Part shown: piece after piece, positions 1 to 37,281 of the stretch
Layout: each line of letters opens with the position of its first letter
How positions within the stretch are numbered: position 1 is the stretch's first letter
Assembly: GCA_003218375.1 (NCBI GenBank)
Contig: QHNH01000010.1
Span: 88,597-125,877, forward strand
Length of the DNA: 37,281 nt
Origin: Verrucomicrobiota bacterium
GTDB lineage: Bacteria; Verrucomicrobiota; Verrucomicrobiia; Chthoniobacterales; UBA10450
Direction of reading: 5' to 3'
Notes under the pieces: model-generated
What the model saw: the letters and a program-made list of their open reading frames with translations, nothing else
Database searches by the model: none
What the model was told of the DNA's origin: nothing
Translations under genes and position numbers: made by a program

Positions 1-1897
1 TCTTGATCGCGGCGAGTTCTGCGAGGGTGAATTTGGATCCGTCAGGCCGCCGTTGGGCAAACAGGTAGTACTTGATCTTGGGTTCCGTCCCTGAACCGCG
101 CACCGCGATCCGGGTCCGGTCTTCCAATTCGAAGATCAGCATTTTTTCCTTCGGGATCTCGTCGCCTTCCACGTCGTGAAAAGTTTCGGTCTCAAAATTC
201 TTCACGTGCATGACTTTTGCGCCGAGCATTTCGGAGGGCTGCGTGGCGACGTAGGACGCGAGCAGCCGCCTGATCGTCTCCGCGCCTTCGGCGCCCTCGA
301 AGGTCAGCGAGCCCGTGTACTCCTCGAAGTAACCGAACTCGGAAAAAATCTCGTCAAGCAGAGCAGTGACGGTGAACCCGACCGACTTCGCATAAGCCGC
401 GACTTCACAAAACATGATCGCCGCGCCGTTGCCGTCCTTGTCCCGAACGAAATCGCCGCCGCTGTATCCATAGCTTTCTTCACCGCCGAAAACATAGAGC
501 GATGAATGGGCGAGGCGAAGTTCCTTCGTTTTCTCTTCGCTCAAACCAACGTAGTTCTGGCGCAGCGCTTCCGGAATCCCGTGCTCGTACTTCGCCAGCT
601 TTGCGCCGATGTACTTAAAGCCGGTCAGCGTCTCGACGCAGCGCAAACCGTATTTCTCTGCGATCGTTTTCTGCAGGTCCGAGGTCACAAAGGTCTTGAT
701 GATCACGCCGCGCGACGCGTTTCCCGCATTCAAGGTCCCGCGCTCGAAAAGCGTCTTAATCCGGTAATAGGCCATTAGCGATCCGATCTGGTTCCCGGAG
801 AGCAGTTTCATTTCGCCGCTGCGGTCGCGGACCGCGATGCCCATGCGATCGCAGTCGGGATCAGTGGCGACGACGAGATCAGACTTCGTCGTCTCGGCGA
901 GCTCGACACCGAGGCGTAGGGCGGCCCCGTTCTCGGGGTTCGGAGATTGCACCGTCGGAAAATTTCCGTCGAAACGATCCTGTTCCTCGACTACCTCGAA
1001 ATTGAAACCTAGACATTTGAGCATCGGCTTAATGATGACGCCGCCGGTTCCGTGCAGTGGCGTGAAGACAATCCGCAAGTCTTTCGCGGATCGCACCAGC
1101 TCCTTGTTCAGGATCAAGGTTTCCACCCGTTCCAGGTAGGCCTCGTCCACTTCGGATCCAAGCGTCTGGAGTGCGCCTTGTCCGCCAGCTGGCTTCGCGG
1201 TGTAAGTTTCGCCGGCAATCGAATTCACCTTCGCGATGATCGCGCTGGCGTGCGGTTCGATGACCTGGGCGCCGTCGTTGAAGTAAACTTTGAATCCGTT
1301 GTCGTGCGGCGGATTGTGGCTCGCGGTGATGACGATCCCGGCGCTCGCGCCCAGGAAGCGAACCGCGAAAGACAATTCCGGCGTTGATCTCGGGCCATCG
1401 AACACGGCGGCGTCGCAACCATTCTCCGCCGCCGTTTTCGCGACCAGCTCCGCGAATTGTTTCGAGTAATGCCGCGTATCGCAGGCGATGACGATCTTCG
1501 GCTTCCCCTCGATCTTCTGCTGCGCCCGCCATTCCCGCAGATACGCCACGAGCCCCTGGGTGGCGCGGCTCACGTTGTAGAAATTCATCGCGTTCGTTCC
1601 CACGCAGGGAAATTCCGGCGGCTGATCGTCGCCCGCGTTGCCGCGCTCAGCTTTAGTGACAACCTTGCCAATCGTCCGTCCACGCAGGCCGCCGGTGCCG
1701 AACGCGAGCGTGCGAAAGAAGCGGTCGTTCAATTCCGCCCACTCTTGCGCATTCGCCAGTTCCGAAACGACCTGGCGATAAAGCGGCGATTGGGAACCGC
1801 GCATCAACGAAAGAGCGTTTGCAACTGTCGAGGCTCTCAGTTGTCCAGCCTTCCGCGCCGTTTCCAGAACGAATTCCAACTTACCATCTGCGCTCAC
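1..1897 (-). CDS. Phosphohexomutase (phosphoglucomutase/phosphomannomutase type), 3' end outside window
   Basis: Reading the minus strand from 1897 to the window edge gives an open frame of about 632 residues with the alpha-D-phosphohexomutase landmarks in order: the phosphoserine loop ITASHNPPHDN (Ser about residue 193), the metal loop DPDCDRMG (about 346-353) and the sugar-specificity loop GGEESYGYSGGD (about 471). The end GSGTEPKIKYYLF near 60-110 is the phosphate-binding domain, so only a few residues are missing. The enzyme interconverts hexose-1- and hexose-6-phosphates in the cytoplasm. I chose the GTG at 1895-1897 because homologues carry about 30 residues before the conserved region; an in-frame ATG at 1802-1804 is the alternative. 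Substrate (glucose versus mannose) cannot be decided here. Divergent from sucC. Confidence 0.9.
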   Translation of the reverse strand, partial: MSADGKLEFVLETARKAGQLRASTVANALSLMRGSQSPLYRQVVSELANAQEWAELNDRFFRTLAFGTGGLRGRTIGKVVTKAERGNAGDDQPPEFPCVGTNAMNFYNVSRATQGLVAYLREWRAQQKIEGKPKIVIACDTRHYSKQFAELVAKTAAENGCDAAVFDGPRSTPELSFAVRFLGASAGIVITASHNPPHDNGFKVYFNDGAQVIEPHASAIIAKVNSIAGETYTAKPAGGQGALQTLGSEVDEAYLERVETLILNKELVRSAKDLRIVFTPLHGTGGVIIKPMLKCLGFNFEVVEEQDRFDGNFPTVQSPNPENGAALRLGVELAETTKSDLVVATDPDCDRMGIAVRDRSGEMKLLSGNQIGSLMAYYRIKTLFERGTLNAGNASRGVIIKTFVTSDLQKTIAEKYGLRCVETLTGFKYIGAKLAKYEHGIPEALRQNYVGLSEEKTKELRLAHSSLYVFGGEESYGYSGGDFVRDKDGNGAAIMFCEVAAYAKSVGFTVTALLDEIFSEFGYFEEYTGSLTFEGAEGAETIRRLLASYVATQPSEMLGAKVMHVKNFETETFHDVEGDEIPKEKMLIFELEDRTRIAVRGSGTEPKIKYYLFAQRRPDGSKFTLAELAAIK

Positions 1898-1994
1898 TTC
1901 GCGAACTTGGCGATACCGTTCGCCATTGCAACCCGCGAAGAAAAACGATTGCCGCGCTCGCGGTTAAAAGGCTTAGTGATCGTCTGCCGCATCG
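1898..1994. promoter_or_regulatory. Divergent spacer between phosphohexomutase and sucC
   Basis: This 97-bp spacer must hold the outward promoters of both flanking genes, since they diverge. I see no clear Shine-Dalgarno sequence before either start and no convincing -35/-10 pair, so the assignment rests only on gene orientation. Confidence 0.35.
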
Positions 1995-3215
1995 ATGAAT
2001 ATTCACGAGTACCAAGCCAAGGAGCTACTCCAGAAATTCGGGGTTGCGACACCGCGAGGGAAGGCGGCTTCGACGCCGGACGAAGCAGAGCAGGCGGCGC
2101 GGGAACTGGGCACGAACAACCTCGTCGTGAAGGCGCAGATTCACGCCGGCGGCCGGGGGAAGGGAACGTTCGCGAACGGATTCAAGGGCGGCGTGCATTT
2201 ATGCAAATCGCCGGCGGAAGCGCGCGACCTCGCGGCGAAGATGCTCGGGCAAACGCTGGTCACGCATCAGACCGGCCCAGCCGGCCGGGTCGTAAACAAA
2301 GTCTTGATTGCGGAATCGGCTGAGATCGCGCGCGAAATTTATTTCGCCATCCTTCTCGATCGCGCGACCGCCGGACCAATCGTCGTGGCCAGCACCGAAG
2401 GCGGCGTTGAGATCGAAACCGTCGCGGCGAAAACCCCGGAGAAAATTCTGCGCGAGAAGATTCAGCCACTGGCGGGATTCCAGGCGCACCAGGGACGGAA
2501 ACTCGCGAAGCAATTGGGATTTGAGACTTCGCAGATGAAAGCGGCCGCGAAATTATTCGATGGTCTCTATCGCACTTTCATGGCCTGCGACTGCTCGATG
2601 CTGGAAATAAATCCGCTCATCGTCACACCCGGCGGCGAAGTGCTGGCGCTCGATGCGAAGTTCAACTTTGACGACAACGCGCTCTACCGCCATCCGGAGC
2701 TGGCCGCCCTGCGCGACATCGCCGAGGAAGATCCGCGCGAAGTCGAAGCCTCGAAGCACGGCCTGAATTACATCGGCCTCGATGGCAACATTGCCTGTCT
2801 CGTCAACGGCGCGGGGCTCGCCATGGCGACGATGGACATCATCAAGTTTTACGGCGGCAGTCCGGCGAACTTCCTGGACGTTGGCGGCGGCGCGACGGAA
2901 GAGCAGGTGACCGAAGCGTTCAAGATTCTCGTCTCCGACGCCAAGGTGAAAGCGATCCTCGTAAACATTTTTGGCGGCATCATGAAATGCGACATCATCG
3001 CGCAGGGAATTATCAACGCGGTTAAGACGGTGAAGCTGCCAGTGCCATTGGTCGTGAGGCTGGAAGGAACGAACGTCGACGCCGGGAAGAAGTTAATCGC
3101 CGAATCTGGCTTACGAGTCATCACAGCCGATGATCTGGGAGACGCCGCGCAGAAAGCCGTTCACGCGGCGAATCGTGGACGAACCGCGATCAAGGAAATG
3201 AGCAGCACAAAATGA
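1995..3215 (+). CDS. sucC: Succinate--CoA ligase, beta subunit
   Basis: A 406-residue protein, close to full length for the family. It couples succinyl-CoA cleavage to nucleoside triphosphate synthesis in the TCA cycle, as a complex with SucD. The N-terminal ATP-grasp fold opens with [12 protein letters not shown] and contains [12 protein letters not shown] (48-59). LEINPL (203-208) and [13 protein letters not shown] (220-232) lie in the nucleotide/metal site. The C-terminal CoA-ligase domain shows DVGGGAT (295-301) and [10 protein letters not shown] (324-333). The stop overlaps the next gene by ATGA, so translation is probably coupled to the VOC gene rather than directly to sucD. Confidence 0.97.
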
Positions 3216-3574
3216 AAATCAAAGAAATAGGTTTCGTCGCCATCCCAGTCACCGACATGGATCGGGCGCGGAAATTTTATGAGGGCGTCCTGGGCTTGAA
3301 GGAAATCGGCCGGTTCATGGACGGAAAGTGGATCGAATACGGGATCGGCAAGGACACGCTTTGCGTCGCGAGCATTAGCGACACCTGGACGCCGTCGGAC
3401 CAGGGAACGGGCGCGGCGCTCGAGATGGAGGACTTCGAGGAAGCGATCGCCGAGCTGAAGAAGGCGAACGTCAAATTTGCCTGGGAACCGTTCGAATCCC
3501 CGGTCTGCCATATGGCGATCGTGCAGGATCCGGACGGGAACAAAATCATCATCCACAAACTCAAATCGCCATGA
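3212..3574 (+). CDS. VOC (glyoxalase/bleomycin-resistance) family protein, copy 1
   Basis: A 120-residue single vicinal-oxygen-chelate domain. The first beta-strand [20 protein letters not shown] and the terminal [20 protein letters not shown] are typical of glyoxalase I-like folds; His and Glu residues (the CHM histidine and EMED) could bind a divalent metal. It overlaps sucC by 4 bp (ATGA) and the next VOC gene by 4 bp, so it is part of the succinyl-CoA ligase operon. Substrate unknown. Such proteins include methylmalonyl-CoA epimerase and lactoylglutathione lyase, but this short version does not clearly match either. Confidence 0.85.
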
Positions 3575-3927
3575 TCACAGAAGTCGCTTTCGTAGCTATT
3601 GCCGTGACCGATCCCGAGCGGGCGCGGAAGTTTTACCAGGAAACGCTGGAGCTGAAGCCCGGCCTGACTGCCATGAATGGCGGTTGGGTCGAGTATGAGC
3701 TGGGCGCGACCACGATCGGTGTCGGTTGTCATCCGGATTGGAAACCGTCCCGCGACGGAACAACGGTCGCGTTCGAAGTGGACGACATCGATGCGACGAT
3801 CGCGAAACTAAAAGAGCGCGGAGTGACGTTCGAGATGGAGAAGATCGAAACGCCCGTTTGCTGGATGGCGCAGTTCCGTGATCCGGATGGGAATCGGTTG
3901 CTTGCGCATAAGCGCAAGCAGAAATGA
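3571..3927 (+). CDS. VOC (glyoxalase/bleomycin-resistance) family protein, copy 2
   Basis: A 118-residue protein, clearly paralogous to the preceding gene: EVAFVAIAVTDPERARKFYQ matches the first strand of copy 1, and ETPVCWMAQFRDPDGNRLL matches its end. In copy 2 the CHM histidine is replaced by tryptophan (CWM), so its metal ligands may differ. VOC proteins often work as two-domain units, so the two polypeptides could form a heterodimer; that is inference. The gene begins in the ATGA overlap with copy 1 and ends 138 bp before sucD. Confidence 0.85.
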   Translation: MITEVAFVAIAVTDPERARKFYQETLELKPGLTAMNGGWVEYELGATTIGVGCHPDWKPSRDGTTVAFEVDDIDATIAKLKERGVTFEMEKIETPVCWMAQFRDPDGNRLLAHKRKQK

Positions 3928-4055
3928 CGAAGGCCGAATGTCGAATGACGAAGGAAGCCCGAATGCCGAAGCCCGAAATTAACCTCGATATGGCCGCGCA
4001 GCGTTTCGCGCTTCGAACTTCGTCATTGCTTCGTCATTCGTCATTCGTCATTCGG
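3924..4055. repeat. Inverted word-repeat in the VOC-sucD spacer
   Basis: The left part carries the words CCGAATG, TCGAATGACGAAG and CCGAAGCCCG. The right part carries their reverse complements as a tandem run of CGTCATT units (CTTCGTCATTGCTTCGTCAT and onward to 4055). The arms are imperfect and separated by about 40-70 nt. The element starts at the stop codon of the second VOC gene and ends just before sucD. It could form a large hairpin in the mRNA between the two halves of the operon. Confidence 0.75.
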
Positions 4056-4065
4056 ATTTCACATC

Positions 4066-4947
<882 letters not shown>

Positions 4948-4955
4948 CTTCGACC

Positions 4956-5183
4956 ATGACAACCGAAGAGCTGCGCGGAACCCTTCATAAAGCGCCATTC
5001 GAACCTTTCACGATGCATCTCGCAGACGGCCATTCTATCCATATTCCGCATCCCGACTTTGTTGCCTTGCGAGGTACGGACGCGGCTATTGTCACATCAC
5101 CCAAGAGTAATGCCTACGCGGTGGTAGACCTTGGGCTTGTAACGCGTTTAGAGGTTCCAGCATCTCAGCAACGGGATCAGTAA
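4956..5183 (+). CDS. Conserved hypothetical protein, 75 residues
   Basis: The frame runs on upstream through sucD, but the ATG at 4956, 8 bp after the sucD stop, gives a compact protein beginning MTTEELRGTLHKAPFEPFTM. The pattern (EELR...APFEPFTMHLADG...I.HPDFVAL) is one I associate with short uncharacterised proteins common in Planctomycetes and Verrucomicrobia. No catalytic or metal-binding motif is visible. It is cotranscribed with sucD and gltA by spacing (9 bp to gltA). Function unknown. Confidence 0.75.
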   Translation: MTTEELRGTLHKAPFEPFTMHLADGHSIHIPHPDFVALRGTDAAIVTSPKSNAYAVVDLGLVTRLEVPASQQRDQ

Positions 5184-5192
5184 ACTGAGGCT

Positions 5193-6317
5193 ATGGTTTC
5201 ACGCGGACTCGAAGGCGTCGTCGCAAACTCCACCCGCCTGAGCGACGTGCTCGGCGACAAGGGCCAGCTCATTTATTGCGGCTACGATATCAACGAGCTG
5301 GTCGGCAAAGTCAGCTACAAGGAAGTGGTCTATCTGCTTTGGCACCGAAAGCTACCGAACCGCAAGGAGCTCGACGCGTTCTTGCACGAGCTCCGCAGCC
5401 AGCGGGAGTTGCCGGGCCCGGTCATTGATTTCCTCAAGTCCGCGCCGCCTGACGCCGGGGCGATGGATGTAATGCGGACCGCCATTTCCATGCTCGGCCT
5501 GTACGATTCCGACAACGGCAAGGAAGCGACGCCGGAGATCAATCGGCGCCGGGCGACCTCGATCACCGCAAAGATCGGCGTGATCGCGGCTTATTTTCAC
5601 CGCGCGCGAAACGGCAAGTCGCTGCCGCCAGTCCGCGACGATCTGACCGAGGCCGAACATTTCCTCTATCTCATGTGCGGCGAGCCGCAGTCCAAGGAAG
5701 CGAGCGACACGCTCGACGTCGCATTCATTCTCCACGCGGACCACGGGATGAATGCTTCCACCTTCAGCGCGCGTGTCACGATCTCGACGCTGTCCGATTT
5801 CTATTCGGCAATCACGGCGGCCATCGGGACGTTGAAAGGTCCGCTGCACGGGGGCGCGAACGAGGGTGTAATCCACATGCTGGAGGAGATCGGAAGCGAA
5901 GAGAACGTGGACGCCTACGTCGAGAAACAGCTCGCCGAGAAAAAGAAGATCATGGGGATCGGCCATCGCGTTTACAAAACGCTCGATCCGCGCGCGCCGC
6001 ACTTGCGCGCCATGGCGGTGAAGCTGAGCGAAAAGCTGGGCGAACCAAAATGGATCCGGATGTCGGAACGGATCGCGGAGTTGATGAAGGAGAAAAAGAA
6101 CCTGAACGCGAACGTCGATTTCTATTCGGCCACGGTTTACTACTCGTTAGGCATTCCGACCGATTTGTTCACGCCGATCTTTGCGATCGCGCGCTGCTCC
6201 GGCTGGTGCGCGCAGGTCCTCGAACAGCTCGAGGACAATCGCCTCTACCGCCCCCTGAGCGAATACGTCGGCGAACCGGTCGGCAAGAAGGTCGTGCCGA
6301 TCGACGAGCGGCCGTAA
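5193..6317 (+). CDS. gltA: Citrate synthase
   Basis: A 374-residue citrate synthase, the shorter dimeric type. It condenses oxaloacetate and acetyl-CoA, the entry step of the TCA cycle. Catalytic residues are in place: His219 in GPLHGGANEG, His258 in GIGHRVYKT and Asp309 in NANVDFYSA. HADHGMNAST (181-190) lies in the oxaloacetate site. ATG 5193 is followed by the usual RGLEGVVANSTRLSDV start, a form also seen in methylcitrate synthases, so 2-methylcitrate synthase activity is a weaker alternative. Its position after sucCD groups two TCA steps in one operon. Confidence 0.95.
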   Translation: MVSRGLEGVVANSTRLSDVLGDKGQLIYCGYDINELVGKVSYKEVVYLLWHRKLPNRKELDAFLHELRSQRELPGPVIDFLKSAPPDAGAMDVMRTAISMLGLYDSDNGKEATPEINRRRATSITAKIGVIAAYFHRARNGKSLPPVRDDLTEAEHFLYLMCGEPQSKEASDTLDVAFILHADHGMNASTFSARVTISTLSDFYSAITAAIGTLKGPLHGGANEGVIHMLEEIGSEENVDAYVEKQLAEKKKIMGIGHRVYKTLDPRAPHLRAMAVKLSEKLGEPKWIRMSERIAELMKEKKNLNANVDFYSATVYYSLGIPTDLFTPIFAIARCSGWCAQVLEQLEDNRLYRPLSEYVGEPVGKKVVPIDERP

Positions 6318-6378
6318 TTCCCGGGACGCCGTGACGCCGCGCTCGACATTTGGAACGTGGCCGCTAATCTCGGTCCGA

Positions 6379-6747
6379 ATGAAAACGGTGGTCTTGCTGG
6401 TCCTGATGGCATTCGCGGTGCCAGGTTTCATCCGGGCGGAAACCACTGAGATCGAAGTGGTGGCCGATCCGCGGATTTACGGAGACTACCCCAAGAACTA
6501 CCAGGAGATCATCACGAAATGGCTCAACGAAACCCTGGTCGACGCGCCCAGCGCCCAGATCGAGTGGGTGGCGGCGCCGCGAGCCGGCAGTCTGCCAGAG
6601 AAAAAAAATGGGAAGGCGCTCTTCGGTTACCTCGTCGAAATCAAAGTCAATTCCCGGAACCGGTTTGGAGCTTATACGGGAATGCAGAAGCATTCGGTCC
6701 TGATTCGCGACGGCCGGGTCATCAAGGCAACGGGTTTCGCTTTCTAA
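6379..6747 (+). CDS. Secreted hypothetical protein
   Basis: A 122-residue protein from ATG 6379 (a longer frame begins at 6331 but places 16 polar residues before the signal). MKTVVLLVLMAFAVPGFIRA is a Sec signal peptide with predicted cleavage after AEA-like RAE. The mature part is about 100 residues, beta-rich, ending KATGFAF. I do not recognise the family. It directly precedes the next gene (TAA then ATG with no gap), so the two are probably translated together. Confidence 0.7.
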   Translation: MKTVVLLVLMAFAVPGFIRAETTEIEVVADPRIYGDYPKNYQEIITKWLNETLVDAPSAQIEWVAAPRAGSLPEKKNGKALFGYLVEIKVNSRNRFGAYTGMQKHSVLIRDGRVIKATGFAF

Positions 6748-7290
6748 ATGAAACGGGCGCGCCATTCCAATTGCAAAGGTGAGGGAGGGGTCGGCATTTG
6801 GATCATCGTCCTGTTCATTCTCGCGGGTGTGGGCTGGTTCATGTATTCATCGCGGCGTGATGCGGATCGAGGGGGACGCGCTTTCGCCGCGGAACTCGGG
6901 CGAAGACTGGCGGTCGATTATGACGAAAGATTTTTGCTGATGCACCTCAGTCCGGAAAACCAGGCGGCCCATCTGCCCGCCTGGCGTGAACGGCTGATGA
7001 AGAACTTGCGGAGCTTCGGTCCACTCGCAAAACCGGTTGAGACGACCGGCGACATTCAGTTCAGCTCCCACTTCTTCGATCCGCACGGCACATTTGTTTC
7101 GCAATTAACCTACCCGACGATGACGGCGCACTTCGATCTTAGCATTTCGAAGGGCAATGCCGGATGGCGGATCGATGAGCTTAACCTGATCTGGAATCCT
7201 CCGCCGGCGCCAAGCCCGTCGCCGACCCCGGCTGTCGCAGCGAGCCCGACTCCGTCGCCCACGCCGGAGAAGCGGAAGAAGCGAGGATAG
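6748..7290 (+). CDS. Membrane-anchored hypothetical protein with Pro-rich tail
   Basis: A 180-residue protein with one transmembrane helix (GIWIIVLFILAGVGWFMY, about 16-33), then a roughly 120-residue domain, and a low-complexity C-terminus of Ser-Pro-Thr repeats ending in the basic KRKKRG. It starts at the base after the stop of the previous gene. The layout (short cytoplasmic N-terminus, anchor, periplasmic domain, flexible tail) suggests a cell-envelope role, but no family is recognised. Confidence 0.7.
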   Translation: MKRARHSNCKGEGGVGIWIIVLFILAGVGWFMYSSRRDADRGGRAFAAELGRRLAVDYDERFLLMHLSPENQAAHLPAWRERLMKNLRSFGPLAKPVETTGDIQFSSHFFDPHGTFVSQLTYPTMTAHFDLSISKGNAGWRIDELNLIWNPPPAPSPSPTPAVAASPTPSPTPEKRKKRG

Positions 7291-7323
7291 AAGATCGAGG
7301 ATTGAGGATGGCGAAGAGAGTCT

Positions 7324-7938
7324 CTAAAGCAGGAGACGCTCTAACGAATCGAGGCAGAGCTGCGACCAAGTCTCGAGGTTGTCGCGGAGCGCGAGGAGCT
7401 GTTCCCGGTTCAAGAACGAGAGATTCGTGATCATAGCTTCGCGTTTCTGCACTTTTGGTTCAGCCAGGCGGAAGACGTGGACGATGCCGAGATGGACGCG
7501 GCCCACCTCAGTTGCGTCGTCATTCAAAAGCGCAACGATCCGGTCTTCGAAAGGCGATTCGATTTTGATTTCTTCGTTCACTTCGCGTTCCACCCCGGCG
7601 CGATAAGCCTGTTCATCCCAGGCGAAGAGCGATTCGTCGGTATCGTTCATATGGCCGCCGATGCCGATCGAGCCTTTCGCGACCAGGCGCTGTTCGCCGG
7701 CTTTCTTGCCGCGGACGTAATGCAGGACCGTGTCGCCATGGGCGATCACTGCGTAGGGAATGATCTGCTTGTGCGACGGATCGGTTTCGGCCTGGGCGCG
7801 GGGCAGGAAAAAATTGTTCCCGCGCGAGAGCAGAGCGCGCAGATATTTGTCCGGCTCGAAATTCAGGCCCTGAAAACTGCCGAGCTCATCGAACAGACTT
7901 CGCCTAACGACCAGGACGTTTTCGGCGGGATGGCCCAC
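7324..7938 (-). CDS. Nudix-like hydrolase
   Basis: A 204-residue protein with a diverged Nudix box: GIGGHMNDTD, then the core AGVEREVNEEI, which keeps the REVNEE helix that binds metal in Nudix pyrophosphatases. An N-terminal extension of about 90 residues (MGHPAENVLVVRRSLFDEL) precedes the box. Some database relatives are called phosphoesterases. Substrate unknown. It is convergent with the 6748 gene (33 bp apart) and lies 2 bp downstream of the PagL-like gene on the same strand. Confidence 0.75.
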   Translation of the reverse strand: MGHPAENVLVVRRSLFDELGSFQGLNFEPDKYLRALLSRGNNFFLPRAQAETDPSHKQIIPYAVIAHGDTVLHYVRGKKAGEQRLVAKGSIGIGGHMNDTDESLFAWDEQAYRAGVEREVNEEIKIESPFEDRIVALLNDDATEVGRVHLGIVHVFRLAEPKVQKREAMITNLSFLNREQLLALRDNLETWSQLCLDSLERLLL

Positions 7939-7940
7939 TG

Positions 7941-8561
7941 TTAAAAGACGTAGGTCACGCCGATTTGCGGTCCCAGGAGGTTAACGCTGGGATTGGGATC
8001 GGTCTGGGCGGCATTGGAAAGATGCTGATAAAGAACGCCCACGTTCCATTTCCAATGGTCGTTTACTTTGTAGGAAACGCCGACGGCGGTGAGAATATTG
8101 AAAGTGAAATCCTGGCCTTGCGCGCCAAAGACGTTCGCGTGGCTATCGAGCCAGCCGAGGCCGACGCCACCCGAGACGTACGGGACGAAACGCGCCCCTG
8201 GCTTCGCGAAATTGTAACGGAAACCCAGCGAGATACCGAAGTAACGGTTCTCCGGCCCGCGCGTGAACGGCTCGGCCATGAGGATGGCGTAGACCTGGTT
8301 GTAGCCCTGGAGCCAACTGTCGCGCTCGATCACGCCCCAGCGCCAGCGCGCGGTGAAAAATTGTGCGGGCACTTCGTAGCTGTTCGGGTTGCCGATGATG
8401 CCCACCATGTAAGCTGTCTCCGACGACACCTCGAAATTCGGCGCGTCCACCATTTCCGAGGAGCTGAAATGCGTCGAGATGCGGTCACCCGCGGCGCGCG
8501 CCAGCGGCGCGAACAGACCGAGAAGCGAAATCAGGATTGCGGTCCGAGAAAATTTCATCAA
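7941..8561 (-). CDS. PagL-like outer-membrane protein (putative lipid A deacylase)
   Basis: A 206-residue protein with a signal peptide (LISLLGLFAPLARA, cleavage near residue 23) and alternating beta-barrel strands ending in the C-terminal Phe (IGVTYVF) expected of outer-membrane proteins. Near the C-terminus VLYQHLSNA matches the His-x-Ser-Asn catalytic motif of PagL lipid A 3-O-deacylases. FGISLGFRYNF and FVPYVSGGVGLG are typical barrel strands. If active, it would trim lipid A acyl chains. Other small barrel proteins share the fold, so the enzymatic call is tentative. Confidence 0.65.
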   Translation of the reverse strand: MMKFSRTAILISLLGLFAPLARAAGDRISTHFSSSEMVDAPNFEVSSETAYMVGIIGNPNSYEVPAQFFTARWRWGVIERDSWLQGYNQVYAILMAEPFTRGPENRYFGISLGFRYNFAKPGARFVPYVSGGVGLGWLDSHANVFGAQGQDFTFNILTAVGVSYKVNDHWKWNVGVLYQHLSNAAQTDPNPSVNLLGPQIGVTYVF

Positions 8562-8628
8562 AGAGCGGCAACAATATTGCGAGTCGCTTCAATTGCAATT
8601 TATCGGACGCTCTGGCACGCTTGGCCTT

Positions 8629-9297
8629 ATGAAAACCGTTATCGCGTCCGTTATTTCGTTGTTCGTGCTCTTGGCAGCGGAGGCGCCGGCCGAGGAAGCC
8701 CCGGCGAACTTGCCGCCAGTCGCCGTCGATCTTTGGAAGGCAAGTGGGGGCGACAACTGGTCGAAGGTCAAGGAGATCGATTTCAATTTCGTCGTCGAAC
8801 AGGATGGCAAACAGCTCTTCAGCGCGGCCCACCGCTGGAACGTCGCGGCGATGACCGACGCCGTGAAATGGAAAGACAAAGAAGGCAAGGATCACGACGT
8901 GACCGCGAACCTTTCGAAGCCGGCCACGGAAGGCGAGGAGAAGACTGCGTTCGCGCGCTGGGTGAACGATTCCTACTGGCTGCTCGCGCCGCTCAAGATT
9001 CGCGACGCCGGCGTGAAAGTGGAGGCGGGCGGGCCGAAGGATCTCAACGGCACGAGCGTGGAAACGATCAACCTGAGTTTCGACAAGGTTGGGTTAACGC
9101 CAACGGATCGGTACGTTCTCTACATCGACCCGCAAACGAAACTGCCGAAGGCGTGGGATTACATCCCGCAGAGTGGAAACGGATTGCAGGCGACCTGGGA
9201 AAAATTTCAAAACTTCGGCGGCTTGAATCTCGCGACCGAACACAATTTCAATGGCAAGTCGATCAAGCTAACGGATATCAAAGTAGTCACGCAGTAG
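8629..9297 (+). CDS. Secreted hypothetical protein
   Basis: A 222-residue protein from ATG 8629. The frame is open from 8479, but only this start exposes the signal peptide MKTVIASVISLFVLLAAEAP. The mature part is beta-rich (WSKVKEIDFNFVVEQDGK; YVLYIDPQTKLPKAWDY) and has the look of the LolA/DUF6503-type half-barrels that bind lipids, but that resemblance is impressionistic. It diverges from the PagL-like gene with 67 bp between starts. Confidence 0.65.
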   Translation: MKTVIASVISLFVLLAAEAPAEEAPANLPPVAVDLWKASGGDNWSKVKEIDFNFVVEQDGKQLFSAAHRWNVAAMTDAVKWKDKEGKDHDVTANLSKPATEGEEKTAFARWVNDSYWLLAPLKIRDAGVKVEAGGPKDLNGTSVETINLSFDKVGLTPTDRYVLYIDPQTKLPKAWDYIPQSGNGLQATWEKFQNFGGLNLATEHNFNGKSIKLTDIKVVTQ

Positions 9298-9301
9298 GCT
9301 C

Positions 9302-9383
9302 TTCTGTAGCCGCCGCTCTGTGAGCGGCGTGGAGGTGCAACATGGTCTTCTCTCGCGCGCCTCACAGAGGCGCGGCTACAGAA
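9302..9383. repeat. CTGTAG palindrome, copy 1
   Basis: Outer arms TTCTGTAGCCGC and GCGGCTACAGAA are perfect reverse complements. Inside each arm is a smaller hairpin, GCCGCTCTGTGAGCGGC on the left and GCGCCTCACAGAGGCGC on the right. The element fills the gap between convergent genes and its last bases supply the stop codon TAG (9376-9378, minus) of the pseudouridine synthase. Likely acts as a bidirectional transcription stop, by inference. Confidence 0.85.
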
Positions 9384-10152
9384 AACTCGCGAGATCAGCC
9401 GGTAGCGGACTGACCCAGTTATCTCCGTCTTTGATTTCCAAAGCCGCGGAATGAAGCGCGTGGCGCGGCAGCAGGAGGCGCCGCTCCAGTTCCGGCGTCC
9501 AGCCGGTCTCGATGAATTCGAGATAAAGTTTCTCGTCCGGGCCATAAATCTTGTCGCCCACGATGGGATGGCCTAACGAGGCCAGGTGGACGCGAATCTG
9601 GTGGGTGCGGCCGGTGCGCGGAAATGCGCGGATGATGCTGAAGCGCTCGCCGCTATTTCGGGTGAACCGCTGCTCGACCCGGAAATCCGTCCGGGCCGGC
9701 GCGCCATCTGGATGAATTATCTGCTTGAGCCAGATCACTGAGGGCATGTGGGTTCCTTGCCTCGCCAGCGGCGCATCGACCGAATTCGTTTCCCATCCCG
9801 GCCATCCCCAGACGATGGCGAGATATTCCTTCAGGATGCGCTGCTCCTGCATCAGCAACCCAAACCGCCGGGCGGCCGCGGCGTTCTTCGCGACCAGCAC
9901 CAGGCCGCTCGTCTCGCGATCGAGTCGATTAACAATCGACACCTGACCGCCATTCGCGATCTCGAATGCGAGCAGTTGTTTCAGCTCGCCCCAAAGAGTC
10001 CGCGCATTGCCCGGCTTCGTGGGGTGCACGAGAAGAAAGGGCGGCTTCTCGACGACCATGAAATCGTCGGTCTCCGCGACAATCGAGAAATCGCCACGGT
10101 CGTTTGCACGGCGCGGCTCGCTGGCGGATAAAGCTGGCTTGATCTCGCTCAA
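9376..10152 (-). CDS. RluA-family pseudouridine synthase
   Basis: About 258 residues. The catalytic aspartate lies in NRLDRETSGLVLVAK, the RluA signature; upstream is VVEKPPFLLVHP and downstream RTGRTHQIRVHLASLGHPIV, both diagnostic. It converts uridine to pseudouridine in rRNA or tRNA; the target is not evident. No S4 domain is present. The start is uncertain: TTG at 10152 keeps the first beta-strand (FSIVAETDDF), while the first ATG at 10059 would remove it. The TTG start overlaps the start of the divergent ABC gene. The stop is within the CTGTAG palindrome. Confidence 0.85.
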   Translation of the reverse strand: MSEIKPALSASEPRRANDRGDFSIVAETDDFMVVEKPPFLLVHPTKPGNARTLWGELKQLLAFEIANGGQVSIVNRLDRETSGLVLVAKNAAAARRFGLLMQEQRILKEYLAIVWGWPGWETNSVDAPLARQGTHMPSVIWLKQIIHPDGAPARTDFRVEQRFTRNSGERFSIIRAFPRTGRTHQIRVHLASLGHPIVGDKIYGPDEKLYLEFIETGWTPELERRLLLPRHALHSAALEIKDGDNWVSPLPADLASFL

Positions 10153-10822
10153 GAACGTTACCCGCGAATATACGAGCGGCCAGCGGACCGTGCACGCGCT
10201 CGGCGGCGTTTCCGTGGGGATTGCGCAGCACGAGTTTGTCGCCATCAGCGGGCCGAGCGGTTGCGGGAAAAGCACGCTCATCCATCTCCTGGCGGGCCTC
10301 GATCACCCCACGAGCGGCGAAATTTTTGTCGACGGCCTCGCCCTGCATTCGGCGGATGATGCCGCGCTGACCCAGTTTCGCCGCCGCCAAGTCGGACTCG
10401 TCTTCCAATTCTTCAATCTTCTGCCGACGATGAACGTGCGCGAAAATGTTTCTTTGCCACTGCTCCTGCAAGGTGTGTCACTGGCGGAAAGCGAGAAGCG
10501 CGCGGCGGATTTGATCGGGCTCGTTGGGTTGACGGAACGGGCGGATCATTTCGTTCATCAATTGAGCGGAGGCGAACAACAGCGGACGGCCATCGCGCGG
10601 GCGCTGGTCCACCGGCCAGCGCTGCTGATCGCGGACGAGCCGACCGGAAATCTCGATTCGCATTCCGCCGCCTCGGTCATGGAGCTGCTGGAAAGGATCG
10701 GCGCCGAAGCGCTGACCACCTTGATCGTGGTGACCCACAGCGCCGAAGTCGCGCGGGCCGCCTCCCGCCGGATCGAAATGCGCGACGGGAAAATCGTGCG
10801 CGATTCACGTTCCGCTTCGTAA
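10139..10822 (+). CDS. ABC transporter ATP-binding protein (LolD/MacB/FtsE type)
   Basis: A 227-residue ATPase from TTG 10139 ([11 protein letters not shown]). The open frame extends 5' to 10007 but that part is antisense to the pseudouridine synthase. Walker A is GPSGCGKST, the Q-loop is [11 protein letters not shown], the signature [15 protein letters not shown] and Walker [14 protein letters not shown], which together mark the LolD/MacB subgroup that works with FtsX-like permeases in lipoprotein export or mechanotransmission. No permease gene is adjacent; accB follows. The partner must be elsewhere, or this ATPase serves another role. Confidence 0.9.
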
Positions 10823-10832
10823 TCGTGCTCGA

Positions 10833-10943
10833 TTCTGTAGCAGCGGCCCTGTGGGCCGCTCGACCCTGCACTCAAATACGAGCAGCGGGTCGAACTTCTG
10901 TCACGGCCCACTCTCACGCGTCCCACAGGGACGCGGCTACAGC
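10833..10943. repeat. CTGTAG palindrome, copy 2
   Basis: The outer arms TTCTGTAGC and GCGGCTACAG again face each other. The left inner hairpin is GCGGCCCTGTGGGCCGC and the right one GCGTCCCACAGGGACGC. The stems differ from copy 1 but stay paired, and the CTGTG/CACAG core is kept. A third small inverted pair lies in the centre. It lies between the ABC gene and accB, transcribed in the same direction. Confidence 0.85.
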
Positions 10944-11007
10944 ACTTGACCTGCCCCAGAAAACCGCGTTACCTAAACGCCCAGCCTCGACCACGGGAGC
11001 CAGCACT

Positions 11008-11460
11008 TTGGAACTAAAAGACATCAAAGCGATCATCGACTTGATGAGGAAGAACGACTTGTCGGTCTTCGAAATGGAGAAGGATGGCTTTCGGCTGAAA
11101 CTCCAGAAGGGCGCCGGCGAACAAACGGTTTTCTCGTCGGCCCCGGTGGCGCCAGCACCAACTGCAACAACGCCGGGAACGACGGCCGCGCCCGCAGTCC
11201 CGGCTGAAGCTGGGACCGGTGGGGCGCTCAAGGACATTGTTTCGCCGATGGTCGGCACTTTTTACCGGGCTGGTTCGCCGGAGACACCGGCGTTCGTCGA
11301 CGTGGGCAAAGAAGTCTCGGAAGAAACCGTCGTGTGCATCATCGAGGCGATGAAAGTCATGAACGAAATCAAAGCGGAAACCAAGGGCGTGATCGCCGAG
11401 ATCGTGGCGGAAAACGGCAGGCCGGTGCAATTCGGCCAGGTGCTGTTCCGGGTAAAATAG
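11008..11460 (+). CDS. accB: Biotin carboxyl carrier protein of acetyl-CoA carboxylase
   Basis: 150 residues from a TTG start at 11008 with a GGGAG ribosome-binding sequence 8 nt upstream (10995-10999); the longer frame from 10825 would translate the palindrome. The N-terminal helix ELKDIKAIIDLMRKND is typical of AccB, then an Ala-Pro-Thr linker, then the biotinyl domain with SPMVGTFYRAGSPE and the biotin attachment motif IEAMKVMNEI. It carries the carboxyl group in the first step of fatty-acid synthesis and pairs with AccC, which follows after 48 bp. Confidence 0.95.
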   Translation: MELKDIKAIIDLMRKNDLSVFEMEKDGFRLKLQKGAGEQTVFSSAPVAPAPTATTPGTTAAPAVPAEAGTGGALKDIVSPMVGTFYRAGSPETPAFVDVGKEVSEETVVCIIEAMKVMNEIKAETKGVIAEIVAENGRPVQFGQVLFRVK

Positions 11461-11508
11461 AGCGAGCTTCCGGTTCGCGCAGGATCAGTCCGCGGACCGA
11501 ACACGCCG

Positions 11509-12894
11509 ATGTTTGAGAAAGTCTTAATCGCGAACCGGGGCGAAATCGCGCTCCGCATCATTCGCGCCTGCAAGGAGCTGGGCATTCGCACCCTCGCGGT
11601 CTACTCGGAGGCGGATGTCGATTCGCTCCACGTCCAGCTCGCGGACGAAGCGATTTGCATCGGGGCGCCGCCGAGCTCGGAAAGTTATTTGAAGATCGAC
11701 CGCATCATGAGCGCCGCGGAAGTGGGCGACGTCGATGCGATCCATCCCGGTTACGGTTTCCTGGCCGAGAACGCGCATTTCGCCGAGGTCTGCGAAAGCT
11801 GCAAGATCAAGTTCATCGGTCCGCCGGCGAGCGCGATGCACGCCATGGGCGACAAGAATTCCGCGCGCGCCTGTGCGCGAAAAGCGGGCGTGTCGGTCAC
11901 ACCCGGAAGCGACGGGATCGTTGAGAACGAACAGGAGGCGTTGAAAGTCGCGCGGCGAATCGGTTTCCCGATCATGATCAAAGCTGTCGCGGGCGGCGGC
12001 GGCCGCGGAATGCGGACAGCCCACAACGAAGCGAGTCTCGGCCCGGCTTTTCACGCGGCGGGGAATGAGGCGGAAAAAGCGTTCGGCAATGGCGCGCTCT
12101 ACATCGAGAAACTGATCGTCAATCCGCACCACATCGAATTTCAGGTCATGGCCGACAAGCATGGCCACACCGTCCATCTCGGCGAACGCGATTGCTCGAT
12201 CCAGCGCCGCAACCAGAAGGTGATCGAGGAATGCCCATCGCCGCTGATCTCGCCGGGACTGCGCAAGAAGATGGGGCACGCTGCCATCAAACTGGCGGAA
12301 TCTGTCGGTTACCAGAACGCCGGGACGATGGAATTCCTGGTCGACAACGAAGGCCATTATTACTTCATCGAGATGAACACGCGCATCCAGGTGGAGCACA
12401 CGATCACCGAGGAAGTTTACGGATGCGACCTGGTGAAAGAACAAATCCTGATCGCCGCGGGCGAGCGTCTCTCGCCGCATGTCGCCCACGCTGAGCCTCG
12501 GTTGCACGCCATCCAATGCCGGATCAACGCCGAAGATCCCGAGAGAAATTTCCAGCCATCGCCGGGCCGGATCGCGTTTTACTACGCGCCGGGCGGCCGC
12601 GGGGTGCGGGTCGATTCGCACGCTTACACCGGTTACGTCGTGCCGCCTTACTACGATTCGATGATCGCGAAGCTCATCACGATCGGCGCCACTCGCACCT
12701 CCGCCATCGCCCGGATGCGCCGGGCGCTGGATGAATATTACATCACCGGGATCAAGACGACGGTTCCGTTTCACAGCGCCATCATGCGCAACGCCGATTT
12801 TCGAAATGGCGTTTACGACACGGGATTCGTGGAACGGCTCATGACCTCGGAGGACTTCGAGATCAAGCCGATGCCGGCGCGGTTGCACGAATAA
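11509..12894 (+). CDS. accC: Biotin carboxylase subunit of acetyl-CoA carboxylase
   Basis: A 461-residue ATP-grasp enzyme that carboxylates biotin on AccB. It begins [34 protein letters not shown] lies in the N-terminal domain, [10 protein letters not shown] is the glycine-rich ATP loop, and [18 protein letters not shown] holds the metal and bicarbonate site residues. Length matches the family (about 450). ATG 11509 is in the accBC operon; the TTG start of thiE is 8 bp after its stop. Confidence 0.97.
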
Positions 12895-12902
12895 TCGCTC
12901 GC

Positions 12903-13559
12903 TTGACCGCCGCCGATCTCAGCCGCAGCCGGCTCTACGGCATTCTCGATCTCGGTTATGTCGAGATCGGCAATGCTCGAAAAATCGCGGAAGCCCTCGT
13001 CACCGGCGGAGTGGATCTGCTGCAATTGCGCGCGAAAAATCATTCGCCGGCGGAAATTGAAAAACTCGCTGTCGAGTTGCATGCCATCACGGCGGAACGC
13101 GGCGTGCCGCTCATCATTAACGATCATCCCGAGATCGCACGAAATGTTCCGGCGGAAGGCGTTCACCTGGGGCAGGACGATTTGTCGATCGCCGCGGCGC
13201 GAAAAATCGTCGGCCCGGAATGCGCGGTGGGAAAATCAACTCACAGCATCGACCAGGCGATCCGCGCTTTTTATGAAGGCGCCGATTACATCGGCTTCGG
13301 CCCGATTTTCGCGACGCCGACGAAGCCCGACTATCCGCCCATCGGCCTCGATGACATCGCGAGGGTCCACGAATCGGTTCGCATCCCGATCTTCTGCATC
13401 GGCGGCATCAAGCTGGACAACCTGGCAAAAGTGATCGAAGCAGGTGCGCGCCGCGTCGTTATCGTCTCCGGTCTTCTTCTGGCGAGCGATATTGCAGTGT
13501 ATGGCCGCGCTGCGAAAGAGCTCCTGAATCAAAAATCGAAAATCGAAAATCGAAAATAA
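12903..13559 (+). CDS. thiE: Thiamine-phosphate synthase
   Basis: A 218-residue TIM-barrel enzyme that joins the thiazole and pyrimidine phosphates of thiamine. Landmarks: LYGILDLGY, LLQLRAKNHS (pyrophosphate-binding strand), LIINDHPEIA, GVHLGQDDL, IGFGPIFATPTK and the GGI loop in IFCIGGIK. The start is TTG 12903, just after accC. The last ten residues (NQKSKIENRK) are encoded by tandem ATCGAAA words that look like spacer repeat rather than enzyme, so the true domain ends near residue 208. Confidence 0.92.
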   Translation: MTAADLSRSRLYGILDLGYVEIGNARKIAEALVTGGVDLLQLRAKNHSPAEIEKLAVELHAITAERGVPLIINDHPEIARNVPAEGVHLGQDDLSIAAARKIVGPECAVGKSTHSIDQAIRAFYEGADYIGFGPIFATPTKPDYPPIGLDDIARVHESVRIPIFCIGGIKLDNLAKVIEAGARRVVIVSGLLLASDIAVYGRAAKELLNQKSKIENRK

Positions 13560-13560
13560 C
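13528..13560 (+). repeat. Tandem ATCGAAA words at the 3' end of thiE
   Basis: AAATCGAAAATCGAAAATCG and the following bases form about three heptamer-type units across the thiE stop, ending 2 bp before the PfkB kinase gene. They encode the odd Lys/Asn-rich tail of ThiE. Similar short words make up the inverted repeats of other spacers in this window, but no mirrored arm is seen here. Confidence 0.6.
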
Positions 13561-13561
13561 A

Positions 13562-14476
13562 ATGTCCGTGCTCATCGTGGGCTCCATCGGGCTCGACACC
13601 GTCAAAACTCCCGTAGAAGAACATGCCGATTTGTTAGGCGGTTCGGCCTCCTACGCTTCCCTGGGCGCGAGCTTCTTTTCGCCGGTGAAACTTGTCGGCA
13701 TCGTCGGCGACGATTTTCCGCAGTCGGAATTCGATTTCTGGAAGTCGCGCCAGATCGATGCCACCGGGGTCCAGCGGGTCGCGGGCAAAACGTTTCGCTG
13801 GTCTGGCGAATACGCGTGGGACATGAACACGCGCGAGACGCGCTCGATCGCACTGAATGTCTTCGAGCATTTCCGCCCAGAGTTGCCGGTCGCCTATCGC
13901 GAGACCGAGTTCGTATTGCTGGCGAACATCGCGCCTGCTCTTCAATCGCACGTCCTCGACCAGATGAAGCGGCCGCGTTTTGTCGTTGCCGATACGATGG
14001 ATCTGTGGATCGAAATCGCGCGGGCCGATTTGGATGCGTTGCTGCCGCGCGTCGATCTCCTGATTCTCAACGACAGCGAAGCGCGCGAGCTGACCAAGGA
14101 AACAAGTCTGATCAAGGCCGGACGCAAGATTCGCAAGGTGGGGCCCAAATATGTCGCCATCAAGAAGGGCGAGCATGGCGCGCTGCTTTTTGGTGAAGAC
14201 GAATTCTTCAGTTGCGGCGCTTATCCGCTCGAAGACATCCATGATCCGACGGGGGCGGGGGACACTTTCGCGGGAGGAATGGCCGGTTATCTCGCTTCCG
14301 CCTCCGGCGCGCCGGATTTCGCCAGACTTCGTCGCGCCGTGATCTACGGCAGCGTCCTGGCCAGTTTTAATGTGGAAGCGTTCAGTCTCGAGCGCCTCCG
14401 CACTTTAACCATGGAAGAGATCCGGGGGCGTTACTCTGTTTTCAAGGCCATGAGTGCTTTTGACGAGCCCGCCTGA
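13562..14476 (+). CDS. PfkB-family carbohydrate or nucleoside kinase
   Basis: A 304-residue ribokinase-fold enzyme. It starts MSVLIVGSIGLDTV; GGSASYASLGASFF matches the substrate-lid region, LLILNDSEARELT the middle, and DPTGAGDTFAGG is the PfkB signature with the catalytic aspartate. The substrate (sugar, adenosine or other) cannot be read from sequence; the context with thiE and accBC gives no hint. It follows thiE by 2 bp, so it is cotranscribed. The gene ends 34 bp before a convergent lipoprotein gene. Confidence 0.88.
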   Translation: MSVLIVGSIGLDTVKTPVEEHADLLGGSASYASLGASFFSPVKLVGIVGDDFPQSEFDFWKSRQIDATGVQRVAGKTFRWSGEYAWDMNTRETRSIALNVFEHFRPELPVAYRETEFVLLANIAPALQSHVLDQMKRPRFVVADTMDLWIEIARADLDALLPRVDLLILNDSEARELTKETSLIKAGRKIRKVGPKYVAIKKGEHGALLFGEDEFFSCGAYPLEDIHDPTGAGDTFAGGMAGYLASASGAPDFARLRRAVIYGSVLASFNVEAFSLERLRTLTMEEIRGRYSVFKAMSAFDEPA

Positions 14477-14510
14477 TCTGCGGCGCGCACGAGGAGTCCG
14501 GCGCCTGCAT

Positions 14511-14684
14511 TCAGAAGCCGTACGGACGATCGCTCGGGACGGGAATATGCTGCATGGGATCGGGCGAAAACGGCGCGGGAGCTTTGTACCTGGCATAGTC
14601 TTCGTCCGTCATGAGCGATTGATCGGCGCAGCCGCCCAGCAGCAACGCGCAACAGACGGAAGCAAGAATGATGGCGAATTTCAT
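14511..14684 (-). CDS. Small lipoprotein, 57 residues
   Basis: From ATG 14684 (the track-type longer start adds 39 basic residues before the signal and is unlikely). The signal ends in the lipobox LLGGC at about residues 15-19, so Cys19 would be lipidated. The 38-residue mature part is polar and proline-rich (FSPDPMQHIPVPSDRPYGF). No family recognised. It sits immediately downstream of another tiny lipoprotein gene on the same strand. Confidence 0.7.
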   Translation of the reverse strand: MKFAIILASVCCALLLGGCADQSLMTDEDYARYKAPAPFSPDPMQHIPVPSDRPYGF

Positions 14685-14694
14685 AAGCTTGATT

Positions 14695-14847
14695 CTAGCG
14701 CTCCGGGGGCTTCGGCAAGCTCTTGGCAAATTCATCCCGCGCCTGGATATCGGCTTTGGTAGGCGGCGGGGTTTTCTCATTTTCGCTGGGCTGGTTGGCA
14801 CAAGCCGCGAGCAGAAACAAGAGAGCGGATACGAGGACGGGTTTCAT
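14695..14847 (-). CDS. Small lipoprotein, 50 residues
   Basis: A short frame: ATG 14847 to TAG 14695. It encodes MKPVLVSALLFLLAACANQP followed by a charged, proline-rich tail ending SLPKPPER. LLAAC (12-16) is a canonical lipobox. The gene ends 10 bp before the ATG of the next lipoprotein, so the two probably form one transcript. Function unknown; small entericidin-like lipoproteins have this look, but no specific match is claimed. Confidence 0.65.
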   Translation of the reverse strand: MKPVLVSALLFLLAACANQPSENEKTPPPTKADIQARDEFAKSLPKPPER

Positions 14848-14911
14848 CGGATTTGGAGTTTACTCCTGTTCGTCCCGGGCGCTACCCGGGAGTGAGACCC
14901 GCGACTTCGGG

Positions 14912-15109
14912 TCAGCGTCCCGGCAACGGAAGAGGCTTTTGCAAATTGCATTTCCAACAAGTAAACCAGGTCCAATCGGGATCGACATAGTTTTGCGCAC
15001 CACAACTGAAGCAGGTGTAAACTGTTTGGCGGCTCCTTCCACTCGCTTCAGCGTTAGCCGTCTCCGGTTCTCTGCCGCGACCGCCCTTCTCGCTCGCTTT
15101 CGTGTCCAT
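14912..15109 (-). CDS. Small zinc-ribbon protein
   Basis: A 65-residue protein. The second half carries two CxxC knuckles, CFSCGAQ and CWKCNL, spaced 16 residues apart, a typical zinc ribbon. The N-terminal half is charged and probably disordered (TKASEKGGRGREPE). It lies 65 bp upstream of the lipoprotein pair and 76 bp downstream of a tRNA on the same strand. Role unknown; may bind nucleic acid or a partner protein. Confidence 0.65.
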   Translation of the reverse strand: MDTKASEKGGRGREPETANAEASGRSRQTVYTCFSCGAQNYVDPDWTWFTCWKCNLQKPLPLPGR

Positions 15110-15185
15110 TGCTCTCCCCGCATCTTGCGTCCTCGGGTATTATCAACGCAAGTTTAAGTACAAAAGTTGCGCCCGCCGATCGACC

Positions 15186-15259
15186 CGCACCCGTGAAGAT
15201 TCGAACTTCAAACCTTCTGATCCGTAGTCAGATGCTCTATCCAGTTGAGCTACGGGTGC
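15186..15259 (-). tRNA. tRNA-Arg (anticodon ACG)
   Basis: On the minus strand the acceptor arms GCACCCG and CGGGTGC pair perfectly. The D-arm is GCTC-AACTGGAT-AGAGC, the anticodon arm TCTGA-CTACGGA-TCAGA and the T-arm TGAAG-TTCGAAT-CTTCA. The seven-base loop puts ACG at positions 34-36. A34 is expected to be edited to inosine, reading CGU, CGC and CGA. The 3' CCA is not encoded; the discriminator base is G. Confidence 0.97.
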
Positions 15260-15315
15260 TGAAAGAGCAGGTAATTTGCGGAGGAACGTGAGAGCGTCAA
15301 CCGAACAGCATGGGG

Positions 15316-15413
15316 AAAACGCCGAACGTCCAAGGCCGACCGCCGAATATCGGATTCAGACGTGGCTCGCTGCATTCGACATTGAGCCTTGGATGTTGGG
15401 CGTTCGGCGTTTT
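15316..15413. repeat. Inverted word-repeat upstream of glycosyltransferase
   Basis: Left arm AAAACGCCGAACGTCCAAGG (15316-15335) mirrors right arm CCTTGGATGTTGGGCGTTCG and onward (15388-15413) with a small bulge; the centre is about 50 nt. It lies between the tRNA and the glycosyltransferase start. An in-frame ATG at 15389 lies inside the right arm and is not taken as the gene start. Confidence 0.75.
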
Positions 15414-15427
15414 CTGTTCTCTTTAAC

Positions 15428-16570
15428 GTGACCGTTTTTCTCGGCTGCGGGTTCGCGGCAAAATATCCGGAAGGCGGCGGCAACTATTCTGTGCCGCTGC
15501 AATGGATGCTCGGGCTGCGCCGCTTGGGGCTTGATGCGATTTGGCTGGAGCTTTTAACAGCCACGGCGGACGCGCGTGAAGATGAATCGCGCATCCGGAT
15601 TTTTCAGCGGCGGCTTGATGAACATGGATTGAAGGGTTCCTATTGCCTGCTGCACCAAACGCCGGCGAGCGACGCGCACGACCTCGGGACCATGCGATTC
15701 GTCGGGCTTTCGCGGCAGGAATTGCTCGACCGGCTGGCCGGACCAAACAGCCTGCTCAATCTCAGCTATTCGTTGCATCCGCCTTTCCTCCTCCAGTTCG
15801 AGCGCCGAATCTTCTGCGACCTCGATCCGAGCGAGATCTTTTATTGGATGACGAAAATGGAAATGGGCCAGTCGCATCATCACGAATTCTGGACCATCGG
15901 CCTAAACGCGGGCGCAGCCGATTGCCGGCTGCCGTCTTCAGCGCTCAGCTGGCGAACTTTTTATCCGCTCGTCGATACCGAGCTGTTGCGGCCGCAAACG
16001 GCGCCACGGATCCCGAAGTTCACCACGATCGGCCAGTGGTATTGGGGCGGGGGAGTCGAGGTGGAGGGACGGTTCCCCGATCTCTCGAAGAAGTTCGCGT
16101 TCGAGCCGTATCTCGATCTGCCGCACCGGATTCCCTTAGCAAAATTCGAACTGGCCATGAATTTTAATCGCGACGATCCGGAGATCGCGCGGTTGCGTGA
16201 GCGGGGGTGGCGCGTCGTGTCGCCTCATCGGGTGGCGCGAACGCCGGCTGCCTATCGGCGTTATCTCGCGACCGCGGCCGCTGAGTTCACCGCGATCAAA
16301 GGCGTAGACGTTGCCTGGCGGACCGGTTGGCTCAGCGATCGCGCCGCAGCGTTCCTGGCCTTGGGGCGACCCGTTATCACCGAAGATACCGGCGCGGGAA
16401 AAAATCTTCCGACTGAGAGCGGTTTTCGTTTCGTCCACAATCTCGCCAGCGCCGAAATAGCCGTGAACGATGTGCTTGGGGATTGGCCCCGCTTCTCGCG
16501 AAACGCTCGCGCTTGCGCCGTGGAAGTCTTCGATGCAGCGAAAAATATCCGGAAAATCCTCGGTCTCTGA
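15428..16570 (+). CDS. Glycosyltransferase-like protein
   Basis: A 380-residue protein from GTG 15428 (MTVFLGCGFAAKYPEGGGNY). N-terminal Rossmann region with YSVPLQWMLGLRRLGLDA; the C-terminal half has TGWLSDRAAAFLALGRPVI, resembling the nucleotide-sugar binding part of GT-B glycosyltransferases. It is a paralogue of the 30728-31903 gene, where the same segment reads TGWFSDRSGCYLAAGRPVII. Acceptor and donor are unknown. It stands alone between the tRNA and the pterin dehydratase rather than in a glycan cluster. Confidence 0.75.
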   Translation: MTVFLGCGFAAKYPEGGGNYSVPLQWMLGLRRLGLDAIWLELLTATADAREDESRIRIFQRRLDEHGLKGSYCLLHQTPASDAHDLGTMRFVGLSRQELLDRLAGPNSLLNLSYSLHPPFLLQFERRIFCDLDPSEIFYWMTKMEMGQSHHHEFWTIGLNAGAADCRLPSSALSWRTFYPLVDTELLRPQTAPRIPKFTTIGQWYWGGGVEVEGRFPDLSKKFAFEPYLDLPHRIPLAKFELAMNFNRDDPEIARLRERGWRVVSPHRVARTPAAYRRYLATAAAEFTAIKGVDVAWRTGWLSDRAAAFLALGRPVITEDTGAGKNLPTESGFRFVHNLASAEIAVNDVLGDWPRFSRNARACAVEVFDAAKNIRKILGL

Positions 16571-16645
16571 GCCGGGATTGCGTGGAAAAAAAGGGCGGCG
16601 ATTCCCCATTGCAAAAACATTTTGGGGTGTTACTCGTTCCCCGTT

Positions 16646-16930
16646 ATGGCTGACTTGCTTAAAGGCGACGAGGCGAAAGCTCGCCTGAAAAAGATCCCGG
16701 AATGGGAGCTGGAGAAGAAGCACATCGAACGGACCTTCGAGTTCGACGACTTCTCCGAGTCGATCGATTTCGTCAATGGCGTGGCCGAGGTGGCCGAGGA
16801 CGAGGAACATCATCCCGACATCGATATTCGCTACAACAAAGTGCGCCTTGTTCTCACGACCCACAGCAAAGGCGGCCTCACCGAACTCGACTTCGGCCTC
16901 GCCGAGCGCATCGATACGCTCTCGGAGTGA
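16646..16930 (+). CDS. Pterin-4a-carbinolamine dehydratase
   Basis: A 94-residue protein from ATG 16646. EWELEKKHIERTFEFDDF, the active-site segment EDEEHHPDIDIRYNKVRL with the conserved His-His-Pro and the end GGLTELDFGLAERID match the PCD/DCoH family. It dehydrates 4a-hydroxytetrahydropterin for recycling after aromatic amino-acid hydroxylation; in bacteria without a hydroxylase it may serve molybdopterin or folate metabolism. No hydroxylase lies nearby. Its stop overlaps a possible small downstream gene (GTGA). Confidence 0.9.
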   Translation: MADLLKGDEAKARLKKIPEWELEKKHIERTFEFDDFSESIDFVNGVAEVAEDEEHHPDIDIRYNKVRLVLTTHSKGGLTELDFGLAERIDTLSE

Positions 16931-17049
16931 ACGGCCGCCGGACGATTCTGGCCTGGATTGTCGTGATCCTGACGGTCCTCGCCGTTTGGAAAGTTGCCGA
17001 TTGCCGGAACCAGCCGCCGGCGATCTCTTCTGTAGCCGCGCCTCTGTGA
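16927..17049 (+). CDS. Possible 40-residue membrane protein
   Basis: GTG 16927 overlaps the stop of the pterin dehydratase. The product has one hydrophobic segment (TILAWIVVILTVLAVWKV) after a basic start (NGRR), so it would be a single-pass inner-membrane peptide. Its last nine residues and the stop are supplied by the CTGTAG palindrome. The short length and lack of a recognised family keep this tentative. Confidence 0.4.
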   Translation: MNGRRTILAWIVVILTVLAVWKVADCRNQPPAISSVAAPL

Positions 17050-17110
17050 GGCGCGTGAGATAGACGTTCCATGCAATCCTCACGCTGCCCACAGGGCAGC
17101 GGCTACAGAA
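17028..17110. repeat. CTGTAG palindrome, copy 3
   Basis: Outer arms TTCTGTAGCCGC and GCGGCTACAGAA as in copy 1. Left inner hairpin GCGCCTCTGTGAGGCGC, right inner hairpin GCTGCCCACAGGGCAGC. It lies between convergent genes and supplies the TAG stop (17103-17105, minus) of the DUF5069 gene, exactly as copy 1 does for the pseudouridine synthase. Confidence 0.85.
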
Positions 17111-17537
17111 GAGGACTTAATTTCCTGCCTTCATCCGCGTCGATGAATTGAAACATCGTTTCGATCTCGGCCCGGTTCTCCATCCCGGCTTCGCGTTTGC
17201 GGCGGGCCAAAATCTCGGCGGCGTGATCGCGCCAGCCGAACTTGCGCATGAATTCGTTCCACATCGTAATCTCGTCGGCGCTCGGCCGCCGTCCCGCGGT
17301 GAAAGCCCACTCGAGCATCTCGGCGTCGGTCGCACCGTCGTTCACTCGCTTCGCCACCTCGGTGTAATCGAGGTGCAGAAACGCGCAACACTTCGCGTCG
17401 AATCCTTTGCCGAGATTCGGCTGATAATCCTCCGGCAGCTCGCCGCGAGCATGCAGGCGGATCTTGTCGAGCATCCGTCCGAAATGAACCACCCCGCCCA
17501 CTTTCTCCGCCGGACTGCGCACTGGGAATTCCTTCAT
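17103..17537 (-). CDS. DUF5069-family protein
   Basis: A 144-residue protein. RSPAEKVGGVVHFGRMLDKI and LPEDYQPNLGKGFDAKCC, followed by EITMWNEFMRKFGWRD, are the pattern of DUF5069, an uncharacterised family frequent in Verrucomicrobia and Planctomycetes. No signal peptide, so probably cytoplasmic. It diverges from the PafA-like gene with 57 bp between starts and ends in a CTGTAG palindrome. Function unknown. Confidence 0.8.
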   Translation of the reverse strand: MKEFPVRSPAEKVGGVVHFGRMLDKIRLHARGELPEDYQPNLGKGFDAKCCAFLHLDYTEVAKRVNDGATDAEMLEWAFTAGRRPSADEITMWNEFMRKFGWRDHAAEILARRKREAGMENRAEIETMFQFIDADEGRKLSPLL

Positions 17538-17594
17538 GGGTTGAGTTTCTGATTGCCTTGCGCTTTTTCAAGGGCGCGACAACCATTGAGCTGG

Positions 17595-19025
17595 ATGGAT
17601 CGCGTCGCCGGCATCGAAACGGAATACGGCTGTCTCGTCAGCAGTGACGAAGGCCGCGCCCATACCGATGCCTGGCCGGTGCGGGTGAAGAATTATTTGT
17701 TCCGAAAAGCCCAGGCCGGCGCGATCGACCTTCACTATCGCGATTATGAAGAGCCGCCCGGCAACGGAGGATTCCTCCTCAATGGCGGCCGGCTTTATCT
17801 CGACATGGGCCACATCGAGTACGCCTCGCCGGAATGCCTCCATCTGCGCGACGTCGTCACCTACGATCTCGCCGGCGACCAGCTCCTCCAGCGCGCGCTC
17901 GAAGATCTCGGCGCAGCCGATCGCGTTTCGTTTATCAAGAACAACGTCGATCACAACACCGGCGCGACTTTCGGCTGTCACGAAAATTATTTGATGAAAC
18001 GGGAGGCGCAGTTCACGCCGCCGGTCCTCGGGACGCTGCTCGCTTTTCTCGCGACCCGCCAGATTTTCACAGGAGCTGGAAGGGTGGGGCAGGCGAACCC
18101 GCTCGCGTTCGATTTTCAACTCCCGCAGCCGGAGGCCCACGTCGATTTCCAGCTCAGCCAACGCGCCGACCACATCGTCAACGACATCTACCAGTGGGTC
18201 CAGTTCAACCGCGCCATCATCAACGCGCGCGACGAGCCGCTCGCCGATTACCGGAAATATCGCCGGCTCCATTTGCTCATCGGCGATTCCAACCTGAGCC
18301 CGTTTGCGACCGCGCTGAAAATCGGGACGACCGCCTGTGTGCTGTCGTTGCTCGAAGACGCCCGCTTGCCGAAAAATTTCATTCTGGCCGATGCGGTCCA
18401 AAGCACGCGCGACGTTTCCCGCGACGCGACCGGTGCGTGGATCGTGCGCCTCGAAAACGGCAAAACCATCGGCGCGCTCGATATTCAATGGCAATTCCAC
18501 GAGCTGGCGCGCGTGCATCTCGGCGGGATCGACGAAGAAACCGACTGGTTGCTCGAGAGCTGGAGCTTCACCCTGGAAGCGCTGAGCAACAAACCGGAAG
18601 CGCTCATCGGCGGCGTCGACTGGATCACGAAAAAGTGGTTGCTGGAGACCTTCATGGAATCCGAAGGCATCGGCTGGGACGATCCGTGGCTCCAAAGCCT
18701 GGACTTGGAATATCACAACATCGATCCCAGAAAGGGATTGTTCTTCGGAGTAAATCCGGCCAAGCGAATCGGCGAATGGAACAACAGCGTCCGGCATCCG
18801 GCCGCCAGTTTCCACCCGCCTGGAAATACCCGGGCCTGCGGCCGCGCCCAAGCCGTCGCCTGGTTCCAGAAAAGCGATCAACCGTACGTGATCAACTGGG
18901 ACTCGATCGCCTGCGACAACCGCGATTTTCTGGTGATGGGGAATCCGTTTCAGGTGTACTCCGACGAAGTCGCGAAGTTCCTTTCTCAACCCCGCGCTTC
19001 ACGGCAACCGAAGATGGAAGATTGA
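17595..19025 (+). CDS. pafA: PafA/Dop-family Pup ligase-like protein
   Basis: A 476-residue protein from ATG 17595 (frame open from 17553). The family carboxylate-amine ligase core is intact: GIETEYG (6-12) with the magnesium/ATP glutamates, NGGRLYLDMGHIEYASPE with Asp70 as the probable base, FIKNNVDHNTGATFGCHENY (about 113-132), then INARDEPLADYRKYRRLH and IGDSNLSPFATALKIGTTA. It matches PafA (the ligase) better than Dop (the deamidase): it has GCHENY and GVDWITKKWLLE and only a short insert where Dop has its long loop. PafA links Pup to lysines of target proteins. No Pup/UBact, proteasome or Mpa gene is near. Confidence 0.85.
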   Translation: MDRVAGIETEYGCLVSSDEGRAHTDAWPVRVKNYLFRKAQAGAIDLHYRDYEEPPGNGGFLLNGGRLYLDMGHIEYASPECLHLRDVVTYDLAGDQLLQRALEDLGAADRVSFIKNNVDHNTGATFGCHENYLMKREAQFTPPVLGTLLAFLATRQIFTGAGRVGQANPLAFDFQLPQPEAHVDFQLSQRADHIVNDIYQWVQFNRAIINARDEPLADYRKYRRLHLLIGDSNLSPFATALKIGTTACVLSLLEDARLPKNFILADAVQSTRDVSRDATGAWIVRLENGKTIGALDIQWQFHELARVHLGGIDEETDWLLESWSFTLEALSNKPEALIGGVDWITKKWLLETFMESEGIGWDDPWLQSLDLEYHNIDPRKGLFFGVNPAKRIGEWNNSVRHPAASFHPPGNTRACGRAQAVAWFQKSDQPYVINWDSIACDNRDFLVMGNPFQVYSDEVAKFLSQPRASRQPKMED

Positions 19026-19041
19026 GGATAGCGGATTGGAG

Positions 19042-19108
19042 CCGGCACGCCCTCGTGCCGGGGTGAGAAAGCATGGCAGCTATTTCCCAACGGCCTGAGG
19101 GCAGGCCG
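19042..19108. repeat. Two hairpins between convergent genes
   Basis: CCGGCACG-CCCT-CGTGCCGG (19042-19061) and CGGCCTG-AGGG-CAGGCCG (19091-19108) are perfect stems of 8 and 7 bp. They lie between the converging pafA-like gene and the protease-partner gene. No T-run follows, so if they stop transcription they are not classical intrinsic terminators. Confidence 0.7.
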
Positions 19109-19131
19109 TCTCCATGGATGGGCGCTTCGCG

Positions 19132-20514
19132 CTACTCGAGCCTCTGCAAAGACGGCAGCCCGTAATTCTGCTTCAACGCTTCCGCTTCCGCCTCGACCTG
19201 TTTCGCGTCGAGCGCGATCTGCTTCGGATCTTCCTCGGTTTCGATGGTGATGAAGCCGTCGACCGGATGTTTCACGGCCTCAGCTAAATCGGCGAGCGAT
19301 TTCACTTCCCTGCCGTTCACTTTGCGGACGGAAAGGTAAGCGACGTCGTCATAACCGATCGTCGTGTTCGCCGGCAGCACCTGGGTTAACACCACCACGC
19401 GCCGGTTGCCGTCCGGATAAAGTTCGGATTGGAACCGGTCCTTGTAGACCATTCGCTGGGGCGCGTCCTTCATCCAGTTCGCGCCCCACTCGCGAAGGTA
19501 TTGGCGGGAAAGCTCTTCGAAGATCAATCCGCCCAGAACGCAATAGAGCGGCGCGCGATCGAGGCTGTAAGGCGGAATGACGTAATCATTCGCGTTGCGA
19601 TGCTCGAGCTTGAGGTCGAGCTGCATCGGTTTCCCCGCGCGCTGGAGATGCACCGGCAGGGTGTCACCCGCAAAGGCCTTGGCCGTGATCAGGTTCGTGA
19701 ACTCAATCTTGCCGTAGAGCGGGTCGACATAGTTTCCGTTTTGATCGATCGCGAACTTCCGCAGCTGCGGATCGCGGGTCGGGAAAAATCCGAAACCGGC
19801 CGAGGGAAAACCCTGGTAAGGCTGCTTCTCCGCGTCCTTCAGAAAGTGCGCGATGATCGGCGCCGGGATCGCATCGACTACCTGGGTCCGTTGATCGAAC
19901 CGCAGGAGCAACGCGGCGAGCTTGTTGTTTTTCACGAGCGGCACCGTGTAGCTGTTGTCGCGGTACTGGAGCGAGATGCTCACGCGATACGTCAGGAACT
20001 GGCCGAGGTCCGCGGGATAACGCGTCATTTGAATCGTCGTGACCAGCCCTTCGGTCAGGACGAGCGCGCCGGTGGATTCGAGCTGGAGGGCGGCGAGCCG
20101 ATCGCCGACGACCGTATCGAGCGCAAGCTGCAACGGTGTCAGGCCGTCGAGAAATTTTTTGTCCGCCGGTTCGAGTAACGCCAGGTTCGATTCGTAATCG
20201 ACCACGACGACATTGGCCGCTGTCTTGTCTCCCGATTCCGCGCGCTCCAGCTCGACATAGTTCTGGTTGGCAACCAAATCCGCCGTCACGAGGACTCGGC
20301 CACCTGACAGCACCGCGCCCAAGGCGCGCTTCGAGAACGGCGCCTTTTTCTGCCACGGCCTGACGAAATCGTAGGGCTGTCCCGTCACGTTCACTCGCAC
20401 GAGCGAAAGCTCTTTCGGCTTCACGACGGTCTCCGGGCCTTTCGTAGCAGCGAGCGCGGTCATCGGTAAAGCGATCGCCGCCAGCAGAGCAATATGGCAA
20501 CGGAACGTCCTCAT
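19132..20514 (-). CDS. Catalytically dead trypsin-like/PDZ protein
   Basis: A 460-residue protein from ATG 20514, with a signal peptide (IALLAAIALPMTALAA). It aligns along its length with the protease encoded just upstream, but the His position reads VTADLVA (Leu80 for His) and the Asp position YESNLALL (Asn110 for Asp); a serine remains in DNSYTVPL. A C-terminal PDZ-like part shows DVAYLSVRKVNGREVKSLAD. It probably acts in the periplasm as a substrate-binding or regulatory partner of the active protease. The start overlaps the protease stop (TGATG), so production is coupled. Confidence 0.8.
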   Translation of the reverse strand: MRTFRCHIALLAAIALPMTALAATKGPETVVKPKELSLVRVNVTGQPYDFVRPWQKKAPFSKRALGAVLSGGRVLVTADLVANQNYVELERAESGDKTAANVVVVDYESNLALLEPADKKFLDGLTPLQLALDTVVGDRLAALQLESTGALVLTEGLVTTIQMTRYPADLGQFLTYRVSISLQYRDNSYTVPLVKNNKLAALLLRFDQRTQVVDAIPAPIIAHFLKDAEKQPYQGFPSAGFGFFPTRDPQLRKFAIDQNGNYVDPLYGKIEFTNLITAKAFAGDTLPVHLQRAGKPMQLDLKLEHRNANDYVIPPYSLDRAPLYCVLGGLIFEELSRQYLREWGANWMKDAPQRMVYKDRFQSELYPDGNRRVVVLTQVLPANTTIGYDDVAYLSVRKVNGREVKSLADLAEAVKHPVDGFITIETEEDPKQIALDAKQVEAEAEALKQNYGLPSLQRLE

Positions 20515-22097
20515 CAGCTTTTCGTTTGGTCCGCCGGCGTCGGCTTGCTCGGCTGTTCCTCGAGATTCTGGTCCACGAGCACGTTGTAACGGCTTTTGAT
20601 CCGTTCCCGAGCCGATTCCACTTCCTTCGGATCGAGCACGAGTGGCGGCCCATCGCCAATCAGGCGAAGAACAAAGCGGTCGGTCTTTTCCGCGAACGCG
20701 GCCGCAAGATCGTTCAGCTTTCGGATCTTCTTCCCGTTCACTTCGTCGACGATGCCGCCACGATACGACGACAGATAGGTATTCGTCGGATCGGGCAAAA
20801 TGTTCGTCAGAATGATGATTTCGGGATGCTCGAGATAAATTTGCTCGAGCACAAAATAATCGAAGTAATGCCGGATGCGCACGTCCGTCGGCTGATAGGC
20901 GTCGATGAGGTCGAGCGTGAGCGGTTGAAAGACGAGGCCGCCGTACACGATGTAGCGCGGCTTTACATCGTAACCGTGCGCCAGATAAAGATACGGCCAG
21001 ACCGAGCCCAGCTCGATCGTCACCGTCATCGGCTTTTTGTCGCGCCAAATATCGAGCTTCACTTTGTCACCTTTGAATTTTCGCTCGACCACTTCCGGCA
21101 TGTCGACGCGCGTTCCTTCGAGCTCCACTGTCCCATCGCTCGCGATCGGGTGATCGTCGATCGCCAACAACACATCGCCCGCCTGAAGACTGTTCGCCGC
21201 GGGGCCGGCGGCAATCACGGTTCCCACGAGCACACCGCGATCGTCGTCTTTTAACCCGAGGAAATGTCGCTGGGCCGGGTTCTGCAGTTTGATCGGCGTG
21301 ACTCCGAGATCGACGTAACGATCGTAGTGCCCGTCTTCGACATCCTTCAGAAAACGCCGCACGACCGGCGTCGGGATCATGTAGGCCACGCCCTGCGCCA
21401 CGTCGCCGCTGTAGCCTTGGAAGGCAACGCCGACGACTTTCCCGTCCTGCATCACCGGCCCGCCGCTGTTCCCCGGATTAATCTGGGCGCTGATCTGGAC
21501 CGTCAGATGCGAATCGATCGACGAATGGGTGTAGAGATTGAAATCGATCCGGGAAACGATGCCCGTCGTTACCGACATGCGTTCGCCGCCCAGCGGATAT
21601 CCGTAGGCCGATACGGTCGTTTCCAGACTGGGAATTCCGCCCAACGTGAGCGGCACCATGTTCTTGAAAAAATCCGTCGACGCGACTTTCAACAGCGCCA
21701 GGTCGCAATCGTGGGCCACGAACAAGACCGTCGCTGGATATTTGTTCGGGTCGCCGTCGCGCTCGACCGTGAGGTAGCGGCTGTTGCTCACCACATGCGC
21801 GTTCGTCATGATCCGGTTCCCGTCGATCACGAACCCCGCGCCGATCCCGCGCTGCACGCCGCCTGAATTCCACGGCGCGCGATAATCCGGTTCCACTTCC
21901 GTCGCGGTAATACGGACCAAACTTTTTTGGATCGGGCCATTCGGCCGCGCCGGCGGCGCCACGATGACGGCGGGCGGCGGAGCGATCGGGGAAGGCGTGG
22001 GCGTCTGGTCGCCCGGTGGTTCCGGCGGACTTTTCTGTTGCGCCCGCGCGTCCATCGCAAGCAGCAACGCGATTGAGAAAATTGCCCAGCACCTCAT
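20514..22097 (-). CDS. DegP/HtrA-like serine protease with PDZ domains
   Basis: A 527-residue protein from ATG 22097; the longer frame would translate the upstream repeat. Signal peptide CWAIFSIALLLAMDARA, a Pro-rich linker (30-55), then a trypsin fold with the full triad: His101 in MTNAHVV, Asp132 in HDCDLALL and Ser211 in NPGNSGGP. A PDZ domain follows (GVLVGTVIAAGPAANSLQAG) and a second PDZ-like part near GGIVDEVNGKKIRKLNDL. Expected to degrade or refold proteins in the periplasm. It forms an operon with the dead paralogue downstream. Confidence 0.9.
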   Translation of the reverse strand: MRCWAIFSIALLLAMDARAQQKSPPEPPGDQTPTPSPIAPPPAVIVAPPARPNGPIQKSLVRITATEVEPDYRAPWNSGGVQRGIGAGFVIDGNRIMTNAHVVSNSRYLTVERDGDPNKYPATVLFVAHDCDLALLKVASTDFFKNMVPLTLGGIPSLETTVSAYGYPLGGERMSVTTGIVSRIDFNLYTHSSIDSHLTVQISAQINPGNSGGPVMQDGKVVGVAFQGYSGDVAQGVAYMIPTPVVRRFLKDVEDGHYDRYVDLGVTPIKLQNPAQRHFLGLKDDDRGVLVGTVIAAGPAANSLQAGDVLLAIDDHPIASDGTVELEGTRVDMPEVVERKFKGDKVKLDIWRDKKPMTVTIELGSVWPYLYLAHGYDVKPRYIVYGGLVFQPLTLDLIDAYQPTDVRIRHYFDYFVLEQIYLEHPEIIILTNILPDPTNTYLSSYRGGIVDEVNGKKIRKLNDLAAAFAEKTDRFVLRLIGDGPPLVLDPKEVESARERIKSRYNVLVDQNLEEQPSKPTPADQTKS

Positions 22098-22138
22098 CAC
22101 AAAGTCGCAAAGATGAAACAGAAGATTCGGAAAGCAAG

Positions 22139-22224
22139 GTTGAGTGGTTGAGAAGTTGAGAAGTTGAGAGGACGGAGCAGTCGCAGCAAATCCTCTCAAC
22201 CCCTCAACTTCTCAACCTCTCAAC
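22139..22224. repeat. Inverted GTTGAGA word-repeat
   Basis: The left arm (22139-22171) is a run of GTTGAGA-type words (GGTTGAGAAGTTGAGAAG in its core). The right arm (22192-22224) is the reverse complement (CCCTCAACTTCTCAACC), 33 bp each with about three mismatches around a 20-nt centre. It lies between the CDF exporter stop and the protease gene, both on the minus strand. A second small palindrome, GTGGTC-GTCA-GACCAC (22226-22241), overlaps the CDF stop. Confidence 0.85.
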
Positions 22225-22231
22225 GTGGTCG

Positions 22232-23149
22232 TCAGACCACATGCACCGGCGCCTGCCGGCAATCGCGCTCGCAATTGCCGCATTCGATCTGCGTCGTCGC
22301 GTGCCCGATCCCAAACCGATCGCGAAGCACGTCACCTACATCATGCAGGAACAAATCGTTCCGCGGCGCTTCCGCCATCACGAGATGGACCGTGAGCGCC
22401 ACCTCCGTCGTGCTCATCGCCCAGATATGCAGATCGTGCACGGCCGTCACCCCCGCGAGATTTGTCAGATACTCTTCCACCGCGTGCGGATCGATCCCGG
22501 CCGGCACCGCGTCCATCGACAAGTTGATCGATTCCCGTAGCAATCCCCACGTTCCCCACACGATCACCGCGCCGATCGCCAGGCTCACCGCCGGATCGAG
22601 CCAATTCCAGCCCGTCAGCCGGATCGCGAACGCGGCGATCACCACACCCACCGACACTGCCGCGTCACCCGTCATGTGTAGAAACGTGCCCTTCAAGTTA
22701 AGATCGCGTTTCCGTCCCGACAGGAAGAGCAGCGCCGAGATCGTATTGATCACAATCCCGATCGCCGCCACCGCCATCACGGTTCCGCCCGCCACTTCCG
22801 GCGGGGCGCCTAGTCTTCGAATCGCTTCCACCGTGATCCCTCCCACCACCACGAGCAGAATCACCGCGTTGATCAGCGCCGCCAGAATCGACGATCGCCG
22901 CCAGCCATACGTCCTCCGCTTGGTCGGTGCCGCTCTCGTCAGATGCATCGCGCCCCAGGCGAGCAGCAGACAAAAGACATCGCTCAGGTTATGTCCCGCG
23001 TCCGAGATCAGCGCCAGCGAGTGTGCCGCGAGCCCATAAAAAACTTCCGCCCCCACGAATCCGAGATTTAGAACCACGCCAATCGCGAACGCCGCATTGT
23101 TGCTCGGCGGTTCGCAGGAATATCCGGAATGATCGTAGTCGTGCGTCAT
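22232..23149 (-). CDS. CDF-family divalent metal cation exporter
   Basis: A 305-residue cation diffusion facilitator. Six transmembrane helices, with the metal site motifs ALISDAGHNLSDV (helix 2) and HMTGDAAVSVGVV (helix 5), then the cytoplasmic ferredoxin-like domain (LAGVTAVHDLHIWAMS). A His/Cys-containing N-terminus (THDYDHSGYSCEP) and a Cys-rich end (IECGNCERDC) could bind metal. Zinc is the most common substrate of the CzcD/ZitB group; cadmium or cobalt are possible. It works as a dimer in the inner membrane. Confidence 0.9.
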   Translation of the reverse strand: MTHDYDHSGYSCEPPSNNAAFAIGVVLNLGFVGAEVFYGLAAHSLALISDAGHNLSDVFCLLLAWGAMHLTRAAPTKRRTYGWRRSSILAALINAVILLVVVGGITVEAIRRLGAPPEVAGGTVMAVAAIGIVINTISALLFLSGRKRDLNLKGTFLHMTGDAAVSVGVVIAAFAIRLTGWNWLDPAVSLAIGAVIVWGTWGLLRESINLSMDAVPAGIDPHAVEEYLTNLAGVTAVHDLHIWAMSTTEVALTVHLVMAEAPRNDLFLHDVGDVLRDRFGIGHATTQIECGNCERDCRQAPVHVV

Positions 23150-23228
23150 CGCTCCGCTAAGCTATGAGCTTCATCATCTCCAGCAAGGAGCGGATGAGAT
23201 CATACACGGTACCAGAGGGGCCGGTTGG

Positions 23229-24818
23229 TTAGTCTGATTCACTCACGTCGCGCTCGCACGCGACGCGAAAACCGACATCGTTGCAGGAGAAGTTTGGCGC
23301 ATTCGAGCCACGCGCCGTCGCGCGCAAATTTGTGAACCTGGATTTCCAACTGCCACCGCGATAGACGCGCCTGCTGCCGGAGGCGACCCCGCGCGGATTC
23401 CGTTTCGGCGCGCCTGGCAAGGGCTGGTAGAAGTCCAGGCACCATTCCCAAACGTTGCCCGCCATGTCTTCCAGGCCAAAGAAGCTCGCTCCCTGCGGGA
23501 AGGCTCCTACCGGCGACGTCTCCGCATAGCCATCGTCGACTTGTGAGTCGCGCCACTGGAAAGTAGTCCGCGCGTCCGCGAAGTTGGCGAAACCTCCACG
23601 CCGGTCGTGATTCCCCCACGGGTACTTCCGGCAGTCGATTCCGCGCGCGGCAAATTCCCATTCGGCTTCTGTCGGCAGCCGGTAGTTCTTGCCATCCTTC
23701 TCGCCGAGCCACTGGCAATACCTGATCGCGTCGAGGCTGGTCACATACACAACGGGATGATCGTCGCCCGCTCCTTTAATCCGCTTTGGTCGGTGACTGG
23801 GGTCAAATCGCTCATACTCGACGTTCCTTACCGGATGGCGCGACAGGTAGAACTCGCTCAGCGTAACCGGAGTCAGCGGCTGTTCGTCCGGCCCGGCATC
23901 GGGCGCATCGCTGCCCATCACGAACTCGCCCCCGGGGATCAGCACCATCTGTGCACCGTTCCGATTGATGAAGCCCGCCGGAGACTGGCTCGGCACAATT
24001 TTGCCCACGATCGCCGGAAAACGTTGCGTAGGTGAAGGCTGCGGCGCGGCCGGAATCGCCGCGACCACTCGCGGCTGAATGGGGACCTTTGCAGTGACTG
24101 CCGGTGATTTGGCCAGATCGCTCTCCTCCCGGTCGAGGTAGTCTTCCAAAAGCCGTTCCGCCCGCTCGAGATGGATGCCGAGGTTCTCCGCGATCGTCAC
24201 AAAGATCTGCCGCACGAGCGGGGTGGCGTCTCCCAAATGCAAATTGCTCAGTCCCAGGACACGAAGGAATTCCTTCTCCGCTTCCGGAGGGGCGGGCGGA
24301 GGAAGCGCGGCGCGCTTCGCCTTGTTTTGCCGCAATTCTTCTTCAATGCAGACGCGGGTCTGCTCTTTCGAGAGTCCATTGCGCTGCCCGAACGCTGACA
24401 GATTCGCCTCGGCTTCGGCCGTCAAAACTTTACCGGCAATCGACACGGCCACGTACATGGAGAATTCCTCCAGCGCTTCCTGTTCGGCTTGCGCCGCCAG
24501 CTCCGCGTCGATTTGACAACGCCGCTCCGGATCGAGCAGTTGCATCCGGGCTTGGACGAGATAGCCCGAGGCTTCATCGAGGCCGCGCCCCAGCAACTGC
24601 GCCAGGGGATTGCTCGGCTGATTCTTTAGCCGGAGCTTCTTTTGCCACCACTGCAAGAGAGCCGCGCAATGTTGCTGGATCTCGTCGTCGCCCGGCGCGG
24701 ACTTTGGATCGAGGCAGAGCCGCTCGTAAAGATTGTCCGTCTTGTACTTGCTCCAGCCATCCCATTTCAAGGGATCGTCCGGGAAGTCGAGAGAAGGTTT
24801 CGTTTTGAGATCGAGCAT
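23229..24818 (-). CDS. SUMF1-domain protein with J-like N-terminus
   Basis: A 529-residue protein. Residues about 20-120 are helical and resemble the degenerate J-like module often fused to other domains in PVC bacteria (LDEASGYLVQARMQLLDPER). A second helical part is followed by a Pro/Ala linker (about 255-290). From about 295 a formylglycine-enzyme (SUMF1) domain: MVLIPGGEFVMGSDAP, YRLPTEAEWEFAARG, GNVWEWCLDFYQPLPG and RVYRGGSWKSR. The two copper-binding cysteines of true FGE, normally just after GGSW, are absent. It is therefore not an obvious sulfatase-activating enzyme; EgtB-like or non-enzymatic roles are open. Confidence 0.85.
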   Translation of the reverse strand: MLDLKTKPSLDFPDDPLKWDGWSKYKTDNLYERLCLDPKSAPGDDEIQQHCAALLQWWQKKLRLKNQPSNPLAQLLGRGLDEASGYLVQARMQLLDPERRCQIDAELAAQAEQEALEEFSMYVAVSIAGKVLTAEAEANLSAFGQRNGLSKEQTRVCIEEELRQNKAKRAALPPPAPPEAEKEFLRVLGLSNLHLGDATPLVRQIFVTIAENLGIHLERAERLLEDYLDREESDLAKSPAVTAKVPIQPRVVAAIPAAPQPSPTQRFPAIVGKIVPSQSPAGFINRNGAQMVLIPGGEFVMGSDAPDAGPDEQPLTPVTLSEFYLSRHPVRNVEYERFDPSHRPKRIKGAGDDHPVVYVTSLDAIRYCQWLGEKDGKNYRLPTEAEWEFAARGIDCRKYPWGNHDRRGGFANFADARTTFQWRDSQVDDGYAETSPVGAFPQGASFFGLEDMAGNVWEWCLDFYQPLPGAPKRNPRGVASGSRRVYRGGSWKSRFTNLRATARGSNAPNFSCNDVGFRVACERDVSESD

Positions 24819-24912
24819 TGGGGCGACGAGGAATTATCGTCGCCTCTTGCCGCAAATCCTGTGCCGCCCCAGCGCGGACTTCGGAGCTTGGAAGTCTCCT
24901 TGCCGCTGCCGT

Positions 24913-25395
24913 TCAAAAGCGATTAGAATCAATCTCGGTCAGCGTGACACGCCGTTTCGCCACCGGTTCAGCCGGGACAATCCGGAGCGACAACGTATCG
25001 AGTGCGGAGGAATTAGGGCTAACCGCGACGTTGTATTCACTGATGTGCTCGACACTCAGTACCTTATCGTTCCCATCCAGGCTCTCGATCTGAAAGTTCG
25101 GCCGTTTCCAGGTCTTATCGCTTCGATTCCCAATGCGCGCTGTCAGGAGCCGCGCCTTTCCGTTCGCCGCGGGATTCTCATCGACGATGCTCACGATCAG
25201 TTTGTCCTTGTAATCGACGAAACGTGGAGAGTCGTTCACGCGGCCTGTAGTCCAGAACAGAAAGACCAGGAATGGCAGCCAGAGCCAACCTACCATCCGC
25301 GGATTCCGATACCAATGTTGGTATGCCTGACATCTCGGGCACTTCGTTGCGGCTTGTTCGATCTGCTCTTTGCAAGCCTTACAGGGTTGGGTCAT
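24913..25395 (-). CDS. Zinc-ribbon membrane protein
   Basis: 160 residues from ATG 25395 (MTQPCKACKEQIEQAATKCP), which drops 18 implausible residues of the longer frame. CKAC and CPRC form a zinc ribbon (5-23), followed by one transmembrane helix (MVGWLWLPFLVFLFWTTG) and an extracytoplasmic beta-rich domain of about 100 residues. The ribbon-then-helix design is common in small membrane sensors or anchors. It lies 94 bp upstream of the SUMF1 gene on the same strand and may be cotranscribed with it. Confidence 0.7.
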   Translation of the reverse strand: MTQPCKACKEQIEQAATKCPRCQAYQHWYRNPRMVGWLWLPFLVFLFWTTGRVNDSPRFVDYKDKLIVSIVDENPAANGKARLLTARIGNRSDKTWKRPNFQIESLDGNDKVLSVEHISEYNVAVSPNSSALDTLSLRIVPAEPVAKRRVTLTEIDSNRF

Positions 25396-25521
25396 GGGTC
25401 GTGTTTTTTTTGAGCGTACGCTCGATCCAATCCTAAGATCGGGGGGCACTGAACAGACGCTGGAAATCTGAGCAGCGAAATTCCTGGATTAAAAATCAGA
25501 GCGCGAAATCTGATGGGGGAA
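25396..25521. promoter_or_regulatory. Upstream region of the zinc-ribbon gene, with a 12-bp palindrome
   Basis: GAGCGTACGCTC (25412-25423) is a perfect palindrome 17 bp upstream of the zinc-ribbon gene start, flanked by a run of eight T on the plus strand. It could be an operator. No -10/-35 pair is convincing. Confidence 0.35.
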
Positions 25522-26211
25522 TCATCGGCCCCGTCGAAGCAAAGCGCGAGTGAGCGCGATGTGGCCGATCAACGCGCCACCGATGCAGACCGGGATGATC
25601 AACGCATAAGGGACGTGATAAATCAGCTCGAGCTTTGGGGTAACTGGCCAGCCGAGGGACACAGGAGACGACAAGATCGCGACTCGCATGACGTTGGCCA
25701 GCAACACGAGGCCGGCTCCGTTCGCGATCCACGGGACGATTATCGATCGCCGGCAAAAAGGCGCCGCGGCTAACGCCAGCACTCCCGAAATAATATCCCA
25801 GTTACGTCCCGACCACGTCATCGTCGCGGGAATAACGCCCTGCGCGACCCACGAATGAAGCACCAACTCCAGCGGAAGCCGGAACCCTTGGAACGCGACC
25901 AGCGCCGCCAAAGGAAGATCACTCAGCCAGCGGCCGATCGGTGAAAGGCCGATGCCCAGACTGACTGCATTCATTACCGCGGCAAACAACAGGACGCGCC
26001 GTTGATCTTCCTCAAGCCAGCCGCTCCCGACCACGAGAAGGATCGCCGTCAGCCAAAGAATCGTCCCGATCGCCACCGGCAGCGCCCGCCGCCGCGGACT
26101 CACCGATTCACGACGAGCGCTCGCCCACACTCCCCAGACAAACGCAGCCACCACTGCCGCGCAGATAGCTAGGAAAACTAATAACGATGCCAGCGACGCC
26201 CCCTGAAACAT
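25522..26211 (-). CDS. Polytopic membrane protein
   Basis: A 229-residue protein with six or seven hydrophobic segments, such as LLVFLAICAAVVAAFVWGVW, AIGTILWLTAILLVVGSGWL and IIPVCIGGALIGHIALT. Charged loops are short. WSGRNWDIISGVLA and GLVLLANVMRVAIL are the best-conserved-looking parts. No transporter or enzyme signature is recognised. It stands alone between two spacer repeats. Confidence 0.7.
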   Translation of the reverse strand: MFQGASLASLLVFLAICAAVVAAFVWGVWASARRESVSPRRRALPVAIGTILWLTAILLVVGSGWLEEDQRRVLLFAAVMNAVSLGIGLSPIGRWLSDLPLAALVAFQGFRLPLELVLHSWVAQGVIPATMTWSGRNWDIISGVLALAAAPFCRRSIIVPWIANGAGLVLLANVMRVAILSSPVSLGWPVTPKLELIYHVPYALIIPVCIGGALIGHIALTRALLRRGR

Positions 26212-26232
26212 GGACTCAAAATAATTAGCAGA

Positions 26233-26300
26233 TTCAAGGAGGGGCGCTTTCCAAATCGCCCGCTAACCAAACGGCGGTTTATAAACCGCCGCTCCTTGAA
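26233..26300. repeat. Inverted repeat with central palindrome
   Basis: TTCAAGGAG (26233-26241) and CTCCTTGAA (26292-26300) are perfect 9-bp arms; inside lies the palindrome GGCGGTTTATAAACCGCC (26273-26290). The element fills the spacer between the membrane protein and the secreted protein, just after the stop of the latter. Confidence 0.75.
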
Positions 26301-26303
26301 GTC

Positions 26304-26786
26304 CTATCGTCGCTTCTCGACCGGAATAATGTCCGTCGGAACCGACGGATACATTTTGCTAATCCGTTTCAGGTCAGCCGGACTCGGATTGAAAGCGCCA
26401 TCTCCGTTATCATCCATCGGAGGCAGCTTCATCACTTCCCATCGTCCTGCCTCCGAGTGCAGCAGGAACCCGCTGTTTTCCGGAAACCCTTCTGTTGCGA
26501 TAGACGAACGCGGATCGGCATACACCCAGACCCAGCTATTGTGCGCTTTCAAGTAACGCACGTGAAACGAAATCCTGCCTCGGTAGCGTTTGCCTTCGCT
26601 GGCTTGCCAATGTCGGCGGAGACCATCCAGGATCGCTTCACGTTCTGCGCTGCCTTCAGCCGGCGCGTGTAACTTGTCCGCGACAGCCTCCGCTTGCTTG
26701 GTTGGCGATGCCAGAACGGTCGTCGGAGCCAGGGCTACGGCGCCCAAGCACACGCACCCGAAGAGCATCAAATATCTCGTGGTCAT
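26304..26786 (-). CDS. Secreted hypothetical protein with a calcium-loop-like motif
   Basis: A 160-residue protein with a signal peptide (LMLFGCVCLGAVALAPTTVLA). The C-terminal part has DDNGDGAFNPSPADLKRI, which resembles half of a dockerin or EF-hand calcium loop, but its last ligand is two residues out of register. The middle (YLKAHNSWVWVYADP) is beta-rich. No family identified. Confidence 0.65.
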   Translation of the reverse strand: MTTRYLMLFGCVCLGAVALAPTTVLASPTKQAEAVADKLHAPAEGSAEREAILDGLRRHWQASEGKRYRGRISFHVRYLKAHNSWVWVYADPRSSIATEGFPENSGFLLHSEAGRWEVMKLPPMDDNGDGAFNPSPADLKRISKMYPSVPTDIIPVEKRR

Positions 26787-26825
26787 GTTCAGTTTTTCTC
26801 CTTCCTACTTTCTACTTTTCCCCGA

Positions 26826-27566
26826 CTATGGACGATCATTGTACCAGTACCTCTGAATAAATTCGTCGGTCGACTTAGGATTCCTTATTCGCCCGAAGGC
26901 CATCCGGGCGAAGTCGCGAAAATAGTGCCAGTCGCCGTGACGATCGAACTTCCTGGTTGACGCTACCGCCTTCATCGAGCGGAGCCGGGTCAGTCGTTGC
27001 CGGCGCGAGCGGCCCAGTCGCTTTAGGGCCCACAGAAAAGCCACATCTTCTGCGACCAACAAACGCTCGTTGTAGCCGCCGATCTCTATGAAATCGCTCC
27101 GCCGGCAGAAGACGACGCCCGCATCCATTCCCGTCACCAGCACGAGCGGGATAATTGCCAGATAGGTCGCGACCAGCGCCAGCGACCAGCGTTCCAAGGT
27201 CACGCCCGTAGCGCCGCCGACGATTCGATTGTCCGCCAATGTGCGCTCAATGCCATTGAAGGTTTCCGGATGAATTTGCGTGTCCGCGTCCACGAATGCG
27301 AGGATCGCACTCTGCGCGCCGGCCGCACCTCCATTGCGAGCGGCGGCAATCGCCCGCTTCACCACAGGCACCACCCGGCAGCCCCGAGCCGCCGCGATCT
27401 CAGCCGTGCGATCCGTGGAAGCATTGTCCGCCACGATTACGTCAATTGCGCTCGCACCGAAAGAATAGCGCGCCCGCGCAACATCAACGGTATCGAGCAA
27501 CCGGGGCAGCAACGCTTCTTCGTTGTGAGCCGGGATGACAAGTGTTTGTCGGATTTCTGTCTGCAT
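26826..27566 (-). CDS. Family 2 glycosyltransferase
   Basis: A 246-residue GT-A enzyme. LVIPAHNEEALLPRLLDTV starts the nucleotide-binding fold, VIVADNASTDRTAEIA follows and AFVDADTQIHPETF holds the DxD metal motif. YNERLLVAEDVAFLWALKRL resembles the ED catalytic-base region. The middle contains one hydrophobic stretch (LALVATYLAIIPLVLVTG). It transfers a sugar from a nucleotide donor to an unknown acceptor. It is separated from the envelope cluster at 30.7-34.3 kb by about 3 kb of accessory sequence. Confidence 0.85.
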   Translation of the reverse strand: MQTEIRQTLVIPAHNEEALLPRLLDTVDVARARYSFGASAIDVIVADNASTDRTAEIAAARGCRVVPVVKRAIAAARNGGAAGAQSAILAFVDADTQIHPETFNGIERTLADNRIVGGATGVTLERWSLALVATYLAIIPLVLVTGMDAGVVFCRRSDFIEIGGYNERLLVAEDVAFLWALKRLGRSRRQRLTRLRSMKAVASTRKFDRHGDWHYFRDFARMAFGRIRNPKSTDEFIQRYWYNDRP

Positions 27567-27598
27567 CGCCTGGTTACGCGCGTTGCAGCATTCTTACA

Positions 27599-27975
27599 CT
27601 AGTTGCCGGCAGACTGCTTTGCGTATTCGGTTAGCACTTCTGTTCGCTGGTTGATTAACTTGAGCTGCGCGTTCGCAAAATCCACCCGCATCCCGCTGTC
27701 CCCGACCGCGCCGCCCACGCGCGCCATCAACATCGCTTCATCGTCACGCCACTTGATCCAGGAGCGTTCCGCTTCCTTCAAAGCCTTCTGCCCGTCCGCA
27801 TCCAATTTGCTCATCAGGCGTTTATAGACAGCATCCAGTTTTGTGTTGGCCTGGTCCACTGCGGCGTTTCCTCCGTCCCCGGTGGCTTGAAGTCAGGATC
27901 TTTGCCCTGGGATTCAAAAGGCACGGCCATAATCACAAGAGCGAGAGAAGCGGCAAACAGCGTTGGTATTTTCAT
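27599..27975 (-). pseudogene. LprI/DUF1311-like gene with a frameshift
   Basis: The 3' part (27599-27859) encodes a clear DUF1311 domain (DAVYKRLMSKLDADGQKALK; AERSWIKWRDDEAM; LKLINQRTEVLTEYA). The 5' part, in another frame, encodes the expected signal peptide MKIPTLFAASLALVIMAVPF. The frames meet near 27880-27890: a single base added after GACTTCAAG would give a continuous 126-residue secreted protein. Either the gene is broken or the base was lost in sequencing. The alternative is a truncated GTG start inside the domain. Confidence 0.75.
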
Positions 27976-28098
27976 TTTTCTTGGCCTGAGTTTGTTGGCT
28001 TCGAGGGTGCGGTAGCAAGGCTTAACGGACGAAAACACGTCCGGCTATTTTCGAACGGTAAATTGAAGTTTTCGAGCCCGTTGCCGCTTGTCGTCGGG

Positions 28099-28434
28099 TC
28101 TTCCGGGCTCCCCAAAAACATGCCCGACGTTGTCGACGCTCTTTCCGGGCTCTCCGAAGAGGTGCCCGACAACGCCGGAGGGTCTTCACGGCTCCCCGGA
28201 AACATGCCCGGAGACGTCGGCCATCTTCCAGCGCTCCCCGAAAGCATGCCCGACAACGCCGGCCGTCTTTCCGGGCTCCCCGGAAACACGCCCGCGAACG
28301 TCGACACTCTTTTCGGGCTCCCGAGAAAGATGCCCGACGACGTCTACCGCTACGTCCGGCTCCAAGAAGACGTCCCCGACAAGCCCGGCGTTTTTTTCCC
28401 GCTCCCCGGAAAGACGCCCGACAACGTCAATTGC
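28099..28434. repeat. Tandem repeat, eight 42-bp units
   Basis: Eight consecutive units of exactly 42 bp start at 28099, 28141, 28183, 28225, 28267, 28309, 28351 and 28393. The consensus holds TTTCCGGGCTCCCCGGAAAC then ATGCCCGACAACGTCGAC. Only CTC and CCC triplets are invariant. Because 42 is divisible by three, three frames stay open, including one on plus (27841-28482) giving a 14-residue unit like LSGLPGNMPDNVD. Changes are not concentrated at third codon positions in that frame, so coding is doubtful. Flanks 27976-28098 and 28435-28544 hold no recognisable gene. Confidence 0.85.
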
Positions 28435-28544
28435 TTTTCCGCGGAGTGGAAAATAGGCGGATTAGAGATCGGGCGCTGCTAGGTTCTACTTCAGCCTGAC
28501 CCCTTTCGTCCCCCTCCCTTTTCTGCCCTCTAATGTGGCGGGCT

Positions 28545-29315
28545 TCATAGATCGATATCATCCGCCTCTGGAGCATCAGGTAAACCCACAGCCATGCGAT
28601 TGATGACATCGATACAGATACCAATAAGATCCTGAGTTTCCGTCAGGGTGTATACGGACTCGGGATGCGAGGTCGGGTTGCGAAACGAATCTTTTACGTA
28701 TTTCAATCGTTCCAACAGCTTATCATCCGGCTTCCTTTTTTTCCGAAGAGCCTCGAGCATGTTGCCCCACATCGGCGTTTCAAGGCGGACACGTTTGACC
28801 GCCGTAAAGTAGTACGCTTTCAAGACCGCCTCGCAGGCTCTCAATATATGAAAAGCAGATGCAGTAGGCTGGTCGAATGCAAGACATTGAAATGCAGACG
28901 CGACATCTTGCTTGGCGATGTGCGGAAGGCGAGAGAACGTCCCGCTACTGAACATTATCGAAGGGTTACTCAACAGGCCCTCAAGGTTGAAACGACTTTG
29001 GTCAAGCAGGTAAAGACGCTTCGTACTTGCCTCTGCGACGACCATCAATTCCAAAACATTGATAATCTCGCTGAATTGGGCCTCTTCTGCTGCGGTAATC
29101 TTTCGCGACTTATCCTTTTCCTTACCAAGTTCCGTGCTGAGCTCCTGTAGTTTGTTTGTACCCGCCAAGCTCACGCTAAAGTCCGTTTTCTTGAGGCCGT
29201 CGACCAGTTTCTTCACTTCACCCATCACTTGGACAATGCTGTAGTGCTGGCATCTCCGCAGCAGACGGATAAGAAGCCCGATGTGGATGAATTGATACGG
29301 CCCAATCGTCTTCAT
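28545..29315 (-). CDS. HEPN-like hypothetical protein
   Basis: 256 residues from ATG 29315; the longer frame to 29414 runs out of frame through a glycosyltransferase gene remnant. Mostly helical. The C-terminal part contains FRNPTSHPE, which fits the R-x4-H motif of HEPN ribonucleases, preceded by long helices (AFHILRACEAVLKAYYF; LLERLKYVKDS). HEPN proteins act in toxin-antitoxin and phage-defence systems as RNA-cleaving subunits. No nucleotidyltransferase partner is adjacent. Function is inferred from one motif and fold impression only. Confidence 0.6.
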   Translation of the reverse strand: MKTIGPYQFIHIGLLIRLLRRCQHYSIVQVMGEVKKLVDGLKKTDFSVSLAGTNKLQELSTELGKEKDKSRKITAAEEAQFSEIINVLELMVVAEASTKRLYLLDQSRFNLEGLLSNPSIMFSSGTFSRLPHIAKQDVASAFQCLAFDQPTASAFHILRACEAVLKAYYFTAVKRVRLETPMWGNMLEALRKKRKPDDKLLERLKYVKDSFRNPTSHPESVYTLTETQDLIGICIDVINRMAVGLPDAPEADDIDL

Positions 29316-29334
29316 CGAAGAACCATAGCACCAA

Positions 29335-29409
29335 CTAAATTCCGGCACGCTCCAAAAGCGAGCGGAGAACTTCTTCGGCTTCGAAGAATTGGCGGGCGAT
29401 TTCGGGAGA
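29335..29409 (-). pseudogene. Detached 3' tail of a glycosyltransferase gene, copy 1
   Basis: On the minus strand this encodes SPEIARQFFEAEEVLRSLL then ERAGI and a TAG stop. It matches the end of the intact glycosyltransferase at 30728 (EIARNFFEAEKVLHSLLERA) with about three changes. No upstream part of the gene is present; an ACAGGATTTACAGG repeat begins about 12 bp away. Confidence 0.8.
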
Positions 29410-29417
29410 CACAAAGC

Positions 29418-29505
29418 AGGAGGACAGGATTTACAGGATTAACGGGATGGAAGAGTCCCGGATTCCGACCGAATCCTCCGAATCCTATTAATCCTGTCTA
29501 AGATT
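29418..29505. repeat. ACAGGATTTACAGGATTAAC inverted repeat, copy 1
   Basis: Left arm GGACAGGATTTACAGGATTA, right arm TCCTATTAATCCTGTC, centre about 40 nt with further AATCC words. It lies next to a glycosyltransferase tail. Such GGATTTACAGGATTAA elements recur twice more in this window. Confidence 0.75.
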
Positions 29506-29534
29506 CTGGTCACCCGGGCTGGTCGCGGTATTGT

Positions 29535-29948
29535 TCACTTTGTTTTCGAAAACGCGGCCATCAGCAAGATGGCGGACGCGACAACGACCAAAGCGGTTCC
29601 GAGCATGAAGAGCGGCGCGTCGTAGCGCACTCCCATAAGCGCAAGCAGCGTCACGGGTAGCGTCGCGACCGTGAGAGCAGTTGCCCGCACGATGACTTGC
29701 GCCCACGCGTGGCTCGCCGCCGCAGCAGGCGCCGCGTAAAACGTTAGGTAGCCAAGAGGAAACAGGAGCAGGCCAACCAGGATATGATTCAGGAGCATGG
29801 GTGGCACGAGTTCGTCGGCTGTCCCCGTTGAAGTCGAATGTCGGATGAGCGCGGCAATATGCGGCGTTGCTACCAGATGCACGATGCCGAGCAGAATAAG
29901 CAGGACTCCGCTGCCCCTGAGTAACCGAACGCGAGTGGATGCCGACAT
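29535..29948 (-). CDS. Small polytopic membrane protein
   Basis: A 137-residue protein with four hydrophobic helices (VLLILLGIVHLVATPHIAAL; LLNHILVGLLLFPLGYLTFY; ALTVATLPVTLLALMG; LFMLGTALVVVASAILLMAA). A His-containing first helix (GIVHL) and the overall size resemble small four-helix DoxX-like or DUF-type inner-membrane proteins, but no family is firmly recognised. Stands alone between two repeats. Confidence 0.65.
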   Translation of the reverse strand: MSASTRVRLLRGSGVLLILLGIVHLVATPHIAALIRHSTSTGTADELVPPMLLNHILVGLLLFPLGYLTFYAAPAAAASHAWAQVIVRATALTVATLPVTLLALMGVRYDAPLFMLGTALVVVASAILLMAAFSKTK

Positions 29949-29988
29949 GTTCAGACTTCGCAGCGTAACACATTACGCCGCAAGAATG

Positions 29989-30065
29989 AGAGACAGGATT
30001 TACAGGGTTAACTGGATGGAAAATTCTTGGTCCGCTCCGCGTGCATCGTAAGCGGCTTACGATGC
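29989..30065. repeat. ACAGGATTTACAGG half-element and adjacent perfect hairpin
   Basis: GACAGGATTTACAGGGTTAA (from about 29992) is a left arm without a right arm. It is followed at 30043-30065 by a perfect 10-bp stem, GCATCGTAAG-CGG-CTTACGATGC. Together they fill most of the spacer between the membrane protein and the HicB-like gene. Confidence 0.7.
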
Positions 30066-30116
30066 GGCTTATTGTGATCGCATGCTGTAGAGATGGGAGG
30101 TGATCACCGTTCCCGG

Positions 30117-30353
30117 CTACACGCCAGCCGGCTCGCGCATGGGACGCGTGGCGGGAGCAGGTAATTCGGCGCTGGTCGCAGCCAATTGCTCAATCTCTTC
30201 GCGCACCAGCTCGCGCAACCGCGCATAGGTTTCTTCTTCTCCCTGGCCTTCACATACACCACCCCAGGGAAAAAGATCGGGGCAATAACCGATGTAACGA
30301 GTGTCTTCCTCGCTCCAACGCACAAATTTCAAATATCGGTCTTCGGCTTTCAT
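30117..30353 (-). CDS. HicB-like antitoxin-type protein
   Basis: 78 residues from ATG 30353 (MKAEDRYLKFVRWSEEDTRY). The layout of strand, YIGYCPDLFPWGGVCEG, and helix EEETYARLRELVREEIEQL matches the partial RNase H fold of HicB. HicB proteins neutralise HicA toxins by binding them. No HicA (a roughly 60-residue dsRBD-like protein) is present on either side. The Pro-rich tail (PAPATRPMREPAGV) replaces the DNA-binding domain found in longer HicB proteins. May be a solitary antitoxin. Confidence 0.7.
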   Translation of the reverse strand: MKAEDRYLKFVRWSEEDTRYIGYCPDLFPWGGVCEGQGEEETYARLRELVREEIEQLAATSAELPAPATRPMREPAGV

Positions 30354-30429
30354 TGCGTCGCTTGGCGGATGGCGTTGCTGACTTGTTTCTCCTGGTAATG
30401 CTAAGCGTCTTCTCCATCCTGAGCCAGCC

Positions 30430-30530
30430 GGAACATAGGCTTTAGGCCTGTGTGCCAATGGACATTCTGTCGGTTGCGCTTTCAGCGGAGTTGAACTCCG
30501 CTGGGCGCACAGACTGAAAGTCTATGTTCC
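30430..30530. repeat. Inverted repeat with nested hairpin
   Basis: GGAACATAGGCTTTAGGCCT (30430-30449) then GTGTGCC mirrors GGGCGCACAGACTGAAAGTC (30503-30522) then TATGTTCC, with a few mismatches. The centre contains AGCGGAGTTGAACTCCGCT (30484-30502), a perfect stem. It lies upstream of the HicB-like gene, in a 374-bp stretch (30354-30727) with no intact gene. Confidence 0.75.
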
Positions 30531-30560
30531 TCTCCACGGACTCGGGCATGGCTAGATGCT

Positions 30561-30637
30561 TTAGATTCCGGCGCGCTCCAAAAGGGAGCGGAGGACTTTT
30601 TCGGCTTCGAAGAATTGGCGGGCGATTTCGGAAGAGA
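30561..30637 (-). pseudogene. Detached 3' tail of a glycosyltransferase gene, copy 2
   Basis: Minus strand: SSEIARQFFEAEKVLRSLL then ERAGI and a TAA stop, again matching the C-terminus of the 30728 gene. It is separated from that gene's own stop only by an ACAGGATTTACAGG inverted repeat. No other part of the gene remains. Confidence 0.8.
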
Positions 30638-30639
30638 AT

Positions 30640-30719
30640 TAGACAGGATTTACAGGATTAACTGGATGGAAGAATTCCTTGTCCCCACCAATCCCATAAA
30701 ATCCTGTTAATCCTGTCTT
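30640..30719. repeat. ACAGGATTTACAGGATTAAC inverted repeat, copy 2
   Basis: Left arm GACAGGATTTACAGGATTAA, right arm AATCCTGTTAATCCTGTC, with AATCCC words in the centre. It sits exactly between a detached glycosyltransferase tail and the stop codon of the intact glycosyltransferase. Confidence 0.8.
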
Positions 30720-30727
30720 GAACTTCT

Positions 30728-31903
30728 TCAAATCCCGGCGCGCTCCAGAAGAGAATGCAACACCTTTTCCGCTTCGAAGAAATTGCGCGCGATTTCCTGC
30801 GCCGCTAATGAGTGGCGGGTGTAGTCGGCGTTGATCTCTTTTACGGCGTCGGCGATTTCGCCTAACGAACGGAAGGCGATGAGGCCGTGACTATGGGCGC
30901 CAAAGATTTTGCTGAAGCCGGTTTCCTGGATGATGACGGGGCGGCCGGCGGCGAGGTAGCAGCCGCTGCGGTCGCTGAACCAGCCGGTGTTCAGCCTTAC
31001 GTACTGGTCCTTGGCAACGGTGAATTCGCCTTTCGAGCGGCGGATGTAATCGCGGTAGAGGCGATAGTCGGCGCTGAGATCGTGCGGGGCGCGGAAGCGC
31101 CAGCCGTTGCGGAGGAATCTCTCACGCGTCTTGTCGTCCTTGATGTCGGTGGCGAGCTCGAACATTTCGCCGGCGCGTTTGGGCGCGGCGATGAACCGGA
31201 GAAATTCGCGCGACTTGCTCCACAAATATTTTTGGCCGCGCCATTCGATGTCTTTCAAGCCACTCGTAGACCAGTTCGCGACGGAGGTGAACACGGCGGC
31301 GGGACTGGGCCGGCGCACGGTTTTCCAGAGATCGGTGACGATGGGCTGGCGGGTGGGAAGCCACTTCAACTTGTGGGTGGGGACGGGGAAGGCAGCGGTG
31401 CCGACGTTCTCGCCGAAGGTGAAGAGGGCGTGATGGCGTTTCAGATATTTGATCGTCGATTTGTTTTCCTGGTCGACTTTGATCTGTTCGACGCCGGGAT
31501 CGCTCTCGATGTAGAGGATACGGTCGCTGGCGAGCAGGTCCGGATTGAATTCCTGGGTGCCGCAGACGTTGAGGATGGCGTCGGCTTCGCGATAAAGCTG
31601 GCGGATGCGAGTGAGGGGAAGGCCGGCGGTGGGATTGCCTGGCAAGTAGCGGGCGCAAAAGCCCCAGCGGCGCGCGAAGCCGAACTCGGCGCCGAGATGG
31701 CCGAGGATGCGCGCGGCGTAATCGAACTCGTTGTTTACCTCGAAGGTGTCAGGGTTATAGGGAAGGCGGGCGGAGTCTTCGATGTAGAAGACGTCGTGCC
31801 CGAGGCGTTGCAGGCCGACAATGTAATGAAGGTGCTGCCAGATGACGCCGGCGATGGGACAGCCGCCCATGAAGCCCATGACGATTAAGCGCTTTCGTTT
31901 CAT
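30728..31903 (-). CDS. Glycosyltransferase, envelope-glycan cluster
   Basis: A 391-residue GT-B-like protein. N-terminus MKRKRLIVMGFMGGCPIAGV, then GLQRLGHDVFYIEDS; the C-terminal half has GEFTVAKDQYVRLNTGWFSD and GRPVIIQETGFSKIFG, typical of the donor-site end of such enzymes. A paralogue lies at 15428-16570. It is third in a minus-strand operon after an ABC exporter and a hexapeptide acyltransferase, which suggests building or decorating an exported glycan or glycolipid. Donor and acceptor unknown. Confidence 0.8.
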   Translation of the reverse strand: MKRKRLIVMGFMGGCPIAGVIWQHLHYIVGLQRLGHDVFYIEDSARLPYNPDTFEVNNEFDYAARILGHLGAEFGFARRWGFCARYLPGNPTAGLPLTRIRQLYREADAILNVCGTQEFNPDLLASDRILYIESDPGVEQIKVDQENKSTIKYLKRHHALFTFGENVGTAAFPVPTHKLKWLPTRQPIVTDLWKTVRRPSPAAVFTSVANWSTSGLKDIEWRGQKYLWSKSREFLRFIAAPKRAGEMFELATDIKDDKTRERFLRNGWRFRAPHDLSADYRLYRDYIRRSKGEFTVAKDQYVRLNTGWFSDRSGCYLAAGRPVIIQETGFSKIFGAHSHGLIAFRSLGEIADAVKEINADYTRHSLAAQEIARNFFEAEKVLHSLLERAGI

Positions 31904-31966
31904 CCAACTTCGCCACGGCTTACGGCGGACAAGTTCCGCCTAACGACTGGTAGGTGAAGCCTAAGG

Positions 31967-32557
31967 TCATTCGTCGAGCTTCTTAGTTACGACCGCTGGA
32001 TTTCCGGCGACGACGACATTTGCTGGCACGCTCTTCGTAACGACAGCCCCGGCGGCGACGACGGAATTTTCGCCGATGGTGACGCCTTTGAGGATGATGG
32101 CGTTCATGCCGATCCAGACGTTATCGGAGATGATGACGGGCACGGTGCGCAGTTTCGGTCGAGGCGGGCGATCCTTGAAGAAGGGAGCGAGGGCGTGCGC
32201 GTCGATGATGCGTTGGGCGGGGGCGAGCGGGTGGAAATCGGAATCAGCGATGCCGACGTTCCAGGAGATGAGACAATGGGAGCCGATCTCGATCCGTTCC
32301 TCGGCCATGACGAGGGCGCCGTTCATGAGGGTGAAATCGCCGACGGTGCAAGTGCCGTTAACGCCGATCGCGAAGGAACAACCGGCGTAACAGGAGACAT
32401 GATCGCCGAGGACGACCGCGCGCGTTGCTTTGCTCTTGAGGTGCCGAAAGATCTGCGCACTCTCGCAATAAAAGCCTTCGCCGAAGATAACGTTGGGCGG
32501 GATCGGGTCCTTCCACCAATCTCCTTCGATCCGTCGCTCGCTGTTAACGTTGCTCAT
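31967..32557 (-). CDS. Hexapeptide-repeat acyltransferase
   Basis: A 196-residue left-handed beta-helix protein. Hexapeptide turns run through [20 protein letters not shown] and [40 protein letters not shown] is the classic end of sugar O-acetyltransferases. A probable catalytic His lies in SDFHPL. It transfers an acetyl or other acyl group from acyl-CoA to a sugar. It overlaps the ABC exporter gene by ATGA, so translation is coupled. Confidence 0.88.
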
Positions 32558-34296
32558 GCGGGATAATTGCCGGAGGCGTAAAGTTTCGCGTAAACGCCGC
32601 CTTTAGCCACAAGCTCGGCGCCGGTTCCTTGCTCAACGATTCCTCCGTTCTCGAGCACGACAATGCGATCGACGCGATGAATCGTCGCGAGCCGATGCGT
32701 GACGATAAGAGTGGTGCGGCCGTGCATCAGATCCTTGATCGTTTCCATGATGGCAGCTTCGGTGGTAGGATCGAGCGCGGACGTTGGCTCGTCCAGAAGC
32801 AGGATCGGCGCGTCTTTCAAGAATGCGCGTGCAATTCCGATGCGCTGCCGCTGACCGACACTAAGATGCCCGCCACGTTCGCCGATCGGGCTGTCATATC
32901 CGGCGGGCAAACGACTGATAAACTCGTGGGCCTGGGCCCGACGGGCGGCTTCGCGAATTTCGTCGTCCGTCGCGTCGGATCGGCCGTAGGCGATGTTCTC
33001 GCGGATGGTGGTGGAAAACAAGAGCGTGTCCTGCAGAACAATCCCGATTTTCGAGCGTAACGATCTCTTGGTAATAGCGCGCACATCGCGACCGTCGAGC
33101 GTGACGGCGCCCGAGTTCGGATCGTAGAAACGCGGGACCAGACTCAAGAGTGTGCTCTTGCCCGCGCCCGTTCCGCCAACGAGCGCGACGATTTGATTTG
33201 GTGAGATCGAGAGATTGATGTCCTGAAGAACAGGCTGCGAGCCGTAGCTGAAGTTAACGTCTTGGAAGCCAATCCCGCCGGCGGTTTCAGTGATCTCCTG
33301 AGCGTCCGGCGCATCGACGACGTCATCCGCGCGATCCAGGACTTCGAAGCAACGCCGCGCGCCCGCCGTCGCGCCCTCCATCGCCCAGGCTGTGTAGGTG
33401 AGCGATTCGAGTGGCTGATAGAGCATGAGCAGGTAAGCGCTGAAGACCAGCAACGATCCGAGCGTGAGCGTGCCGGCGAGAACGTGCAGCGTGCCCAGGT
33501 AATACATCGCGGCTGTTCCCATCACCATGAGCGTGCTGATAACGAGCGCGCTGTTCACGTTCGTGAGGGTGAGACGAAGGTTGGCGTGCAAACTTTGCTG
33601 CGCCTGCAAATGAAACTGGCGCACCTCCCATTCCTCGCGCCCGAAGGCGTGGACCATTCGCACGGAGCTCAAACCTTCCTGCGCCTGGGCCAGCAACGCG
33701 CTTTCCTGTTCCTGAATCGAGGTCGATTCGCGCCGAATTCGATGCGCGAAAAAATAAATGGCGCCAACAATTAGCGGGACGATGGCGAGCGAGAGCAACG
33801 TCAATTGCCAATCGATCCGGACCATGATGCAAAACGTGCCGATCAGCGTGACGACCGAGCCGAAAATGTTGGTGAATCCTTTGTTGTAGATCGTCTGGAT
33901 CGATTGCGAATCGTAAGCGACGCGGAAACTGGAATCGCTCGAGCGGCGGGCGTCGTGATATTTGAGTGAGAGCGATTGCAGGTAGGCGTAAAGGTCGGTG
34001 CGCAATTTCAGCAGTGCTTGCAGCCCAACTTTTACGAAAAGATAATTGCTCGCGAGATTGAGCAGGCCCCAAAGAAGCTGGATCACGACAAGGGCGAGGC
34101 AGAGCAGGGGAATGAGATGGACCGAACCGCCGAACCACATCTTGGGATTCGGCCGCAGGATGTCGTCGACGATGATCTTGAACGGCCAGGGCTTGAGCAG
34201 ACTTAGGCCGATTGCCGCGAGCGAAAGAACGAGACCGAGCGCGGTCTGCACCGAAAACGGCCGGTAATAGGCGAGGACGCGGCGATAGATCGACAT
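32554..34296 (-). CDS. ABC exporter, fused membrane and ATPase domains (MsbA-like)
   Basis: A 580-residue half-transporter. Six transmembrane helices lie in the first 310 residues (for example [20 protein letters not shown]), then an ATPase: Walker [16 protein letters not shown]-loop [20 protein letters not shown], signature [15 protein letters not shown], Walker [13 protein letters not shown], and the H-loop THRLATIH. Such homodimers flip lipids, lipid-linked sugars or peptides across the inner membrane. The genes after it (acyltransferase, glycosyltransferase) point to a glycolipid or polysaccharide substrate, by inference. Confidence 0.93.
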
Positions 34297-34300
34297 ACGG

Positions 34301-34398
34301 GAATTTAAGATTGCAGATTGCCGATTTCAGATTGAACTAACGCGACACGACCGTGGCACTACGCTAAATCTGAAATCGGCAATCTGAAATCTGAATTC
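34301..34398. repeat. Inverted repeat with perfect 20-bp arms
   Basis: CAGATTGCCGATTTCAGATT (34314-34333) and its exact reverse complement AATCTGAAATCGGCAATCTG (34367-34386) enclose 33 nt. The words AGATT and GATTTCAGATT also repeat outside the arms. It is the spacer between the divergent ABC exporter and DedA genes, so both promoters must lie in or beside it. Confidence 0.85.
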
Positions 34399-34402
34399 TG
34401 CC

Positions 34403-35047
34403 ATGCATCATCTTCTTGAAATTTGGTTCGGCTGGGTCCAGGACTGGGGTTACCTCGGCATCATCGTGCTGATGGCGATGGAAAGCTCCATCTTTCCGGT
34501 GCCGAGTGAGCTGGTCATTCCGCCGGCGGCTTTTCTCGCGGCTGAGGGAAGACTGAATGTCTATGGCGTTGTCGCGGCGGGAACATTTGGCTCATGGCTG
34601 GGCGCGGCGGCGAGTTATTGGGTGGCGCTTTGGCTCGGCCGGGTGGTGATCGCGCGCTGGGGCCGCTATTTTTTCATCAACGAAGCGAAACTGGAGCGAG
34701 CTGAGCGCTGGCTGCATCGCTACGAGCTGGGCGGGATCTTTTTCGCGCGGCTGCTGCCGGTCATCCGCCACCTCATCTCGTTCCCGGCGGGATTGATCCG
34801 GATGAATTTCGCGAAGTTCAGCCTGATGACGATCATCGGAGCCGCCATCTGGTGCTCGGTGCTGGCGTGGTTTGGGCAGACGGTCATCACCCGGGAAATG
34901 GTGGAATCCAAAAACGTCGGCGCGCTCGTGACGGCGGTGAAGCAGAGCCAGAACTTCCATTACATCCTGATCGCGATCGTGGTGCTGACGCTTCTTTACT
35001 TCGTTGTAATGCGGTTGACAGCCCGGCCTCAGAACTCGTTGCGCTGA
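34403..35047 (+). CDS. DedA-family membrane protein
   Basis: A 214-residue inner-membrane protein. The first re-entrant motif ESSIFPVPSELVIPPAAFLA and the second FFARLLPVIRHLISFPAG, with the conserved Glu, Arg and Pro, define DedA/VTT proteins. Four or five hydrophobic helices, ending HYILIAIVVLTLLYFVVM. Members recycle undecaprenyl phosphate or other phospholipids by flipping them across the membrane. That would fit the glycan cluster next door, from which it diverges. Confidence 0.9.
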   Translation: MHHLLEIWFGWVQDWGYLGIIVLMAMESSIFPVPSELVIPPAAFLAAEGRLNVYGVVAAGTFGSWLGAAASYWVALWLGRVVIARWGRYFFINEAKLERAERWLHRYELGGIFFARLLPVIRHLISFPAGLIRMNFAKFSLMTIIGAAIWCSVLAWFGQTVITREMVESKNVGALVTAVKQSQNFHYILIAIVVLTLLYFVVMRLTARPQNSLR

Positions 35048-35057
35048 TACGTTCTGA

Positions 35058-35084
35058 CCAGAAATCTGACACTTGTGTCAGTGA
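35058..35084. terminator. Palindrome after the DedA gene
   Basis: CTGACAC-TT-GTGTCAG is a perfect 7-bp stem shortly after the DedA stop, followed by TGATTTTG. It may end transcription of the DedA gene or be an operator. The T-run is short, so terminator is a weak call. Confidence 0.45.
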
Positions 35085-35156
35085 TTTTGCGATCGTGGGC
35101 GGGCCTTGCCCGAGCAAGTGAACAAATTTGCAGGGAAACGGTCTCACCTAGCGCGT

Positions 35157-35172
35157 TGGCACCCGATTTGCT
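35157..35172 (+). promoter_or_regulatory. Sigma-54 (-24/-12) type promoter match
   Basis: TGGCACC-CGAT-TTGCT fits the RpoN consensus TGGCACG-N4-TTGCW at all but one position, with the GG and GC dinucleotides correctly spaced. It lies 22 bp before the ATG of a 59-residue gene. The predicted start (about 35183) leaves only about 11 nt of leader and cuts the GAGGG ribosome-binding sequence, which argues for caution. Confidence 0.5.
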
Positions 35173-35193
35173 GAAAAAGAGGGTGCAACCTCT

Positions 35194-35373
35194 ATGAAAA
35201 AGACCAATCAAATCCTCAAGCCGCGCACACTTTCACTCGGTGACCTCATCCTGGCGGTGAGTTCCTGCACCAAGAACACCAAGGAAACCGTCGCGGCCGT
35301 GGCCGATCTCCTGGGCAGCGGCCAGGTGCGCGTGGAAAACAACGGCCGGTTCACCCGCGCCCGCGTTTGCTAG
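35194..35373 (+). CDS. Small conserved-looking basic protein, 59 residues
   Basis: ATG 35194 to TAG 35373, preceded by GAGGG about 9 nt upstream. Sequence starts MKKTNQILKPRTLSLGDLIL; the middle is helical (ETVAAVADLLGSGQV) and the end basic (RVENNGRFTRARVC). The gene has its own terminator and a sigma-54-like promoter match, so it looks like an independent unit despite its size. The helical layout could suit a small nucleic-acid or protein binder; no family is claimed. Confidence 0.7.
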   Translation: MKKTNQILKPRTLSLGDLILAVSSCTKNTKETVAAVADLLGSGQVRVENNGRFTRARVC

Positions 35374-35397
35374 GCGCCATTTCCCAAAAGCTTTTCG

Positions 35398-35437
35398 AAG
35401 CGCCGCTTCGCGATTGACCCGCGACGCGGCGCTTTTT
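35398..35437 (+). terminator. Intrinsic terminator of the 59-residue gene
   Basis: AAGCGCCGCTTCGCG pairs with CGCGACGCGGCGCTT across the ATTGACC loop, with one bulged C, and runs into TTTTT (35433-35437). This is the best rho-independent terminator in the window. It sits 24 bp after the small gene and 47 bp before purB. Confidence 0.8.
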
Positions 35438-35484
35438 GCGTACAAAACGCTTTCCGTTTCGCTTCGCGCTTTTATCTTCGCCGC

Positions 35485-36780
35485 GTGATCGATCGTTATT
35501 CCCGGCCACAGATCCGCCAGCTTTGGTCGGACGAGCGCAAGTTCCAGATCTGGCTGGAGATCGAGACCCTGGCTTGCGAGGCGATGGCCGAGCTGGGCCA
35601 GATCCCGAAAGAGGACGCGGCGGAAATCCGGAAGAAAGCGCGGTTCTCGATTCCCGAGATCGCGGAGATCGAGAAGCGGACGAACCACGACGTCATCGCG
35701 TTTCTCGAGAACGTCGCGGAATCGGTCGGCCCGGCGGCGCGGTGGATGCACCAAGGGCTGACGTCTTCCGATATTCTCGACACGACGTTGGCTGTTCAAC
35801 TGACGGAAGCGTGCGGAATCCTGGCGGAGGATTTGAGCGCGTTGCGGGCGGTAATCGCGACGCAGGCACGCCGTTTCAAGACCACGCCAATGATCGGCCG
35901 CAGCCACGGCATTCACGCGGAACCGATCACGTTCGGTCTCAAGCTGGCGTTGATGTTCGACGAATTCGGACGAGCCGAAGAGCGGCTGGCGCAAACCAAA
36001 GAACGGGTTCGCGTCGGAAAATTGAGCGGCGCGGTCGGCACGCACGCGCACCTGGATCCGGCGATCGAACGCAAAGTTTGCGAGCGGCTCGGCTTGAAGC
36101 CGGCGAACATTTCGACGCAAATCATCCAGCGCGATCGGCACGCGGAATTTGGAACGACCCTGGCGTTGATCGCGTCCAGCATCGATCGGTGGGCGACCGA
36201 GTTCCGCCACTTGCAACGGACGGAGGTTCTCGAAGTGGAAGAGTTTTTCGCGGAAGGCCAAAAGGGCAGCTCGGCTATGCCGCATAAACGCAACCCGATT
36301 ACCGGCGAGCGGCTGAGCGGCCTCGCGCGCGTGTTGCGCGGGAATGCGATCGTGGGCTTAGAGAATGTGGCGCTCTGGCACGAGCGGGACATCAGCCATT
36401 CCAGCGCCGAGCGGGTCGTCCTGCCAGACTCGTCCATCCTCCTCGATTACATGCTGACGAAACTGACCGAGCTCGTGGAAGGCCTGCAGGTTTATCCGGA
36501 GCGGATGCAGGAAAATCTCGAGCTGAGCAAAGGGCTCTATTTCAGTCAATCGATCCTGCTGGCGTTGACGCGGGCCGGCGCGGAACGGAAGAGCGCTTAC
36601 GAAACGGTGCAGCGCGCGGCGATGAAGACTTGGAAAGGCTCGGATTCATTTGCACAGAACGCGAAACGCGAACCGGAGATCACGGCGCGGTTGTCGGAAG
36701 CTGAGATCGACGCGCTCTGCTCGCTGGACGTTCACCTGCGGCACGTGGACGCGACGTTTCGCGCCGTTGGCTTGGATTAG
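35485..36780 (+). CDS. purB: Adenylosuccinate lyase
   Basis: 431 residues from GTG 35485 (MIDRYSRPQIRQLWSDERKF). It splits adenylosuccinate to AMP and SAICAR to AICAR in purine synthesis. Family landmarks: EKRTNHDVIAFLENVAE, HQGLTSSDILDTTLAVQL, GRSHGIHAEPITFG with the catalytic His, and the signature loop GSSAMPHKRNPITGERL with the catalytic serine. Full length. Its TAG stop overlaps the stop of the convergent gene. Confidence 0.97.
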   Translation: MIDRYSRPQIRQLWSDERKFQIWLEIETLACEAMAELGQIPKEDAAEIRKKARFSIPEIAEIEKRTNHDVIAFLENVAESVGPAARWMHQGLTSSDILDTTLAVQLTEACGILAEDLSALRAVIATQARRFKTTPMIGRSHGIHAEPITFGLKLALMFDEFGRAEERLAQTKERVRVGKLSGAVGTHAHLDPAIERKVCERLGLKPANISTQIIQRDRHAEFGTTLALIASSIDRWATEFRHLQRTEVLEVEEFFAEGQKGSSAMPHKRNPITGERLSGLARVLRGNAIVGLENVALWHERDISHSSAERVVLPDSSILLDYMLTKLTELVEGLQVYPERMQENLELSKGLYFSQSILLALTRAGAERKSAYETVQRAAMKTWKGSDSFAQNAKREPEITARLSEAEIDALCSLDVHLRHVDATFRAVGLD

Positions 36781-37281
36781 CCCGCCGCGGAATTCAAAAC
36801 GAATTCGGCGATGCGCCGCGACGCATCCAGTCGCACCTGCACGGTCTCGAATTCCGTGCCCGCGGCCGGGCGCGCCTGGGGATCGAGCGTGACCCGCACG
36901 CGGCTGCCCGCCGGCTTCAGAATGAGCTGTTCCACTTCAAATCGGTCCGACAACTCCACGCCGGCCACCTTGAACATCGCCATTAATTGCATCGTCATCG
37001 GCGCCGATGCGCCGGCTGTCATCTGGATCGAAGCGTTTTGGTTTACGAGCGCGACGTCGTTGATCGCGAAGCCGTTTCTCGCTTCGATGCGTTTGGCCGG
37101 CTGTCGGGTCGGCACCACGCGCATGGTTTGGATGCGGCCGGATCCATCCAGCTCGACTGGCCCGATTTCGAAGCCCGCGAGAAGATTTTCCGCCGGCGCC
37201 GACGAATGAGTCAGCGACAAGGTTGAGGCTGTCGGCCGCGCCCGGATCGTCCCAATTTGGAAGCGGGGGGTGAACTGAACT
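36777..37281 (-). CDS. Hypothetical protein, 5' end outside window
   Basis: The frame is open from the window edge to TAA 36777-36779, 167 residues seen. A TTG at 37220 could start a 147-residue protein, but the frame upstream (FTPRFQIGTIRARPTAS) reads as coding, so the gene probably begins beyond 37281. The visible part is beta-rich (DRFEVEQLILKPAGSRVRVT; GTEFETVQVRLDASRRIAEF), with no recognised domain. Confidence 0.6.
   Translation of the reverse strand, partial: VQFTPRFQIGTIRARPTASTLSLTHSSAPAENLLAGFEIGPVELDGSGRIQTMRVVPTRQPAKRIEARNGFAINDVALVNQNASIQMTAGASAPMTMQLMAMFKVAGVELSDRFEVEQLILKPAGSRVRVTLDPQARPAAGTEFETVQVRLDASRRIAEFVLNSAAG

Follow-up and report, generated by a model that had tools for sequence, protein, structure and literature searches.

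The window analysed here, the whole stretch of 37,281 nucleotides taken from a 3.96 Mb Verrucomicrobiota genome in 52 contigs (G000), carries on its minus strand an intact gene (31903-30728) for a 391-aa protein that we call GT. The "glycosyltransferase" label comes from the original prediction, an earlier reading of the gene's sequence, and has no Pfam support: the protein has no Pfam match and only a sub-threshold NCBIfam match to GWxTD. It belongs to an uncharacterised conserved family, with a relative present in 50 of the 58 genomes searched. Continuing along the minus strand, the gene is followed by a copy of an inverted repeat (copy A, 30641-30718), a detached GT 3′ end (tail 2, 30561-30637), a 77-aa ORF (30117-30350), a half copy of the repeat (29992-30026), a 137-aa ORF (29535-29948), a further repeat copy (copy B, 29423-29499), a second detached GT 3′ end (tail 1, 29335-29409) and, directly behind tail 1, a HEPN/DUF4145-domain gene (28545-29315). 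The half copy, just upstream of the 137-aa ORF, is an addition to the features described previously. Elsewhere in the window, a tRNA-Arg (acg) gene on the minus strand at 15186-15259 is 100% identical in the relatives G002 and G004.

Both detached ends are present as originally reported, in frame and terminated by a stop codon like the intact GT. Tail 1 translates to SPEIARQFFEAEEVLRSLLERAGI and tail 2 to SSEIARQFFEAEKVLRSLLERAGI (last 24 residues), each followed by the stop; they comprise the last 23-24 codons of the GT gene. Their similarity to GT is beyond random level, with scores of 37-39 compared with a best score of 16 in 200 shuffles of the 2.7-kb region. The earlier description of the tails as "nearly identical" to the intact gene is accurate for the protein (2-3 differences in 22 positions) but not for the DNA, which over the last 69 nt is 75% identical to the resident GT in tail 1 and 78% in tail 2, values that rule out a recent duplication of the resident gene. 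Over the same 69 nt, identity is 91% between the two tails, 93% between tail 2 and the GT end of the same-genus genome G006, and 83-84% between tail 1 and the GT ends of G005, G006 and G007. Tail 2 has 13 sites that favour the G006 orthologue and 3 that favour the resident GT (sign test p = 0.02); the same comparison gives no resolved preference for tail 1. The tails start at the same codon, TCTYCC precedes both, and their homology ends at the stop codon, with 5 of their 6 differences at third codon positions (p = 0.018). Given this third-position bias and the end of similarity at the stop codon, they resemble 3′ ends of GT alleles that accumulated their differences while the genes were working, rather than duplicated junk or copies derived from the resident; the tails themselves are probably without function. 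We also considered replacement of the resident gene's own tail, visible as a sharp drop in identity at its end, and rejected it, as identity to G005 is low in the last windows (78, 84 and 78%) but within noise.

When 83 genomes of the family were searched with tail 2, more than one match was obtained only in G000. In 119 loci totalling 1.22 Mb, mostly the surroundings of GT genes from the order, 117 tail matches were obtained: 115 end a full gene with a long frame, and the other two are the tails of the window. Full-length GT paralogues, which the original prediction proposed to look for in sister strains, are absent from the sister species: all seven same-genus genomes have a single GT orthologue without a detached tail and with different DNA behind it. 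The suggestion of a collapsed tandem array of paralogues survives in part, in that the third-position divergence points to full-length GT genes as the source of the tails, but these would be diverged orthologues rather than resident copies, and there is no array in the sister species.

Each tail, and the real gene end, adjoins an inverted repeat, as had been noted. Copy A, ACAGGATTTACAGGATT ... AATCCTGTTAATCCTGT, lies between the GT stop and tail 2 (DNA hairpin z = -5.7), and copy B lies between the 137-aa ORF and tail 1 (z = -3.5), which places a repeat 5′ of each tail. The repeat is an interspersed, hairpin-forming element of about 65-90 bp and is part of a genome-wide family, with 44 pattern matches to ACAGGATTNACAGGATT in G000 and none to the reversed control. 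Matches to the ACAGGATT inverted repeat number 44 in G000, 20 in G001, 5 each in G003 and G007, 1 in G005 and 0 in G002, G004 and G006, a patchy, lineage-specific expansion; a degenerate copy lies behind GT in G005. The alternative that the gene tail travels with the repeat as a composite unit is contradicted by the restriction of multiple tail copies to G000 among the 83 family genomes, by the 115 of 117 tail matches that end a full gene, by the other repeat copies read in G000, none of which has a GT tail or forms a tail-plus-repeat unit away from GT genes, and by the detached tails of other genes described below, which have no repeat at the tail. As these other repeat copies lack a GT tail and the tails of other genes do not need the repeat, the repeat may at most have favoured the breakpoint; it is not required for the tails and appears incidental.

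The stretch from GT to tail 2 holds the repeat only, and the ORFs lie between the two tails. The 77-aa ORF, HicB-like by eye only, has no Pfam or PADLOC match; 3 of 38 relatives have weak homologues of it, at other loci. The 137-aa ORF (length from the start used here) has homologues at other loci in G001, G002, G007, G018 and G023, and only its first codons survive behind GT in G005, a lone head which indicates that the region turns over and leaves debris. Distant homologues of the HEPN/DUF4145 gene occur at other loci in 4 of the 38 relatives. Among the relatives searched, no homologue of an inserted gene was found next to GT, nor was a donor genome with GT plus these accessory genes, and none of the ORFs analysed in the inserts of this or the other loci was recognisable as an integrase. 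At 28096-28431 is a tandem array of 42-bp units in about 6-8 copies with 61-76% identity.

Self-comparison of about 2.27 Mb (438 kb of G000, 0.9 Mb of five same-genus genomes and 0.9 Mb of other relatives, a non-random sample partly surrounding GT) identified further detached gene ends, each losing similarity at the stop codon or a few bases from it. In G000, a prolyl oligopeptidase end lies 1.2 kb behind its gene with a DUF2283 gene and two ribbon-helix-helix genes between, and a 129-aa ORF (P0002) has a second end 0.7 kb behind with an ORF6N gene between. In G016, from another genus, a P0002-type ORF is separated from a second copy of its 3′ end by HipA (PF07804) and an HTH gene (L253, 2241-3778), and in G002 a carboxylase has a 357-bp detached end with AtuA genes between (L295, 753-6346). 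G007 offers a weaker case, behind an ORF that looks by eye like a methyltransferase gene. With GT included, the detached tail lies downstream of the intact gene at 6/6 loci and upstream at none; two candidate head duplications (L133 and L170) both lie upstream of their genes. Tail lengths range from about 69 to 357 bp and copy identities from about 74 to 91%. Direct repeats, in the form of these gene ends, flank the inserted genes between GT tails 2 and 1 and at the prolyl oligopeptidase, P0002, G016 and G002 loci, and most junctions at the other genes are without long repeats. Differences at codon positions 1/2/3 number 23/13/93 (n = 129) over seven copy pairs, two of them from the GT locus and not fully independent; with 93 of 129 differences at third positions, the copies appear to have diverged as parts of working genes, and the duplicated gene ends would on these sequences be diverged alleles rather than fresh duplications. 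The distal P0002 copy is slightly closer to G005 (score 59 vs 53), and the prolyl oligopeptidase copies show no difference.

The G002 locus, the most informative of these examples, is an acyl-CoA degradation gene cluster containing the inserted AtuA genes. Here the detached carboxylase end forms a fusion with the first part of an enoyl-CoA hydratase gene, of which an intact copy lies further on, and ∼9 bp are shared at the joint. In the uninterrupted order of G000 and G005, the carboxylase is followed directly by HMG-CoA lyase and hydratase. The simplest history would be the import of a block of carboxylase, AtuA, AtuA2 and the start of the hydratase, homologous at the carboxylase and joined illegitimately inside the resident carboxylase end; no donor for the block was found.

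Taken with the other loci, we consider it probable that the GT tails are scars, behind a conserved gene, of additive DNA import from related species. The incoming DNA would bring a diverged copy of the gene, or of its 3′ end, plus neighbouring accessory genes. One side of it would recombine homologously with the resident gene, and a short illegitimate junction would close the other. The cell would end up with one complete gene followed by the newly gained accessory genes, and beyond these an extra 3′ end would remain. At least two such events would be needed at the GT locus to account for two tails, with the intergenic hairpin repeat lying at both junctions by happenstance. We infer both the one-sided homology and the assignment of resident and donated copies, and the tails are too short to tell a native copy from a donated one.

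The strongest competitor, which we regard as rather unlikely, is that a tandem GT array, some copies of which were acquired from relatives, decayed by deletion to 3′ ends, with the hairpin repeats favouring adjacent breakpoints. Such decay would agree with tails that diverged like pieces of working genes, with a hairpin repeat adjoining both of them and with other gene debris at the site, such as the lone ORF head in G005. However, no relative has an array, accessory genes lie between the tails, and decay would be expected to leave behind internal pieces, gene heads and fragments upstream as well, yet all six detached tail loci are downstream. Additive import fits better than paralogue decay because the other genes likewise show tails only, always downstream and with accessory genes between. 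The shared start codon and the TCTYCC beside the repeat also fit a single truncation that created a repeat-plus-tail unit, which was then duplicated within the GT locus. Although the alignment of the two units, each with its repeat copy, spans 164 bp, we judge this course of events improbable, as it sits poorly with tail homology that ends at the stop codon, with tail differences concentrated at third positions and with a G006 match that is better for tail 2 than for tail 1.

Elements that integrate into gene 3′ ends leave attL and attR copies that restore the gene end and flank the inserted DNA, much as the tail copies do here. That the tails are copies of an attachment site, left by an element which integrated site-specifically at the 3′ end of GT, is nevertheless very improbable in light of the lack of a recognised integrase among the ORFs analysed in the inserts, the several unrelated genes affected, the variable tail lengths and copies that are diverged rather than identical. 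An assembly artefact, a chimera of related strains, deserves mention in that the sister genomes and other relatives compared are metagenome assemblies, as G000 probably is too, and repeats lie at the GT junctions. We find it scarcely credible, since the same anatomy occurs at different genes in several genomes, the copies are clearly diverged and most junctions at the other genes have no long repeat.

Additive import of this kind would resemble two known processes. Insertion with long target duplication was described in Helicobacter pylori and is often tied to restriction-modification genes (Nobusato et al. 2000, cited in PMC1643837). In both cases long direct repeats, single in an uninterrupted relative, flank the accessory genes, and toxin-antitoxin-like genes are among the present inserts; here there is one GT end in each of seven sister species, and the carboxylase order of G002 is uninterrupted in G000 and G005. 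The differences are that restriction-modification genes were not seen here, that the duplicated stretch is a conserved gene edge, and that copies made by insertion would be near-identical when young, whereas those found here differ by about 9-26% with a third-position bias. Homology-facilitated illegitimate recombination, known from natural transformation in Acinetobacter, S. pneumoniae and P. stutzeri, likewise adds foreign DNA through one homologous side and a short microhomology on the other (PMC6382021). Its microhomologies of 3-10 bp compare with the joint of ∼9 bp in G002 and with an uncertain one of at most 3-4 bp (CGA) at GT; unlike the process as known, the present events are read from their scars alone.

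Should the pattern prove genome-wide, gene ends stranded in this way and diverged at third positions would provide a sequence-only marker of accessory-gene joins by interspecies recombination, usable for uncultured bacteria that offer no transposase or integrase as a lead. The pattern would also be relevant to the origin of "long target duplications", that is, whether the target was duplicated or a diverged second copy was imported. A more speculative extension, to which we give little credence, treats gene edges as portable homology arms. Small accessory modules, toxin-antitoxin-like genes among them, would have a copy of the neighbour's 3′ end at their flank and would pass among related soil Verrucomicrobiota by homologous recombination. 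No dedicated recombinase would be needed, and the neighbour gene would be made whole at every entry or exit.

The inverted repeat itself is REP-like. As in REPIN/REP-RAYT systems, short, hairpin-capable inverted repeats are scattered between genes of a genome that encodes Y1 transposases (PMC3116915), with 12 matches to Y1_Tnp (PF01797) in G000. REPIN/RAYT repeats flank, and are mobilised by, the RAYT (Y1) transposase; the repeat here appears incidental to the tails. A search of the repeats against RNA families gave one sub-threshold match only, to a microRNA model, which we take as chance, and a literature search for the exact repeat motifs found no paper. Two other palindromic repeats were observed in the window. 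A second interspersed palindrome, GGAACATAGGCTTTAGGCCTGTGTGCC / GGCGCACAGACTGAAAGTCTATGTTCC, lies at 30430-30530 and has a 103-bp relative on another G000 contig, and an 85-bp palindromic repeat occurs at 9299-9383 and 17028-17113, with 83% identity between the two copies in inverted and 73% in direct orientation.
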